In this document: one piece after another, positions 1 through 64,000 of the stretch | Numbering within the stretch: the stretch's first letter is position 1 | Layout of the letters: each line of letters opens with the position of its first letter | NCBI GenBank assembly: GCA_905479925.1 | Contig: CAJQOL010000007.1 | Location: forward strand, 62,001 to 126,000 | Reading direction: 5' to 3' | Source of the DNA: an uncultured Kangiellaceae bacterium | Lineage (GTDB): Bacteria > Pseudomonadota > Gammaproteobacteria > Enterobacterales > Kangiellaceae | DNA length: 64,000 nucleotides | Translations under genes and position numbers: made by a program | The notes under the pieces: model-generated | What the model was told of the DNA's origin: nothing | Databases searched by the model: none | Seen by the model: the letters and a program-made list of their open reading frames with translations, nothing else

Positions 1-171
1 CTTTTAATATTCATTCATTTATTCGAGAATCTTTATCTTGTAGCCTTTTTTCCGTATCGAACATCCCGTCTCGAATATCCCGAAATTTTTACTACGACTA
101 TAAATTGGAAATCGTTAATGAGCTTAACCTATAAGTAGCCAGAAGAAGTCGTTTTTTATACCTACGGTTTG

Positions 172-624
172 TCAGTCTGACTTATTGATCGGGTTCAAAT
201 GAGACGAGCGCAATAAAGAATAGCTAACCTCATATTTATCTTTCATCTCCCCTCTAGTCCAACCTTGGGTTTTGTAAAAATCGTCTGCTCTTGTGTTCGC
301 TTCTGTATCAAGCGTTATTTTTTGCGCGCCAATCTCAAAAAGCCACTGTGTAGCAAGTTGAATTAAGCCTTTGCCGGTGCCGATACCTTCGAATTCAGGC
401 TTAACAAAAAGCGCCCATATAGAATGATTCGCTTTTTCAGCATAGGAAAATCCTATAACTTTATCATCCAACTCACATACCCAGCCTCGCCCCAATTTAT
501 CTAAATAATCTTCATACATTTTTCGCGTGATTAACGTTGGATCTGATAATGCATTTTCGGTAACGGAAATTCTTATTTCAGACATTGCGTCTATATCATT
601 ATTTGAGGCCTGTCTAAATTTCAT
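172..624 (-). CDS. GNAT family N-acetyltransferase
   Basis: A 150-residue protein with the GNAT fold, predicted to move an acetyl group from acetyl-CoA to an unknown amine. The acetyl-CoA loop is visible as EFEGIGTGKGL at about residues 77-88, after the strand WALFVKP; the C-terminal part (TRADDFYKTQGW) matches the usual last strand and helix of the fold. The start is an ATG. It stands alone ahead of a VOC gene on the same strand. The substrate cannot be told from sequence. Confidence 0.85.
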   Translation of the reverse strand: MKFRQASNNDIDAMSEIRISVTENALSDPTLITRKMYEDYLDKLGRGWVCELDDKVIGFSYAEKANHSIWALFVKPEFEGIGTGKGLIQLATQWLFEIGAQKITLDTEANTRADDFYKTQGWTRGEMKDKYEVSYSLLRSSHLNPINKSD

Positions 625-692
625 AAATATTCCATCCTAATTAACTCCACCCTTATTAACTTTATCCATTTCCCGTTGCTCGTTGCTCGTCA

Positions 693-1457
693 TTAACCAA
701 TTATTAACGCAAAATAGACACCAACAGGATCGCGGATAATGGCATACTTTTGCTCAGTGCACTCGCTAATGATTTCACCATCATTCTCGATAACCCGTTT
801 TAGACTTTCGGCAATATCATCCACAGGCAAATGAATTAACCAAGTCGATGGAACACCGTTTAGCTCATTGGGAAACTCGCTGATTTTCGCGGCGGAATTC
901 TCGTTGTCAATTTGCATTTCAAAACCTGCGGCTTTACCTACACTATGTTCGGCCTCACAGGACTTGGCTCGCCAGCCCACCACCTGTTGATAAAAGTCTC
1001 GGCTTACCATCGCGTCTGGAACCATCAATGAAAGCCAACCGATACAGCCAAAGCGTTCATTTGGTTTGCTGTTGTCTAGATCAGCATCCAAAGCCGGAAT
1101 TATGCCAAAAGCAGCTCCGTCTGGGTCGGTAATGACAGCCCACTGGCTTAAACCATTGTCGTCCTTTCCATGCATGAGTTCTTTGCCACCCCTCTCAACA
1201 GCATTGGCTGCACTAGCGGCAACGTCGGCGACCTGAAAGTGTGGCATCCATTGTAACGGTAACCGGTCATATTCGGGAGTTCGAGCGCCAAGACCAATTA
1301 TCGGCGTGCCTTGGTTGTTCATCAAGTCATCACGCCAAAGTGGATTATTCCCCGTTGTGAGGACTTTTGAGTAGAAAGCGAGTTCACTCTCATGATTAGG
1401 TACTGCAATATCCGCACTGAGGACACCACCAACACCATAGAAAAATGGTTTTTGCAT
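693..1457 (-). CDS. Two-domain VOC (glyoxalase/bleomycin-resistance fold) protein
   Basis: A 254-residue protein made of two vicinal-oxygen-chelate modules, about residues 1-125 and 135-254. Each ends in the typical strand before the C-terminus (ITDPDGAAFGII and IRDPVGVYFALI). VOC proteins are metal-dependent enzymes or drug-binding proteins; the reaction here is unknown. The ATG has a strong ribosome binding site (AAAGGAGG) upstream on the minus strand. Confidence 0.85.
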   Translation of the reverse strand: MQKPFFYGVGGVLSADIAVPNHESELAFYSKVLTTGNNPLWRDDLMNNQGTPIIGLGARTPEYDRLPLQWMPHFQVADVAASAANAVERGGKELMHGKDDNGLSQWAVITDPDGAAFGIIPALDADLDNSKPNERFGCIGWLSLMVPDAMVSRDFYQQVVGWRAKSCEAEHSVGKAAGFEMQIDNENSAAKISEFPNELNGVPSTWLIHLPVDDIAESLKRVIENDGEIISECTEQKYAIIRDPVGVYFALIIG

Positions 1458-1504
1458 TATTTGCCTCCTTTCGCTTCAATATATGACTTCGACTGGTTAT
1501 AAAT

Positions 1505-1993
1505 TTAACTTCCAACAACATTAAATAGGGAAACAGTATGAACCAAACCCTTCTTAATTATTATATTAAGAGTCGTTATATCGTCATAAGGTAAGTTATG
1601 AATTGGACGCTGATAGTGCCAATAAATTTCATTGTCACCTTCAGTTAACTGAATACCAATCAACTCCGAAGCCTTTCGTTGAGAAATTCCAACAGTCAAA
1701 CCTAGCTTATTATTTGTGCTGATATTACTTTTTGAAGAGATACACTTTAAATTCGGTTTGTCCGATAAAAATGAGTATCCATCACCGAGTACATTTTTTG
1801 AATAGACAACATATATATCATTTGTTTTATAACAATACTCTCTAAGCCCATGTGCACCCTTTGAAGCTTCTCCCTCGTACACTTTCTGGTATTCCAGCAA
1901 AAGTAATTCTACGGGCGCAGGACTATTAAACTCATTCGCAGAATTCACGCCACACCAAAATAATAGAATAAAATTTCTTATCTTAAATTTCAT
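1505..1993 (-). CDS. Hypothetical secreted protein
   Basis: The ORF track starts this at a TTG, but the ATG five codons later (MKFKIRNFILLFWC) gives a better signal-peptide-like start, so I place the start at 1993 (162 residues). After a short hydrophobic leader the protein is soluble, with several cysteines (REYCYKT, LKCISS). I do not recognise a family. It lies between a VOC gene and a GNAT gene, all on the minus strand. Confidence 0.6.
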   Translation of the reverse strand: MKFKIRNFILLFWCGVNSANEFNSPAPVELLLLEYQKVYEGEASKGAHGLREYCYKTNDIYVVYSKNVLGDGYSFLSDKPNLKCISSKSNISTNNKLGLTVGISQRKASELIGIQLTEGDNEIYWHYQRPIHNLPYDDITTLNIIIKKGLVHTVSLFNVVGS

Positions 1994-2065
1994 AGTCCTA
2001 AACAACACTGCAAAAATAGGCTCAAAATAACGGTTGCTAAACCCTTTGACCTGCTACCTATGCTT

Positions 2066-2602
2066 CTACCAAAGGTTAGGGTCATTTAATGCCTCAACAC
2101 ATCGGGTAGAACCAGGCATCGCCTGAATTTCTTGACCATCAAGAGACTGCGCGAGCCACCCAATAGGCTGACTCAACGGGCAAGGGGCTTTTATAATATT
2201 CTCATTAATTTGTATAAAGCCTGTTTTGGAATAATAACCAGGGTCACCGTAAGTAAATACTAAATTCACATTCAGCGACCTTAGATGATCTAATCCGTAT
2301 TGAATTAGCTTTTGCCCGATCCCTGTTCCTTGAACAGCGGTTGAAACTGCAACCGGCGACAAAATAAATGCAAGCTGGCCGCTAGGAACAATTAATCGAC
2401 TGAAGAAGATACCACCGAGGATAACCTGCTTTTCTTCTGCAATGCAGCCAATTAAGTCTTGTGGTTTGGTGGTTTCAATTAAGTTGGCAACAAACTCTGC
2501 GATTATTTGACCTTCTGTCTCACCCTCGGATTCAGCGAATACCGATTTGAAAAAATGAGTTATCGTTTCGGATTTAGATTCACAATAAAGTGAAAGCTTC
2601 AT
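2066..2602 (-). CDS. GNAT family N-acetyltransferase (YhbS-like)
   Basis: A 178-residue acetyltransferase. The acetyl-CoA-binding segment is QGTGIGQKLI at residues 91-100, after the strand LSPVAV; the downstream GDPGYYSKTGF is characteristic of the YhbS-like (COG3153) subgroup. The substrate is unknown. It has its own ATG and is separated by about 30 bases from the membrane protein upstream on the same strand, so the two may be co-transcribed. Confidence 0.85.
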   Translation of the reverse strand: MKLSLYCESKSETITHFFKSVFAESEGETEGQIIAEFVANLIETTKPQDLIGCIAEEKQVILGGIFFSRLIVPSGQLAFILSPVAVSTAVQGTGIGQKLIQYGLDHLRSLNVNLVFTYGDPGYYSKTGFIQINENIIKAPCPLSQPIGWLAQSLDGQEIQAMPGSTRCVEALNDPNLW

Positions 2603-2635
2603 ATTTGTATCCTTTGCCGCGATTTATGTCGCCGA

Positions 2636-3037
2636 TTAATACTGAGCTTTATTCGTTTTTTCTTCTTTCAATAACTTGATTAATACCATAGAGGTGATAA
2701 CGAGATACACCAGGGTAGCAATGTGCTTAGCAACAACATTGAACTGAGCGTCTGCTTGATACGCTAGATAACCGTCAGTTAACGGCATAATAGTACCAAA
2801 TAGCGCCGCCAACAAAAGCAATTTGTAGTTTTGAAAATAGAGCAACGCGCCTATTATTAATGCAACAAATAGAGTACGAGACGCATAAATATGAATCCAA
2901 TCTGTATCTACTGCTGAGGCTAAAACTGTACCTCTTATATTGGCGAATGAAACAGGATCGACATACGCGAAAATCGCATAAAACCCTTGCAGTAACGCCA
3001 TCAATAAAACCAATATAAATCCAATTTTTCGAATCAT
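2636..3037 (-). CDS. Small four-helix membrane protein
   Basis: A 133-residue protein with four probable membrane segments: about residues 4-26 (IGFILVLLMALLQGFYAIF), 50-66, 70-88 and 103-122. The short charged tail KEEKTNKAQY would lie in the cytoplasm. I do not recognise a named family. It probably forms a transcription unit with the YhbS-like acetyltransferase just downstream. Confidence 0.65.
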   Translation of the reverse strand: MIRKIGFILVLLMALLQGFYAIFAYVDPVSFANIRGTVLASAVDTDWIHIYASRTLFVALIIGALLYFQNYKLLLLAALFGTIMPLTDGYLAYQADAQFNVVAKHIATLVYLVITSMVLIKLLKEEKTNKAQY

Positions 3038-3133
3038 TATTATTGTTGTCCTATATTCGTTATGCAGCTATATCAAAAGAGTCTATCCCTTTATATTTTA
3101 CTAAAAACAGATAGACACTAGCATAAAGCCGAA

Positions 3134-3595
3134 TTATTGCTCTCTCGTATAATACTCTCTTATATGGCCATTACCACTACGCCCGGGTTTGCCCATGTAT
3201 TCCCAATAGGTATTATCATTATCAAATTGAAGATGTGAGATCTGTGTTTTTCCGTTTCTTTGGTACTCTAAAACGATACTATTCGAGTTGCAGCCAAGAA
3301 TTTTATAAGTGGTTTGCTCTTTAGATGATGGTCTTTTTATTTTATTTTTTCCCATAACCAATTCCACTTCAGGTGTATCAATTATCATATTGCCACTAGC
3401 TTTAAACTCTATGGTTTCTATTCCTTGAGTTTGAATCATAAAATTCCAAGCCTTACTTTCGACATTTGCCCATCGCTTGTTAAATTCAACAAATTTTTCT
3501 TTAGAGGAAGTCCATGTTCCATCCAATGTCGGACAAGTATATCCAATGCATGGAACCAATAGTGATAGAGCAATTAGTAGTTGTTTTATTTTCAT
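3134..3595 (-). CDS. Hypothetical secreted protein
   Basis: A 153-residue protein with a clear Sec signal peptide (MKIKQLLIALSLLVPCIGYT, cleavage near residue 20), then CPTLDGTWTSSKEKF. The rest looks like a small beta-rich periplasmic domain of the lipocalin-like 'TWTSS...KILGCNSNSIVLEY' kind. A second cysteine in LGCNS could pair with the one after the signal. No family is recognised with confidence. Confidence 0.6.
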   Translation of the reverse strand: MKIKQLLIALSLLVPCIGYTCPTLDGTWTSSKEKFVEFNKRWANVESKAWNFMIQTQGIETIEFKASGNMIIDTPEVELVMGKNKIKRPSSKEQTTYKILGCNSNSIVLEYQRNGKTQISHLQFDNDNTYWEYMGKPGRSGNGHIREYYTREQ

Positions 3596-4170
3596 TGATT
3601 GTCCCTAAAATAAAATTAATGATTCTCATTAAAGCTTTCTAGAATCTAGATATCGTCAGCCAAAGCGTTGTATCACGCTTTTTTTAATAGCTAGCTTTAT
3701 GAGAGGGTGCGCGAGCACATTCACAAAACATATCCTAATACAAAGGGTATAGCGGAGCAATTGAATATAGATTTCTTGTTTTCTCGACTATTGCACTGCC
3801 ATTGCTAGAGTTTCCACTGCAAAGTCGATATCAAAAAGCAATAATCGCTCTCTGAAAGCTGTTTGTCAGTCCAGAAATGCCGATAATTATTATCGTTAGA
3901 TCGACTGCTCTCCTAACTTTGCAACCAACTTAACCTGACTTAATTCAACTTAAGTTGCCACATCGAAAATTTGGTCTATGCTTAAAGATGGATGCGCACA
4001 AGGCCGCTAGGACATTAGGAGATTAGGAGATTCGTTGAGGGCTAAAATTCGGCACAAACCAATGCTCATGACGTCGACATAAATCATTGTTGATCCAATA
4101 GAGAACTTACCTCGTATATCGTGTTAGCAATTAATCAATTCACGATAATATTAACTCCAAGGATAACACC
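3596..4170. other. Long intergenic region ahead of the chemosensory operon
   Basis: About 575 bases without a supportable gene, between the divergent secreted-protein gene and the STAS gene. It holds a good sigma70-like promoter candidate (3955-3982), a 10-base palindrome AACTTAAGTT at 3947-3956 that touches its -35 box, and a short ATTAGGAG direct repeat near 4014-4030. The distance from that promoter to the first start codon leaves a leader of roughly 180 bases. Confidence 0.5.
3955..3982 (+). promoter_or_regulatory. Candidate sigma70 promoter of the chemosensory operon
   Basis: A -35 box TTGCCA (3955-3960) and a -10 box TATGCT (3977-3982) are separated by 16 bases. A palindrome AACTTAAGTT overlaps the -35 box and could be an operator. 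This is pattern matching only; no transcript start is known. Confidence 0.4.
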
Positions 4171-4434
4171 ATGGTAGATACACTTGCAGCTCCAGAGCAG
4201 TGCAATATTATGAATATCGAAGCTTTCTTTGAGCAATGTAAGGATGCCATTGCAAACGACAGCAGCCTTATTACCATTGATTGCGCAGACATTGAGAAAG
4301 TCGATTTCACCTTTATCCAACTTTTGTTGATGCTTAAAAATGAATGCTCTGAAGTGAAGATTGTGAGCCCTAGCGAACGTTTCAACGAAGCGCTCAGTCT
4401 TTATCAACTCCAAGCGCTTTTAGAAAGCAATTAA
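4171..4434 (+). CDS. STAS-domain protein (first gene of chemosensory operon)
   Basis: An 87-residue single-domain protein. The segment SSLITIDCADIEKVDFTFIQLLLMLKNE fits the STAS fold seen in anti-sigma-factor antagonists and in MlaB-like proteins: strand, the D/S-containing loop, then the helix. The usual phosphorylatable Ser before the helix is replaced by a VDFTF stretch, so phospho-regulation is uncertain. It starts at an ATG behind AAGG and lies 14 bases before cheA. STAS proteins next to cheA occur in some non-flagellar chemosensory clusters; its partner here is unknown. Confidence 0.7.
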   Translation: MVDTLAAPEQCNIMNIEAFFEQCKDAIANDSSLITIDCADIEKVDFTFIQLLLMLKNECSEVKIVSPSERFNEALSLYQLQALLESN

Positions 4435-4448
4435 TTGATGGTGCCCTA

Positions 4449-6560
4449 ATGAGCGGTATAGACCTAAGTAAATTTCTACCACTGTTTATATCAGAAAGCC
4501 AAGATCACTTGGCCAACTTTGAGGAAGGCTTAATTCAGCTTTCAGGGGACGATTATGATAGCGAAACCATTAATGCCATATTCCGAGCAGCTCATTCTAT
4601 TAAGGGCAGTGGAGGAATGTACCAGCTTGACCGTTTAGTTCATTTTGCCCATGTTTCTGAAACAGTATTAGATTTTATCAGGCAAGATCAGCTGGCGGTT
4701 AGTGATGACCTTATTGAACTGCTCTTTGACGTTAAAGACTTTCTGAGCGCGCTAGTAGCTGCCGTTGAAAGTGGCGAAGAACCCGAAGAGGGTGCCGAGT
4801 CCAACACGCTGGCCTCTCTTGAAAAGTACATTAAACAAGTTGAAGAAGGAGGCAATGCACCTTCGGATAACGATGATATAGAAACTACTTCTGATTCAGA
4901 AACATCGTCAGCTGAGCAAACTGACACCAAGGCTGTGCTATTTATCACTTTAGACAGCGATGGTTTTCAGTCTGGCCTGCGTTTAGAGCCAGTGCTTTAT
5001 GAAATAAAAGAAACGATCGGTTTTGAGACTTTAGAAATTGACTTTAAGCCACCAAGTTCATTAGTAAATTTTGATCCTACAGTCAGTTACAGCAGTATCA
5101 AATTGAGATTAAACCGAACGCCAACTGACGATGAACTTGAAGAAATCTTCGGTTTCTCTGCCGGAGCTAGCTACAATCTCGAAACTTCGGAAACGCAGGA
5201 CTCAGCAACCAACAGTCCTATAAGCGAAGGTGGCGAATCATCGGATAACTCTTCAAAAGACAAAAAATCGCAACAAACAGCTGCACCTTCTCCAAAAGCT
5301 GCAGCAAAAACTCCAGCAACCGCAACGGCGAAAGCTGCCCCGAAACTGATTAAGGTTCAAGCAGAAAAGTTAGACTCGTTAGTGACAGAAGTGGGTGAGC
5401 TGCTACTTAAAAAATCCCAGTTGGATTACCATCTCAGCAAATTGAATGACACAACAGTCAATAATTTATTAGATGAATTTGAAAAATCTTTAGCGGCTAT
5501 TCGTGAATCATCACTCGCACTAAGACTAGTGCCCTTAAATGAAGGGTTAATGAGATCTCACCGAACCGTTAGAGAGGCGGCCAAGGCCACGGGAAAAGAT
5601 ATCAAGCTGACCATTACTGGTGGCGATACTGAACTTGATAGGATTACTGTAGATAAATTAGGCGACCCGCTAACGCACATATTACGCAACAGCTGCGACC
5701 ACGGTATAGAAACTCCTGAGGTGCGTGAAGCATCAGGAAAAGACACTCAGGGCAGTATCTCGTTAGACGCCAATTATCAAAGTGGCAACGTGGTTCTAAC
5801 CATTAAAGACGACGGTAAAGGCATACCCAGAGATATAGTGCTAAACAAAGCTATTGATAAAGGGCTTGTTTCTGCCGATGAGAATCCAAGCGACCGCGAT
5901 ATTTACAACCTTATTTTTCATCCAGGTTTTTCAACGGCGGAAGCGGTGACGGATCTTTCAGGCCGCGGCGTCGGAATGGATGTTGTCAGAAGAAACATCA
6001 ATGACTTAGGCTGAACAGTCATAGTAGATTCTGCTGCTGGAAAAGGAACAACCCTAACCATCACCTTGCCTCTAACATCCGCCATCATGGACGGTTTTTT
6101 AATTGAATCCGCCAATCAGCCGTTGATCGTCGCTATGGACAAAGTATTACAATGCGTGCCCAAAGATCAGCTGCAGATTAATCAGTCTAACGGCAATGAT
6201 TGCATGCTGTATCAAGGCGAATACATTCCTACCATTCTAGTGTCTGAACAACTAGGTATTGCCGAGAGCGATAATGATGAAAATGAATTCGATATAAAAC
6301 CTGAAGACAAAAAAGCAACTACCCAGCAAGAAGCTATTGTTGTGATGACTCAATACGGCAAGGTCGCCCTTATCATCGATCATCTAGAAGGAGAGCTTCA
6401 AGGCGTTATAAAACCAATGGGCCCTATTCTAAGTCAATGCCAACTGTTTGGCGGCATGCTAACCCTACCATCCGGTGATTTAGCATTTTTATTAGACATC
6501 AATACCTTGGCGAAAAATGCTCAAGATTCGCTCCATAACTACGAGAAGGTTAACTCATGA
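4449..6560 (+). pseudogene. cheA: cheA chemotaxis histidine kinase interrupted by one in-frame TGA
   Basis: Read through one stop, this is a 703-codon CheA. It has an HPt domain with phospho-acceptor His49 in AAHSIKGSGG, a variable middle domain (about 160-250), an Ala/Lys/Pro-rich linker, a dimerisation domain (LDSLVTEVGELLLK), and an ATPase domain with N box (HILRNSCDHGIE), DDGKGIP and SGRGVGMDV. The frame then hits TGA at 6012-6014. It continues in the same frame as TVIVDSAAGKGTTLTITLPLT and a CheW-like regulatory domain to 6560. The stop sits where the family has a glycine (NDLG-G-TV), so a GGA-to-TGA change explains it. Everything after the stop still looks functional, so the lesion is recent, a sequence error, or read through. 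There is no receiver domain. The 3' end overlaps the MCP gene by 4 bases (ATGA). Confidence 0.9.
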
Positions 6561-8530
6561 TTTCAAAAGTCCTACAAGACATACAGCTCAGAAATAAAAT
6601 TCTAGTCATTTTAATTCTGCCGATATTAATGCTTCTATTTCTCGCTATCGACTACACTACAAAAAGTTGGCAAAATTGGAGCACTTATTCCGAGAACTTA
6701 ACCACATCGATTTTGGTGACTAAAGCGACTTCCGTGGTCCATGAGCTGCAAAAAGAGCGCGGTATGTCCACCGGATTTGTGGGATCAAATGGAGTAAACT
6801 TTAAGTCAAAGTTAATTTCTCAGCGACAAACTGTCGATGCGTTAAGGTCTCAATATTTAATCTTGATCGAAGATCAATTTGCCAATGTACCCGAGAATGT
6901 ACAACAAGATCTTAAGAAAATTGAGGCCGACCTACAATCACTCCCTAACATTCGGGAACAAGTTAGCGCTCTAAGAATAGACACTAACGACTTATTGCAG
7001 CTCTACACTAAAGTCATAGAAGATTTACTCCACATCAATGTCCTTATCATACGCAACCTTAATTCAGCCGCTACCCTAAACGATGCCGAAGCTCTCCATT
7101 TCTTGAGCTATTCTAAAGAAAAACATGGACTGGAGCGCGGCTTAATGAGTGGTGTTTTCAGCAAAGACATAATGAGTAAAGAGCAAAAAACTAAATTTGT
7201 AGGACTTCATGTTGCCTCAAACGTTTACTGGCTCTCCGCCAAAGAAAATGCCAACGATAATCTACACAAAATAATGAAAGAGATTGAACGATCTGAAAGT
7301 TATAAGTCTCTTCTTGAAATGAGGGAAATAGCAACCAATAATGAATCAAACTTTGGCGTTGATGCTGGAGTTTGGTTTGACAAAGCTACAATGGTGATTG
7401 ACGCTAAACGCGAAGCCGAAAAAAGCGCTGCGGATTCTCTACTAAACCAATTACAAAGCAAAGCGGAAAATCATCGAGCGAATTTTTTCTTAACGATTAT
7501 TTCCTTGGTAGTGGCCTTATTGATTACATTCATTTTGATTAAAGTAACCATTGAGTTAATCAATCGTCAAATTCTTGCTTTAAGTGAAAATTTCTTAGCC
7601 CTATCACGTGGTGATATGAACACCCCGTTTGAAAGTTCTTCCAAAGACGAGTTCGGAAAGATCTCAGAAATGATGGAAAACTTTCGCAATAGAATGAACA
7701 ACGTCATTAAAGACATTCTGCTCAACACGTCAGGTGTCAGCACTTCCGCACCTCAAATCAGTGATTCTGCTATGGGACTCGCCACGTCGGTTGCCGAGCA
7801 AGCATCCAGTATTGAATCCACGTCTGTGGCATTAGAAGAAATCAGCACATCCGTTTCACAGAATGCAGATAATGCTAAGAAAACGGAAAGTATAGCCCTT
7901 GAAGCAGCGCAGAAAGCCCAAAAAACCGCCGACTCAGTGGTGCAAACCGTAGGCGCCATGAAAAAAATCACTGAGAAAATTTCCATTATTGAGGATATCG
8001 CTTACCAAACCAATCTATTAGCACTTAATGCTGCCATTGAAGCAGCTCGTGCTGGCGACCATGGCAGAGGCTTCTCAGTAGTTGCCGATGAAGTCCGTAA
8101 ATTGGCAGCACGAAGTGAAGACTCGGCTGGTGAAATCAGCACTCTGGCAAAAAACTGTATGCAAATCGCCGACTCTACCGGTGAGTTACTCCAGGAAATG
8201 GTGCCCGAAATTGAGCATACTTCAAAATTAGTTGAAGATATTTCGGTTGCTTCTAATGAACAATCCAATGCCATTATCGAGATTAAGGAATCCGTTCTAC
8301 AATTTGATAGAGTCACACAAGGCAATGCTGCTATGAGTGAAGAGTTAGCGGCCACCAGTGACGACCTAAAGGGGCAAGCCAATGCTTTGCATACCGCTAT
8401 TAGTTTTTTCAAAACCGGTTCAGCGGAGCAAGCGAAAATGGACAGCTTAGCCCCCGCCCCAATTAAAACTGCGTCCAGCTCTAACCAAGACACGGAAAAT
8501 TGGGATGAATCTGACTTTGAGGAATTTTAA
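6557..8530 (+). CDS. Methyl-accepting chemotaxis protein with NIT sensor domain
   Basis: A 657-residue transmembrane receptor. A first membrane helix (about 14-33) precedes a large all-helical periplasmic domain with HELQKERGMSTGFV at about 62-75, typical of the nitrate/nitrite-sensing NIT domain. A second membrane helix (about 311-331) leads to a HAMP domain and a signalling domain whose hairpin tip is NLLALNAAIEAARAGDHGRGFSVVADEVRKLA. The last five residues, DFEEF, fit the x-aromatic-x-x-aromatic pattern of CheR-tethering pentapeptides. The ligand is only suggested by the NIT fold. It overlaps cheA by 4 bases and lies 2 bases before cheW, so it is surely in the same operon. Confidence 0.93.
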   Translation: MISKVLQDIQLRNKILVILILPILMLLFLAIDYTTKSWQNWSTYSENLTTSILVTKATSVVHELQKERGMSTGFVGSNGVNFKSKLISQRQTVDALRSQYLILIEDQFANVPENVQQDLKKIEADLQSLPNIREQVSALRIDTNDLLQLYTKVIEDLLHINVLIIRNLNSAATLNDAEALHFLSYSKEKHGLERGLMSGVFSKDIMSKEQKTKFVGLHVASNVYWLSAKENANDNLHKIMKEIERSESYKSLLEMREIATNNESNFGVDAGVWFDKATMVIDAKREAEKSAADSLLNQLQSKAENHRANFFLTIISLVVALLITFILIKVTIELINRQILALSENFLALSRGDMNTPFESSSKDEFGKISEMMENFRNRMNNVIKDILLNTSGVSTSAPQISDSAMGLATSVAEQASSIESTSVALEEISTSVSQNADNAKKTESIALEAAQKAQKTADSVVQTVGAMKKITEKISIIEDIAYQTNLLALNAAIEAARAGDHGRGFSVVADEVRKLAARSEDSAGEISTLAKNCMQIADSTGELLQEMVPEIEHTSKLVEDISVASNEQSNAIIEIKESVLQFDRVTQGNAAMSEELAATSDDLKGQANALHTAISFFKTGSAEQAKMDSLAPAPIKTASSSNQDTENWDESDFEEF

Positions 8531-8532
8531 AG

Positions 8533-9039
8533 ATGACGTTATCATCCGAAGAGAACCAAGGACAGTTACTGCATTTTAACCTAGGCGGAGACCAATATCT
8601 GCTACCCATTGATATCATTCATGAGATATTAGAATATCAGCCAGTGACACAAGTACCATCTATGCCAGATGTGGTTCATGGTGTACTAAACCTGAGAGGT
8701 AAGTACATTCCTGTAATCGATCTTTCTCGAAGGCTGGCGCTTGAAAAACTTAAGATCAACAAACGTAGTTGTATTTTGGTTACCGAGTGTAATGACGGTA
8801 GTGAAAGCCTAATGATTGGATTGTTGGTGGATAAGGTAAATCACTTTATGAGTCTTGGAAGTGATGGTTTAAGCCCACCGCCTCAATTTGGCCATAGCAT
8901 TGCCAATGATTTAATTGCTGGAATGACAAAAATCGATGGCACCGACTACATAGTTTTGAAGGTCGAAACACTACTCAACTTGCAAGAACTGATTGCATTG
9001 CTCAATAGTAAAGAAATTGCGGAGGCCATTGAAAGCTAA
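8533..9039 (+). CDS. cheW: CheW-like chemotaxis coupling protein
   Basis: A 168-residue CheW-domain protein linking the receptor to CheA. It starts with the typical LLHFNLGGDQYLLPIDIIHEILEY strand pair and contains VVHGVLNLRGKYIPVIDLSRRL, the conserved NLRG segment at about residues 52-56. Its length is normal for the family. It starts 2 bases after the MCP stop and is followed by cheR after 23 bases. Confidence 0.93.
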   Translation: MTLSSEENQGQLLHFNLGGDQYLLPIDIIHEILEYQPVTQVPSMPDVVHGVLNLRGKYIPVIDLSRRLALEKLKINKRSCILVTECNDGSESLMIGLLVDKVNHFMSLGSDGLSPPPQFGHSIANDLIAGMTKIDGTDYIVLKVETLLNLQELIALLNSKEIAEAIES

Positions 9040-9062
9040 TGGCTTCATTGAAGATATCTTAG

Positions 9063-9881
9063 ATGATTGAGCCGGTTGATTATCGACGAGTTCGAGAACG
9101 ACTTTTAACTCTCACCGGAGTAGAGTTAGGCGATTCGCGACAAACCATGGTTGAGTCTCGGCTGAGAAACAGGGTCGAAAAATTAAACTTCCAATCCTTC
9201 AGCAGTTACCTAAGTTTCGTTTTTTCCGGCGAGCCTAATGCCCAATCTGAATTACAAGCACTCATCGATTGTCTTACCACCCACGAAACCTATTTCTATA
9301 GAGAGGCGCAGCATTTTAACTTTCTACGACAACGTGTATTGCCTCACTTTAAAGATAGGCCATTACGTATTTTAAGTGCAGCCTGCTCATCCGGCGAGGA
9401 AGTTTACACCTTAGCTTTCGAATGTATGGCAGCGCTTGGCGGCAGAGCTGACTGGAATATTGACGGTGTCGACATTGCAGAGAACGTGCTTTCCGCAGCG
9501 CGAGAAGGCCTGTATGACGAACGCCGCAGTCGGCTAATCCCTGAAGAAATGAAAAGCAAATTCATGCGTAAAGGCATCAACAAAATGGCGGGCTATTGTC
9601 TGGTTAATAAAGAAATTAAAGAACACGCTTCTTTTGCCAAAGACAACATACTCGAAACCCGACCGGGTCAAGCAAAATACGATGTTATCTTTTGCCGTAA
9701 TGTTTTGATTTATTTTGACCCGCCTACCAAGAAGAAAGCCATAGATAACCTTTATGATCGACTCAATCCGGGAGGTTATTTGTTTGTTAGTCGGTCGGAA
9801 CAGCTTCGGCAACTATTACCGTGCAAATTACTAATTAATCCCAACATTGCCAGAAAACCTTTACCAAAAGACAATGAATAA
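9063..9881 (+). CDS. cheR: CheR chemoreceptor methyltransferase
   Basis: A 272-residue S-adenosylmethionine-dependent glutamate methyltransferase that modifies MCPs. The N-terminal helical domain (about 1-80) contains THETYFYRE at the domain junction. The Rossmann domain shows the cofactor loop SAACSSGEEVYTLAFE at about 103-118 and the late motif DVIFCRNVLIYFD. No TPR or extra domain is fused. No cheB methylesterase is found nearby, so removal of methyl groups must come from elsewhere or not occur. The MCP encoded two genes upstream ends in a CheR-docking-like pentapeptide. Confidence 0.93.
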   Translation: MIEPVDYRRVRERLLTLTGVELGDSRQTMVESRLRNRVEKLNFQSFSSYLSFVFSGEPNAQSELQALIDCLTTHETYFYREAQHFNFLRQRVLPHFKDRPLRILSAACSSGEEVYTLAFECMAALGGRADWNIDGVDIAENVLSAAREGLYDERRSRLIPEEMKSKFMRKGINKMAGYCLVNKEIKEHASFAKDNILETRPGQAKYDVIFCRNVLIYFDPPTKKKAIDNLYDRLNPGGYLFVSRSEQLRQLLPCKLLINPNIARKPLPKDNE

Positions 9882-9895
9882 GTGCAGGAATGATC

Positions 9896-10342
9896 ATGAA
9901 CGATAATCAAAAATCACCGTTAATAAAACTTGTCTATTTTAGCGAAGCTATCACTCCCCTAGACAATCTTGATGTTGAAATGATTCTAAAAGGTGCTCGA
10001 GAGAAAAACCATGACCATCATGTCAGTGGCATGCTGGTATTTTGTAACAGCTTTTTCTTGCAATGCCTTGAGGGCCCTCGCGCAGAGGTGAATGAGATTT
10101 TTGATGCCATTCATAGTGACGCAAGGCATTTCAACATGAACATTGTTGAAGTTAGCGAAATCCAAAAACGTCAATTTCCTGATTGGGATATGGATTACAT
10201 TGGTGATGTCTTAATGAAAAAATTAGACTTAGACTTAGACTTACCAGAGCTTGAGGAGTACGAACAATTCTATCCGCCACATCTGTCAGCTGAAACACTT
10301 GAGAAAATTCTTGTTCACATGCGAAAACTAAAAACGAGCTGA
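9896..10342 (+). CDS. BLUF-domain blue-light sensor
   Basis: A short BLUF protein that binds flavin and senses blue light. The three flavin-network residues are visible: Tyr in KLVYFSEA, Asn in REKNHDHHVSG and Gln in FFLQCLEGP (about 14, 38 and 56 from this start). There is no fused output domain, so it must act through a partner. The track starts at 9890, but the second ATG (9896) has an AGGAA at proper distance; 148 residues result. It follows cheR by 14 bases and is very probably the last gene of the chemosensory operon. Confidence 0.9.
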   Translation: MNDNQKSPLIKLVYFSEAITPLDNLDVEMILKGAREKNHDHHVSGMLVFCNSFFLQCLEGPRAEVNEIFDAIHSDARHFNMNIVEVSEIQKRQFPDWDMDYIGDVLMKKLDLDLDLPELEEYEQFYPPHLSAETLEKILVHMRKLKTS

Positions 10343-10431
10343 ATACTTAATTTGTACATTAGCCGGTTCGTTTTTTCAACGACCCGTCAAATTATCCGAT
10401 AAGCTAACTTGCTTGTTATATTGATAAATAC

Positions 10432-10800
10432 CTAATTTTTGTTCAACCCTAGATCAACATACGCAATGATGTATCCATATTCCTTATCACTCAATTTTTT
10501 ATCTTCATGTAACTCTTTAGCATATTCGAAAGTCCAAGATTGACCATTAGGAGGTAAGGGAATACTCAAGTCCATTGTTAGTAAAGATTCATCGACAACC
10601 TTATGACCTTTTTCTACAACCTTTTTTGCACAGTAGCTCAATATATATTCCACAGCGTACTTATCAACTGAAGGTTGCCATGTATATTCTGTTTCACATG
10701 CGGTTTTATGTTCACCGTCCGAAGTGATGTACTCAAGCTTTCCCTGAGTTACACAAGCAGATAGAACTAGAATTAGTGATAATGAAAATAGAAATCGCAA
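10432..10800 (-). CDS. Hypothetical lipoprotein
   Basis: The track ORF starts at a TTG, but a second TTG 12 codons in (10800) has AAGGAGAG seven bases upstream and gives a classic lipoprotein leader, (M)RFLFSLSLILVLSAC, with the lipidated Cys at residue 16. The mature part of about 107 residues has two more cysteines (ETEYT preceded by TAC, and LSYCAKK). No known family is recognised. It lies downstream of the esterase gene on the same strand. Confidence 0.6.
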   Translation of the reverse strand: MRFLFSLSLILVLSACVTQGKLEYITSDGEHKTACETEYTWQPSVDKYAVEYILSYCAKKVVEKGHKVVDESLLTMDLSIPLPPNGQSWTFEYAKELHEDKKLSDKEYGYIIAYVDLGLNKN

Positions 10801-10880
10801 TTTGATGCTCTCCTTGTTATACCTATAACGTTTCAATCAACTGCTTCAAAATTTTCGACCGGATTGCGGAATTATGATAT

Positions 10881-11903
10881 TTACTTCTCATACTCTTTCA
10901 GTTTCTCTTTCAGATCTGAAGACTCGGGATAAAAATGAATTGCCGCTTTCATTGCCTCTATAGCGGCTTTGGAATCATTCAGTTTATTCTTTGCAAACCA
11001 ACTAAAACCAATTAAATGTTTTTCTCGTGGCTTAATATCATACTTAAGTTTTTTTGAAAGAGCCTCATAGTGTTGAATATAATCATCGACTTTGATTTTC
11101 TGCATCTCTGTATCTTGAATATACCAATCTTTATAGACCCAGGCCAATCCATCATAAACTCCTTTAAAAGCCGCCAGCATATGATCGGTGTTTTCCATGT
11201 GGTTAACTGTCCACGTTAAATTTTCAGGTGAATGCTCAATAAATACGTCTTTAAGGGATTTGAACTCCTTCTGTATTTGTTGATGCTCCATGTCACCCAA
11301 TGAAACATAAATAGTGCTACTTAAAGTCTTTGTACTTTTAAAATACTCTTTGAGCAAACCGGAAAGTTGAGGAGCATGTTGAACTGAAGGACTTAATACA
11401 ACAAATGCGGAGAAAGAGTCTGGGTACTGCATAAACATATTTGTTACGAAAAGCCCAGACAATGAATGACCAACAATAAATCGTCCACCATTCGTTCTAT
11501 AGTTTTTATCAATGTATGGAAGAGCCTCTTCCCTAATAAATTTAGAATAATTCTGGGCCTGAGAGTTGAACTCTATACTTCCACTTTTTTTGAAAGGATA
11601 GTTGTCTTTACTATAATTTCCGCTATGAGGTAGCCCGACAACAATCATATCTTCAATACCAAACCTTGAAGACTGGACATCAACAATACTACTAGCCCAC
11701 TTAAAGTTATCCTCGTCATTAAGTGTAATCAGAACCGGATATGCTTTTTTGATATTATCACCGTAGTCGGCTGGCAACCGAACCAGTATATTCCTCGATT
11801 CACTTAATGACTGTGACTCAAATGATATCCGCTTTTCTTTTTCCGAAGCTGTGCTCTCTGGAATAGTGAATAACAGTAATATAGCTACTAAGATAATTCG
11901 CAT
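10881..11903 (-). CDS. Secreted alpha/beta-hydrolase (esterase D / IroE-like)
   Basis: A 340-residue hydrolase with a signal peptide (MRIILVAILLLFTIPESTAS). The nucleophile elbow GHSLSGLF places the catalytic Ser at residue 147; MENTDHM further on is a candidate for the catalytic His. This is the 'putative esterase' family that includes siderophore esterase IroE and the feruloyl-esterase-like D group; the substrate is unknown. The C-terminal 60 residues (FAKNKLNDSKAAIEAMKAAIHFYPES) look like one TPR repeat, common in this subgroup. Confidence 0.85.
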   Translation of the reverse strand: MRIILVAILLLFTIPESTASEKEKRISFESQSLSESRNILVRLPADYGDNIKKAYPVLITLNDEDNFKWASSIVDVQSSRFGIEDMIVVGLPHSGNYSKDNYPFKKSGSIEFNSQAQNYSKFIREEALPYIDKNYRTNGGRFIVGHSLSGLFVTNMFMQYPDSFSAFVVLSPSVQHAPQLSGLLKEYFKSTKTLSSTIYVSLGDMEHQQIQKEFKSLKDVFIEHSPENLTWTVNHMENTDHMLAAFKGVYDGLAWVYKDWYIQDTEMQKIKVDDYIQHYEALSKKLKYDIKPREKHLIGFSWFAKNKLNDSKAAIEAMKAAIHFYPESSDLKEKLKEYEK

Positions 11904-12319
11904 TTCATAGATTTCCTTATACCTAAAACAATTTGATGAACTGTACCGCGAGCTTTACGTATTCTGACTTTACCACTAATTCCTGGCGAATATGCAACAG
12001 AAAATTATTCTCTTACATTTAACACTAAAAATTGTCTTTAAAGCATACCTTCGGTTCTCTTGCAGTCACTTAAAGCCATCGAAAATTGGGTTATAACTTC
12101 TAGAATCGTTCGAGAGCAACGGGAAAGCGAGAGAAATTAGAACAGCAGCGTATTTTTTAAAGAGAGGTTGCCAGCATTAATTTCTTTGCTGTAGATCCGA
12201 TTGAGCTCTCAATTTAAACGCATATTCTCTTCCGTTGCTTTGGTCAAAACAAATTAAATTAGGCTGAATTGAATTGAATTGAAAAAATAACAATATTGAG
12301 TTGTCCGGATAGGGTAAGG
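11904..12319. other. Intergenic region without a supportable gene
   Basis: About 415 AT-rich bases between two minus-strand genes. The only pattern I see is a short run of the pentamer GAATT (GAATTGAATTGAATTGA) near 12269-12285. It must contain the promoter of the esterase gene. No ORF with protein-like composition, RNA gene or clear hairpin was found. Confidence 0.4.
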
Positions 12320-12886
12320 TTACAGAGCTTTTACCATTTTTATAACCGTATTATCCGAGCCGTTTTCGCCGGGAAATACGTCTCTACTGACCTCGACATA
12401 TCCTTTGGCTCGGTAAAGCGGCTCGCCAGGAATAGTAGAACCTAGTTCTATTGTCTTAAAACCTTCTTTCCTAGCGGCTTCTTCACCTATATCTAAAAGC
12501 AAGCCTCCTATTCCTTTTCGCGTCCAGTCTGGGTGGGTATACATTGCTCTTATTCGTGCAGGTTCTGTTGCGGGATCTGATAGACGGTCATCGCGACCGG
12601 TGGTATGGTCCCCACCATATAGAGTCTTTCGTTTTCCCCAACCACCACACCCAACTAAAATAGTTTCAGCATCGACTTGTGTTTCAATCACAAAATAAGT
12701 TTGATCTATAATTAAACTATTATCAACGCCCATGGTTTCTTTTGCCGCTTCGATTTCTTCAGTAGATAAAAACGACTTCATATTAACTTCAATTGATGCT
12801 CGCATTAATTGAATAATTGCGTCCACGTCATTCTGATTAGCAATTCGATGGGTGAATTTAAAGCGTTTTTTATCGGTATGTATCAT
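12320..12886 (-). CDS. GNAT family N-acetyltransferase
   Basis: A 188-residue acetyltransferase. The core strand RIRAMYTHPDWTRKGIGGLLLDIGEEAA (about 112-139) holds the acetyl-CoA loop RKGIGG; the C-terminal half (GEPLYRAKGYVEVSRDV) completes the fold. The N-terminal RIANQNDVDAIIQLMRAS is the usual first strand and helix. The substrate is unknown. It is the third GNAT in the first 13 kb, none in an operon with the others. Confidence 0.85.
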   Translation of the reverse strand: MIHTDKKRFKFTHRIANQNDVDAIIQLMRASIEVNMKSFLSTEEIEAAKETMGVDNSLIIDQTYFVIETQVDAETILVGCGGWGKRKTLYGGDHTTGRDDRLSDPATEPARIRAMYTHPDWTRKGIGGLLLDIGEEAARKEGFKTIELGSTIPGEPLYRAKGYVEVSRDVFPGENGSDNTVIKMVKAL

Positions 12887-12938
12887 TAAAAAACCTGCTA
12901 TCTAAAAATCATTCACTGAAACTGGATAACTGCAAATT

Positions 12939-12978
12939 AAAGTCAGTATCAACGTTAACTTAATAAAATACTGACTTT
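12939..12978 (-). terminator. Long perfect hairpin, probable terminator
   Basis: AAAGTCAGTAT (12939-12949) pairs perfectly with ATACTGACTTT (12968-12978) over 11 bases, with an 18-base loop. It sits 14 bases beyond the stop of the 12992-14257 gene, as expected for its terminator, and ends in AAAG/CTTT with AATTTG following on the minus strand. The loop is long and the U-tract weak, so a different role is possible. Confidence 0.45.
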
Positions 12979-12991
12979 AAAAATCGTTCAT

Positions 12992-14257
12992 TTAAATCTT
13001 GTCACAACTTAGCTTTATTTGCCCAGGGGTTAGTCCCAGCATATGCGTTGAAACAAATTGACTACCATCATAATCCTGACCAAACGACGCATAATGAAAA
13101 CTACATAATCCATCTTGCCGTTTCATAACAATAATTCCCCTAATATGTCGTCCGGTAACAATTCCTGTTAGAGGGTGATGCTTTACTCGCCAATCAGCGC
13201 TAGTAAAGTAGGCATAAGGAATCGATTCCTTCCATTTCCAATTGCTAGCCCAACGCTGTGCGGCAGCAGTTATTTCAGACTCCAATGCAGCATTTTGCAT
13301 TCCTCGCTTTGGCAAAGTTTGATTGGCGACCTTTTTCTCGTTTTTTTCTTTACGACGACGGTCCATTTCAGTTTTTACGGTAAGTGCGTATTCAGACATT
13401 AGCGCATCGACGGAGTCTTGTTTTGATTTTTCGTTTCGAATACCACGAATGTAACCAATATCCTTCGCATAAACATTAAAGTAATGACGTTTGCCCCATT
13501 CTTTTTTACCAAAATCTCGGCCAAACTTAGCCCATACAAAAACACCGTCTTTAACATCAAAAATCACATTACCTCGACTATCCATATAGGTCTCGGTCCC
13601 TGTCAAACTGCTTTCATCAGTTAAAAATTTGAATGTATCGTTAGGGCATCTTTCACAGGCACTGAATATTAATGACTTGTTGGGCGCGTCCTTTAACTCA
13701 ATAGTCGCGGTTTGATAAGATTTTCCTGACACTTTTACCGGACTAGCAATATGGTAAGTTCCAGAACCGCGGGTTTGCTCCACTAAAGTTCCGGTGTTCA
13801 TGATTTTCTTTGATTGGTCGATAGCAAACGCCATGGCTCCAGCTTTATCTAAGGGGAGTGCTGTTCCTTGCTTTGCGTAGACGTTAAAAAACACCAACCT
13901 TGACCACTCTTTCATTCCTAGCTGCGCGTCAGGAATGGCGGTCACATAGGAGTTTTCGTCATAGGCAAAAAGATAGATACCGGCTTTAGAAAAATAGATA
14001 TCACGGCCCAAGGTTTCCGATGGCTCTTTTTGATAACTATAAACCACAGGAACACATCCAGGATTGCAACCTACAACCGCAACTACCGACTGGCCGTTCA
14101 TATCCGCCATTTTCATGAAGACTTTTTGAGTTGGCTGACCGTTACGACCTCTTTCAGGATTGAGAGTGTCATATAACCCCTCGGCAACCGCTGCAGAACT
14201 ATTGACAGAATAAGTCAGTGGAAAAATTAACAAGGAGATAATCAGTAGAATGCGCAT
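12992..14257 (-). CDS. Secreted protein with internal duplication, unknown function
   Basis: A 421-residue protein with a signal peptide (MRILLIISLLIFPLTYSVNSSAA). Two segments, about residues 48-128 and 190-272, look like copies of one domain. Each has a cysteine pair (CNPGC; CERCP), a central GIYLF / GVFVW strand and ends in KEWSRLVFFNVYAK / KEWGKRHYFNVYAK. A charged linker (DRRRKEKNEKK) leads to a separate C-terminal domain (about 320-421) with two cysteines. I do not recognise the family. The start is an ATG behind a reasonable purine-rich site. Confidence 0.7.
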   Translation of the reverse strand: MRILLIISLLIFPLTYSVNSSAAVAEGLYDTLNPERGRNGQPTQKVFMKMADMNGQSVVAVVGCNPGCVPVVYSYQKEPSETLGRDIYFSKAGIYLFAYDENSYVTAIPDAQLGMKEWSRLVFFNVYAKQGTALPLDKAGAMAFAIDQSKKIMNTGTLVEQTRGSGTYHIASPVKVSGKSYQTATIELKDAPNKSLIFSACERCPNDTFKFLTDESSLTGTETYMDSRGNVIFDVKDGVFVWAKFGRDFGKKEWGKRHYFNVYAKDIGYIRGIRNEKSKQDSVDALMSEYALTVKTEMDRRRKEKNEKKVANQTLPKRGMQNAALESEITAAAQRWASNWKWKESIPYAYFTSADWRVKHHPLTGIVTGRHIRGIIVMKRQDGLCSFHYASFGQDYDGSQFVSTHMLGLTPGQIKLSCDKI

Positions 14258-14443
14258 GCTTTGTCCCTAAGTCTTTGTTTAAATAGATATTAAGCGACCG
14301 TCTAGAATAATTGAGATTTTCAAACGGACCACTAAACCAATAATTGCCAGAAATCTTGCCATATTCTTGGTCTAATTCCAATGAACAATTTACAACCGAG
14401 CGGTTGTCAAAAATACGAAACTTACCGTTAGAGAGAATAACGA

Positions 14444-14830
14444 CTATTCAACGGCGGAAACACCGGGTGGATAATAAGTCACTTCAAACCGTATGCCGTC
14501 GGGATCTTTCATAAATAATGCTCGTACATCCCCAAAACTTTGAATATCCGGTACTTCAAAACCCGCCTGCTGCATATTAGCTCTTAGCTGCTCAACAAAT
14601 TCGGGAGTTGGTGCCGCAAAACCCAAGTGATTCATGCCGGCTCCAAATCGTTGGTAATCACTGGTACCTTGTTTCGCTTGCTTAAACTGAAAGAAAAAGC
14701 CTTCGCCGTCTGTCCAAACGTGTTCGCGTAGATAACTAAACCCGACTAACTCGAGTAGCTTGTGATAATAAGGCAAGCTTTGTTCTAGGGATTTCACCAG
14801 TATTGTAATGTGGTCGATTTTTAGTGGCAT
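14444..14830 (-). CDS. Single-domain VOC (glyoxalase-like) protein
   Basis: A 128-residue VOC protein. It begins with KIDHITILVKSLEQSLPYYHKLLELVGF, where the His is the usual first metal ligand, and ends with VRALFMKDPDGIRFEVTYYP, where the Glu is the usual last ligand. GAGMNHLGFAAPT supplies the middle His. This matches metal-binding members of the glyoxalase/dioxygenase group; the substrate is unknown. It is transcribed on the same strand as the AraC regulator upstream, with about 65 bases between them. Confidence 0.88.
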   Translation of the reverse strand: MPLKIDHITILVKSLEQSLPYYHKLLELVGFSYLREHVWTDGEGFFFQFKQAKQGTSDYQRFGAGMNHLGFAAPTPEFVEQLRANMQQAGFEVPDIQSFGDVRALFMKDPDGIRFEVTYYPPGVSAVE

Positions 14831-14897
14831 CCAGATCGCTCCTAAAGACTTTTAGTATTGCCAAGACTAATCATTATTTGGACTGTAAGCTAAGATT

Positions 14898-15797
14898 TCA
14901 AGCGTCCGAGCTTAGCCTAACTGCGCCAGGGGAAACTCCCAGTACCCGCTTAAACGCTTTAGAAAACGAAGACTCATTCTCGTAACCTACTTCTAACGCC
15001 GCAGCCAGCGTAGAAGCTTTTTGGTCTTTAAGCATTCGATAAGCTACCGACAATCGCCACCTAGTGACAAAGTCCATAACGGGCAAATTAACCACCGAGC
15101 GGAATAATTCAGAAAAGGTTGAACGCGACATATTACAGATTTTTGCTAGCTCATCGAGAGTCCATTTTTGGCTAGGCTGAGCAATAATTGCGGTTATCGC
15201 CGGATTAAGTTTATTGTTTGCCAATGCCGCAAACATGCCTCTATCGAGGCTAATATATTCACTCAGCATTATCGCCAAAATACACTCTGAGAGCTTTTCG
15301 AGCATAAAAGATGAACCTTGTTTGCTAACTAAGGACTCCTGTATCAATAACTGAAGAAAAGCGGATAAACGCGCGTCCTTACTATTTTTCTGGGATACCA
15401 CGATACTTTCCGGCAAATAATCCGTCATTTGTTTAACAAGTGGGTGCTCATGAACAAAATAACCACACACTAACCCTGTGCCGTCTTGCTCAAACCCATT
15501 AGCCAAATCTTTTGATTGGGCGGTATTTATAATCGAGCTAAAACTGGCGTCACTGCTAATACAATGCTTGGCATCATGGGGAAACAATACCAAATCGCCT
15601 TGGTTGAGTACCTCAATCGACTCTTTATTATCATTCACCATCAAATAACAGCGGCCATGGGTGACCAAATGAAAGCTTAAATAGTGCTTACCCGATGTAT
15701 CAATTGACCAATGACCGCAATACTGGCCGTTATTAAATATGTCAGCCCGCACCTTGAGGGTTGAAAAGATACTATTTAATACATCTTCGGACATATG
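14898..15797 (-). CDS. AraC family transcriptional regulator (cupin type)
   Basis: The N-terminal cupin-like half (GHWSIDTSGKHYLSFHLVTHGRCYLMV) would bind a small ligand; the C-terminal half has the two helix-turn-helix motifs (WTLDELAKICNMSRSTFSELF and LAAALEVGYENESSFSKAFKRVLGVSPG). The track starts at a TTG (15836); the ATG 13 codons later (15797) is closer to the family's N-terminus and has GGAG upstream, so I use it (299 residues). It is divergent from the YHS gene across about 90 bases and may control it; that is inference. Confidence 0.88.
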   Translation of the reverse strand, partial: HMSEDVLNSIFSTLKVRADIFNNGQYCGHWSIDTSGKHYLSFHLVTHGRCYLMVNDNKESIEVLNQGDLVLFPHDAKHCISSDASFSSIINTAQSKDLANGFEQDGTGLVCGYFVHEHPLVKQMTDYLPESIVVSQKNSKDARLSAFLQLLIQESLVSKQGSSFMLEKLSECILAIMLSEYISLDRGMFAALANNKLNPAITAIIAQPSQKWTLDELAKICNMSRSTFSELFRSVVNLPVMDFVTRWRLSVAYRMLKDQKASTLAAALEVGYENESSFSKAFKRVLGVSPGAVRLSSDA

Positions 15798-15889
15798 GAC
15801 ATAATCTCCGTTATTTGGAACATAGTCGATTATCAAACAAAAACATACACTATCTACTGTCGATTTTGACTTTAACTAGGAACTAAACC

Positions 15890-16372
15890 ATGTTTAAAAC
15901 AACTTCTCTCAATTCGAAATTATTTAGATCGTTTGCAGCTCTAACAGTACTACTTTTTTCAGCGGTTAGCCAAGCGGATGTTGATACACAAACCGATAGC
16001 AACGGCGTTATATTAGCAGGCCATGATGCAGTAGCCTACTATACAGAAGGTAAACCAGTGGAAGGAAACGCTAAATTTACCGCTGTATACAACGATGCAA
16101 TTTATCGATTCTCAAGCAAAAAGAATCGAAATACCTTTGTTAAAAACCCAAGCAAGTATGCTCCAGCTTACGGCGGTTTCTGCGCATACGGAATGACCTT
16201 TGGGAAAAAATTTAAGATCGACGGTAAAGCGTTTGAAATCGTCGACGGTGTGCTCTACGTCAACAAAAATCCTAGTGTTTACAAAGCATGGAAAAAAGAT
16301 GTGCCTAAGCACCTGAAAGAAGCAAACGCCGAATGGCCCGCCGCTAAAAATGTTGCAGCTGATAAGCTTTAA
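15890..16372 (+). CDS. Secreted YHS-domain protein
   Basis: A 160-residue protein with a signal peptide (SFAALTVLLFSAVSQA) and a YHS domain: GHDAVAYYTEGKPVEGNAKF, then FSSKKNRNTFVKNPSKYAPAYGGFCAYG. Periplasmic YHS proteins of this type are found in many marine bacteria; a metal-binding role is often suggested. The Cys in GGFCAYG is a normal codon here, though some relatives use selenocysteine. The ATG follows AGGAACTAAACC. A strong hairpin lies directly after the stop. A decayed partial copy is found about 1 kb downstream. Confidence 0.88.
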   Translation: MFKTTSLNSKLFRSFAALTVLLFSAVSQADVDTQTDSNGVILAGHDAVAYYTEGKPVEGNAKFTAVYNDAIYRFSSKKNRNTFVKNPSKYAPAYGGFCAYGMTFGKKFKIDGKAFEIVDGVLYVNKNPSVYKAWKKDVPKHLKEANAEWPAAKNVAADKL

Positions 16373-16380
16373 TTGAAAAA

Positions 16381-16408
16381 AGAGCGATATATTAATAGCT
16401 ATCGCTCT
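16381..16408 (+). terminator. Terminator hairpin after the YHS gene
   Basis: AGAGCGATA pairs perfectly with TATCGCTCT over nine bases with a 10-base loop, starting 8 bases after the stop. The U-run is not immediate (AATCCATTAGC, then CTTTGTTTTTTG), so termination efficiency is uncertain. Confidence 0.55.
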
Positions 16409-16887
16409 AATCCATTAGCTCTTTGTTTTTTGTTTCCCACCCCATGGGTTTCTCACTCTCTCCGTTAATTTTTAGGTTAGGAACTCGTGTGGTGGTGACA
16501 ATTTAACATTTAAACCTCTTTGATTTTTTCTAATAATATGACTTTTGACAAATCTACCTCCGTAATACTCCTCACTAATATTCCCGATGATCTAGCGATT
16601 GTTAATGTATGCCTTTCCATCAAAATAATCACGCGTTGGAGAAGTATAAATTTCACCCTATTTAAGGCGACGGGCATTTCCAAAAAGACTATTTGAGCGA
16701 CTTTACTTTGTATAACCAAAGCTTTGATATAAGAAGACCATAACAATATTCTCACAGTTATAATTGATATGAATTTTGAATGAGATAAATTTAGAATAAA
16801 ATTAACACCGTCCTTTAAAACAACTGTGATACTCCGCATCAACCCTTCTGACGGCGTTAAATTCACTGATTGAAATTGGCTATCAAT
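16409..16887. other. Region of unclear content, possibly decayed
   Basis: About 480 bases between the YHS terminator and the frameshifted DUF3592 gene. The track lists a 118-residue minus-strand ORF (16510-16866) starting at GTG. Its composition (very rich in I, V, L, S, K) and lack of a recognisable domain or ribosome site make it doubtful. Another minus-strand frame has protein-like pieces (GEIYTSPTRDYFDGKAYINN) broken by stops, which could be a dead gene. I could not identify either. Confidence 0.3.
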
Positions 16888-17327
16888 ATGAATAAAGGAA
16901 TAACTGAGATAATTGTTTTTTTGATAGTCGGCTGTTTAGTCATCCTACTAGCGGACTATTTAAGTAAGGAAACAAAATCCTTTTTGAAAAAAAAGCTCAA
17001 CCGGCTTACGGTGAAGTCATTGGATTTGAAACGATAGAGGATAGGGACGGGGGTGCGACCTACGCGCCAATTATCAAATTCAGAACTAACAAAGATATCT
17101 ACGCTGAATTTACCTCACCGAGTAGTTCCTATCCCAAAGCTTATGACATCGGAGAGAGACTTGAAATACTCTATCTTCCTAACAATCCAAAAGTCGGTAA
17201 AGTCGACTCTTTTATCAGCATTTGGGGAGCCAGTTTAGCGGTCTTTTTCTTGGGTAGTTCGTTTTGCTTGGTGGCTATTTGGGAGCTTATAAAACTCGTT
17301 AAAAACGCCCTGGTCAAGCCTACATAG
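16888..17327 (+). pseudogene. DUF3592-like membrane protein gene with a frameshift at an A8 run
   Basis: The ATG at 16888 opens a frame with an N-terminal membrane helix (ITEIIVFLIVGCLVILLADYL). The run of eight A at 16987-16994 puts it out of frame and it soon stops. One base back, the frame continues as AQPAYGEVIGFETIEDRDGG, IIKFRTNKDIYAEFTS, YDIGERLEILYLPNNP and a second helix (ASLAVFFLGSSFCLVAIW) to TAG at 17327; this order and the GERLEILYLPNNP motif fit DUF3592. About 146 residues in all. The break lies on AAA-AAA-AAG, the same A-AAA-AAG heptamer used for -1 frameshifting in dnaX, so a mutation, a homopolymer error or real recoding are all possible. Confidence 0.7.
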
Positions 17328-17409
17328 ACAGTCATTCAAACGACAAACGATCCCGTCGTAGTTATTCTTCTAGTCTATTGCGTATAGTCTAACTTTGCTT
17401 CGAATAAGC

Positions 17410-17505
17410 TTTGTTAAAAACCTTCAAGTTAACACCAGCTTTAAAGTGGACGGTGCGGTCTTGGGGAAAACAATTAAGATCGATGGTAAACCATTCCATT
17501 ACTGA
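17410..17505 (+). pseudogene. Remnant of a second YHS-domain gene
   Basis: An open stretch reads FVKNLQVNTSFKV, then GAVLGKTIKIDGKPFHY and stop. This matches the intact YHS protein at 15890-16372 (FVKNPSKYAPAY..., MTFGKKFKIDGKAFEI) in order and frame, with the central GGFCAYG part lost. It has no start codon or leader. Its last 7 bases overlap the 3' end of the amidohydrolase gene on the other strand. Confidence 0.5.
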
Positions 17506-18929
17506 AACAAGCTTTCAATCAACCAACCCATAACCACATAAAATGAATGATGTGCTTTTCCTTGCTCCCTAAGATTTATTAACTGTTGTCTGTCTAGATA
17601 CCGGCCATCAACAAAAACAGCCTGCGGTTGGACTAAAGTAGAAAGATTCTCCAGTGGATTATCCTTTAGCAAAATTAAATCAGCCAGACAGCCGACTTTT
17701 ATTTCACCGCATAGATTATTCACTTTAACCACCTCAGAAGAATTGATCGTAGCGGCCTTAAGAATATCACCTTTGTGAACATTTAATTTTTCAAGAATCT
17801 CAAGCTCTCGATGAAACGATAACCCTGGCATCGTCAGAGCAGGACCGGTATCTGAGCCAATGGCTACAATTGCCCCCTTTTCAAATAACGCCTGTGTGAT
17901 TGCAAAATGTGCCCGTGTTTTAGTGGATTCCCAATCATTGCTACTTGCCTCAAATTGCGGCGATAATTGCTTTTGCCCTACAAAGGCCGTGAAACCGGTT
18001 AAATAGTCCCACTCAATCGATTCTTTAAACGCGTTTCCATGTTCGCTAGCCTGATATATATTATCAAAGGCAACCAACGTCGTTACAACCGGAAGCTTGC
18101 TATCAGCGATGGTTTCTGCAAGTTGATCGACACTGGTTCGGGTTGCTTTATATTTTAACGCAACTTGAAAAAGCTCTTCTACATGCTCTATTGAGGCCAT
18201 GGCTAAGTTAACAGATTGGGCAAAATCTATCTGAGAAGAGGGATGACCCGCAACCGGTAAGTTCAGCTTGCTAGCCTCGTCGATAACAGCATCAAGCATT
18301 TTTTTATTTAAGCCGTTATAGACTTTGATCCCTTGATATCCCATCTCAGCATACTGACGTACTAATGAACGGCCATGAACGGGAGAGTCAACCCTTTGGT
18401 GAAAAGGTCCTATTTGATCTCCGGCATTCAAAGCCGGACTATAGGTCACTAGTCGACTACCAACCGCTTGATTATCATCGAAATCCTTCTGCCACCTAAG
18501 GTGAGCCGGCATTCCAGCCATATTTCTTACCGTTGTTATGCCATGACTAAGGTAAAGTCCTAGATCTTGTGGGTCAAAAACATGCACATGGGCATCCACT
18601 AAACCAGGTGCTAGATATTGTCCTCTTGCGTCAACTCGAAATATGGCTTGCTGCTCAACTTCATTTAGCAGCAACTTAGAATGACCGAGAGCTAATATTT
18701 TGCCATTTTCTATCAATACAGACTGGTTGGGTATGATTTGATTTTGAGCGACATCAACTAACTGAACATTTTCGATAAGGATTCTCTCATGCCTTTTGCT
18801 ATCAATCTTAAGCTCGGGAGAGCTAAACCGACTAAGCGGTATTGATAAAACGACTAATACCACCGCAACAAGCACTAACGCCAATAGGGCTTTAAGTAGT
18901 TTGCCGCCAAGAGACAGAACTTTTTTCAT
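17499..18929 (-). CDS. Membrane-anchored amidohydrolase (imidazolonepropionase-like)
   Basis: A 476-residue metal-dependent hydrolase. An N-terminal membrane anchor (about 11-32, ALLALVLVAVVLVVLSI) precedes the TIM-barrel. The first metal site is DAHVHVFDP (His114, His116), followed by the GHPSSQ and SIEHVEEL histidines and GSDTGPAL with the catalytic Asp. The C-terminal ICxGEIKVGCLADLILL strand is typical of this group. The substrate is unknown; relatives include prolidase-like and imidazolonepropionase-like enzymes. It lies downstream of an AraC regulator on the same strand. Confidence 0.87.
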   Translation of the reverse strand: MKKVLSLGGKLLKALLALVLVAVVLVVLSIPLSRFSSPELKIDSKRHERILIENVQLVDVAQNQIIPNQSVLIENGKILALGHSKLLLNEVEQQAIFRVDARGQYLAPGLVDAHVHVFDPQDLGLYLSHGITTVRNMAGMPAHLRWQKDFDDNQAVGSRLVTYSPALNAGDQIGPFHQRVDSPVHGRSLVRQYAEMGYQGIKVYNGLNKKMLDAVIDEASKLNLPVAGHPSSQIDFAQSVNLAMASIEHVEELFQVALKYKATRTSVDQLAETIADSKLPVVTTLVAFDNIYQASEHGNAFKESIEWDYLTGFTAFVGQKQLSPQFEASSNDWESTKTRAHFAITQALFEKGAIVAIGSDTGPALTMPGLSFHRELEILEKLNVHKGDILKAATINSSEVVKVNNLCGEIKVGCLADLILLKDNPLENLSTLVQPQAVFVDGRYLDRQQLINLREQGKAHHSFYVVMGWLIESLFQ

Positions 18930-19066
18930 ATCAAACTTTCCTTCAATAAACCATGCCGCGAATAGTTGGAGTTAAAAATAAATGGGCATTAAATAGAGAT
19001 GCTTGATAAGAAAGTAACTTAACAACAGAGGTAAAAAGCCCAAACTCCGGAATCTGGACCTATTAT

Positions 19067-20143
19067 TTAAAGATTGGACGTGTCTAACTTAGCGCTCGCA
19101 CGATATTGGCTGGGTGTTTCACCAACTATTTTTTTGAAGGTATTGTTAAAGGAAGCTTTCGAATTAAAACCAACCTCATAAAATATAGTGGTTACCGGAT
19201 CTAAAGTTTGTTGCAAACGCTGTTTTGCGGCGTCGACTCTTAACGCCGCAATATAATCGGTAAAGCGCTCACCTTTAACCTGATTAATAGCAATTGAAAG
19301 CTTTTTGCTATGAACTCCAAGCGCATCGGCAACATCTTTGAGGGTTACTCCCGGCTCTTTGAACAATTCTTGTTGTCGCATCAATTGCTCTAGCTGAACA
19401 ATGAGGGCGCTAAGCTCCTCTCGCTTAGCGTTATCTATAGATTGTGAGCTATCGTTCTTAAAACCAGCGCTAGCTAACAAACGGTCTTTTTCTGAAATGC
19501 CGTTAAAAACAGCCGGTCGAGTAATTCGCTTAATCAACATTAAATTGACTAGAATCAGCAACAAAACACTCTGTAACGGCCCCATCCAAGGTTCGCTTTG
19601 CGGCGAAAAATAGTGGATTAAGCTTCTAACCAAATCAAAAGCGATGATCAAAGTATAATTTAGGAGTATGAATATACTCCAACGAATAACCGGTTTAATG
19701 TCACTACTATACTGTTCGGCGACTATCTGCTTAAAACGATAGACTTGATAGATAACCGCCGTTAAATAGCCGAGCACCGACAAAGGCATAATAACCGGTA
19801 GCCAACGATATAAATCGCCGCCACCCAAGACAAATGCAACCGCTAAAAACCACGCAAGATAGTGCCATAGACAAGCGTGTGACCATTTAAAATCTCGAAA
19901 GAGTAATTCCCTAAAATAGAAATAGAGGCTTGGCGGGTAGAGAAGGCCCCAAGTAAAGGTGAGATTAGGCCAATTGTTGAGAAGTTGATTCTCATAGCCG
20001 AGATTAAGGGCCATATGCACAGAAAGCGCAGTAAAGAAAACGCCGATACCAAATAACTGCTTTTGAAATAGCATAAAAAGGCCAAAGAAACCGGCCTGTG
20101 CAAGCAGAATAAGATAGAGAGCGTTTTGTAAGGTCAGTTGCAT
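19067..20143 (-). CDS. AraC family regulator with membrane-spanning N-terminal half
   Basis: A 358-residue protein. The N-terminal two thirds have about six or seven membrane helices (for example YLILLAQAGFFGLFMLF and VLLLILVNLMLI); the C-terminus carries an AraC helix-turn-helix pair (VTLKDVADALGVHSKKLSIAINQ and VTTIFYEVGFNSKASFNNTFKKIVGETPSQYRA). Such membrane AraC regulators are common in marine gammaproteobacteria and Bacteroidetes. The neighbouring amidohydrolase (137 bases downstream) and sugar dehydrogenase (28 bases upstream) share its strand and may be targets. Confidence 0.87.
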   Translation of the reverse strand: MQLTLQNALYLILLAQAGFFGLFMLFQKQLFGIGVFFTALSVHMALNLGYENQLLNNWPNLTFTWGLLYPPSLYFYFRELLFRDFKWSHACLWHYLAWFLAVAFVLGGGDLYRWLPVIMPLSVLGYLTAVIYQVYRFKQIVAEQYSSDIKPVIRWSIFILLNYTLIIAFDLVRSLIHYFSPQSEPWMGPLQSVLLLILVNLMLIKRITRPAVFNGISEKDRLLASAGFKNDSSQSIDNAKREELSALIVQLEQLMRQQELFKEPGVTLKDVADALGVHSKKLSIAINQVKGERFTDYIAALRVDAAKQRLQQTLDPVTTIFYEVGFNSKASFNNTFKKIVGETPSQYRASAKLDTSNL

Positions 20144-20171
20144 TAACAGAGCTGCATCATTTATCGATAAA

Positions 20172-21266
20172 CTACTCGGCTTCTAATCTCACGATTCCTC
20201 TACCCTCAACCGCTGCATAGATATAGCCATCTGGCATCTGTTTCACATTTCTTGTTCGACCAATTCCTTCATAGACGATTTTTTGCGAAACAACTTTATT
20301 GCCATCTAACTGACATAAAACCAAATAGCCAAATTTAAGCGATCCGACTAACAACTGTCCTTTCCACTGTGGATATTTATCACTGGTCACAAAGGTCATT
20401 CCAGCGGGAGCGATGGAAGGCACCCAATACCAAGCAGGTTGCTCCATACCCTCTTTGTGGGTAAGTTCAGTAAACTTTGAACCACTATAATTGACGCCAT
20501 AGCTAATGACCGGCCAGCCGTAGTTTTTTCCGCTGGCAATAATACTCACTTCGTCGCCGCCTTTAGGGCCATGTTCATGGGTCCAAATATCACCACTAAC
20601 TGGATGCATGGCCATACCTTGAGGATTGCGATGACCATAGGAATAAATAGCGGGTTTGGCATTTTTTATGAATGGGTTATCTTTAGGGATCTTACCGTCA
20701 TCATGCAAACGGTAGATTTTTCCGGCATCGGTTTCAATATCCTGAGGGTAAGTATCTCTATTACCCCGGTCGCCTATTGAGAAAAACAAGTAACCGGACT
20801 TATCAAACTCTATGCGGCTGCCAAAGTGCTGGCCTTTGGTGGTATTAGGCGTCGCTTTATAAATCAATTCTTTGTCAACAAGCTTAAAGTCCTTTATTTT
20901 TGCCCGCATAATTGCGGTATTACTGCCGCGACCTTTACCGCTTGGGCTGCTGTAGGAAAAATACAGCCAACCGTTGTTTGCATAATCCGGATGAAGCTCC
21001 AGATCCAATAACCCACCCTGGCCACGATCTGAAATCTTCGGTAAGTTAGTAATTTTTGTCTTTTTCCCAAAAGCCGTATCAAAATGCAGTAGCTCTCCCT
21101 CTCTTTCACTCACTAACCATTGATTGTTTGACAGCTGAACCATTCCCCAGGGGACATCAACACCGCTAATAATAACCTTAGCTTCTTTTGACTCGGCGGT
21201 TAAACTAACAACCAAAGCCATTATCGCTAAAATGGAAAATCTAAATTTCTCTATGATAATTTTCAA
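20172..21266 (-). CDS. PQQ-dependent sugar dehydrogenase family protein (YliI/Asd-like)
   Basis: A 364-residue secreted six-bladed beta-propeller of the glucose/sorbosone dehydrogenase family. Motifs include DVPWGMVQL near the N-terminus, LLDLELHPDY, GSRIEFDKSGYLFFSIGDRG, YSYGHRNPQGMAMHP and EHGPKGGDEVSII, the conserved cofactor-side loops. It would oxidise aldose sugars in the periplasm if PQQ is available; no pqq genes are in the window. A signal peptide is present. The start is TTG with GGAG six bases upstream. Confidence 0.88.
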   Translation of the reverse strand: MKIIIEKFRFSILAIMALVVSLTAESKEAKVIISGVDVPWGMVQLSNNQWLVSEREGELLHFDTAFGKKTKITNLPKISDRGQGGLLDLELHPDYANNGWLYFSYSSPSGKGRGSNTAIMRAKIKDFKLVDKELIYKATPNTTKGQHFGSRIEFDKSGYLFFSIGDRGNRDTYPQDIETDAGKIYRLHDDGKIPKDNPFIKNAKPAIYSYGHRNPQGMAMHPVSGDIWTHEHGPKGGDEVSIIASGKNYGWPVISYGVNYSGSKFTELTHKEGMEQPAWYWVPSIAPAGMTFVTSDKYPQWKGQLLVGSLKFGYLVLCQLDGNKVVSQKIVYEGIGRTRNVKQMPDGYIYAAVEGRGIVRLEAE

Positions 21267-21393
21267 TGTTTACTCCAAATAAACTCGGCAAGTAAGTTTA
21301 ACTATCTTAGTCATTACCCTGCATCGGTTCAAGTATTCAGTTTTGGTTCAGTGTACAACGCTAGAATACGTCCACCAAACACGGAGAGTATCT

Positions 21394-21777
21394 ATGCGTC
21401 GCTTTTTATTTTTATCTGTACTGTTTTTAACTGGCTGCATTATTGCGCCTCATACAACCCAAGTCTATGACCATAAATGTGATAATTTTAGGAAAAAGAT
21501 CACACTGCAGCCAAAGTATATAGTTACCGGGTGTCATGGCAATGACCAATGTAAGGGACTAATTGGCGGCTCAATCTTCACGGGTATTATTACGGGAACC
21601 GCTTCAGCAATCTTTATGGCTGTCGGGAATACCTATTACGCTCTCGATCATAAGAAGCAATGCAAAACCAAGCTTGATAAGCAAAAAGTTAAAATTATCC
21701 CAAAATCAATTCCGGAAACTAACACACCCCCGCAAAATTCAGTTAGTACCAGTAATGGCAACGACCTAATAAAATAG
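21394..21777 (+). CDS. Hypothetical lipoprotein
   Basis: The track ORF begins at 21343, but the ATG at 21394 has GGAGAG upstream and opens a lipoprotein leader, MRRFLFLSVLFLTGC, with the lipidated Cys at residue 15 (127 residues). The mature part has several cysteines (HKCDNF, TGCHGNDQCKG) and a hydrophobic Gly-rich stretch (GGSIFTGIITGTASAIFMAVG) that may insert in a membrane. No family is recognised. It converges on marC. Confidence 0.65.
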   Translation: MRRFLFLSVLFLTGCIIAPHTTQVYDHKCDNFRKKITLQPKYIVTGCHGNDQCKGLIGGSIFTGIITGTASAIFMAVGNTYYALDHKKQCKTKLDKQKVKIIPKSIPETNTPPQNSVSTSNGNDLIK

Positions 21778-21842
21778 CGTTCTAGCGGCAACTATATAAT
21801 TATGTAGCTATATAACTATCTTAAGCGCAGTTTCCAATCGAG

Positions 21843-22511
21843 CTAAAAGAATGCCCCTTTAATACCGTCAAACATATATTGAGTGGCTAGCGCGGCTAGC
21901 AGAACGCCTAGTATTCGAGTGATTGCGTTAGCGACCGTTTGACCCAGCATATCGATAATTTTGGTCGCGGCCATCAAAATTACAATACTCAGTACTAATA
22001 CCGATAACATAGAGCCGACCACTACCCCTTGAGCGGTTAAGTCCTCTGCATGATTACTCATCAGCAACATAATATAAGCAATGCTTCCCGGTCCGGCAAT
22101 AAATGGTATAGCCATCGGAAATACAGAAATATCATCATAGTCTTCATCATTATTGGTCTTTTTATCGGAACCATCTTTTTGTTCCGTATGCTCGTGAGAA
22201 AACTCGGCGGAATGTTTTTCGCGACGTTCGGTCCGTTTTTCAAAAACCATATCTAAAGCAATAACAAACAATAGAACACCGCCCGCCGTTTTAAATGCCA
22301 TAAGACTAATTCCCAGCGCTGCCAATAAACCATTACCCATAAGCGCAAAAACCAGCAAAATCACGGTCCCCGTAAAAGTTGCCTTAAGAATCATAGAGCG
22401 CTTAAATTTGGCGCTCGCTCCTTCAGTCATCACCGCAAAAATAGGCGCGATTCCGAGTGGATCAATTACAACAAAGAAGGTCACAAAGCTACTGATAAAT
22501 AATTCATACAT
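21843..22511 (-). CDS. MarC family integral membrane protein
   Basis: A 222-residue membrane protein of the MarC/UPF0056 family, with about six helices: FVTFFVVIDPLGIAPIFAVM, VILLVFALMGNGLLAALGISLMAFKTAGGVLLFVIALDM, then FPMAIPFIAGPGSIAYIMLLM and two more at the end. The family's function is unsettled; the historic link to multiple antibiotic resistance was not upheld. A charged loop of about 45 residues (RTERREKHSAEF...NNDEDYDD) between helices 3 and 4 is long for the family. Confidence 0.9.
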   Translation of the reverse strand: MYELFISSFVTFFVVIDPLGIAPIFAVMTEGASAKFKRSMILKATFTGTVILLVFALMGNGLLAALGISLMAFKTAGGVLLFVIALDMVFEKRTERREKHSAEFSHEHTEQKDGSDKKTNNDEDYDDISVFPMAIPFIAGPGSIAYIMLLMSNHAEDLTAQGVVVGSMLSVLVLSIVILMAATKIIDMLGQTVANAITRILGVLLAALATQYMFDGIKGAFF

Positions 22512-22757
22512 ATTGATATTCCAACAAAAAAATATTACCTAGTTCGAAAAAATCACGCTAAGATTTAGTTTTTAGCTTATTCATAATAAAAAGTTCGCTG
22601 TGAAATAACTATTGGGTACCTTAATGGTAAATAGCATCATAAGAGCTAGACTCACAGAACAATTATAGTATGCCTAGCGATTGATAGCGGATAAAAGAAT
22701 TTAAAGTTTGATCAGGCGATTTACAGCGCTAAATCTATGCTATTTGAATACCAAAGT

Positions 22758-22811
22758 AATTAGAACGATCGAACTAATTAGAGCTATCAAACTAATTAGA
22801 ACCATCCAGAC
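22758..22811. repeat. Three tandem 18-base units
   Basis: Three adjacent units start AATTAGA and continue ACGATCGAACT, GCTATCAAACT and ACCATCCAGAC. The first seven bases are constant and the rest vary at a few positions. It is too short to be a CRISPR and has no known role. Confidence 0.55.
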
Positions 22812-22887
22812 GACCTTTTGCGTTTACGAAACGCTTTAAAGATTGCTGGATAGGTTTTGCTACAAAAATGCTATCAAGCTTTAACAA

Positions 22888-22908
22888 GCGCTTCTCTCAG
22901 AGAAGCGC
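22888..22908 (-). terminator. Strong hairpin, probable terminator of the 22959-23525 gene
   Basis: GCGCTTCTC pairs perfectly with GAGAAGCGC around a three-base loop (TCA). On the minus strand it lies about 50 bases beyond the stop and is followed by TTGTTAAAGC, a modest U-tract. Confidence 0.55.
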
Positions 22909-22958
22909 GAATAAGAAAGCTCGTTTAGGTATTCGCAAATCGCGGATCCCAAATTTAG

Positions 22959-23525
22959 TTATGCTGCAGGCCACAACCAAGCAAAGGTTCCGGCGGTAAC
23001 GCCAGCATAAATCACGGCATCCAGCAAAAACCTTAAACAATTGGACCACGGATGCCCGTACCAGATACTGAAAGGAAGACCACCCATTCCATAAGCAATG
23101 AAGGCCATAACAAAAGCCTGTCTGAAAACACTCATGTAATCCGCACCCACCGAAACAGACATTGACATTACATAAGCGAGAAGCGCGGAAACAATTACAA
23201 AAAATAAAAATTGTTGAACCAATAGTTTTCCCATCGGAGGTAGTCCATTTGGAAAAATAGTTACCATTGCTACCGGTCCCTTGTTAAATTTTTCTTGAAC
23301 TTCTGGCTTACCCATCTCGCTCATATCACCGCAAAATGGCATATGATAAAGTCCGGGAGAGGGATTTCCTTCTCTTAAGGCATTGGAAACAGAGTCTTCG
23401 TTAGAAAGGCTATTCATATCCGCGTTGTGATACTTGAGTACCATATGGATTATCGCGCTCGCAATCCAACAAAATACTCCTGCAAGCAAAATAGCTAACC
23501 AAATATCCATCATTGAAACAGGCAT
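22959..23525 (-). CDS. Conserved hypothetical membrane protein
   Basis: A 188-residue protein with an N-terminal membrane helix (IWLAILLAGVFCWIASAIIHMVL), a cytoplasmic or periplasmic segment of about 75 residues, and three more helices in the second half (LLVQQFLFFVIVSALLAYVM; FRQAFVMAFIAYGMGGL; LDAVIYAGVTAGTFAWLWP). The soluble segment contains GLYHMPFCGDMSEMGKPE. I do not recognise a named family. Confidence 0.65.
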   Translation of the reverse strand: MPVSMMDIWLAILLAGVFCWIASAIIHMVLKYHNADMNSLSNEDSVSNALREGNPSPGLYHMPFCGDMSEMGKPEVQEKFNKGPVAMVTIFPNGLPPMGKLLVQQFLFFVIVSALLAYVMSMSVSVGADYMSVFRQAFVMAFIAYGMGGLPFSIWYGHPWSNCLRFLLDAVIYAGVTAGTFAWLWPAA

Positions 23526-23699
23526 AATTATTATTCTCCATAGCTTCTTCGAGCGCTTACTATATAACGATTACTTTAAAACAACAAATAGCACACCATT
23601 TCCTAAACGATGTTCAGCTATCTGTGCTAACAGATGTAACAATATAAACAGTTCGTCCCATTTAACGCTTAGAGTCTTAGAATTTTAAAGCTAGAAAAA

Positions 23700-25523
23700 T
23701 TAAAAAAGTGTTCTCTTAAAATTTAGATGCTCTTTCTTTACTTGAGATAACAGCTTCTTAAACCTAGAATCATTTCGCATATTATCAAAAAATTCTTCAG
23801 TTTCTAACAATGGGTAATTAAAATATCCCATCTGTGTAGCTCTTTCTAACAAGCGGATGCAGCCATCTTTGTCCCCTAGCATTGCGTATAAACTAGCCCA
23901 ATAGAACAACGCTTCTCCATCCTCAACGTTAGCCGCTTCTAGTTTTCGAACAGCGGCCAAACCCAGTTCAAAATCCTGTTCAATAACCCCTTTGAAACCC
24001 AACGAATCCAGTTCCCAAAAGCTATCGGGTTCCATTAAGATAATTTTGTTTAGAAGTTCTAACGAACGCTCTAGCTCGCCCTGGTGCAAATAGATCGTCG
24101 CTTGCCAACCTAATGAGTAAGGTGTTTGTTGGCCAACTTGCAAAGCAGAAAAGGCTTTCTTGTATTCGCCGACCATACTGTAGGTCAGACCTAAGTTATG
24201 AGACCAGCGTGTCTGTCTATCTAAGGCAACGGCTTTTTCAAACGCCGCTATAGACTCTTGCAACATTCCGCCATAACGATAAATATAACCAAGCGTAAAA
24301 TGAGCATTCGCATTATTAGGATTTATGCTGATCAGCTTTTGCGTCAAATACACGGCTTCAATAGCGTTGCCAGTTTCTGCGTAGATACGCGCCAATCCGC
24401 TAATTGCGTCATTCAGCTGAGGATTAAGCGCTAAGGCTTTTTGGTAAAATTCTATGGCATCTTTAGATTCTACATTCTTATTCAAATTGAAAGTTGCTAG
24501 AAAATGAGTCCTTTTGCCGAGTTCGGCATAAAGCGGCGCAAAATTGGCGTCGAGCTCTACCGCTCTATTCAACATTGCTATTGCCATTTTAGCTCCTTGA
24601 TTGGTATCCGGAAAGACTATAGCTCTAAGATAAAATTCGTAAGATAACGGGCTCGAAGGGAAACTCGTATTCTTATGCGCTAGGTCCGATGAAGAAAATT
24701 GTAAGTTTAACTGTTGCGTCAACTGCTTTGTTATTTTGGTTTGCAGTTGAAAGGATCTGGTTTCAGCTTCCTCAATCGATTTTCTCCATAACATTTTATT
24801 ACTAGTCACTTCGATCAATTCTACATTTAGTCTTATCCGTTCCTTCTCTGTTAAATAAGTACCAACAAGCACATAATCGACTTGAAGTGATTTCCCGGCG
24901 ACTACGGGATCAACGTTTTTTAGCTGAAACTGCCTGATGGAAGCTGAGCCCCTAACGGATACCTCTCGCAGATAGGCTAGTTCGCCAATAATTTGGTCGG
25001 CGACGGCAAAACCAAGGTAATCTGTATCTTTATTAGGCTTTAGATTGCTAAAGGGTAGAACTGCGATACGTTTCATCTGATAAACATCGCTTAGATCTGT
25101 ACTAGTCCTCAAATAGAGAAGAGTCACTAAGGCAATAACTAACAGCCCAATGACCGACTGATAGAGCCTTTTATGGATAAGCGTTGTTGGAATTATTTCA
25201 TCTGGTTGTTCGGGAATTTCTTTAACTTGGGCGACAAACTGATAACCTCGACCGCGTAATGTTTTAATTACCCGTTGTTCATCACCGTTGTCACCTAAAA
25301 TTTTTCGGGCGGTCTTTATATGATTGCTTAAAGATGTATCTGAAACTTCTCTCCCCTGCCAAATGTTTTCAAATAGCTCGTCTCTTGATATTGGTTGGTG
25401 GCGGTGTTCGATTAAATAGACGACTAAATCAAAAACTTTCGGCTCAGTGGAAATGTCGAGGCCTGCCTTGGAAATATTGAACAAACGAGTATTAACTAAA
25501 ACATCTTCAAATTCATATTTCAT
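23700..25523 (-). CDS. CadC-like membrane transcriptional regulator with TolB-like and TPR domains
   Basis: A 607-residue one-component regulator. Residues 1-100 form an OmpR-type winged helix (HRHQPISRDELFENIWQGREVSDTSLSNHIKTARKILGD, then TLRGRGYQFVAQV). A membrane helix follows at about 121-141. The outside part begins with a TolB/FlgO-like domain (KRIAVLPFSNLKPNKDTDYLGFAVADQI) and ends in several TPR repeats (NPNNANAHFTLGYIYRYGGMLQESIAAFEKAV). Regulators of this design are common in Shewanella-like and Kangiella-like bacteria. The ATG has AAGGA upstream. It is divergent from the sterol-desaturase-like gene and may control it. Confidence 0.87.
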   Translation of the reverse strand: MKYEFEDVLVNTRLFNISKAGLDISTEPKVFDLVVYLIEHRHQPISRDELFENIWQGREVSDTSLSNHIKTARKILGDNGDEQRVIKTLRGRGYQFVAQVKEIPEQPDEIIPTTLIHKRLYQSVIGLLVIALVTLLYLRTSTDLSDVYQMKRIAVLPFSNLKPNKDTDYLGFAVADQIIGELAYLREVSVRGSASIRQFQLKNVDPVVAGKSLQVDYVLVGTYLTEKERIRLNVELIEVTSNKMLWRKSIEEAETRSFQLQTKITKQLTQQLNLQFSSSDLAHKNTSFPSSPLSYEFYLRAIVFPDTNQGAKMAIAMLNRAVELDANFAPLYAELGKRTHFLATFNLNKNVESKDAIEFYQKALALNPQLNDAISGLARIYAETGNAIEAVYLTQKLISINPNNANAHFTLGYIYRYGGMLQESIAAFEKAVALDRQTRWSHNLGLTYSMVGEYKKAFSALQVGQQTPYSLGWQATIYLHQGELERSLELLNKIILMEPDSFWELDSLGFKGVIEQDFELGLAAVRKLEAANVEDGEALFYWASLYAMLGDKDGCIRLLERATQMGYFNYPLLETEEFFDNMRNDSRFKKLLSQVKKEHLNFKRTLF

Positions 25524-25698
25524 AGAAGTCCTTTCTTGCTATCCTTCTTTTGCGTTGTCCAAAATAAATTTTTCTAGGTATCGAACCAATATTATCTAAT
25601 TGTTAGCTATTCGTTAGCTAAATTTCATGTTTATTAGAAACAATTTCTAAATAATATTCAAACACTTACTTATAAATTAAATTAAAAAGGACCAACAC

Positions 25699-26454
25699 AT
25701 GCCAACCCCTATTGAAATAATTCTCGATCCTGTATCGCTGGTTTTTATAGCAATATATAGCGTCGCAATTTTCCTAGAATATATCGCCCCAGGAAGAAAG
25801 CAAGCTAAACCCATGGGCTGGGTAGCAAGAACGTTAATTACCTTTGTTGGCTATTTTTTCCTTTCCGCTTACTTACCTTTATATTGGGACCAACACTTAG
25901 TTCAGTATCAGCTTTTCAATCTAGAAGATATGGGCATTTATAGTAGCACACTCATCGCGATACTCGTTTTTGAGCTAATGATCTATATTTGGCACAGGAC
26001 CATGCACAGCAGCAAATGGCTCTGGCTCACCTTTCACCAGCTGCATCATAGCGCTGAGAGAGTCGATGCACTAGGCGCATTTTATTTCAGCCCGCTAGAC
26101 ATGATTGGTTTTACGTTTGTTGGTAGCTTAACACTGACGGTAATGGTTGGCTTAGATCCTCAGGCGGTTACCTACTTCCTATACGTCACTACCTTTTTGG
26201 CTATTTTCCAACATACCAATATTCAAACTCCGCAATGGCTAGGAGTTTTTATCCAGCGTCCTGAGAGCCATTCAATTCACCATCAAAAAGGGGTTCACGC
26301 TTACAATTACTCCGATTTACCAATATTCGATATTATTTTCGGCACCTTCAAAAACCCAAAATCATTTGAAGGGAAGATCGGCTTTTATGATGGCGCTTCA
26401 GCTAAAGTCGGTAAGATGTTGGTATTTAGGGATATCTCCAAACAAGATCAATAG
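25699..26454 (+). CDS. Sterol desaturase / fatty acid hydroxylase family protein
   Basis: A 251-residue membrane di-iron enzyme. The three histidine boxes are present: HRTMH (99-103), HQLHH (113-117) and HSIHH...H near 195-204. Four or so membrane helices surround them. Members hydroxylate or desaturate lipids, sterols or carotenoids; the substrate is unknown. The ATG follows AAGGACC. It is divergent from the CadC-like regulator, with a 175-base AT-rich gap between. Confidence 0.9.
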   Translation: MPTPIEIILDPVSLVFIAIYSVAIFLEYIAPGRKQAKPMGWVARTLITFVGYFFLSAYLPLYWDQHLVQYQLFNLEDMGIYSSTLIAILVFELMIYIWHRTMHSSKWLWLTFHQLHHSAERVDALGAFYFSPLDMIGFTFVGSLTLTVMVGLDPQAVTYFLYVTTFLAIFQHTNIQTPQWLGVFIQRPESHSIHHQKGVHAYNYSDLPIFDIIFGTFKNPKSFEGKIGFYDGASAKVGKMLVFRDISKQDQ

Positions 26455-26566
26455 AATATTTTGAGCCAATTTATGCTGGTTCTTTAAGGCATTTCCTCAG
26501 TCGTAGTCTCAATTGTTACTTTATTTCTTCTACATCTAACACATGCGACTTAAACTACTTCAAGGA

Positions 26567-27121
26567 TCAATCGTTATTATAATTGGCATCCAAAGCACCA
26601 CTGTAAGAAACCAAGCTTCCAAAAAGCGGATAAGTAAAAGCTACCTTAAACACATACCTTCCATTTTCAACGATTTTATAAGCTTGGGATTTAGGAACAA
26701 ACCAGAGCGGAATAGGGATACCAAACAGTGAAATTTTAAGACAGCGCCAAAACCAACCACCGTTAATAATCTCTACCGTTAACTTCATTTTCATTGACCC
26801 TGTAGTTTCTATCCAATATCCATTTTTTACAGTACCAATTGGTACGAACAACGACTCTACAACATTTTCATCGTTAAATTTTCTATTCCAATGCAGTCCA
26901 CTTTTGGAATGGGATATTGAAACAATTAGGTTATGAGCTCCCTGTGGTGGCAGTTTCAGTTTTTTGGCTAAGCGTTTACCGATAATTCCAGCAACTCCTG
27001 AACCATAAGAAATACTAACCTCGCCTGATAACTGACCGCCAACGATATGAAGTTTCTGCAAAAGAGGATCTAACCTAGTAAAATCTTCTGCAAACCAATT
27101 TTTAACGATATCGTTTTTCAA
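26567..27121 (-). CDS. DUF4166-like protein
   Basis: A 184-residue protein starting at TTG behind GGGGA. NWFAEDFTRLDPLLQKLH, GVAGIIGKRLAKKLKLPPQG, and the late GIPIPLWFVPKSQAYKIVENGRYVFKVAFTYPLFGSLVSYSGAL match what I know of DUF4166, whose function is unknown. It converges on the fatty-acid-hydroxylase-like gene, with about 110 bases between them. Confidence 0.75.
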   Translation of the reverse strand: MKNDIVKNWFAEDFTRLDPLLQKLHIVGGQLSGEVSISYGSGVAGIIGKRLAKKLKLPPQGAHNLIVSISHSKSGLHWNRKFNDENVVESLFVPIGTVKNGYWIETTGSMKMKLTVEIINGGWFWRCLKISLFGIPIPLWFVPKSQAYKIVENGRYVFKVAFTYPLFGSLVSYSGALDANYNND

Positions 27122-27224
27122 ACTTAGTCCCCAAATGATGAATGATATTGTTTGGTTGGTATCATGACTTAATTCGTATAAGGTCCAACCCGGAATCGAA
27201 GTGAGTGACCGCTGATATTTTCTG

Positions 27225-27791
27225 CTACGTTCTGCTTTTGAATTTTTGGACTATATCAAAAACTCGTTGAGCTAAGTACTTAGAGCTTTTAATGTCTGTT
27301 TCATGGACTCTACCATCAAGACTGTGTGAGGTTACACCAAGCTGGCAACCCAACCGATTAACACCCTTTTCTGTATTACTGAACGGAGCATCCAGACCCA
27401 CCCAGATCATGCCATGCTGACTTGCTAAAGTTACAAAATACTGAAGCGTTGATGCTTGGTCACCATTGAGACCTGTACCTGAAGTAATACCAGCAGCAAA
27501 CTTCCCTGACCAATCTTGGCTTTCCCAGAAATCGCTTGTTGCATCAGCAAAAGCTTTAAATTGCGCGGCAACATTTCCCATGTAAGTAGGGGAGCCGAAT
27601 ATGATTGCATCACAGGTTTTAAGTTTATCTATTAGACCTGGGTTAATAAATCTTCCTTCAACTATTTCACTTCCTAAAATCTGGTGAGAAACAGACGAAA
27701 CTTCCTGATTGTTAAGCTCAGTATAAGCTGCTTTTACAAGCTGACCAGTTACGTCTGTATTAGAGAAATATACGAAGCCAATCTTTATCAC
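27225..27791 (-). CDS. Flavodoxin-like NAD(P)H-dependent FMN protein (WrbA-like)
   Basis: A 188-residue flavodoxin-fold protein. The FMN phosphate loop is VYFSNTDVTGQLVKAA near the N-terminus, and GSPTYMGNVAAQFKAFADAT is the second FMN-binding loop; GKFAAGITSGTGLNGDQASTLQ is the third. These match the WrbA/NAD(P)H:quinone reductase type more than short-chain electron-carrier flavodoxins. The start is GTG with AAAGGAG upstream. The electron acceptor is unknown. Confidence 0.85.
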   Translation of the reverse strand: MIKIGFVYFSNTDVTGQLVKAAYTELNNQEVSSVSHQILGSEIVEGRFINPGLIDKLKTCDAIIFGSPTYMGNVAAQFKAFADATSDFWESQDWSGKFAAGITSGTGLNGDQASTLQYFVTLASQHGMIWVGLDAPFSNTEKGVNRLGCQLGVTSHSLDGRVHETDIKSSKYLAQRVFDIVQKFKSRT

Positions 27792-27863
27792 TTCTTACTC
27801 CTTTTTATGCTGTAGTAGGCTAAACATTGCAGATTATCTGTAACAGCGGTTTGTTGAATAATT

Positions 27864-28157
27864 TCATTTGGGAGCTAAACCCAAATCATCGAGCCTCATA
27901 AGAATTTCATCTTTACGTGTCTTTGCAATTTCTAGCCAGGAGATGTTTTCTCTAGCTCCAATGATTGAGTAGATGGAGTTTAGTCCCATTCCTTTCATTG
28001 GCTTTATTTTTGCGTATAAATCATACGGGTCGATAGCCATAAAATCCTCAACTGAATGTATATCAACTTCCGCCAGAATTTCTTCGCTCCGTGGCCCAAA
28101 GCCATTAAGATCTCTAAGTCGTTTAGGGGATTTGAGGTATGCAGTGGTCATATTCAT
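27864..28157 (-). CDS. TfoX C-terminal-domain protein
   Basis: A 97-residue protein formed by one helix-hairpin-helix-like domain: LRDLNGFGPRSEEILAEVDIHSVEDFMAIDPYDLYAKIKP, then GMGLNSIYSIIGARENISWLEIAKTRKDEIL. This is the domain found at the C-terminus of TfoX/Sxy competence regulators, here without the N-terminal half. It may not regulate competence; many such stand-alone proteins have no known role. It lies downstream of an unknown secreted protein on the same strand. Confidence 0.8.
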   Translation of the reverse strand: MNMTTAYLKSPKRLRDLNGFGPRSEEILAEVDIHSVEDFMAIDPYDLYAKIKPMKGMGLNSIYSIIGARENISWLEIAKTRKDEILMRLDDLGLAPK

Positions 28158-28221
28158 TTAACGCCAAGCTGAGTCGAATGCGTTTTTTTGCACTTCGATT
28201 TCCTGCGATTGGTTAAGTTTT

Positions 28222-28743
28222 CTAGTTGTAATAGTCATATACAATTGCTTTCGCTTTCTTCTTTGTTATAGAGGATATTCTTATCTGGTCTAAAACGACA
28301 TCTTCTTCACTATATGAGCATACGACTGCTACTTGATATATATCATTTTTTTCTTGTTGAGAACTAAGTTCAGAAACATATTTTTGGTATGTTGAAATAA
28401 TATGTTCCCATATTTTTATTTCGTTGTCTGGATTGGCATCTCGTCTAAAACCATCTTCCCATTCCAAGTACGAATTATTATTCACGTCTTTCAAGTTTTG
28501 ATGAATTTTAGAAACTCTTTCTTTTCTCTCCCCCTCAAAAGGAGGATGCTGATATTCATTTTGTTTTAGCTTATTGCTATCTGCCCAAAATATCTTACCT
28601 TCTAAATCAATGCGCACATATTCAGCGCCCAGACTTTCCTGAGGTACTAGCGAAACCTTTCCTGTGTCAATGTCATATACTTCTACGTCTTTAGCTATCG
28701 CCATAAAGGGTAATACCAATAATATAAATATAATAGTTTTCAT
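28222..28743 (-). CDS. Hypothetical secreted protein
   Basis: A 173-residue protein with a signal peptide (MKTIIFILLVLPFMAIA, cut after residue 17). The mature part begins KDVEVYDIDTGKVSLVPQES and has a charged, possibly helical middle (GERKERVSKIHQNLKDVNNN). The C-terminal third has VAVVCSYSEEDVVLDQIRISSITKKKAKAIVYDYY. No family is recognised. Confidence 0.55.
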   Translation of the reverse strand: MKTIIFILLVLPFMAIAKDVEVYDIDTGKVSLVPQESLGAEYVRIDLEGKIFWADSNKLKQNEYQHPPFEGERKERVSKIHQNLKDVNNNSYLEWEDGFRRDANPDNEIKIWEHIISTYQKYVSELSSQQEKNDIYQVAVVCSYSEEDVVLDQIRISSITKKKAKAIVYDYYN

Positions 28744-28976
28744 GGGTAACTCTGAAACTAAACAGTGAACTCAGACGCCAACGGATCTTATCCCCGCGCG
28801 TCATATTACTAAAACGTAAAATCGAGGTTAACTGACAACCATAATAAAATCAATTAGTTATGTAGTAGGTAATGTGCAAGTTCATAGAGTAATCTGGACT
28901 AACTTCGATATTAATGGGGCACGCTGATATATCGACAACGGAAATCTATTTGCATGTCATAAAACAAAGTGGGCCT

Positions 28977-29007
28977 GGAGTGAAAAGCCCTGCCGACAAT
29001 TCACTCC
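28977..29007 (-). terminator. Possible terminator after pntB
   Basis: GGAGTGA and TCACTCC pair over seven bases with a 17-base loop, about 20 bases beyond the pntB stop. A weak U-rich stretch (CTTTGTTTTATG) follows after some distance on the minus strand. The long loop makes this uncertain. Confidence 0.3.
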
Positions 29008-29025
29008 TCACGGTGTAAACCCAAA

Positions 29026-30426
29026 CTATAACGCCTTTACAATATTATCCACGCTTGCTTTCGCGTCACCAAATAACATACTCGTATTGTCCTTAAAGAA
29101 TAAAGGATTTTGAACCCCAGCATAACCAGGATTCATTGATCGTTTAAATGCGATCACTTGCTTGGCATTCCACACCTCTAGTACTGGCATACCCGCGATT
29201 GGGCTATTAGGATCGTCTAGCGCAGCAGGATTAACCGTATCGTTAGCACCAATGACTAGTACAACATCGGTTTCATCGAAGTCATCATTCAGCTCATCCA
29301 TTTCTAAAACGATATCGTATGGGACTTTTGCTTCTGCTAATAATACGTTCATATGTCCGGGCAAACGCCCCGCTACCGGATGAATACCAAAACGAACTTC
29401 GATACCTTTGTCTCGTAAGTTTTTTGTCAACTCATATACCGGATACTGCGCTTGTGCAACCGCCATTCCATAACCCGGTGTAATGATGACCGACTTAGCA
29501 TTAACCAGCATATCCGCCACCTCCTCGGCATTGGTTTCAACATGTTCACCATAGTCTTGGTCACTATTAACAACAACATCCGTTCCAAAACCGCCAGCAA
29601 TAACACTGATAAATGAACGGTTCATAGCTTTACACATGATATAACTTAAAATTGCACCGGATGAGCCAACTAATGCGCCGGTTACAATTAACAAATCATT
29701 ACCCAACAAGAACCCTGCGGCAGCCGCTGCCCAACCAGAATATGAATTAAGCATTGAAACCACAACCGGCATATCCGCACCGCCAATTGAAGCGACTAAG
29801 TGCCAGCCAAAAACCAACGCAATAGCAGCCATTATTAACAGTGCAGTCATATTGCCTTGTTGTTGAACAAAATAGATCATCAGTGCGAAACTAACAATTC
29901 CCGCAAGTAGATTCAGTTTATGTCTGTGGGGAAGCATTAGTGATTTACTACTAAGAATTCCACGCAACTTTCCGAAAGCGACAATTGAGCCAGTAAAAGT
30001 TACAGCGCCAATAAAAACCCCTAAAAAGACTTCTACCAGATGAATGTTTAACATAATGCCCGACATCGGCTCATGCTCGATAAAACTATTAAAGCCGACA
30101 GCTACCGCCGCAAGACCAACAAAACTATGCAGCATTGCGACCAATTCTGGCATTTGTGTCATTTCAACTCTCAATGCAAACCAGGTTCCAATTGTGCCGC
30201 CAATGACCATAGCAATTAAGATCATCTGAATATTAGAAACGGACGGATTCATTACCGTAGCAACTAAAGCGATGGCCATTCCAACAATTCCGTACCAAAC
30301 ACCATGCTCGGCAGATTCTTGTTTACTGAGACCAATGAGACTAAAAATAAATAGAATAGCGGCAACAAAATAAGCGCCGTTTAATAGAGGCATTATGTCC
30401 GATGTAGATTCAATTAGTGTATTCAT
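29026..30426 (-). CDS. pntB: NAD(P) transhydrogenase subunit beta
   Basis: A 466-residue subunit of the proton-translocating transhydrogenase, which uses the proton gradient to make NADPH from NADH. About nine membrane helices fill residues 1-265. The C-terminal NADP-binding domain III has [16 protein letters not shown] and [20 protein letters not shown], with [27 protein letters not shown] later, all diagnostic. Length equals the E. coli protein (about 462). It starts 3 bases after the pntA stop, so the two are translated together. Confidence 0.97.
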
Positions 30427-30429
30427 CGT

Positions 30430-31968
30430 CTAATCCTCCTTCCTAAACATTTTTAACATACGCTTGGTCACCACAAAACCACCCACTACATTTATAAAGG
30501 CAATTAAAACGGCAAAGGCGGAAATCCACATAACTAACGTGTTCGTGCTTGAAATTTGTAATAACGCGCCAACCACAATAATACCGCTAATCGCATTAGT
30601 AACGCTCATCAACGGCGTATGTAAGGCGTGCGTGACATTCCAAACCACGTAATAACCGATAAAACAAGCAAGTATAAAAACCGTAAAGTGCTGCATGAAA
30701 TCCGCTGGCGCCACCATAGACAACCAGCCAAACAATAAACCTCCAGCCAACAAGGTAAAATGTTTTGCCATGCCGGACGAGCTCTTTTTCTCAGCTTTTT
30801 CGACTTCCTTTACTGGTTCTGCGGGTTTACTAACCGGCGCCGCACTTACTTGCACAGGCGGCGGTGGCCAAGTAATTTCGCCTTCCTTGGTCACTGTTAC
30901 GTTGCGAATAATTTCATCCTCAAAGTCCAGCTGAATTTGACCGTCTTTTTGCGGACATAATAATTTAACTAAATTTAGAATATTATTTGCATAAAGCTGG
31001 CTTGATTGAGTTGGCAAGCGAGATGGCATATCGGTATAACCAATGATGGTAACTCCATCAACCTCTACCGCTTTGCCCATTTCCGTCAGTTCGCAATTAC
31101 CACCACCTAGCGCTGCAAGGTCAACCACAACACTTCCTGGCTTCATCGATTTCACCATTTCGGTAGTAATCAATTTAGGGGCGGGTTTTCCAGGGATCAT
31201 TGCGGTTGTGATAATAATATCAACGTCTTTGGCTTGCTCGGCGAACAATGCCATTTCAGCATCAATAAAGGCCTTACTCATTACTTTGGCATAACCGTCT
31301 CCACTGCCTGCCTCTTCTTCAAAATCCAGTTCTAAAAATTCAGCCCCCATACTTTCTATTTGCTCTTTCACTTCAGGGCGAGTATCAAAAGCACGAACGA
31401 TTGCACCAAGGCTACCAGCGGTGCCTAATGCAGCAAGCCCAGCAACACCAGCACCAATGATCATCACTTTAGCGGGCGGCACTTTCCCAGCAGCCGTTAT
31501 TTGTCCAGTAAAAAACCGACCAAAACGATGGGAAGCCTCAATAACCGCTCGATAACCAGCGATATTCGCCATAGAACTTAATGCATCCATCGACTGAGCT
31601 CTGGATATTCTTGGTACCGAATCCATTGCAAGCACGTTCACTGATTTATCCGCGAGTTGTTGCATTAATGCTTCATTTTGAGCGGGCCAGAAAAAGCCAA
31701 TGACGGTGGCGCCGGATTTGATTTTCGCCACTTCTTCGGCTGTCGGTGGATTCACTTTGAACAATATGTCGGATAACCAAACCGATTCCGAACTATCGAC
31801 GGTCGCTCCGACTTGTTGATAAGCATCGTCGGAAAAGCTTGCAGGCTCTCCAGCTCCGGATTCAATTGAGACAGTGAAGTTAAGTTTTATTAATTGTTCG
31901 ATACTGGAAGGGGATGCGGCAACTCTTGATTCGTTAGCCGTAATTTCTTTGACGATTCCGATCTGCAT
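30430..31968 (-). CDS. pntA: NAD(P) transhydrogenase subunit alpha
   Basis: A 512-residue subunit holding the NAD(H)-binding domain I and four C-terminal membrane helices. The start [20 protein letters not shown] is typical of alanine-dehydrogenase/PNT proteins; the dinucleotide loop is [27 protein letters not shown] at about 172-198. A Pro/Ala/Lys linker ([21 protein letters not shown]) leads to [19 protein letters not shown] and the next helices. The single-subunit-alpha arrangement is the enterobacterial type, not the split pntAA/pntAB type. It leads the pntAB operon. Confidence 0.97.
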
Positions 31969-32062
31969 AGATAAGGCCCTGCGTTAATGAACACCAAGGG
32001 CCTGCCAAACTAGAGCGCAATATTTTTGAACGCTACTTTATGTAACGCAATGCGATAGAAGC

Positions 32063-32305
32063 TTACAAATTGACCCTAAATAAGAACCACAATACCGGTA
32101 TTACCGCTAACAGTATCAAAGTAATATTAGCGTTAACCAGCTTGATCCATCGGTCTTCATCTCTATTTAGCCAAACCATTAAACCAACAAAAAAGTAGAT
32201 ATGGCCTAGCTTATATGCCTTTTCTAATAACACCGGCATTGAATGACCGAACTGCTTAGAATAATTGTGCCTAGCCAATGTACGACTTATATCCGTAAAA
32301 ATCAA
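32063..32305 (-). CDS. Small hypothetical membrane protein
   Basis: An 80-residue ORF starting at TTG with AGGG six bases upstream. It has two probable membrane helices (LGHIYFFVGLMVWL and NITLILLAVIPVLWFLF) separated by a charged turn (NRDEDRWIKLVN). It lies between pntA and the lipid kinase on the same strand. The composition is protein-like, but I have no family match. Confidence 0.5.
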   Translation of the reverse strand: MIFTDISRTLARHNYSKQFGHSMPVLLEKAYKLGHIYFFVGLMVWLNRDEDRWIKLVNANITLILLAVIPVLWFLFRVNL

Positions 32306-32367
32306 CGAGTGCCCTATAATTAGTTGATATCAGTCGAAAAAATTTCCCTTAGACAAAGAAGATGGAG

Positions 32368-33279
32368 CTAACTTTTCCATAAGAATCGAATAGCCCGTGG
32401 AATACACTCAAAGTTTGCGGGTGTTTGCCCCAACACCTCACCGTCTGGGATAAGACGATTGGTAAATTGCTCAGTTACTTTGACGTTTTTTGCTTGGTAA
32501 TATTCAATTTCAGGATATTCGACATGGCTTCCATCATATATGCTGGTGAAAAGCCTCAACAGTTTTAAGCGCGATATTTTCTTCAAGAAAACGATGTCTA
32601 AAAGACCATCGTCCAGCTGAGCCCTAGGTGCCATCAAGAATTTAGTGCCAGTAAATTTAGAATTAGCCACTTCAACGAATACACCCTCTTTTTCAATCTG
32701 TTGACCGTCTAACTCCAAGGAGAATTTTTGTGCTTTAAGCCCCATTAGCTTTTGCAGCGTGGCTACCGTATAAGCACCATTTCCCAGCCACTTAAGTGGG
32801 ATAGCCGCCTGCGCTACCGTTGAAACAAAGCCTAACCCAACCATATTAATAAAATAGTGTGACTCAGTCTCAGCACCATTATTACTAGCAAACTGCATAC
32901 GACCAACATCGACTTCCCTAGTACGGTTGTCGACAATAATGTCTATCGCTTTTTTCCAATCACCTTGTTTTAGCTTAAGCTCTTTCATAAAGGCGTTGCC
33001 TGTGCCGTTTGGAATCAAACCAATAGGCGGCTTGAAGCTACTAGTATTTTTCATAACACCATTAAGCACTTCGAATAATGTACCATCACCGCCAGAAGCA
33101 ATAACCGCGCTGTATTTTGATAGGTCGGCTTGTTCCGCCAGCTCTATTGCGTGGCCACTGTGTGTAGTTAATTTAATATCTGCGGCTATTGCACTACGTT
33201 GCAGGTAGTCTTGAATAGGTGGTAAAAGCTGTTTAGCACGGCCACCCCCCGCGTGTGGATTGTAAATAATGAGTAACAT
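32368..33279 (-). CDS. Diacylglycerol kinase-like lipid kinase (YegS/DagK family)
   Basis: A soluble lipid kinase of about 303 residues. It opens LLIIYNPHAGGGRAKQLLPPIQDYL, has the ATP-binding SAVIASGGDGTLFEVLNGVMKN (GGDGT) and GLIPNGTGNAFMKELKL, and closes with IPDGEVLGQTPANFECIPRAIRFLW. The lipid acted on is unknown (diacylglycerol, sphingoid base or phosphatidylglycerol in relatives). The track starts at a TTG; the ATG three codons later (33279) has GGAAA upstream and fits the family start. Confidence 0.9.
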   Translation of the reverse strand: MLLIIYNPHAGGGRAKQLLPPIQDYLQRSAIAADIKLTTHSGHAIELAEQADLSKYSAVIASGGDGTLFEVLNGVMKNTSSFKPPIGLIPNGTGNAFMKELKLKQGDWKKAIDIIVDNRTREVDVGRMQFASNNGAETESHYFINMVGLGFVSTVAQAAIPLKWLGNGAYTVATLQKLMGLKAQKFSLELDGQQIEKEGVFVEVANSKFTGTKFLMAPRAQLDDGLLDIVFLKKISRLKLLRLFTSIYDGSHVEYPEIEYYQAKNVKVTEQFTNRLIPDGEVLGQTPANFECIPRAIRFLWKS

Positions 33280-33480
33280 AGATAACAATTTCCAAGGTTT
33301 ATTGCGACTACTTAGATAGCAACAACACTTTATTCACATAATGAGCGCAAGTCAAAACTGCCATCGAGTCAATATAGCGTAGGTTGTGGTCCATTATTAC
33401 CATCATAGCGTGGTATATTTTGCTCAGCGTAACAAGATCGATTATTCTGAACACATACAATTACTCGAGTTCACACTACT

Positions 33481-34212
33481 ATGGCGCAAACCAGCTTAAT
33501 CATGCAAACCCTAAAAACCTGTTTAAAAGAGGGGCAACTGACTTATGTCGATGTTGCCGAAGCTCTCGACTTAAGCGAAGCTAGCGTCAAACGCATTTTC
33601 TCCGAAGAAAATATCTCATTGCAACGACTTGAAATTATTTGTGGCATGCTAAATATGGAGATTGGAGATTTAACTCGTAGAGCTGAAAAGCAACACGAAG
33701 AAATCAAAGAGCTCACCGAGGAGCAAGAAGCTGAGTTCGTAAAACAACCCAAGTTGTTATTTGTTGCGTATATGCTTTTAAATGATTTCGATTTCGCGGC
33801 TATCACCGACTATTATCATATTGAAGAACTTGAAGGAATTCAGTTACTGGCCCATTTAGACAGGATTAAGTTTATTGATCTATTGCCGGGCAATCGAGTA
33901 AAGCTACTAACCTCTCGAAACTTTAGATGGCGAAAAAATGGTGCTATTGAGCGGTTATTCAATCAACACATCAGAAAAGAGTTTTTTCAATCAAATTTTA
34001 ATAAGGCAGAAGAGTCAATGCAGTTTGCAGGTGCAATGCTGGCTAAATCTAGCATTTTATTGCTGCATAAAAAAATTGAAAAATTAGTAAGCGAGTTTAA
34101 TGAACTAGCCAAGCAAGATGCTAACCTTCCTTTTGAAGAGCGGCTAGGATGCAGCATTGTTGGTGCAATTAGACCTTGGGAATTTAGTTTGTTTGCCCAA
34201 TATAGAAAATAG
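33481..34212 (+). CDS. XRE-family helix-turn-helix regulator
   Basis: A 243-residue regulator. The DNA-binding domain is in the first 65 residues: GQLTYVDVAEALDLSEASVKRIFSEENISLQRLEIICGMLNMEIGDL. The rest is helical (KQHEEIKELTEEQEAEFV, then LEGIQLLAHLDRIKFIDLLPGNRVKLL), and I do not recognise a ligand domain; a winged-helix-like segment with NFRWRKNGAIERLFNQHI follows. It faces away from the lipid kinase and is followed by tesB after 54 bases. Confidence 0.82.
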   Translation: MAQTSLIMQTLKTCLKEGQLTYVDVAEALDLSEASVKRIFSEENISLQRLEIICGMLNMEIGDLTRRAEKQHEEIKELTEEQEAEFVKQPKLLFVAYMLLNDFDFAAITDYYHIEELEGIQLLAHLDRIKFIDLLPGNRVKLLTSRNFRWRKNGAIERLFNQHIRKEFFQSNFNKAEESMQFAGAMLAKSSILLLHKKIEKLVSEFNELAKQDANLPFEERLGCSIVGAIRPWEFSLFAQYRK

Positions 34213-34266
34213 CATGTTCAGCAAGCATTCGATCAAAAGCATTAGACAATAGAACAGGGTAATTCA

Positions 34267-35133
34267 ATGGACAACAATTTACTGGAAGATCTTCTTAATT
34301 TACTAAGTTTAGAAAAGATCGAAGAAGGTTTGTATCGCGGCAATAGCCAAAATTTGGGCTTGCCTCAAGTGTTTGGTGGTCAAGTGATTGGCCAAGCATT
34401 ATCCGCCACTAAAAACACTCTCAGCGACCCTAGACCGGTCCATTCTCTGCATTCTTATTTTCTAAGACCCGGTGATGCTGCCAAACCAATTATCTATGAC
34501 GTAGAAAAACTACGCGACGGTCGCAGTATCTCAACCCGCCGAGTAAAAGCAATCCAAAACGGCAAACCTATCTTTTTTATGACCGCTTCTTTTCATGTGC
34601 AAGCCGATGGTCTTGACCATCAAGCACAAATGCCTAAGGTGGCGGGTCCAGAAAACCTATTATCAACTCGCGAAAGAATCAAGAAATTAGCCCTGGACTC
34701 TAGTATTCCCATCCCAGAGCGTTTCGAGCAGAAAAGCCCGATAGAGATCCGCCCTGTTGAATCCTTTAGCCCATTAAAACCCGAGACAACGGATCCTATC
34801 AGACATGTTTGGATGAAAACCCGCGGCTGTTTACCTAATGACCCTCGCGTACATAAATATATGCTGGCTTATGCCTCCGATATGGCGTTTTTACCCGTCG
34901 CCGGACAACCCCACGGTATTTCTTTTTTTACCAAAAACTTCCAGATGGCAACCATTGACCACAGCATGTGGTTTCATCGTGATTTTAGATTTGACGACTG
35001 GTTGCTTTATCAAATTGAAAGTCCATCAGCCACCAATCAACGTGGTTTCGTACTCGGTAAATTTTTTGACCAAAAAGGCCGTTTAGTAGCTAGTACCGCC
35101 CAAGAAGGCGTTATGCGAGAGTATAAGAAATAG
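34267..35133 (+). CDS. tesB: Acyl-CoA thioesterase II
   Basis: A 288-residue double-hotdog thioesterase that hydrolyses medium- and long-chain acyl-CoA. Motifs: YRGNSQNLGLPQVFGGQVIGQAL, PVHSLHSYFLRPGDAAKPIIYDVEKLRDGRSISTRRV, YMLAYASDMAFLPVAG (active-site Asp) and DHSMWFHRDFRFDDWLLYQIESPSA (the late Gln/Thr region). The length matches E. coli TesB (286). It has its own ATG behind GGGTAATTC. Confidence 0.95.
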   Translation: MDNNLLEDLLNLLSLEKIEEGLYRGNSQNLGLPQVFGGQVIGQALSATKNTLSDPRPVHSLHSYFLRPGDAAKPIIYDVEKLRDGRSISTRRVKAIQNGKPIFFMTASFHVQADGLDHQAQMPKVAGPENLLSTRERIKKLALDSSIPIPERFEQKSPIEIRPVESFSPLKPETTDPIRHVWMKTRGCLPNDPRVHKYMLAYASDMAFLPVAGQPHGISFFTKNFQMATIDHSMWFHRDFRFDDWLLYQIESPSATNQRGFVLGKFFDQKGRLVASTAQEGVMREYKK

Positions 35134-35242
35134 GATTTTATTCATTGCTACACTTTGTTACAGACTGTTTAGGGGTGTTACGTCTAAAATTACTGTGGTT
35201 AGCTAATATCGCTACCACACAAATCAATCAAGGTAATTAAAG

Positions 35243-36076
35243 ATGTACAAAGTGCTATTAAGTAAACTCACCGCGGCAATTTTATTCTCCAGCATAGCCA
35301 CAAGCGCTATCGCAAGTGGAATTACTCGAGACATTAGGCAAGGAGCTGGCGCCGAGGAAACCAGAGAAGACGGAGGCTACTTTGAGCTTGGTCTCGGTCA
35401 CTATTCAACGAATACAATCATATTTAAAGGTAATGAAGACGATAAAAAGCACGGTTTTGGTGTTCGAATTAATGCCGGTTACCAATGGAAAGGGCTATTT
35501 ATCGATTTAAATGACGACGATGGTTTTGTTTATGGATATAACGCACTAAACACCGACAACTGGAGCTACGATATTGTTGGCAGTGTTATTAGCCCTATCA
35601 ATAAAGATCGAAGTGATCTATTTGAATCCTTGAGAGACAGAAAAGCCGGCAGAACTCTTGGACTAAGAGCAACTGGGTTTTACGGCAAGAACATTTTTCA
35701 GTTTGAAGTAAAAGACGCGCGTAATGACGAATTTAACGGCTTTCAGGCATCGGCACTTGCAGGTACCAGTTGGCAAGTACGCAACTGGAATACCCATGTT
35801 GTCGCTGGTTTACATTATTCTTCCTCTGCGATTAATGATTATTATTGGGGGGTTAGACCCGAAGAAGTCAATGCTGATTTTGCCGAATATGAAGCAGACG
35901 CATCAGCCGTATTTACCACCGAGTTTGGTGTTACCTACCCTATCTCTGAAAGTTGGGTTTTTAGGGGAAAAGTTAATTATGTCTATGGCTCAGAAGAGAT
36001 AGCGAATAGTCCTTTAAGATCCGATGATACCAAGCATTTTATTGGTACATCTGCTTCTATTAGTTACGTTTTTTAA
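35243..36076 (+). CDS. MipA/OmpV family outer membrane protein
   Basis: A 277-residue beta-barrel. A signal peptide (SKLTAAILFSSIATSAIA) is followed by GGYFELGLGHYSTNTII and alternating barrel strands, including GVRINAGYQWKGLFIDLND and a C-terminal strand SASISYVF ending in Phe, as needed for insertion. It is the first gene of a four-gene module with DUF3019 and an RstAB-like two-component pair, an arrangement I know from other marine gammaproteobacteria. The substrate or partner is unknown; a scaffold or stress role is suggested for relatives. Confidence 0.9.
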   Translation: MYKVLLSKLTAAILFSSIATSAIASGITRDIRQGAGAEETREDGGYFELGLGHYSTNTIIFKGNEDDKKHGFGVRINAGYQWKGLFIDLNDDDGFVYGYNALNTDNWSYDIVGSVISPINKDRSDLFESLRDRKAGRTLGLRATGFYGKNIFQFEVKDARNDEFNGFQASALAGTSWQVRNWNTHVVAGLHYSSSAINDYYWGVRPEEVNADFAEYEADASAVFTTEFGVTYPISESWVFRGKVNYVYGSEEIANSPLRSDDTKHFIGTSASISYVF

Positions 36077-36098
36077 GTTATTTTTAAGGAGATTGAAA

Positions 36099-36539
36099 AT
36101 GACTTTTAAGCAAAGGATTCTAAAAACGACTAAACAGTCTTTATTTTCACTTTTCACTATTGTGTTGCCGCTCACTTCGTTTCATAGCGTGGCTTCTGAA
36201 AGTGCTAATAATCAACGCAAGGTACAATTTTTAAATGTTAATCCGGAACGTTGTGTTGCGTTACGACAGGGCCAAATATGCTATCAAGAAATTAAGTTTA
36301 CTTGGCAAGCATTAACTCCGGCGCGGTTATGCTTATACGATGAAGAATCAACAACCCCGATAAAATGCTGGAAAGGAAAAAACAAAGGCAGTTACTCAAT
36401 GGACTTTCAATCGTCAACTAGTCGAAGTTATATTCTTAAAAATGAAGATAGCAAGGAAAAAATAGCAGCAACTAAATTTATTGTTGCTTGGGTCTACGGG
36501 AACAAGAAACGCCGTCGAACAAGCTGGCGACTTTTTTAA
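36099..36539 (+). CDS. DUF3019 periplasmic protein
   Basis: The track starts this ORF at 36024, but the ATG at 36099 has TAAGGAG upstream and gives a signal peptide (SLFSLFTIVLPLTSFHSVASE), so I use it (146 residues). The mature domain has RCVALRQGQICYQEIKFTW and LCLYDEESTTPIKCWKG, whose four cysteines probably form two disulfides, and ends in VAWVYGNKKRRRTSWRLF, all typical of DUF3019. Function unknown. It follows the MipA/OmpV gene by 22 bases. Confidence 0.9.
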   Translation: MTFKQRILKTTKQSLFSLFTIVLPLTSFHSVASESANNQRKVQFLNVNPERCVALRQGQICYQEIKFTWQALTPARLCLYDEESTTPIKCWKGKNKGSYSMDFQSSTSRSYILKNEDSKEKIAATKFIVAWVYGNKKRRRTSWRLF

Positions 36540-36620
36540 GCATGAAGCTATCTTTAAAGGGCAATTTTGGTTTCATAAGCTAACTAAGGTTGTCCTGCAT
36601 AGATGACTCATTACAATTAT

Positions 36621-36643
36621 TTGAGTACAAATGATTGAGTACA
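36621..36643 (+). promoter_or_regulatory. Direct repeat ahead of the response regulator gene
   Basis: TTGAGTACA occurs twice, at 36621-36629 and 36635-36643, with start points 14 bases apart, about 65 bases before the response regulator ATG. Spaced repeats of this kind can be OmpR-family binding sites; autoregulation is a guess. Confidence 0.3.
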
Positions 36644-36706
36644 GTTATCTCGATATGGATGCACAAAGAACTTGTCTCGATACAGCTCTCATTGTGAACA
36701 AAATTT

Positions 36707-37420
36707 ATGAATAGTGAAAAACAAAAATCAATTCTCATTGTCGAAGATGATGAATCTTTAGCCAATTGGATTGCCGATTATTTAAGCGGTCAAAATTTTG
36801 AGGTTTGCGTTGCTAATCGCGGCGATTATGCCTTGGAACTTATTCAGGAAGAGAATCCAGATCTAGTGCTATTGGATATTAACCTTCCTGTAAAAGATGG
36901 CTTTGATATTTGCAGAGAGGCCCGAGTCTTTTATGACCGGCCTATCCTTATGATGACAGCCAGAGATGAAGAGTTGGATGAAGTGCTCGGCTTAGAGTTA
37001 GGTGCCAATGATTATGTCACAAAGCCTATTCGCGCCAGAGCTTTACTGGCTAGAATTAAAGGACTGCTTCGCCGCGATACATCGAGTAACGACGCGGATA
37101 AAAATAACGATTGCTTAAACTTTGGCGCTTTGTCGATTGATAAATTTTCTCGAACCACGAAGATTAACGATGCTCCGATTAATATTTCATCCAATGAGTT
37201 TAATGTACTTTGGATTCTAGCCAGTCAAGCAGGGACCATCGTTAGTAGAGAATCACTCATCAAGGAACTTAGAGGTATCGAATATGATGGTTTTGACCGT
37301 TCGACCGATATTTTAGTCTCGAGGCTCAGAAAAAAACTAGGTACTGAAACCTGTTTAGAACAACGCATAAAAACGATATGGGGAAAAGGTTATCTTTTTT
37401 CTCCGGAACCATGGTCTTAG
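36707..37420 (+). CDS. OmpR-family response regulator (RstA-like)
   Basis: A 237-residue regulator. The receiver domain has the acidic cluster EDD (13-15), phospho-acceptor Asp57 in DLVLLDINLP and Lys106 in YVTKPI. The C-terminal winged helix contains ISSNEFNVLWILASQAGTIVSRESLIKELRGIEYDGFDRSTDILVSRLRKKLG, typical of OmpR/RstA. It pairs with the histidine kinase that begins 24 bases downstream and probably controls the MipA/OmpV-DUF3019 genes upstream. Confidence 0.93.
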   Translation: MNSEKQKSILIVEDDESLANWIADYLSGQNFEVCVANRGDYALELIQEENPDLVLLDINLPVKDGFDICREARVFYDRPILMMTARDEELDEVLGLELGANDYVTKPIRARALLARIKGLLRRDTSSNDADKNNDCLNFGALSIDKFSRTTKINDAPINISSNEFNVLWILASQAGTIVSRESLIKELRGIEYDGFDRSTDILVSRLRKKLGTETCLEQRIKTIWGKGYLFSPEPWS

Positions 37421-37444
37421 TACCTTTTAGAAGTAAGCTAAACG

Positions 37445-38710
37445 ATGAAAAAACTCACATTATCGCTAGTTTTGATCATGCTATGCGGCACCTTCGGGAT
37501 CGGATGGGTCATCGATCAATATTTCGAAAGCCAATCCAATGGCGATAATAAAGACATCATTGCCTATTACAAAGACCTAGGTTTTCAATTTGCAAAGTCG
37601 TTGGATAATACCTCTAACATTGATGCTTTCACCACGCACTGGAACAAACAACCCGGAAACCAATTATCGCTAGTAACGCCGGAACAATTTCCATTGCCTG
37701 CGGAGCTAGAATCAGATTTTATTGACGGTAACGCGTTAGTTTTAGAAAGTGACGGCAGGCTATCGTTACATTATTATTTACCCAATAAATCATTAGTACT
37801 GACCTTTACCCCCGATGAACTTTCGGCACCTGAAAAAAACTCAGTATTCAGTCTACTTTTAACCGCACTTTTTTATCTCGGTATTATTTTCTTCGTTCTA
37901 GTTTGGTTATATCCACTTATCAAAAGACTTAACATGTTGCGAAGTACCGCTACAGAGTTAGGTAGTGGCGACCTTTCAAAACGGATCCCCTTGAGCCGCA
38001 GCTCATACATCGGCGACATTGAAATAGAATTTAACCGTATGGCAAATAGAATTGAAACTTTAGTTACCGACAATAAACTTATCAGTAGCGCAGTATCTCA
38101 TGATTTACGAACACCTTTAGCGAGACTGCGGATGGGTTTGGATGTATTGTCTGAATCAACCGATACCGCCGAGAGGGAAAATTACCAGAACCGATTAAAC
38201 CAAGATCTAGATGAAATGCAGTCACTCATTGAGGTGCTTTTACATTACGCCAAACTTGAGCAATCAATGGTTAGCATCGAAAAAGATAGCGTAGATTTGT
38301 CTCTATTATTACTCCCTTATTGCAAGCACCTTTCAACAACTGATAAACCCATTGATTTAGTTAATTTTGATGCAACTGCGAAAATAAAGGGAAATGAAAA
38401 ATTTTTGATGATGTTATTTTCTAACATCATCGGCAACGCTATTAAATATGCTAACAAGCGGGTAAGCGTTGAGATTATTCATTTTGATAAGTCAATTAGC
38501 GTAGAAATCAGTGACGATGGTCCGGGAGTCGACCAAGACATTCGCACGGAAGTTCTAAAACCCTTTATCAAATATAAAAGCGAAGGCTTTGGAATGGGGT
38601 TAGCCATTGCCGATAGAATTAGTCAATGGCATAACGGCCAGTTAAAAATATCCGAATCTAGCCAATTAGGAGGCACTAAGGTTCAAGTTTTGCTTCCTAC
38701 CTGCGAGTGA
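37445..38710 (+). CDS. Sensor histidine kinase (RstB-like)
   Basis: A 421-residue membrane kinase. One membrane helix (about 4-24), a periplasmic sensor of about 110 residues, a second helix (136-158), HAMP, then the dimerisation domain with the phospho-acceptor His219 in AVSHDLRTPLARLR. The ATPase part has NIIGNAIKYA (N box), ISDDGPGVD and GFGMGLAIADRI. The domain layout and the RstA-like partner make it RstB-like; the signal it senses is unknown. It is the last gene of the module. Confidence 0.93.
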   Translation: MKKLTLSLVLIMLCGTFGIGWVIDQYFESQSNGDNKDIIAYYKDLGFQFAKSLDNTSNIDAFTTHWNKQPGNQLSLVTPEQFPLPAELESDFIDGNALVLESDGRLSLHYYLPNKSLVLTFTPDELSAPEKNSVFSLLLTALFYLGIIFFVLVWLYPLIKRLNMLRSTATELGSGDLSKRIPLSRSSYIGDIEIEFNRMANRIETLVTDNKLISSAVSHDLRTPLARLRMGLDVLSESTDTAERENYQNRLNQDLDEMQSLIEVLLHYAKLEQSMVSIEKDSVDLSLLLLPYCKHLSTTDKPIDLVNFDATAKIKGNEKFLMMLFSNIIGNAIKYANKRVSVEIIHFDKSISVEISDDGPGVDQDIRTEVLKPFIKYKSEGFGMGLAIADRISQWHNGQLKISESSQLGGTKVQVLLPTCE

Positions 38711-38786
38711 CAAGCGGTCCAAATTGGAATTTTGCTTTTGTTTAGTCGTTAAAAGTGATAGTTTTAAGGCAATATGCCTAATTTAA

Positions 38787-38810
38787 GCCTAATAGTTCGT
38801 TTAATTAGGC
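38787..38810 (+). terminator. Possible terminator after the histidine kinase gene
   Basis: GCCTAAT pairs with ATTAGGC over seven bases with a 10-base loop, 76 bases after the kinase stop. There is no U-tract, so this is a weak call. Confidence 0.25.
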
Positions 38811-38929
38811 CGTCTAAGTCATTTACTCTATATATCAAGTCTTGCTTAAATAGAGCATTAGATTGTGATGACGATTAAATGAGGATCACTAATTAATTTA
38901 ATGGAAAATACTAAAAGGGACGCTCTCTT

Positions 38930-40306
38930 ATGAAAAAGATACTGCTATTTTCAGCATTACTTACCTCTGCACTTATCTCTGCACTTACCTCTACCTCAGC
39001 ACTCGCCGACTTTAATAGTGCGCTTAATGCTTATCAAAATGAAGATTATAAAGCAGCACATAAGGAGTTTGTTTCTATGGCGTCCTCGGGAGAGAAACGC
39101 TCTCAGTTTAATCTGGGTATTATGTACTTCTATGGACAATACGTAAAAAAAGATATCAATCAAGCTTACGCTTGGCTCAAGCTATCTAATCAATCAGAAA
39201 CGTTATCCGACGCTGAAGTAAGAGCTTTAGAAGTGGTTAGTGCCAAGGTTACTGACATGGATGCGGCCGAAAAAGCATTTAAGGAATTGGAAGCAAAATA
39301 TTCCACAAGCGTACTAATGAATAAGCTCTACCCTGAAATCATTGATATAGCAGGCACCGACCAGTTCAATGCTGTACCGCTATCTATTGTTCAACCAAAA
39401 TACCCTAAAGGCGCGGCAATGCAAGGAATACAAGGGTGGGTTCGTTTTTCGTTTGATGTTGACCCGTTAGGCGTTCCGAGAAATATTCAGCTGGTTGAGT
39501 CGTTCCCCAGAGACGTATTCGTTAAAACATCAAGAAAAGCCATTCAAAACTGGAAGTTTAAACCAAGTCCCGCAGAGAATGGAGATTCTATGGCATCTAC
39601 CGACCTTCGCTATACACTACAATTTCAGCTCAAAGGGGCCGACCCTGTTGCAATCAAGCCTGGTGTTTATAGCAAAACCATGAAAAACGCTATTGCTGAT
39701 GACGCAAGTTCTCAGTTTAAAATTGGATTTTGGGAGAAGAAACTCAATCACTCTAAGGGAAAGGAAAATCCTAACAAGTGGTTTTTAAAAGCAGCTATTC
39801 AGGGTCATTCCTCGGCTCAGTATGAGCTAGGAAAAAGTCTTGTTTACGGTAAGGGTTGTCGCCAAGATAAAGCCAAAGGTATAGAGTGGTTAACTCGCGC
39901 AGCGAGTAGCGGCCAGATCAACGCCAAAGAATTGCTCGGCATAGTAGCAAGTAAAATCAACACCTTAGAATCGCACCGTCAAGCGGTCAACTATTTAGAC
40001 AATATTGATTCACTATCCGCCGCCGCTCAACGCCATTACGCCTGGTTATTAGCCACTTCACCATATACGGACATAGCTGATCCAAAAAAATCTTTGTCGA
40101 TAGTTGATGATATGTCGAACCAAACGTTTAACGACGATATTACGGAATATGAAATTAAGGCAGCCGCTTATGCTGCAATGGGTAAATTTAAGAAAGCTGT
40201 CGACTTGCAAGAAGAAGCGTTGGAAGAAGCACAAGATCGAGAAGCAGACCAAACAACTATTCTAGCTCATTTGAGTGATTATAAAGCCAATAAAACTTGG
40301 TTTTAA
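38930..40306 (+). CDS. Sel1-repeat protein with central TonB C-terminal domain
   Basis: A 458-residue secreted protein (signal peptide to about residue 26, with a repetitive LTSALISALTSTSALA). Sel1 repeats occupy about 35-95 (GEKRSQFNLGIMYFYGQYVKKDINQAYAWLKLS). A TonB C-terminal domain lies at about 145-235 (PKYPKGAAMQGIQGWVRFSFDVDPLGVPRNIQLVES...AIQNWKFKPSP). More Sel1 repeats follow (GHSSAQYELGKSLVYGKGCRQDKAKGIEWLTRAASSG), then TPR-like helices. There is no N-terminal TonB membrane anchor, so it is not a standard energy transducer. No ExbBD or receptor gene is nearby. Confidence 0.85.
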   Translation: MKKILLFSALLTSALISALTSTSALADFNSALNAYQNEDYKAAHKEFVSMASSGEKRSQFNLGIMYFYGQYVKKDINQAYAWLKLSNQSETLSDAEVRALEVVSAKVTDMDAAEKAFKELEAKYSTSVLMNKLYPEIIDIAGTDQFNAVPLSIVQPKYPKGAAMQGIQGWVRFSFDVDPLGVPRNIQLVESFPRDVFVKTSRKAIQNWKFKPSPAENGDSMASTDLRYTLQFQLKGADPVAIKPGVYSKTMKNAIADDASSQFKIGFWEKKLNHSKGKENPNKWFLKAAIQGHSSAQYELGKSLVYGKGCRQDKAKGIEWLTRAASSGQINAKELLGIVASKINTLESHRQAVNYLDNIDSLSAAAQRHYAWLLATSPYTDIADPKKSLSIVDDMSNQTFNDDITEYEIKAAAYAAMGKFKKAVDLQEEALEEAQDREADQTTILAHLSDYKANKTWF

Positions 40307-40339
40307 CTGCATCGTCGATACGTTGTACAAAGCTGATAG

Positions 40340-40942
40340 TTACGAAATAAAAGCTTTAAGAATCTCCATCCCGTGCTCGGATAAAACTGACTCGGGGTGA
40401 AACTGCACCCCTTCAATCTTAAGGTGCTTGTGTTTGATAGCCATTATTTCTTCAAATTCACCTTTCTTATTATTAGTCCATGCGGTCATTTCAAGCTCAT
40501 TAGGCAAAGTATCTTTGTCTAACGCTAATGAATGGTAACGTGTTGCGATAAAGCCTTGCGGAAGGTGCTCAAAAATACCTTTGTTATTGTGAATAATCGA
40601 TGAGGTTTTACCGTGCATCAACTTGCGAGCATTAATAACTTTCGCACCAAAATATTGGCCAATCACCTGATGCCCTAAACAAACTCCAAGAATGGGAATT
40701 TTGCCTTTAAAGTGATCTACCACTTGTAGCGAGATTCCAGCTTGATCGGGTGTTTTGGGGCCGGGAGAAATTACGATGTGAGAGGGAGACAGTTGCTCAA
40801 TTTCCTCAATGGTAATTTGGTCATTTTTTCTAACCCTTACTTCCGGTGCTAACTGCTGTAGGTAATGGGCTAAGTTATAGGTAAACGAATCATAATTATC
40901 AATCATTAAGATTCGAAGTGTTACGTCGACATGATCTGACAT
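40340..40942 (-). CDS. Anthranilate / aminodeoxychorismate synthase glutamine amidotransferase
   Basis: A 200-residue class I glutamine amidotransferase that supplies ammonia to chorismate-using synthases (TrpG or PabA; sequence alone does not separate them). Start region LRILMIDNYDSFTYNLAHYLQ, the nucleophile Cys88 in ILGVCLGHQVIGQYFGAKV and the GVQFHPESVLSEHG histidine are present. The first 12 residues exceed the usual start, but no other start codon fits better than the ATG used. It follows rpe after about 50 bases on the same strand, as in many gammaproteobacteria. Confidence 0.92.
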   Translation of the reverse strand: MSDHVDVTLRILMIDNYDSFTYNLAHYLQQLAPEVRVRKNDQITIEEIEQLSPSHIVISPGPKTPDQAGISLQVVDHFKGKIPILGVCLGHQVIGQYFGAKVINARKLMHGKTSSIIHNNKGIFEHLPQGFIATRYHSLALDKDTLPNELEMTAWTNNKKGEFEEIMAIKHKHLKIEGVQFHPESVLSEHGMEILKAFIS

Positions 40943-40990
40943 GTTGGCCTATAGCAATTTAGAATGAGTTCAAAAATTAAACTTTAGACT

Positions 40991-41668
40991 TTAAACCAAG
41001 CTCAATTCAGCGATTTGAGCACGCATTGCATCAATCGTCGTTTGATAATTATCAGTATTAAAAATCGCAGATCCTGCAACAAAAGCATCGGCTCCCGCAG
41101 CCGCTATTTCCTTAATATTATCGACCTTCACGCCTCCATCAACTTCCAATCGAATGTCTCGGCCACTTTGTTCAATCAGTTTTCTTGCCGCCGCTAATTT
41201 AGTTAAGGTATTAGGAATAAACGATTGGCCACCAAACCCTGGGTTTACAGACATCAGTAAAATCACGTCTAACTTGTCCATGACATGTTCAAGACAGTCG
41301 AGACTGGTTGCCGGGTTAATCACTAAACCTGCTTTACAGCCTGATTGTTTGATTAGTTGCAGGCTTCTATCAACGTGTTCGCTTGCTTCTGGATGAAAGG
41401 TAATAATTGAAGCACCCGCTTCTGCAAAATCTCCAATGATTCTATCGACCGGCTTCACCATCAAATGAACATCAATAGGGGCTTTAATACCGTATTTAAT
41501 CAGGGCATCACAAACCATCGGTCCAATAGTAAGGTTAGGGACGTAATGATTATCCATTACATCAAAATGTACCCAATCAGCACCTGCTGCAATAACGTTT
41601 TCTACTTCTTCGCCTAATCTTGCAAAATCAGCGGAAAGAATAGAGGGGGCAATAATGGGAGATTTCAT
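40991..41668 (-). CDS. rpe: Ribulose-phosphate 3-epimerase
   Basis: A 225-residue TIM-barrel enzyme interconverting ribulose 5-phosphate and xylulose 5-phosphate. Signatures: [63 protein letters not shown] and [12 protein letters not shown], covering metal ligands and the phosphate site. Length is normal. It leads a likely two-gene unit with trpG/pabA. Confidence 0.97.
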
Positions 41669-41774
41669 AGTGATTTACTCTTTGGGTAGCATTTGCCTCT
41701 ATTTTATAAGATTCCATTAAGTTATCCTAGAAGATTCCAATATTAAAACCCCATTTGGCAGAGGCTAATTATTC

Positions 41775-42503
41775 TTGTCTAATCTTACTAAAAATAGTTT
41801 GATTGTAATTATAGGCTTGTACGGCTTAGGGTTGACTAATCTCAGTAATAGCGCGGTCCTCGTTAAGGAAAAACGGTGGCATAACCATTCGACCTTAAAC
41901 GTTGTGTTTCTAAATGGTGAACCAGCTCTTCATAGCAAGGTTAAAATGTTGGCCCCTTTATGGTTGGAGGGAACTAGTCTTAAATTTAGTTTCTTCGATA
42001 GTTTAGATACAGCCCCAGAAGATACCCACATCAGAATTAGCTTTACATCCCACAACGGCTCAAGGCTAGGAGCTCACGGAGAATATAAAAGCTCATTTGC
42101 GACCATGAACCTGGCTGATGTAATGTCGCAGGATATTAGTGAACGCAGTATTCAACGAATAATTTTGCATGAATTTGGCCATGCGCTAGGTCTTGAGCAT
42201 GAATATCGGAATATTAATTGGCCTTATGGCCAACATATTATTGAGAAGTTTACTGAAGAGTGCATTCCTAGAATGCGCCAGATCGGACATGACCCGGAGG
42301 TCGCCGAGCAACGCTGCCATGATATCAATCAAAGTATCAGCAAAAAGCTAGCGCTAACAACCGCCTACGATGAACGCTCAATAATGAATTATCCAGCTAG
42401 TTTTGCATTGGACAATGGTATGAACAAAACGATAGAAGCTACTCATACTCTTTCAATTTTGGATAAACATGCTATAAAAAGGTGGTATCCAAAATCGCCC
42501 TAA
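41775..42503 (+). CDS. Metzincin-type zinc metalloprotease
   Basis: A 242-residue protein starting at TTG. A hydrophobic N-terminus (NSLIVIIGLYGLGLTNLSNSAVL) could be a signal peptide. The zinc site HEFGHALGLEH at 132-142 is a perfect HExxHxxGxxH, with the Met-turn SIMNYP further on. The strand HIRISFTSHNGSRLGAHGEY before it resembles matrixin/astacin-like folds. There is no visible propeptide, so activation is unclear. It is divergent from rpe and followed by an HvfX-like gene. Confidence 0.82.
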   Translation: MSNLTKNSLIVIIGLYGLGLTNLSNSAVLVKEKRWHNHSTLNVVFLNGEPALHSKVKMLAPLWLEGTSLKFSFFDSLDTAPEDTHIRISFTSHNGSRLGAHGEYKSSFATMNLADVMSQDISERSIQRIILHEFGHALGLEHEYRNINWPYGQHIIEKFTEECIPRMRQIGHDPEVAEQRCHDINQSISKKLALTTAYDERSIMNYPASFALDNGMNKTIEATHTLSILDKHAIKRWYPKSP

Positions 42504-42634
42504 GTTTTTAAACAACACCCTTTAGGAGTTAGATTTAGTCATTACCGTTAAACCCAGAAAATAATAAATCGCTACTGCCGATGAAACAAATTCTGTTTAC
42601 GCTCGTCAGTAAGCCAAACAAATGGAGAAACTCA

Positions 42635-43240
42635 ATGAACTTAGTACAAAAATATTATCAAATTCAAGCGTTAACATTGGATAAACTCACCCAGCTAGAC
42701 GGATTACCATCTTTGGCATTTCGTCTCTATTTAGCTAACGTATTTTGGATGGCTGGAAATAGCAAATGGAACCCTTTTGACCCAGACAGTTCTTTGCAGC
42801 CAACAATAGAATGGTTTGGTAATGCCGACTGGGGTTTGGGTTTACCTTTTCCAGCGCTATTGGGATTTCTCGCCTGGGCGGCTGAATATTTTGGAGCGCT
42901 ATTATTAGTATTAGGCTTAGCGACTCGTTGGATTTCAATACCACTCATCATTACCATGTTAGTCGCCATTTTCTCAGTTCATATTGATCACGGCTGGGCG
43001 GCAATTGCCTCAAGTGCCGACGGTGAAATTGCCTCACGAGTTGATGCGGCACGTTCGCTGCTTCAAGAGCATGGAAACTATGACTGGTTAACAGCAAAAG
43101 GAAGTTTCGTTATTCTTCAGAACGGTATTGAGTTCGCAACCACTTATTTAATCATGTTGCTTAGTCTGTTGTTTGTTGGTGGTGGACGTTATGTAAGCGC
43201 TGATTATTATTTAAATAATCACTTTAAGCGGCAAGCTTAA
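42635..43240 (+). CDS. hvfX: DoxX-family protein, HvfX type
   Basis: The track begins at 42581, but the ATG at 42635 has GGAG upstream and fits the family start (201 residues). It is a DoxX-like membrane protein with four helices. LAFRLYLANVFWMAGNSKW, WFGNADWGLGLPFPALLGFLAWAAEYFGALLLVLGLATRWISIPLIITMLVA, and LQEHGNYDWLTAKGSFVILQNGIEFATTY resemble HvfX, which accompanies copper-binding RiPP (bufferin-type) clusters. The usual partners HvfA, HvfB and HvfC are not visible in the window, so it stands alone. Confidence 0.8.
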   Translation: MNLVQKYYQIQALTLDKLTQLDGLPSLAFRLYLANVFWMAGNSKWNPFDPDSSLQPTIEWFGNADWGLGLPFPALLGFLAWAAEYFGALLLVLGLATRWISIPLIITMLVAIFSVHIDHGWAAIASSADGEIASRVDAARSLLQEHGNYDWLTAKGSFVILQNGIEFATTYLIMLLSLLFVGGGRYVSADYYLNNHFKRQA

Positions 43241-43336
43241 TTTAATAAACAAGAAAGTTTTTCAATAAATGAGTTTGTTAGTAAGCGGTTTGATTAACCT
43301 TACTCATTCGATTATAGAACTATCAGACACTGTATT

Positions 43337-43359
43337 GCTTAGCGGTTCGAATGCTAAGC
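43337..43359. terminator. Hairpin between convergent genes
   Basis: GCTTAGC and GCTAAGC pair perfectly over seven bases with a nine-base loop. It sits between the stops of hvfX (+) and dapB (-), so it could serve both directions. No U-tract is visible on either side. Confidence 0.3.
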
Positions 43360-43369
43360 ATGCAGTACT

Positions 43370-44170
43370 CTAGTCCGCTAAGAAATCCTGCATTGAATAA
43401 AGCCCATTTAGCTGACTCGATAGCCAAATAGCAGCCTTAACCGCTCCCTCGGCAAAACACTGACGACTTGTCGCTTTGTGTTCAATACTGATAATTTCGT
43501 TTTCAAGGGCAAACATAACCTTGTGATCGCCGACAATAGACCCGCCGCGAACAACGGAGAAACCAATTTCATTGTCGGTTCTTCCCGCTTTCGATGCACT
43601 GCGTTGATAGACGGCTCGCTCGGCCAATTGAGTGTTAGTTTGTTCACAAATAACTTCTCCCATTTTTAACGCTGTTCCAGAAGGCGAGTCTAGTTTATGT
43701 TTGTGATGAGCTTCTATGATTTCGATATCTGCCTGCTTACCCAATAACTTTGTCGCTTTGGCCAATAAAGAAAGAGCGGCATTCACACCAATGCTGGTAT
43801 TTGGTGCGAGTAAAATAGGTATTGATTGCGCAGCTTGATTGATCCGTTGAAGTTGCTCTTCAGAAAAACCCGTTGTTCCAATTAATAAAGGTGTTTTCAT
43901 CTGTAAAGCTTGGTCAAGCAACGCAAGGGATACGGTCGGTAGGCTAAAATCGATCATAACGCCGCTCGCTTTTAAGCCAGCGTTAAGATCGTTGGTATAC
44001 AAAACCGTTCCAGAACCTCGTACCACTTTTTCAAAATATGGGTGACCAGAACGACAAAACGCAGCGGAAAGCTGCGCTGGTCCTGATACGACTATTTCGT
44101 TTGTGATTTGCTGCCCCATTCTACCCGTTGCAGCATTTACACCAATTTTAACCGTCGTTTGTTTTTCCAA
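43370..44170 (-). CDS. dapB: 4-hydroxy-tetrahydrodipicolinate reductase
   Basis: A 266-residue enzyme of lysine/diaminopimelate synthesis that reduces hydroxy-tetrahydrodipicolinate with NAD(P)H. The cofactor loop is KIGVNAATGRMGQQI; the substrate and catalytic motif is EIIEAHHKHKLDSPSGTALKMGE; GFSVVRGGSIVGDHKVMF is also typical. The start is TTG with AAGG upstream. It lies 5 bases after the stop of the 2-oxoacid oxidoreductase beta gene, so it may be co-transcribed although unrelated. Confidence 0.95.
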   Translation of the reverse strand: MEKQTTVKIGVNAATGRMGQQITNEIVVSGPAQLSAAFCRSGHPYFEKVVRGSGTVLYTNDLNAGLKASGVMIDFSLPTVSLALLDQALQMKTPLLIGTTGFSEEQLQRINQAAQSIPILLAPNTSIGVNAALSLLAKATKLLGKQADIEIIEAHHKHKLDSPSGTALKMGEVICEQTNTQLAERAVYQRSASKAGRTDNEIGFSVVRGGSIVGDHKVMFALENEIISIEHKATSRQCFAEGAVKAAIWLSSQLNGLYSMQDFLAD

Positions 44171-44174
44171 GCCG

Positions 44175-45227
44175 CTACCTTAGGGACTCATTAATCGCTT
44201 GAAGAATATCACTTCCAGGGCATAAATCTTGTTTGCCCATACTGCTAAGTGGTTTATCCGAGCTATTAATTATTTCATGAGTATTTTGTGAGTTGCTATT
44301 GTGGTAAAGCAAACCTGTTAACATTTGGTCTTCTAATTTTGCTTGCTCTAATGCATTCAATACATCTTTGCGACTTTCAACATTTAGCGATCCAGCATGG
44401 CGACGCAGGTTCAGCGTAGAGCCATCATGCAGCGAAATAGTTTCAAGAATTTCATCCGGGTTTTTAACTTCAATGACCTGTTCTTCCGGAACCAAATCAA
44501 TCGTGCCAGTCGCTTCTTTATGATCACGAACCCACTCATAACTTTTGGTTGATTTTTGATTGTTATTAAAAGTAACGCAAGGTGAAATACAATCAATTAA
44601 TGCAAAACCGTTATGCTTAATTGCGCCTTCAATTAGCGGAACCAACTGATCTTTGTCACCAGAAAAACTTCGAGCAACATACCCCGATCCAAGAGAAATA
44701 GCTAACTCACAAAGGTCCATTGGTTCATACATATTTGGTACGCCCTTTTTACTGGCACTACCAATATCCGCTGTAGCAGAGTCTTGACCTTTGGTTAAGC
44801 CATAAACACCGTTATTCATGCAGATATAAACCATATTAAGGTTTCGTCTAACCAAATGCATAAATTGACCCATACCAATTGATGCGGTATCGCCATCACC
44901 AGATACACCAATATATGTTAGGTCACGATTCGCCATATTGGCACCTGTCGTTACCGATGGCATACGCCCATGAACCGAGTTAAAACCGTGAGAACCTCTC
45001 AAGAAATAGGCTGGAGTTTTTGAAGAACAACCTATACCGGACATTTTGGCAATTTTGTGAGGCTCTAACGATAATTCAAAACAGGCTTTAATAATGGAAT
45101 TACTAACTGAGTCATGGCCACAACCAGCACATAAAGTAGATAAAGCGCCCTCATAAACGGCTTCGGTATAACCTAAAGCGTTCTTGGGGGATTCTGGATG
45201 ACGGAAGGTCGACTTTAAATAACTCAT
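44175..45227 (-). CDS. 2-oxoacid:acceptor oxidoreductase beta subunit
   Basis: A 350-residue thiamine-diphosphate subunit. It opens with LCAGCGHDSVSNSIIKACFEL, has the ThDP/Mg site YIGVSGDGDTASIGMGQFMHLVRRNLNMVYICMNNGVYGLTKGQDSAT and ends in a helical tail. The family decarboxylates pyruvate, 2-oxoglutarate or other 2-oxoacids to acyl-CoA. The start overlaps the end of the gamma-alpha gene by 4 bases (ATGA), so the two are translationally coupled. Substrate identity is not certain. Confidence 0.93.
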   Translation of the reverse strand: MSYLKSTFRHPESPKNALGYTEAVYEGALSTLCAGCGHDSVSNSIIKACFELSLEPHKIAKMSGIGCSSKTPAYFLRGSHGFNSVHGRMPSVTTGANMANRDLTYIGVSGDGDTASIGMGQFMHLVRRNLNMVYICMNNGVYGLTKGQDSATADIGSASKKGVPNMYEPMDLCELAISLGSGYVARSFSGDKDQLVPLIEGAIKHNGFALIDCISPCVTFNNNQKSTKSYEWVRDHKEATGTIDLVPEEQVIEVKNPDEILETISLHDGSTLNLRRHAGSLNVESRKDVLNALEQAKLEDQMLTGLLYHNSNSQNTHEIINSSDKPLSSMGKQDLCPGSDILQAINESLR

Positions 45228-47083
45228 GATTCTGCTCCTGCAGTACTACTATTGGCGGTAGTAAAAGGACTTACTTTTTCACCATTCAACATACGCTCAA
45301 TTTTGCGCTTTATTCGACGCGCTCTAATTGGCATACCGTCGATGTTAAGAATGGACTGCATACGGTTGGTTCCAATATTAAACTCATTGATCAGCAAGGT
45401 GCGCATTTGGCCATCGCGATTTTGTTCGATAACAAAAATGGTTTCGTGCTCTTCAATAAACTTACCGATATCCCCGTGGAATGGGAATGATTTAATTCGG
45501 CAAGTATTAATTTTAATGCCTTCAGCTTCTAATCCATCGAGCGCTTCGTAACTAGCTTGCGCCGAGGTTCCGTAAAAGATCGCTGCAATTTTTGAATTTT
45601 TATCTCGGTACTTTATTTGTGGATGAGGAGCAACATCTTTGGCGGTTTCCCATTTACGTACTAATCGCTCCATATTCGCTTCATAAACACTGCTATCTTC
45701 AGTGTACGCAGCGTAGTCATCATGGGACGAACCGCGAGTAAAATAAGAACCTTTAGTAGGATGAGTGCCAGGATAAGTTCTGTAACCTATTCCATCGCCA
45801 TCAACATCTTTATAACGTCCCCAGCGCTCTTTCATATTATCCAAGTCTTCAGCGCTTAACACCTTACCTCGGTCATACTCTCTATTGTCATCCCAAACAA
45901 ATGGGCGACTCATATGATCATTCATCCCTAAATCAAGATCAGAAAGCAGAATGACTGGTGTTTGTAAACGATCCGCCACATCAAACGCTTTCGCCATCAT
46001 TTCAAAACAATCCGCCGGGTCACAAGGAATTAATACCACTTGCTTAGTATCGCCATGTGAAGCGTAGGCCGCAGAAATCACATCTGATTGCTGAGTTCGC
46101 GTAGGCATCCCAGTACTTGGTCCACTTCGCTGGACATCAACTAATACCACTGGAATTTCTGCAAAATAAGCTAACCCTAAAAACTCGCTCATTAGTGACA
46201 AACCAGGACCAGAAGTTGCTGTAAACCCTCTCGCTCCCATCCAGTTTGCACCGATAGCCATACCAATAGCAGAAAGCTCGTCTTCAGATTGAAGCAACGC
46301 ATATTTGTTCTTGCCGGTTTCATCTTCTACACGATATTTTTTCGCATATTTTTCAAACCCTTCAACAACCGACGTTGACGGAGTGATCGGGTACCAACCA
46401 CAAACTGTAGCACCACCATAAACGGCCCCTAAACCAGTTGCACTGTTACCATCAATCATAATCGAATCGCCAACATTGTCACGGCGCGAAACCGATAATC
46501 CGCAGGTATCAGTAAAATGCGTTTTGGCATAGTTATAACCAAGCTCTAACGCTTTAATATTCGGTGGAATCAGTTTTTCTTTCTTAGCAAACTGGTCTTT
46601 AACCATATTGGTTAAGACTTCAAACTCCATGTCAAACAAATAAGCCAAAGCACCGACATATATAATGTTTTTAAACAGTTGGCGTTGGCGAGGGTTTGAG
46701 TAATTGTCTATACACATTTGTGTTAATGGTATTCCAATTTCAACGACATCATCTCGCTTAAAATCTCTTGGTAATGATTTAGTTGAGTCATATAAGAAGT
46801 AACCACCCGGGACTAACGTCTCATAATCTTCACGAAGTGTTTGACCATTGATAGCTACTACAAAATCAACATCACCTCGACTTCCTAAGTACCCTCTTTC
46901 TGTAACCCTTACCTCAAACCAGGTAGGTAACCCTTGGATATTAGAAGGAAATATATTCTTTGGACTAACGGGTATTCCCATTCGAAATACCGCTTTCGAA
47001 AACATATTGTTAGCACTGGCAGAACCGGTACCATTGACATTCCCAAATCGAATGACAAATTCGTTTATTGCTTCAAGACGCAT
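45224..47083 (-). CDS. 2-oxoacid:acceptor oxidoreductase, fused gamma-alpha subunit
   Basis: A 619-residue fusion. Residues 1-180 form the gamma domain (EFVIRFGNVNGTGSASANNMFSKAVFRMGIPVSPKN). The alpha part from about 210 has DGNSATGLGAVYGGATVCGWYPITPSTSVVEGFEKYAKKY, FTATSGPGLSLMSEFLGLAYFAEIPVVLVDVQRSGPSTGMPTRTQQSD and the C-terminal domain with FVIEQNRDGQM. This KorA-like gamma-alpha fusion with a separate beta is common. It begins 2 bases after the stop of the flavoprotein subunit gene. Confidence 0.93.
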   Translation of the reverse strand: MRLEAINEFVIRFGNVNGTGSASANNMFSKAVFRMGIPVSPKNIFPSNIQGLPTWFEVRVTERGYLGSRGDVDFVVAINGQTLREDYETLVPGGYFLYDSTKSLPRDFKRDDVVEIGIPLTQMCIDNYSNPRQRQLFKNIIYVGALAYLFDMEFEVLTNMVKDQFAKKEKLIPPNIKALELGYNYAKTHFTDTCGLSVSRRDNVGDSIMIDGNSATGLGAVYGGATVCGWYPITPSTSVVEGFEKYAKKYRVEDETGKNKYALLQSEDELSAIGMAIGANWMGARGFTATSGPGLSLMSEFLGLAYFAEIPVVLVDVQRSGPSTGMPTRTQQSDVISAAYASHGDTKQVVLIPCDPADCFEMMAKAFDVADRLQTPVILLSDLDLGMNDHMSRPFVWDDNREYDRGKVLSAEDLDNMKERWGRYKDVDGDGIGYRTYPGTHPTKGSYFTRGSSHDDYAAYTEDSSVYEANMERLVRKWETAKDVAPHPQIKYRDKNSKIAAIFYGTSAQASYEALDGLEAEGIKINTCRIKSFPFHGDIGKFIEEHETIFVIEQNRDGQMRTLLINEFNIGTNRMQSILNIDGMPIRARRIKRKIERMLNGEKVSPFTTANSSTAGAES

Positions 47084-47085
47084 TT

Positions 47086-48855
47086 TTATCCTGCCTTAGT
47101 AACTGTATAGCTAAATTTTTGCATATCCCAAGCTGCTGTTGGGCATCGCTCTGCGCATAAGCCACAGTGCAAACACATATCTTCGTCTTTAACCATCACT
47201 CGAGATGTTGGCAAATCGCCTGATACATACAAATCTTGTTCTTTATTATTTGAAGGTGCATTCAAACGCGAACGCAAGTCATCCTCTTCACCATTATCGG
47301 TAAAGTTAATACACTGAGTTGGACAAACATCAGTACAAGCATCACATTCAATACAAAGATTATCGGTAAATACGGTTTGAACATCACAGTTAAAACAACG
47401 CATTGCTTCTTCATAACCGAGATCTTGGTCAAAACCTTCTTCTACTTCCATTTTAAGGTTCTTTAGTGCAATTTCTTTGTCGATATGTGGCACTAAATTA
47501 CGTTTATCATGATCAACGTGATTATCGTAAGTCCACTCATGGAATCCCATTTTCTGACTCATAAGATTTACGCCAGGAGCTGGTCTATCGGCAACATCTT
47601 CGCCTTGGCAAAACTTGTGCATTGAAATAGCTGCTTGATGGCCATGGGCAACCGCAGTAATTACATTTGAAGGACCAAATGCCGCATCACCACCAAAGAA
47701 CACTTTTTTATTGGTTGATTGAAAAGTAGACTCATCCACAACGGGCATATCCCACTTACCAAACTCTAAACCAATATCACGCTCAATCCATGGGAAAGCG
47801 TTATCTTGACCTATAGCAATCAATACCGCATCGGCTTCTATAAATACATGGTCTTCACCGGTAGGGATTAAGCTACGTCGACCATTTTCATCGTATTCTG
47901 CTCTAACTTTCTCAAACATCATACCTTTCAGTTTGCCGTTCTCTACTACAAACTCCATTGGTGTATGGTTTTCAAAAATTGGAATATCTTCACGTATAGC
48001 ATCTTCAATTTCCCAATCAGACGCTTTCATATCCGACTGTGGGCTTCGCACAATAACTTTTACGTCTGTGCCGCCTAAACGTCTTGCGGTACGACAACAA
48101 TCCATTGCTGTGTTACCGCCACCTAAGACAATAACTTTTTCTCCAATTGATTTTGTATGCTCAAAAGCAACACTTTCTAACCAATTAATACCAAGATGAA
48201 TAGAGTCATCACCTTCTTGACGGCCAGGTAATTTCGCTAGGTCACGTCCGTTTGGCGCACCCGAACCAACAAAAATTGCATCATAGTCCTGCTCTAGAAG
48301 CCCTTTTAAGCTATCAACATAATGCTTAAAATGGGTAGTTATGCCCATATCAAGAATGTAATTAACTTCTTCATCTAAAACCGTTGCTGGCAAACGAAAT
48401 GATGGGATTTGACTACGCATGAACCCACCGCCAACGGTTTGTTCATCATATAAATCAACATCATAGCCTAATGGCGCTAACCCTCTAGCGACGGTTAAAG
48501 ATGCTGGTCCAGCACCAATAAGCGCTACTTTCTTACCATTTTTTGGCAGAATTTCGGGCAAACGATCAGTGATATCGGTTTTATTATCCGCTGCTACCCG
48601 TTTTAATCGACAAATAGCGACTGCTTCATCTTCAACACGACCGCGCCGGCATGCGGGTTCGCACGGACGGTCACACACTCGACCTAACACGCCGGGAAAA
48701 ACATTGGATTCCCAGTTAACCATGTAGGCATCATCATATCGACCAGCGGCAATCAGCCTTATATATTCTGGTACGGGTGTATGTGCCGGACATGCGTATT
48801 GGCAATCGACGACTTTATGAAATACTTCAGGATCTTTTATATTGGTTGGCTTCAC
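47086..48855 (-). CDS. FAD/NAD(P)/Fe-S electron-transfer subunit (GltD-like) of the 2-oxoacid oxidoreductase
   Basis: A 589-residue flavoprotein like the small subunit of glutamate synthase. The N-terminal cysteine set (DCQYACPAHTPVPEYIR, GRVCDRPCEPACRRG) binds Fe-S. GKKVALIGAGPASLTVARGLAPLGYDVDLYDE binds FAD and KVIVLGGGNTAMDCCRTARRLG binds NAD(P). The C-terminus has two ferredoxin-like clusters (CIECDACTDVCPTQC, CLHCGLCAERCP). It links the 2-oxoacid enzyme to pyridine nucleotides rather than only to ferredoxin. The start is GTG with GGGAG six bases upstream. It is first in the operon. Confidence 0.92.
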   Translation of the reverse strand: MKPTNIKDPEVFHKVVDCQYACPAHTPVPEYIRLIAAGRYDDAYMVNWESNVFPGVLGRVCDRPCEPACRRGRVEDEAVAICRLKRVAADNKTDITDRLPEILPKNGKKVALIGAGPASLTVARGLAPLGYDVDLYDEQTVGGGFMRSQIPSFRLPATVLDEEVNYILDMGITTHFKHYVDSLKGLLEQDYDAIFVGSGAPNGRDLAKLPGRQEGDDSIHLGINWLESVAFEHTKSIGEKVIVLGGGNTAMDCCRTARRLGGTDVKVIVRSPQSDMKASDWEIEDAIREDIPIFENHTPMEFVVENGKLKGMMFEKVRAEYDENGRRSLIPTGEDHVFIEADAVLIAIGQDNAFPWIERDIGLEFGKWDMPVVDESTFQSTNKKVFFGGDAAFGPSNVITAVAHGHQAAISMHKFCQGEDVADRPAPGVNLMSQKMGFHEWTYDNHVDHDKRNLVPHIDKEIALKNLKMEVEEGFDQDLGYEEAMRCFNCDVQTVFTDNLCIECDACTDVCPTQCINFTDNGEEDDLRSRLNAPSNNKEQDLYVSGDLPTSRVMVKDEDMCLHCGLCAERCPTAAWDMQKFSYTVTKAG

Positions 48856-49268
48856 ACCAAACTCCCATTATTTATGGACTGCTTTTTGTCAAAAGCAATG
48901 TTTTGGACAAGTCTTGAAATGAACACTCTGACTAACCGTTTATGAATACTAATAATCATAGGCTAAATTCTTGAATAAGAACGCGAATTATACTTTTTTT
49001 TAGCGCTTTGTATCTATTTTTTAGCGCAAAATAGCGCTTTTTATGCTTTTTTAATTGTAAGCCCGCTTAAATTACCGCTAGCCTTCAACCAAAATGACAA
49101 AATTAGACGTTGTTACAAAAATTTCCGCCCCAAAATACGTTCGATTTCACCGATTTATCACCGATTAATTTATTTAAGTTAGCAATTAATACGATATACA
49201 CTAAAATTTAGACTGCACATTTGCATTTATTTGGCCTCGGCTAAGCTTTAAGGCAACCATTAGCTCAT
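48856..49268. other. Divergent regulatory region with repeated AGCGC boxes
   Basis: About 410 AT-rich bases between the 2-oxoacid oxidoreductase operon (-) and the diguanylate cyclase gene (+). Three AGCGC boxes occur at 49002-49007, 49023-49027 and 49033-49038, two of them the palindrome AGCGCT, embedded in T-runs. This looks like an operator region. No gene is supportable. Confidence 0.4.
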
Positions 49269-50171
49269 ATGAAGAAACACGGTACCATACTGATAATTGA
49301 CGATACAGCTTCGATCGTTGGCATTTTGACCCTGTGCCTGAATGAGCAGTATGAAATCCTGTCGGCAAGTAACGGTGAGCAAGGCATAAAACTAGCACAG
49401 CAAACTGAGAACCTTGACCTTATATTGCTCGATATTGAAATGCCTGGACTCAACGGGTATCAAGTTTGTGAGCGTTTACAAGCCGATCCCAGCACTTCAG
49501 CTATTCCTATCATATTTGTCACCGGAAAATTAGATGTAAAAGACGAAGAAAAAAGATTAGGAATGGGTGCTATGGATTACATCACCAAACCAATACATCC
49601 ACCGATTGTTATTGCCAGAGCTCGCACCCAAGTCACCCTAAAGCAGCAGAAAGAAAAACTCGAAAAGATGGCACTTCATGATCAACTAACCGACCTATAT
49701 AACCGTCATTTTTTGCTCGATGCGGCAACCAAAAAAGTATCAGAAGCGATAAGACACCAATACCCTCTTTCGGTTTTGATGTTAGATATCGACTTTTTTA
49801 AATCGATTAATGACGAATATGGTCACTCCGCTGGTGATACGGTATTAAAGTCAGTCGCCAAGTTATTGAAAAAAGAATATAGGAACGAGGATATTGCAGC
49901 TAGATTCGGCGGCGAAGAATTCGTTGTTTTACTTAGTCATTGTACTCAGGAAAAAGCGGTAATTAAAGCCAACCAGCTTAGAGAAAAAATTGAAGCCATG
50001 AAACCGATAGGATTAAAGGTTACCGTCAGTATAGGCGTTAGTGAACTTAGCAAAGACGAAACATCATTTACTGAGCTGTTAGATAGAGCAGATCAAGCAC
50101 TCTATCAAGCAAAGGAATCGGGAAGAAACAAAGTTATTGTATATGACATGGGCACAAATAAAGATAACTAA
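49269..50171 (+). CDS. Diguanylate cyclase response regulator (REC-GGDEF)
   Basis: A 300-residue protein. The receiver domain has DD (11-12), phospho-acceptor Asp55 in DLILLDIEMPG and the YITKPI Lys. The GGDEF domain has the active site GGEEF, preceded at five residues by RNED, which fits the RxxD inhibitory site. It should make c-di-GMP when phosphorylated. No histidine kinase is adjacent; the hybrid partner is unknown. Its stop overlaps the convergent thioesterase gene by 4 bases. Confidence 0.93.
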   Translation: MKKHGTILIIDDTASIVGILTLCLNEQYEILSASNGEQGIKLAQQTENLDLILLDIEMPGLNGYQVCERLQADPSTSAIPIIFVTGKLDVKDEEKRLGMGAMDYITKPIHPPIVIARARTQVTLKQQKEKLEKMALHDQLTDLYNRHFLLDAATKKVSEAIRHQYPLSVLMLDIDFFKSINDEYGHSAGDTVLKSVAKLLKKEYRNEDIAARFGGEEFVVLLSHCTQEKAVIKANQLREKIEAMKPIGLKVTVSIGVSELSKDETSFTELLDRADQALYQAKESGRNKVIVYDMGTNKDN

Positions 50172-50578
50172 GAGGTTAGTGCCAATTTTCCACGTTGCTC
50201 AATTTCTTCAAGATCAGCAATCGCCCGAACAATTTTTCCTTTGCCTATTTCACCAGCATTATCACGAGCAACCACCTCAAAAGTAAACAAACCCCAGCGA
50301 TTTTCAACTAATTTAGCGGTAATAGAATAATTGGCTCCAACAGCGGTAGAAGCTATATGCCTTATATCAATATGCGCGCCAACGGAAACCTGTCCTGACG
50401 CTAAAAATGGCTGTAGAACCTGTGCGCAAACTCGTTCCATTTCAGCAATAAGAAATGGTGTACCTAGAACACTTGCGTATTGCTCACCTTCGTCACTCGC
50501 AAAAAATGCTGCTGTAGTTGAAGGTAAAACCTCAAGGTTCTTAGTTAGCGTTTCTCCAACAGGGGGTTTAGCTTTCAT
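50168..50578 (-). CDS. Hotdog-fold thioesterase (fluoroacetyl-CoA-thioesterase-like)
   Basis: A 136-residue single hotdog domain: GTPFLIAEMERVCAQVLQPFLASGQVSVGAHIDIRHIASTAVGANYSITAKLVENRWGLFTFEVVARDNAGEIGKGKIVRAI. The catalytic Glu in the long helix and the His in HIDIRHIA are in the places expected for this family. The natural substrate is unknown. It is followed upstream (minus strand) by an unknown protein gene seven bases away. Confidence 0.87.
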   Translation of the reverse strand: MKAKPPVGETLTKNLEVLPSTTAAFFASDEGEQYASVLGTPFLIAEMERVCAQVLQPFLASGQVSVGAHIDIRHIASTAVGANYSITAKLVENRWGLFTFEVVARDNAGEIGKGKIVRAIADLEEIEQRGKLALTS

Positions 50579-50585
50579 TAATAAC

Positions 50586-50915
50586 TTAGCTCCTTTCTAA
50601 GTACTCTTCGATATGATGCATTAATTCTTCATTAAAGTGATCTTCAAACTCATCCATATCTTGTTTAAAAAATGCCAAATAACGTTTAACCATGTGAGCT
50701 TTAAGCTGTTTCCCGTTAATAGAATACTGTACTTCAGGCAATGATTTATCAAATCTAGGCTCAATTACCCAGGTAATAAAATCACTATCCACTTTATCCA
50801 TTTTTTTCTGAGCGAATTGACAAAACTGCTCTATCAGTGTGTCACCGGTAGGGCCAAGACAGCCAGGTTCCATCCGATAGTTAATTTTTAATTTCTTCTT
50901 TGCTTCAATTGTCAT
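50586..50915 (-). CDS. Hypothetical protein
   Basis: A 109-residue soluble protein, MTIEAKKKLKINYRMEPGCLGPTGDTLIEQFCQFAQKK, with a middle strand ITWVIEPRFDKSLPEVQYSINGKQL and a charged helical tail rich in E and D (KQDMDEFEDHFNEELMHHIEEYLERS). I do not know a named family. It lies seven bases before the thioesterase gene on the same strand and is probably co-transcribed with it. Confidence 0.65.
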   Translation of the reverse strand: MTIEAKKKLKINYRMEPGCLGPTGDTLIEQFCQFAQKKMDKVDSDFITWVIEPRFDKSLPEVQYSINGKQLKAHMVKRYLAFFKQDMDEFEDHFNEELMHHIEEYLERS

Positions 50916-50954
50916 TATTAGGCTCGTCTAAACCACTTTGCATTAATACTAAGT

Positions 50955-51989
50955 CTAGACGATTAAATCAGTCGGCCATCCATTAGTTTCAAGATATTCC
51001 TCAAGATTCTTAGGGCGGTATTTTTTATCTTCTAACCAGCGTTGTTTCACGGATTTATGAATAAACACTTTAGCCTGTTTATCCTCAATAGGACGATAAT
51101 ACTTCCTTTTTATCCGGTAAAAACTGCGCCTTGATTGATGCAGTGTTGCGGTAGGACTCTCCGAAAGTGAGCGATTAAGGTGGAGCTCAGTAGTTAACCC
51201 AGCTAGTTTCGCCTCTTTAAGCATCCACTTTAATGAATTATCGGATAAAACCTCTCCACTTTTGTCTGGCTGATAACTTCCACCTATATCACTATGACAA
51301 CCACTAAACCAAACCTGCTGTAAGTCCATAGATTGTTTAGGCATCCATATCGTTGGCTCAAAATCGCTTCGGTGTTCATCAATCGCTAATGCGTGGCGCG
51401 CAATCGAAATGTTGCTGCCTATTTTGGTATCATAAAACTCATCTTTGTCTTCAAACATTCCCAGAAACGACAAAGGGATCCCCATGGCACCCACCGTATC
51501 CCAAACACCAACAAAATGGATTTTTTTAGACGCATGACTATGTTCTTTTCTAAACGCTACCGATTCGGAGCCACTTGGCGAGTACTTCTTGCTGCTTTTT
51601 TTGTAGTGTTCAAAGGCTCTTTGAATAAGGTTTGCGTCTGCTCGCTTCAATAATCCACAGTTATTGATCAGCCCACATAGACTTCTAATCGTATAGGCGC
51701 CACGACTAAAACCGAATAGATAGATTTCGTCCCCAGGTGAGTAGTTTTGGACAATATAACGGTAGTTATCCATTATATTTTTATGCAAGCCTTTTCCAGC
51801 AATACCTCCGCTAAGGGGTTTATCATAAGAGCCTACTCCCCAATCATAGAAAACTTGTTGAGGAACACCATCCGTTGCTATCGGCTTAATACCCCTAGCC
51901 AAGCGTAATACGTTCGTTGGAAAATCTTTCTTAGGATTTTTTTCTGGTCTATTCCATGTGCCATCTGCACAGATAACAATTCGTTTCAT
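50955..51989 (-). CDS. DUF2235 hydrolase (Tle1-like phospholipase fold)
   Basis: The track starts this at 52058, but the ATG at 51989 has GGAAGG upstream and the family begins KRIVICADGTWNRPEKN, so I place the start there (344 residues). The nucleophile elbow is LFGFSRGAYTIRSLCGLI (GxSxG Ser). FVGVWDTVGAMGIPLS and IARHALAIDEHRSDFEPTIW are further DUF2235 motifs, and WFSGCHSDIGGSY holds the catalytic-site His/Asp. The family includes type VI secretion lipase effectors, but no VgrG, PAAR or immunity gene is next to it. Confidence 0.85.
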   Translation of the reverse strand: MKRIVICADGTWNRPEKNPKKDFPTNVLRLARGIKPIATDGVPQQVFYDWGVGSYDKPLSGGIAGKGLHKNIMDNYRYIVQNYSPGDEIYLFGFSRGAYTIRSLCGLINNCGLLKRADANLIQRAFEHYKKSSKKYSPSGSESVAFRKEHSHASKKIHFVGVWDTVGAMGIPLSFLGMFEDKDEFYDTKIGSNISIARHALAIDEHRSDFEPTIWMPKQSMDLQQVWFSGCHSDIGGSYQPDKSGEVLSDNSLKWMLKEAKLAGLTTELHLNRSLSESPTATLHQSRRSFYRIKRKYYRPIEDKQAKVFIHKSVKQRWLEDKKYRPKNLEEYLETNGWPTDLIV

Positions 51990-52172
51990 AACCCAACCTT
52001 CCCTATTATTAAAATTTAATTTATATTTAAAACAACGAGTTACAACGATTACAATCATACACCTTCGTTGAAAAAATTGACAATCTCAAATACTAATATA
52101 AGGCTGGGCATAACGATAAAGATAACGATGACGATAAAAATTGTTGAGCATAGTGAAGTGTTTTTAACAGGC

Positions 52173-52197
52173 AAAAAAAAGGCCGGATAATCCGACC
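52173..52197 (-). terminator. Rho-independent terminator of the cytochrome c5 gene
   Basis: On the minus strand GGTCGGA pairs with TCCGGCC (one G-T pair) around a three-base loop, followed at once by eight T. It starts 24 bases beyond the stop. This is the clearest terminator in the window. Confidence 0.85.
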
Positions 52198-52220
52198 CTT
52201 TAATCAAAAACTGGCAAAAA

Positions 52221-52637
52221 TTATTTGCTGTTTTCTAACATATATTTAACGGTGTCTGCGATTTCGTCAGTACTGCAATCCATACAAGTTCCCATTGGTG
52301 GCATTGCGTTAATACCGTTAATAGCATTACTGATAATCATTTCTTCACCTTTTCCCAAGCGTGGCGCCCATGATTCAGCATTTCCAAATACAGGTGCTCC
52401 CAATGCATCAGTTGCATGGCAAGCAGCACACTTAGTTTCGTAGATTGATTTGGCGGTTCTTGGTCCAGTAGTTGCAACTTCTGCAGGTTTTGCTACGGGA
52501 ACATCATCCCCTTCTAAATAAACACTGCCGGATGGTTTAATACGCTTTTCTACACTGTGATCTGATAGATGATCTGCTACCGTCGCAGCTGAAAAACTCA
52601 CTAAAACGGCGACTAAAAAACACTTTACTTTAAACAC
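52221..52637 (-). CDS. Cytochrome c5
   Basis: A periplasmic c-type cytochrome. The track starts at 52700; the GTG at 52637, with AGGAGAG upstream and a signal peptide (FKVKCFLVAVLVSFSAATVA), is the better start (138 residues). The haem-binding motif CAACH lies in KSIYETKCAACHATDALGAPVFGN; the axial Met is in NAMPPMGTC, and CMDCS is the second cysteine pair characteristic of c5. It carries electrons in the periplasm; the oxidase partner is not in the window. Confidence 0.93.
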   Translation of the reverse strand: MFKVKCFLVAVLVSFSAATVADHLSDHSVEKRIKPSGSVYLEGDDVPVAKPAEVATTGPRTAKSIYETKCAACHATDALGAPVFGNAESWAPRLGKGEEMIISNAINGINAMPPMGTCMDCSTDEIADTVKYMLENSK

Positions 52638-52998
52638 TGAAAACTCTCCTAAACTGGTCAATGACGTACAAACATCAATAGACCGATAATATTTTGGCAA
52701 ATTATAGCCGAGATTGTGGCTGGAATCCTAAAAAATACCAGTAAAATCAGTTAAAAATTTAGAAAAACTAGGATAATTGGTTCTATTTCCCCTTATTTTC
52801 CTATCAGCTCACCGCTTTTTATAACTATTTCTCCTAAAACCATCAAATCAAGGCTCATTCAAGCATATTTTTCTAGCAACCTATTATATTTTTACTACAC
52901 TTACTAGTAGCGCTTGCCAGTGCTTTTAGCTTAATATTCAAATAGCTAGCGCTATTTGTTCAATTAAAACTTTAAATTTAGGACATGACTCATTGACA
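52638..52998. other. Divergent region between cytochrome c5 and mshI
   Basis: About 360 AT-rich bases. On the msh side it contains a perfect 8-base inverted repeat around four bases (52939-52958), 41 bases before mshI. A weak promoter-like pair (TTGCCA and TATTCA, 15 bases apart) lies just before and partly overlaps it. No gene is supportable. Confidence 0.4.
52939..52958 (+). promoter_or_regulatory. Perfect palindrome upstream of mshI
   Basis: CAAATAGC and GCTATTTG form an 8-base inverted repeat separated by TAGC, ending 40 bases before the mshI start. It may be a repressor site of the msh operon or a hairpin in the leader RNA. Confidence 0.4.
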
Positions 52999-54519
52999 AT
53001 GTGGGGATTTAACAAAAAATCTAGCCCTAAAAAAGTTATCTTCTCCCTATCTGAGGGAGAGGTAAGGCTGTTTTATATTGACAACAGTTCAGGCGCCTTA
53101 ACTGTTTTAGACTCTGAGGTTACCTCCTATAAGGTGGTGTCTGATCTTGAACCAATCTGCGCTAGTTGGGTAAAGAAAGTTAACGCCAAAGGCGTTGACT
53201 GTTTTTGGTTATTATCGAGACAACTATACAAAACCATCAACCTGGTACCCCCTAAAGTAGCTCAGTCTGAATTAGATAGTAGTATCAAGTGGTTAGTAAA
53301 GGATCAAGTTGAGCAACCACTCGAGCAGTTGATTGTTTGCCATTATCAACCCTTCACAGATCCCAACGACTCAGAGAAGCTTACCGCGGTTATTGCGCAA
53401 AGGAGCTTTATCGAAGCACTCATTGAGGCCACCGACGCTATAGGTCTCAACCTTGTTAAAATTGATATTAGTGAATTAACACCAAGAAATTCACTCTCGG
53501 AGCAACTGCAAGAAAACCAAATTGTTGGGTTAGTGGAGCAAGATAAAAGAGGGCTAATCTACAACTTCTATATTGGTCAAGCGCTGGCTTTTACCCGACA
53601 CATCAAAGGACGGTTTTTTCCATCGCCAACGAATGAGTTTAGCTTGGAGTCTGACCAACAAGAACAAACAGACCAATTTTTGCTTGAAACACAAAGAACA
53701 CTTGATTACTGCGTGAGCCAAATCTTTAGAAGACCAGTTAACGGCTTGATTATCGACGCAGCACAATCCAATGACGCCAAACTAATTGAATCAATTGAGC
53801 AAGTAACTGAAATTTCGGTAACTCAGGTTGGTTTGAAAGAGTCCGATAGCGATAACCACGAGCAAGGCGGCGCAATAGAACTTACCATTGCAGAAACAGG
53901 AATACTAAATCCATCGCTAACTAACCAGCAGGTCAACTTCTACCTTCCCGAATATCAACCTCAACCTTTAGAGTTTGGTTTTAAATATGCTTCATTAGTG
54001 GCAGCTATTTCCTGTTTAGGTTTTCTATTCTATGGCATAGCGCAAACTCAGGAAATTAGCGCGTTAAAACTGCAATTGGATGTTGAAAAATTAACTCTAA
54101 GCAAGACCCAAGAAGAGCTTCAACAACTTAACCGCTCGTTAGGAAAAGGAAACCCGATTGTAGATTTAAACAATAAAATAAGTAACAAACAGAAAGAGCT
54201 AAATGCCACTCAAAGACTTTTAGCAAAAGTACAGCAAAAAAACCCTGAGAAACCAATAAGCTATAGCAAAATTCTAGAAGCACTTTCTAATCAATCAGCA
54301 GACTCGCTATGGTTAACGCAAATTGACTTATACCCTCAGACTATCGCTTTGAGCGGAAAAACAACGAAGGCTGAATCCATCCCAATCTATATAGAAAATA
54401 TGTCACAAAGTGAACTTCTAAACAGCCGCTTTGACGGTTTAAACATAGAACGAGATTCTGAGGACAGCCGCATTCTCAACTTTCAGCTGACCAATGGGAG
54501 TTATCAAAATGCCCAATAA
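52999..54519 (+). CDS. mshI: MSHA biogenesis protein MshI
   Basis: A 506-residue protein combining a PilM-like N-terminal actin-like part (about 1-300), one membrane helix (YASLVAAISCLGFLFYGIA) and a PilN-like C-terminal part after a coiled coil (LDVEKLTLSKTQEELQQLNRSL). It anchors the inner-membrane alignment complex of the MSHA pilus. The track starts at TTG 52993; the ATG two codons on is preferred. It leads the msh operon and overlaps mshJ by 11 bases. Confidence 0.92.
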   Translation: MWGFNKKSSPKKVIFSLSEGEVRLFYIDNSSGALTVLDSEVTSYKVVSDLEPICASWVKKVNAKGVDCFWLLSRQLYKTINLVPPKVAQSELDSSIKWLVKDQVEQPLEQLIVCHYQPFTDPNDSEKLTAVIAQRSFIEALIEATDAIGLNLVKIDISELTPRNSLSEQLQENQIVGLVEQDKRGLIYNFYIGQALAFTRHIKGRFFPSPTNEFSLESDQQEQTDQFLLETQRTLDYCVSQIFRRPVNGLIIDAAQSNDAKLIESIEQVTEISVTQVGLKESDSDNHEQGGAIELTIAETGILNPSLTNQQVNFYLPEYQPQPLEFGFKYASLVAAISCLGFLFYGIAQTQEISALKLQLDVEKLTLSKTQEELQQLNRSLGKGNPIVDLNNKISNKQKELNATQRLLAKVQQKNPEKPISYSKILEALSNQSADSLWLTQIDLYPQTIALSGKTTKAESIPIYIENMSQSELLNSRFDGLNIERDSEDSRILNFQLTNGSYQNAQ

Positions 54520-55201
54520 TTGGAAAGAAATGGTTGAAAAGTTTGATGCCTTAGCGCTAAGGCAGCGAATAATGATTATGGTCTCTTTTATCGCTGTTTT
54601 AATACTAATGTTTGATTCTCTTTGGTTTGCGTCTAATCAACAAGAAATAGAACGAACCCAAAAAGCGATTGAATTAACCAAGTCACAACAAAAAGAAATG
54701 GTTGAAATGCAGCGCGCCTATAACCAAACAATTGTAGACAAGCGTAATGACCCTAAACATCAGAAATTACTACTTATAGAAAGTCAACTTGTGGAAGTTC
54801 GTCAAAAACTAATGAACAAAACGGTTAACCTAGTTAAACCAGAAGATATGGCGAGGGTTATTAGAGAAATAATTCAGTCAACCAAATCATTGAAACTACA
54901 GTCGTTATCGAAACTAGCAACCTATGAGATCACGTCCGAAAGTGGTGATGAAGCTCAACAAGCAGACACGCCTCAATCAACGGAAACAAGTGCAGAAAAA
55001 ATTAAACTATATCGCCATACCATGAAAATCGTCCTACAGGGAAAATACGGTTCAACCCATCAGTTTTTAGAACTCCTTGAAAATATGAAAAAAAAGGTCG
55101 GTTTTGATCACTTCGAGTATTCGGTGAACGACTACCCCAACGCGGATATTACTCTAACGGTTTCTACATTAAGTTTAGATAGAGGGTGGATTGGTGGATA
55201 A
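54509..55201 (+). CDS. mshJ: MSHA biogenesis protein MshJ
   Basis: A PilO-like inner membrane protein. One membrane helix (MIMVSFIAVLILMFDSLWF) follows a short cytoplasmic start, then a coiled coil (NQQEIERTQKAIELTKSQQKEMVEMQRAYNQ) and a ferredoxin-like periplasmic domain. The ATG at 54509 (behind GGGAG) is preferred to the earlier ATG at 54494; 230 residues. It begins inside the mshI 3' end and ends 7 bases into mshK. Confidence 0.88.
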   Translation: MPNNWKEMVEKFDALALRQRIMIMVSFIAVLILMFDSLWFASNQQEIERTQKAIELTKSQQKEMVEMQRAYNQTIVDKRNDPKHQKLLLIESQLVEVRQKLMNKTVNLVKPEDMARVIREIIQSTKSLKLQSLSKLATYEITSESGDEAQQADTPQSTETSAEKIKLYRHTMKIVLQGKYGSTHQFLELLENMKKKVGFDHFEYSVNDYPNADITLTVSTLSLDRGWIGG

Positions 55202-55541
55202 ATTAAATTCCGCAGTGATTCTATTAATCGGTGGTTTGGCCCTCAATAACGCGATGGCATCAGTTAAGGATCCAACGAAACCGGTTTTTCACAGTACACC
55301 AAGTGAACAAAGTAGTGCAAAAAAAGTAAAACGCAAGCAGCAATTAACGGCGATCTTTCTTAAAAAGGCCAACAAACAAGCCATTATTAACGAACGACTT
55401 TACAACGAAGGTGACTACGTTGGTGACTACGTTGGTGACAAAAAGTTAATAAAGATTAACGCTACTAGCGTAATTTTACAGAATAGTGAAGGTGTTAGTC
55501 GACTAACACTAATTACTTCCATTAAAAAGTTAAAGAAATAA
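55194..55541 (+). CDS. mshK: MSHA biogenesis protein MshK
   Basis: A small PilP-like protein. It starts at GTG 55194 (or the TTG at 55191) behind AGAGGGTGG. A signal-like helix (SAVILLIGGLALNNAMA) is followed by VKDPTKPVFHSTP and a beta domain (QQLTAIFLKKANKQAIINERLYNEGDYVG). A 12-base tandem duplication gives GDYVGDYVGD in the middle. It links the inner complex to the secretin. Confidence 0.85.
   Translation: MDKLNSAVILLIGGLALNNAMASVKDPTKPVFHSTPSEQSSAKKVKRKQQLTAIFLKKANKQAIINERLYNEGDYVGDYVGDKKLIKINATSVILQNSEGVSRLTLITSIKKLKK
55410..55439 (+). repeat. 12-base tandem duplication inside mshK
   Basis: GGTGACTACGTT occurs twice in a row and is followed by a further GGTGAC, keeping the frame and adding four residues (GDYV). 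It may be a recent slippage event or a strain-variable site. Confidence 0.75.
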
Positions 55542-55545
55542 TAAT

Positions 55546-57174
55546 ATGATAAAAGCATCACTAAAAATTAGCTCATGTGCCCTGTTATTTATTAGCTTGG
55601 TAGGTTGCGAAACTCTTTCTCCCAAAAAGGAAAGTAAGCAAACTAGTTTAGCGGTAAGTGCCATAGAGCAAAGCCAAAGTACAAACGCATTAGAAAAAGA
55701 TGAAAGCATCATCTCGGCCGATCAGGCTCTATCCACACTGCTTGAAGAAGAAGTGGCCGATATTCCAGTCATTGAAGATCGTTTCGATGTTTCAGTAAAA
55801 GATGTTGACGTAAATAGTTTTTTACTAGGTTTGGTAGACTCCACAGATTACAACCTTATTATTAGTCCCGATTTACAGTTGCAAGTATCTCTTCAATTGA
55901 AAAACGTGACTATTTCTGAGGTGCTGCACGCACTAACTCAAATCTATCCTATCGTTGTCAAACAACAAGCTAACCTATTTATGGTTTCGTCTGCCGAGAC
56001 TACGACCGCTATCTACAGTTTGGACTACTTAAACATTAAACGAAACGGCGACTCAAAAACAAGCATTGCTGGTCAGTCTGTTTCCGGTGGCCAGAACCAA
56101 AATAATAATCAAAGTCAAAATAATGGTTCTAACAGTCAAGGCTCCGGCGGACAAAGTAATATACAACAACTAAATTCTAGTAATGTTGAAACTCAAAGTG
56201 AAGTTAATTTCTGGAAAGAGCTAACCACTAGCTTAAATCTGATTATAAAAGATGAAGAAAAAGCCAGTGTTGTTGTATCACCTCATGCCGGCATTGTAGT
56301 GGTTCGCTCGCTACCTCAAACTCAGCAACTGATAAAGCGCTATTTAAATAGCACTCAGAATAGTTTAAATAGACAAGTTATTATTGAAGCAAAAATTATA
56401 GAAGTTAGTCTCAACGATGGATTTCAATCTGGAATAGATTGGAGTCGTATTGGCAATACAAGTGGCGATGTATTTACCATTGGTCAACAAGGGCAAGTAG
56501 TAGAGCAGCAAAATTCTGAAAACCCGATTAATGGTTTATTCTCATTATTGTATGAAGGCGGGTCGTTTACCGCAGCAATAAACTTATTAAAGTCCCAAGG
56601 TGACGTGCAAGTTCTTTCATCTCCAAGGGTATCAACCGTTAACAATCAAAAAGCGATTATAAAAGTAGGCAGCGATGAGTTTTTTGTGACCGATGTTTCA
56701 ACAACAACGGTTACTGGTACCAGTACAGCAACAACACCGGATGTTACTTTAACCCCCTTCTTTTCGGGAATTTCGTTAGATGTTACTCCGCAGGTTAACA
56801 GCAATGGCGAAATTGTTCTGCACATTCATCCCATTGTTAGTGAAGTTAGTGATCAACTAAAAACCTTAGGTCTTGGAGAAGATGAATTTGTTCTGCCGCT
56901 TGCACTTACTAATGTAAGAGAGTCCGATAGCATCGTAAGAACGAATAGTGGCAAAGTTATTGTGATTGGCGGTTTAATGCAAAACAGAATAAGCGAAGAA
57001 ACCACATCAACACCGCTATTAGGAGATATCCCTTTTGTGGGAAATCTTTTCAAGCAAACTAGAGAACGCCAAGTAAAAAGTGAACTAGTTATTTTGCTTA
57101 AAGCTCACGTTGTTGATAATAATCAAACCGACGACGAACTCGATCAGCTGAAGAATCGTTTTAACCAATTTTAG
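55546..57174 (+). CDS. mshL: MSHA secretin MshL
   Basis: A 542-residue outer membrane secretin. The leader MIKASLKISSCALLFISLVGC is a lipoprotein signal (Cys21). N-terminal secretin/TonB-like domains (about 85-170; DVDVNSFLLGLVDSTDYNLIISPDLQ) come before a low-complexity N/Q/S/G linker (QNQNNNQSQNNGSNSQ, about 180-210). The C-terminal barrel has VIIEAKIIEVSLNDGFQSGIDW, QVLSSPRVSTVNNQKAIIKVG and GGLMQNRISEETTSTPLLGDIPFVGNLFK. It forms the pilus exit pore. It starts 5 bases after mshK. Confidence 0.95.
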   Translation: MIKASLKISSCALLFISLVGCETLSPKKESKQTSLAVSAIEQSQSTNALEKDESIISADQALSTLLEEEVADIPVIEDRFDVSVKDVDVNSFLLGLVDSTDYNLIISPDLQLQVSLQLKNVTISEVLHALTQIYPIVVKQQANLFMVSSAETTTAIYSLDYLNIKRNGDSKTSIAGQSVSGGQNQNNNQSQNNGSNSQGSGGQSNIQQLNSSNVETQSEVNFWKELTTSLNLIIKDEEKASVVVSPHAGIVVVRSLPQTQQLIKRYLNSTQNSLNRQVIIEAKIIEVSLNDGFQSGIDWSRIGNTSGDVFTIGQQGQVVEQQNSENPINGLFSLLYEGGSFTAAINLLKSQGDVQVLSSPRVSTVNNQKAIIKVGSDEFFVTDVSTTTVTGTSTATTPDVTLTPFFSGISLDVTPQVNSNGEIVLHIHPIVSEVSDQLKTLGLGEDEFVLPLALTNVRESDSIVRTNSGKVIVIGGLMQNRISEETTSTPLLGDIPFVGNLFKQTRERQVKSELVILLKAHVVDNNQTDDELDQLKNRFNQF

Positions 57175-57177
57175 GCT

Positions 57178-58074
57178 ATGTATTTATATCATTTTGACAT
57201 GAATAAAATTCCCTTCGGGCACACGCCCGATACAGGATTGTTTTATCAGTCAAAAACCCACGTTGAAGCTTTGAACACACTACTTTTTTCTGTAAGCAGT
57301 GGAGAAGCTTTCTGCAAAATAATTGGTGAGGTAGGTTGTGGTAAAACCATGCTGTGCCGTATTTTGATCAATCAATTGGAAAATTCTCGGAAACTGGCAT
57401 ATATACCTAACCCGGACCTATCACCTCGGTCTCTAAGATATGCGTTGGCCAAAGAATTAGGTCTTCGCGTTAAAGCAGACTGCAGAGACGATCAGTTATC
57501 AAATAGCATTCAAAATAGACTGATTAAAATCAATAAAACCAGTGGTCCAGTTGTTCTAATCATTGATGAAGCACAAGCTATTTCCGACGAAGGGTTAGAA
57601 ACCCTTAGATTATTTACTAACTTAGAAACTGAACAACAGAAACTATTACAGATCGTTTTATTTGCACAACCGGAATTAGATAAGAAGTTAAACCAAACAA
57701 ATTTAAGACAATTAAACCAACGGATAACTTTTTCCTACCGGCTAAAAAAACTTTCTGCTTCGCAAATTATGCATTATGTTAATCACCGTTTATCGCAAGT
57801 TAGCAATTCCAATAGAGTCTCTATTAGCCAAAGCGCCTCTTGGCTATTAAAGTATTTTTCGACCGGAACTCCTCGGCTCGTAAATACGTTATGCCACAAA
57901 GCGCTATTACTGGCATTTGCTAAAAAACAGTCTCAAATTAGCATTATCAACATTATCAAAGCAGCATCGGATACCGATGGCGTTAGCCGATGGCCTCTAA
58001 AATATTTCAAATCCGCGATTACTCTATTTCTGCTCGGTCTCAGTACGACAGCCTATGCTTTTTGGGGTCAATAA
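57178..58074 (+). CDS. mshM: MSHA ATPase MshM (ExeA-like)
   Basis: A 298-residue AAA-type ATPase of the ExeA/GspA group. Walker A is IGEVGCGKTM (about 49-58), Walker B VVLIIDEAQAISDEGLETLRLFTN, and the sensor region LRQLNQRITFSYRLKKLS. A C-terminal membrane helix (ITLFLLGLSTTAYAFW) anchors it. Relatives help place the secretin in the outer membrane. It starts 4 bases after mshL and its stop overlaps the mshN start by one base (TAATG). Confidence 0.92.
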   Translation: MYLYHFDMNKIPFGHTPDTGLFYQSKTHVEALNTLLFSVSSGEAFCKIIGEVGCGKTMLCRILINQLENSRKLAYIPNPDLSPRSLRYALAKELGLRVKADCRDDQLSNSIQNRLIKINKTSGPVVLIIDEAQAISDEGLETLRLFTNLETEQQKLLQIVLFAQPELDKKLNQTNLRQLNQRITFSYRLKKLSASQIMHYVNHRLSQVSNSNRVSISQSASWLLKYFSTGTPRLVNTLCHKALLLAFAKKQSQISIINIIKAASDTDGVSRWPLKYFKSAITLFLLGLSTTAYAFWGQ

Positions 58075-59237
58075 TGAGCGTAGTTAATGAAATGCTTAAA
58101 GAATTGCAAAAGGATCAAGGGCAGCACAAAGCGTTTGACGGTTTTGTTGCAAGTGACACAGAAAAGCCGGTATCAAAGTTATTTTGGCGAAGTATCGCTG
58201 TACTAATTTTATTCCTAGTTAGCTATATTGTGTATGTCGAGTATCAAAGAGAAAGTTTATTAGGTAAACCTGAAGTGATGTTCACCAACCAAACGGATCT
58301 AGCAACAGAAGCGGATATTTCAAATTCAAAACCATTATCGAGTGAAAACCTATCGACTCAACCAATCTCCGTCGCTAGCGTCGAAAAAAATAGAGTTGTT
58401 AATAATAACCAATCGTTACAAGATAGCAATCAAATAGAAGCACAGACCGAAGAGTCCGATAACGACTCTACGCTAACAAGTATTTCCACCAAAAAGACTC
58501 CAGCCGACCCAGTAGAAGTAAACACTAATAACCAAGTTGAGTTAGCTATAAAAGTAGATAATGCTGCGAAAACCATTGAAACAATAACAAGCCCTATTGA
58601 TTCAACTTCAGACTCTAGTAGCAAAAGGAATAGCGATACTAGTACTGACACTTTTAACGTTATTACCCGCTCACAGAAAAACATTGAAGAACAGCAAATA
58701 GCAAAACTTATGAAGGAGTGGAAGAATCGTTCTATAAGCGAGAACCGTGAGCAAGCTTTGTTATTAAAAAACAGCGTTCAGCAATCGCAGAATCAACATA
58801 AATTATTGCGCTTTATTCAACCGAGAAATGCATCCCTTTTTAAGCAATTGCTAGTATCGTTTGTTGAAAAAAACCCAAACGATATTCAGCTTAGAAATCG
58901 GTCAGCGAAACAACTGTTTCTAGAAAAAAAATATCAGGCCACGGTTTCCGAGTTACTCACAGTTAACCGAACTAAATGGGATAAGGTTAGCTATCAATTA
59001 GCAGCCCTTGCCGAGCAAAAGCAATCGAACCATGAACAGGCAATTATTTATTTTGAGACTTTGTTGAGTTTACAACCTAACAGAGGTGATATAAGTATGG
59101 CATTGGCCATTTCCTATGAGGCATCTATGAAAAAACCTCTGGCTATTGAAACATTTAGGCATGCTTTACGAGATAAACAACTAAGCAATATTCAGAAAAA
59201 ATTCATTCGGCAACGACTTGTTGCTTTGCAAGGGTAA
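58074..59237 (+). CDS. mshN: MSHA biogenesis protein MshN
   Basis: The track starts at 57990; the real start is the ATG at 58074 (MSVVNEMLKELQKDQ), which overlaps the mshM stop by one base (387 residues). One membrane helix (FWRSIAVLILFLVSYIVYVEY, about 40-60) follows, then a long Ser/Thr/Asn-rich linker and a C-terminal TPR domain (NPNDIQLRNRSAKQLFLEKKYQATVSELLTVNR). It probably organises the inner part of the pilus machine. Confidence 0.88.
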   Translation: MSVVNEMLKELQKDQGQHKAFDGFVASDTEKPVSKLFWRSIAVLILFLVSYIVYVEYQRESLLGKPEVMFTNQTDLATEADISNSKPLSSENLSTQPISVASVEKNRVVNNNQSLQDSNQIEAQTEESDNDSTLTSISTKKTPADPVEVNTNNQVELAIKVDNAAKTIETITSPIDSTSDSSSKRNSDTSTDTFNVITRSQKNIEEQQIAKLMKEWKNRSISENREQALLLKNSVQQSQNQHKLLRFIQPRNASLFKQLLVSFVEKNPNDIQLRNRSAKQLFLEKKYQATVSELLTVNRTKWDKVSYQLAALAEQKQSNHEQAIIYFETLLSLQPNRGDISMALAISYEASMKKPLAIETFRHALRDKQLSNIQKKFIRQRLVALQG

Positions 59238-59240
59238 CCC

Positions 59241-60953
59241 ATGCTGTTAAAGAAAGTTAGGCTAGGCGATCTACTAGTCGATAACAAAGTCATCACCAGC
59301 AAGCAACTTGATGACGCACTTAAAGAACAAAAAACCAACCGACAAAGGCTTGGTAAATTGTTAGTGAACCTCGGATATGTTGAAGAGAAACAACTGTTGC
59401 AGCTTTTAGCGGAACAGTTGAATATTAAATTTATTGATTTGGTTGGTTTTAAGATTGATGCCAAGGCGGTGAAAAACCTCAACGAAATGACAGCTCGACG
59501 ACTAAGAGCATTAGTTATTGACGAAAAGCCTGATCACTTTCTAGTGGTTATGGCTGACCCAACCGATCTAGCGAAATATGATCAACTACAAGAGTCCTTG
59601 TCTAAACCTCTAGAAATTTGTGTAGCAATTGAATCAGAAATAATCGCTAACATTGATAACTTTTATCGCAGTGGTGACGAAATTTTTGACCTCGCTGGTG
59701 CTTTAGAAGATGACTTAACCGAAGAAAGTTTTGGTTTACCATCGCTCAATGAAAATGTCTCTAATGATGAAGCGCCAGTTGCAAAATTTTTGCAAGGCCT
59801 TTTTGAGCAAGCTATTCAAATTAAAGCCTCTGATATCCATATTGAACCGGATGCACAAGTATTACGGGTTCGAATGCGAGTAGACGGACAGCTTCAAGAA
59901 CAGGTAATTAAAGAAAGTAGAATTGTCGCTGCATTAGTATTGCGACTAAAGTTAATGTGCGGGTTGGATATCTCCGAAAAGAGGATCCCGCAAGATGGTC
60001 GATTTAGAATTCGAGCAAAAAATCATGACGTTGATATCCGACTATCAACGATGCCTATACAACATGGCGAATCAGTGGTCATGCGTCTATTAGATCAAAG
60101 CGCCGGTCTTTTGAAATTAGAGCATACAGGTATTGAAGCGAAGTTATTGAGGGAAGTGAGAACACTTTTGTCTTTCCCCCATGGTTTGATTTTAGTAACA
60201 GGACCAACCGGTAGCGGTAAAACGACTACTCTATATGCGGCATTATCGGAACTCAATGAACCAAAAAAAAAGATCATTACTATCGAAGATCCTGTTGAGT
60301 ATAAATTGTCGCGAGTTAATCAAGTACAGGTTAATCCCAAAATTGACTTGTCGTTTGCAAAAGTACTACGTGCTGTTCTTCGTCAAGATCCTGACATTAT
60401 TCTAATTGGTGAAATGCGTGATCAAGAAACAGCCGAGATTGGATTGCGAGCAGCGGTAACCGGGCATCTCGTTCTATCCACCTTACATACAAATGACAGT
60501 CTATCTGCAGCTGTAAGACTTTCGGATATGGGGGCTGAACCTTATTTATTGGCTAGCGGTTTGCGCGGAGTTATTTCGCAGCGTCTTGTTAGACGTATTT
60601 GTAGTTCATGTGGAGAAGACTACCAGCCCGACGAACAAGAAATGAGTTGGTTAAATAAATTTGTTGATCACCAGGATGTGACTGCTTGGCGACACGGCAA
60701 AGGATGTGTTCAGTGTCACAATACCGGCTACAGAGGTAGAGCGGCAATTTTTGAAATTCTAATTCCAGACTTAACCATGCTCGAAGCAATTAGAAAAAGA
60801 AGCTACGGTGAGTTTGTGAAACTAGCCAATGCGAGTGAGACTTTTACACCACTATCAACCTCTGCAATAAGCCTAGCAAAGCAAGGGATCACCAGCCTAG
60901 AAGAGGTATTACGGGTTTGTGAGTCCATTGAAGATATTAGTGAGCATCAGTAA
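59241..60953 (+). CDS. mshE: MSHA motor ATPase MshE
   Basis: A 570-residue secretion ATPase. The N-terminal MshEN part has two tandem copies of the c-di-GMP-binding repeat: RLGDLLVDNKVITSKQLDDALKEQ and RLGKLLVNLGYVEEKQLLQLLAEQ. The catalytic part has Walker A GPTGSGKTTT, the Asp box TIEDPVEY, Walker B DIILIGEMRDQETAE, HLVLSTLHTND and the tetracysteine zinc site CSSCG...CVQC. It drives pilus extension and should respond to c-di-GMP. It starts 4 bases after mshN and overlaps mshG by one base. Confidence 0.95.
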   Translation: MLLKKVRLGDLLVDNKVITSKQLDDALKEQKTNRQRLGKLLVNLGYVEEKQLLQLLAEQLNIKFIDLVGFKIDAKAVKNLNEMTARRLRALVIDEKPDHFLVVMADPTDLAKYDQLQESLSKPLEICVAIESEIIANIDNFYRSGDEIFDLAGALEDDLTEESFGLPSLNENVSNDEAPVAKFLQGLFEQAIQIKASDIHIEPDAQVLRVRMRVDGQLQEQVIKESRIVAALVLRLKLMCGLDISEKRIPQDGRFRIRAKNHDVDIRLSTMPIQHGESVVMRLLDQSAGLLKLEHTGIEAKLLREVRTLLSFPHGLILVTGPTGSGKTTTLYAALSELNEPKKKIITIEDPVEYKLSRVNQVQVNPKIDLSFAKVLRAVLRQDPDIILIGEMRDQETAEIGLRAAVTGHLVLSTLHTNDSLSAAVRLSDMGAEPYLLASGLRGVISQRLVRRICSSCGEDYQPDEQEMSWLNKFVDHQDVTAWRHGKGCVQCHNTGYRGRAAIFEILIPDLTMLEAIRKRSYGEFVKLANASETFTPLSTSAISLAKQGITSLEEVLRVCESIEDISEHQ

Positions 60954-62188
60954 TGGCAACCTTTGAATATTTAGCAAGGCAAAAAGACGGTCAGGCGACA
61001 AAAGGACAAGTCGATGCTGTTAATGAAAATGCTGTTGCTGAAGGTTTATTGGCAAGGGGCTTGTTACCCGTCTCAATAAAAGGAGTCGGGAGTTCTGGTA
61101 GTAGCTGGTCTGAAATTGATATCGGTGAGTTATTAGCTTCCAAGAAAGTCGATAGCCACGATCTAGTGATGTTTAGCCGGCAAATGTATAGTTTAACAAA
61201 GGCAGGAATCCCTTTAACAAGGGCAATCAATGGTCTTATTGATACCACAAATTCTTCGGTATTAAAAAAAGCATTGGAAGTCATCAACACAGACCTAAGT
61301 AGTGGTATGAATTTAGCTGCCGCTTTCAGAAAGCACGATCATATCTTCGAACCTCTTTACGTTAGCCTTATTCATGTTGGTGAAAATACCGGACAATTAG
61401 AGCAAGCATTTCAACAAATCGCTAATTATTTGGAACTTGAGCAAAAAACCAAACAGCGTATAAAAAGTGCAACGCGTTATCCCATGTTTGTTTCCATTGC
61501 TATTGTTTTAGCAGTCGTCGTAATTAACGTCTTAGTTATGCCTCAATTTACTAAAATGTTCGAGGCGTTTGGTGCCGGTGAATTACCTTTGCCGACTCGT
61601 ATACTAATCACCACGAGCAACTTTTTTCTTAATTACTGGATCCACTTGATCGTAGCCACGATTGGAGCAATCTATTTATTTGTTCGATATATCAAGACTA
61701 AAGACGGTCGTTATTGGTGGGATAAGCTAAAACTGAAGTTTCCGATTGTTGGAGATATTATATATCGCTCATTGTTAGCTCGTTTTTCAAGAACTTTTTC
61801 AATGATGACCCGTTCTGGCGTGCCGTTAATAACCGCACTAAACATTGTTGCCGAGGTTGTCGATAATGCCTGGGTTTCGGAAAAAGTTCTAGATATGAGA
61901 AATGGCATTGAAAAAGGTGAGTCTATTTTAGTGGTTGCGACCCGAGCCGAGCTTTTTTCCCCTTTAACCTTACAGATGATATCAGTAGGGGAAGAAACCG
62001 GTCAGCTTGAGGAGATGTTAGAACAGGTTGCTGATTTTTATGAAGAACAGGTTGATTATGATTTGAAAAAATTATCGGACTATATCGAGCCCATTTTGAT
62101 CGTATTTATAGGCATTATAGTTATGGTACTTATGTTAGCAATCTATCTACCTATGTGGGAATTAACATCGGCGACCCGACGTGGCTAG
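60953..62188 (+). CDS. mshG: MSHA inner-membrane platform protein MshG
   Basis: A 411-residue PilC/GspF-family protein. Two T2SF domains are visible: LVMFSRQMYSLTKAGIPLTRAINGL and FSRTFSMMTRSGVPLITALNIV, each followed by the LVSLIHVGENTGQLEQAF / MISVGEETGQLEEML motif. Three membrane helices lie at about 170-190, 215-240 and near the C-terminus. It couples MshE to pilin assembly. It overlaps the neighbouring genes at both ends (1 base with mshE, 8 with mshF). Confidence 0.95.
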   Translation: MATFEYLARQKDGQATKGQVDAVNENAVAEGLLARGLLPVSIKGVGSSGSSWSEIDIGELLASKKVDSHDLVMFSRQMYSLTKAGIPLTRAINGLIDTTNSSVLKKALEVINTDLSSGMNLAAAFRKHDHIFEPLYVSLIHVGENTGQLEQAFQQIANYLELEQKTKQRIKSATRYPMFVSIAIVLAVVVINVLVMPQFTKMFEAFGAGELPLPTRILITTSNFFLNYWIHLIVATIGAIYLFVRYIKTKDGRYWWDKLKLKFPIVGDIIYRSLLARFSRTFSMMTRSGVPLITALNIVAEVVDNAWVSEKVLDMRNGIEKGESILVVATRAELFSPLTLQMISVGEETGQLEEMLEQVADFYEEQVDYDLKKLSDYIEPILIVFIGIIVMVLMLAIYLPMWELTSATRRG

Positions 62189-62711
62189 CGCACTTACCTC
62201 GAGCAATAAAGATAGCATAGCGCTGTATTTGATTTTGTTGTTGATGATCCTTCTAGGCGTTGGGTATTTGTTTTTAGTCAAACAACCGAGCATAAAGATT
62301 GACTTGCAAAGAAAAGCGTTTTCCCTGAACGCATCAGCGTTTAAGAATGGCATATATTTAGCCCACATTAAGTTTTTAGCTAATGTCGGTGACAAACAGG
62401 CCGATACCAACCTTGTAGATAGGTGGATTTCCAATGGTCTCGGGTTAGATTATAACGTCCATGGCTTTCCGGTGGGCATTAGCTATACAAAACATAATTT
62501 ACCAAAACAACCGGCGAGACTCGAAGATTGTCGCGATATCTGGGATTTTGTTTTGGGGAAACTAAAACCAAAACTGTACCTAAATAAGCAGTTAGACAGT
62601 TATTGGGTAGATATTTCTGACGATGGGGTATGCCAATACTTCTTCTCAGATTTTAAGAAAACCGTAATCAGTTATCATTCCTTAACAGGAAAGGTTAATT
62701 TAGTGGAATAA
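62181..62711 (+). CDS. mshF: MSHA biogenesis protein MshF
   Basis: A 176-residue protein starting at GTG, 8 bases inside mshG. One membrane helix (SIALYLILLLMILLGVGYLFLV) precedes a soluble domain with KNGIYLAHIKFLANV and CRDIWDFVLGKLKPKLYL. I assign mshF mostly by position between mshG and the pilin, since this gene is poorly conserved. Confidence 0.78.
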   Translation: MASALTSSNKDSIALYLILLLMILLGVGYLFLVKQPSIKIDLQRKAFSLNASAFKNGIYLAHIKFLANVGDKQADTNLVDRWISNGLGLDYNVHGFPVGISYTKHNLPKQPARLEDCRDIWDFVLGKLKPKLYLNKQLDSYWVDISDDGVCQYFFSDFKKTVISYHSLTGKVNLVE

Positions 62712-62812
62712 ATACATGATTTCAGTGGATATTTTTATTTATTGAACTATCCTTGATACATGGTTCATTAACATTTTTACAATTAATAAGCGTTAGCAAA
62801 GAGGAAACAATC

Positions 62813-63253
62813 GTGAAAAAGACATTTTCTAGAAACAAAGGCTTCACATTAATCGAATTAATCGTAGTAATCGTGATACTCGGGATAATGGCGGCGGTGG
62901 CTGGTCCAAAATTTATTAATCTACAGACAGATGCAAGGTTATCCGTAGTGGACGGCGTTGAAGGGTCGGTTCGAAGTGCTGCAACATTGGTATACTCAAA
63001 AGCGCTTATTGACGGTACTGAAACTGCTGCAACCGGATCGGTAACTGTTGCAACTGGAGCAGTTACTACTGCATTTGGTTATCCGACTGCTGATGCAGCA
63101 GGAATTGTTGCGGCTGTTGATGTTGCCGGCGATATCGATGCAACAACCACTCCTGGAACCTTTTCTCTCAGGGCTAATTGCCTTGTTACCTATACCGCAG
63201 CAACTAGCGCAACGGTACCAGCAGCAGTAGCTAAGACAGTATCTGGCTGCTAA
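62813..63253 (+). CDS. mshA: MSHA major pilin (prepilin)
   Basis: The track starts at 62753; the GTG at 62813 has GAGGAA upstream and gives a proper prepilin leader, (M)KKTFSRNKG, cut before FTLIELIVVIVILGIMAAVAGPKF, with Glu at mature position 5 (146 residues). LVYSKALIDG and AFGYPTADAA match known MshA pilins, and two C-terminal cysteines (ANC...SGC) form the expected disulfide loop. The C-terminal half is very rich in Ala, Thr and Val. There is only one such pilin between mshF and mshC, so mshB seems absent. Confidence 0.92.
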   Translation: MKKTFSRNKGFTLIELIVVIVILGIMAAVAGPKFINLQTDARLSVVDGVEGSVRSAATLVYSKALIDGTETAATGSVTVATGAVTTAFGYPTADAAGIVAAVDVAGDIDATTTPGTFSLRANCLVTYTAATSATVPAAVAKTVSGC

Positions 63254-63271
63254 CAAGTCGACATCAAGTCC

Positions 63272-63712
63272 TTGTTTTATCAAATAAAGCCGCCCTACTA
63301 TGAGGCGGCTTTTACACTTATAGAGCTTATTATTGTTGTTCTTTTAGTGGGTATCATGGGTAGCTATGCTGTTAGTCGATTTAGCAGCTCTGACGGTTAT
63401 CGCTTAGACACTGCAGCGGAACAACTTATTTCAGCGGGTCAATTGACCAAACAATTGAGCATGAATGACTCAGCTCGAACCTTTTCATTGGTTGTTCAAG
63501 CAAATCAAATTAACCTATTAGCCGACGGCACTTCCTTTAATGGTGGTAATCTTAGTTTCCCGTTGGTTTTTGGTTCAAATATTACCCTTTCGCCAACGCC
63601 AACCATCACTTTTGATAGTTTAGGTAATACCACGGCGGTTACAATTACTCTAACTGGAGCAGAAACCCGTAATGTCTGTTTTCAATCCAGTGGTTTAGTG
63701 CGCCCATGCTAA
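63272..63712 (+). CDS. mshC: MSHA minor prepilin MshC
   Basis: A 146-residue prepilin: AAFTLIELIIVVLLVGIMGSYAVSRFSS. The residue before the cleavage point is Ala, where prepilin peptidase normally needs Gly; cleavage may be less efficient. The start is TTG with no strong ribosome site, only 19 bases after the mshA stop and in the same frame. A nine-base-pair terminator-like hairpin lies over codons 5-14. Expression probably depends on readthrough and coupling from mshA. It overlaps mshD by 7 bases. Confidence 0.88.
   Translation: MFYQIKPPYYEAAFTLIELIIVVLLVGIMGSYAVSRFSSSDGYRLDTAAEQLISAGQLTKQLSMNDSARTFSLVVQANQINLLADGTSFNGGNLSFPLVFGSNITLSPTPTITFDSLGNTTAVTITLTGAETRNVCFQSSGLVRPC
63286..63313 (+). 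terminator. Terminator-like hairpin between mshA and the rest of mshC
   Basis: AAAGCCGCC pairs perfectly with GGCGGCTTT around a nine-base loop and is followed by a T (TTTT in total), 33 bases after the mshA stop. It has the shape of a rho-independent terminator or attenuator, yet it is inside the mshC coding sequence (KPPYYEAAF). Confidence 0.6.
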
Positions 63713-64000
63713 AAGATTTTCAACAACGCGCCTTGACCGAAAAGGGCTACTCATTAATAGAATTAATTATCACGATTGTTGTAACCAGTATTGTAATGGT
63801 TATTTTTTACTCGATTTTTGCCCCTAACCAACAAGGTTCAGTGTCCCCAGTTGTTCAGGTGAAGGCTGCAGAGCTAGGACAAGCCTACTTGGAAGAAATA
63901 AGCTTAAAGCGATTTGACGAAAACTCGCCTATTGGCAACGCCCTACGATGTAACGGCGACCCGAGTTTACTATGTGGCGCAATAGGGGCCGAAGAAGGTA
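63706..64000 (+). CDS. mshD: MSHA minor prepilin MshD (partial, cut by window end)
   Basis: Not in the ORF track because it has no stop before the window ends. The ATG at 63706 overlaps the mshC stop by 7 bases. It opens MLKDFQQRALTEKGYSLIELIITIVVTSIVMVIFYSIF, a prepilin with Gly before the cleavage site (G|YSLIE) and Glu5. About 98 residues are visible, including LRCNGDPSLLCG. Further msh genes (mshO, mshP, mshQ) would be expected to the right. Confidence 0.88.
   Translation, partial: MLKDFQQRALTEKGYSLIELIITIVVTSIVMVIFYSIFAPNQQGSVSPVVQVKAAELGQAYLEEISLKRFDENSPIGNALRCNGDPSLLCGAIGAEEG

Follow-up and report, generated by a model that had tools for sequence, protein, structure and literature searches.

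Terminators that follow a major pilin gene are of a kind already known. In pap-type operons, a similar intercistronic hairpin lies just past the major subunit gene and renders the subunit message abundant relative to the downstream genes; it differs from the element described here in that the pili are of the chaperone-usher type and the hairpin is intergenic. A terminator that falls within the first codons of the following gene is usually written off as coincidence. A search of the literature for an mshA terminator, or for terminators within the next coding sequence, found nothing directly on point. Concerning the leader peptides of pilins, one review holds that Gly is critical and is without exception the last residue of bacterial prepilin leaders (PMC4471445), and another paper permits Gly or Ala at position -1 (PMC3244431).

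The window (the whole stretch of DNA that was analysed, 64,000 nucleotides, from a marine Kangiellaceae bacterium) has an MSH-type pilus cluster as its last genes (mshA, mshC and mshD; Table 1), and mshO and mshP come after mshD, beyond the window. ORFs and Pfam matches give the MSH operon order mshA-mshC-mshD-mshO-mshP, 3' of the msh assembly genes. The mshA product has the class III signal peptide KG/FTLIEL (the slash marks the cleavage site) and the C-terminus ...VSGC. The mshC frame reads QVDIKSLFYQIKPPYYEA-A/FTLIEL, and the leader from the TTG codon is MFYQIKPPYYEA-A/FTLIEL. MshC also carries a class III signal peptide (A/FTLIELIIVV; Pfam N_methyl 22.0 bits, cut-off 21.2), with Ala in the place of Gly at -1. 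Within 63251-63272, mshA and mshC share one frame with a lone TAA between them, and stop-codon read-through of this TAA would yield an MshA-MshC fusion. The shared frame occurs in just 3 of 17 family members and looks accidental.

Table 1 Features of the mshA-mshC junction, in positions of the window
Feature	Position	Strand	Remarks
mshA, major pilin gene	62813..63253	+	GTG start; strong SD GAGG; Pfam N_methyl 9e-10
mshA stop codon TAA	63251-63253		
Open mshC frame	63254-63712		Open directly from the mshA stop
mshC, minor pilin gene	63272..63712	+	TTG start; Ala(-1); GspH-like C-terminal part; mshA synteny in relatives
Hairpin, complete	63286-63312/63313		9-bp stem, 6 G-C
Hairpin 5' arm AAAGCCGCC	63286..63294	+	Encodes leader K-P-P
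Hairpin loop CTACTATGA	63295..63303	+	Encodes part of YYE
Hairpin 3' arm GGCGGCTTT	63304..63312	+	Encodes A-A(-1) and first part of Phe(+1)
U-tract TTTT	63310..63313	+	Last base of Ala(-1) codon GCT and whole Phe(+1) TTT
mshD	63706..64000	+	Runs past window end; ORFs, Pfam; 3' of hairpin

The initial annotation had pointed out a nine-base-pair, T-tailed hairpin after mshA, and this hairpin, AAAGCCGCC-CTACTATGA-GGCGGCTTT(T), is real. For the 41-nt hairpin stretch, the folding energy is -15.9 kcal/mol (z -5.2), which none of 200 dinucleotide shuffles equalled, and for the 77-nt stretch it is -21.3 (z -3.6). Between the mshA stop codon and the stem there are 32 nt, where 33 bases had been given. 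Both features of an intrinsic terminator, a GC-rich stem and a U-tract abutting it, are present; the TTTT is short and ACAC comes next. The hairpin was also said to lie within the only mshC frame and to encode the prepilin leader, and the frame and the codons of the arms agree with this.

When a uniform detector was applied to 204 kb of the source contig, 13 terminator-like matches were observed, 10 of them intergenic and two inside a same-strand ORF, a background that comes from one contig only (about 204-206 kb). Of these two, the mshC-leader hairpin is the one whose stem is longer and more stable. It was not listed by a promoter/terminator scan with loops of up to 8 nt because that scan permits no longer loop. 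Rfam covariance models gave no match at the hairpin and one chance-level match elsewhere. A dispersed palindromic repeat was ruled out, as the exact palindrome is present once in its own genome.

The start signals of mshC are weak. Its TTG, 14 nt 5' of the stem, is the sole ATG, GTG or TTG that the mshC frame offers from the mshA stop as far as the cleavage site. Shine-Dalgarno (SD) pairing in the source is essentially nil (about -0.2 kcal/mol) vs -6.0 for mshA. The TTG start, poor ribosome site and Ala(-1) reported for mshC are all borne out. In the 19 loci where a hairpin overlaps the mshC leader (overlap loci), mean SD pairing is -7.3 kcal/mol for mshA, strong in all, and -1.0 for mshC; the mean for non-overlap mshC is -3.6 kcal/mol. 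The suggestion that mshC owes its TTG start and poor ribosome site to the hairpin did not hold, because hairpin-bearing relatives begin mshC with ATG (available in about 11 of the 19 overlap loci). The loci of family f9 (L102, L113, L116, L125, L133 and L145) have a free-standing terminator that begins only 5-8 nt past the mshA stop, and there the best mshC start is TTG, not ATG, with little SD pairing. Weak mshC initiation is therefore not restricted to the overlap lineages.

Among 40 Kangiellaceae genomes (Aliikangiella and Pleionea are the named relatives), mshC is present in 17, each of which carries Ala(-1) and, at the same mshC codons, a U-tailed stem. Aliikangiella marina, Aliikangiella coralliicola and Pleionea mediterranea are cultured relatives with this arrangement. 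As the leader has the same form in these 17 genomes, a frameshift peculiar to one strain, or an error of assembly, was ruled out for mshC. The U-tailed stem also occurs, with different stem sequences, in two genomes of f14, another family of the same order. In the overlap loci, mshA is immediately 5' of mshC (19/19), the 3' arm ends at Phe(+1), and the stem is followed by T in 18 of 19, the U-tract of L010 beginning with A. The stem and the mshA stop are 20 to 60 nt apart, and the relative frame of mshA and mshC is 0, 1 or 2; the hairpin is thus anchored to the mshC codons and not to the end of mshA. Two observations on gene content were also made. In Kangiella genomes (genus g5, 2.3-2.9 Mb), MshC gave no strong match, in contrast to the Kangiellaceae genera with larger genomes. 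Aliikangiella marina (G023) has two mshC loci with identical junctions on contig C5, separated by about 59 kb (L006 and L030; 16130-16552 and 75227-75649); either the msh region was recently duplicated or the assembly is at fault.

When the 19 overlap loci were aligned, 93.6 % of the cells paired and changes on both sides were observed at five of the nine pairs. None of 500 shuffles reached any of five covariation measures, and the signal was lost when the register was slid by 1-3 columns. The slipped stem of L011 was included and counts against the structure; MAFFT misaligns it, so the covariation count is slightly lower. These compensatory substitutions beyond shuffles are those of a conserved structured RNA. 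The compensation in L003 (GCCACC/GGTGGC) turns AA into VA (Val-Ala), and that in L009 (GCCGT/ACGGC) turns PP/AA into PF/TA (Pro-Phe, Thr-Ala). L146 and L147 retain a 12-bp stem that encodes wholly different residues, and the stem of L011 is likewise kept with different residues. When each real overlap leader was compared with 1000 synonymous recodings, z was -2.8 to -6.5 and only 0-25 recodings were as stable; in the same test, mshC of other families had a mean z of +0.3. These comparisons indicate that the RNA accounts for much of the leader peptide and that the peptide does not account for the RNA; the leader residues appear to be set largely by base pairing and not by peptide function. The initial annotation had proposed a comparison of the junction in relatives, and this comparison points to a terminator-like structure that is kept by selection and whose bases belong also to the mshC leader throughout the family.

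The association of overlap with Ala(-1) is complete on one side (19/19), though few origins are involved. Ala(-1) was also observed without an overlapping hairpin in 9 of 83 non-overlap mshC, from several unrelated families (L078, L080, L089 and L134, and L077, L094, L101, L119 and L144, which are all five loci of f16). As judged from the predicted proteins, Ala(-1) is an established trait of many MshC proteins, contrary to the 'invariable' Gly. We also analyzed the earlier proposal that the hairpin may have forced the leader Ala, and concluded that it did not, because a Gly codon GGT before TTT would fit this kind of stem and would give the same T-run, and because Ala(-1) exists without overlap.

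For other families within the order and the class, the mshA-mshC terminator, where one can be detected, is usually free-standing, with its T-run 40-170 nt or more 5' of the mshC Phe(+1), and the -1 residue is mostly Gly. Some non-Kangiellaceae relatives have no recognisable terminator at this junction. The terminator function probably predates the overlap, since a free-standing terminator comes after mshA in many outside families. In L153 (G721, class level), the terminator AAACCGGC-ACAT-GCCGGTTT overlaps the mshC start region, with part of a possible mshC ATG in its loop, and ends 14 nt before Gly(-1)/Phe; this is a possible intermediate stage toward the overlap. When the mshC tree was drawn, the Kangiellaceae formed two groups inside a clade that also contains f14 and class-level sequences. 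The tree is compatible with a single origin of the overlap in the family, and the GCCGCC/GGCGGC stem common to both groups favours one. The non-overlap member G076 also belongs to f14, and the overlap in f14 may be ancestral with loss or convergent.

The number of leading T residues is lower in the overlap loci than in the free-standing terminators (mean 3.9 vs 5.0, p 0.01, a descriptive value as the loci are related). Shorter U-tracts are expected if coding limits their length, and read-through would rise. The TTT codon at Phe(+1) was considered as proof of termination and ruled out, as Phe codons of mshA and elsewhere are equally TTT-biased (p 0.6). Because TTT is already the usual Phe codon in this AT-rich usage, the overlap U-tract is not independent proof of termination.

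The best reading of the junction is that the mshA terminator and the prepilin leader of mshC have come to occupy the same bases. We consider it fairly probable, from the sequence comparisons, that the hairpin acts as an intrinsic but leaky terminator and as the stable 3' end of an abundant mshA message. Once a polymerase has left mshA, the stem would form in its transcript about 32 nt beyond the stop codon, out of reach of the last ribosome on mshA, and the polymerase would usually release at the short U-tract. The read-through minority would give the mshC-mshD-mshO-mshP mRNA, and the absent mshC SD sequence would cut MshC further. The junction would in this way divide one gene whose product is needed in bulk from three or four of which little is needed. 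We infer termination, some degree of leakiness and a resulting high MshA:MshC ratio; the role in pilin stoichiometry put forward in the initial annotation would fit the weak mshC start signals. A leaky terminator appears to be the simplest account of the stem and T here and of the free-standing terminators in the outgroups.

The main rival to a plain terminator is an attenuator controlled by translation, in which a promptly starting mshC ribosome, perhaps reinitiating after mshA, would melt the hairpin, and transcription of mshC-D-O-P would depend on mshC translation. Ribosome-melted terminators have a precedent in the pilus operon of Streptococcus gallolyticus (PMC3894217), and in many relatives the start codon precedes the stem by about 8-17 nt, a distance at which an initiating ribosome would reach it. 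However, the start-to-stem spacing reaches 36 nt or more in others, the very weak mshC start signals differ among relatives, and an alternative antiterminator stem is absent. On this analysis an attenuator seems unlikely.

A hairpin with a post-transcriptional role only would shield the 3' end of the mshA mRNA, serve as a processing site, or modulate mshC translation, with no termination. What is conserved is a stable stem, the U-tract being short and explicable by codon usage, and the stem often begins near the edge of the footprint of an initiating ribosome. We judge such a role to be quite improbable, as the T directly after the stem is kept in all but one of the overlap loci and many outgroup junctions have terminators with clear T-runs that lie too far 5' to touch mshC initiation. 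That the hairpin is a by-product of coding, with KPPxxQAAF as a conserved leader peptide and the CCGCC/GGCGG complementarity incidental, is very improbable: KPP and AA do recur in most Kangiellaceae MshC leaders, but synonymous recodings rarely fold as well, the residues of L003 and L009 change along with the pairing, and L011, L146 and L147 keep the stem with quite different residues.

A leaky terminator could also be given a wider role. The MshC signal peptide and its cleavage residue would then be shaped mainly by an RNA terminator, the same 27 bases would set the major:minor ratio, and mshC translation that melts the stem, together with slow cleavage at Ala(-1), would give a self-adjusting subunit stoichiometry. 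We regard this combination as unlikely. The terminator-like element itself, internal to an operon and double-coded with a prepilin leader, is by its sequence real and conserved, and apparently undescribed. The weight of the finding lies in the family-wide covariation and not in a single hairpin. The compensatory changes across the family alter the peptide, so that one sequence serves as an RNA signal and a protein-targeting signal, and the arrangement offers a testable route to setting the amounts of major and minor pilins from one operon.

When the hairpin is compared with known systems, the closest in position are the free-standing mshA-mshC terminators of other Gammaproteobacteria, which have a stem-loop and T-run at the same junction, after the major pilin gene. 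They are non-coding and usually have a longer T-run, whereas the Kangiellaceae hairpin is the mshC coding sequence itself. In S. gallolyticus pil1, a terminator stem-loop likewise tunes pilus transcription, and translation through it alters read-through (PMC3894217). The pil1 terminator precedes the whole operon and is opened by a separate leader peptide of variable length (PMC3894217). Unlike it, the Kangiellaceae hairpin separates the major from the minor pilin genes and is itself part of a pilin gene.
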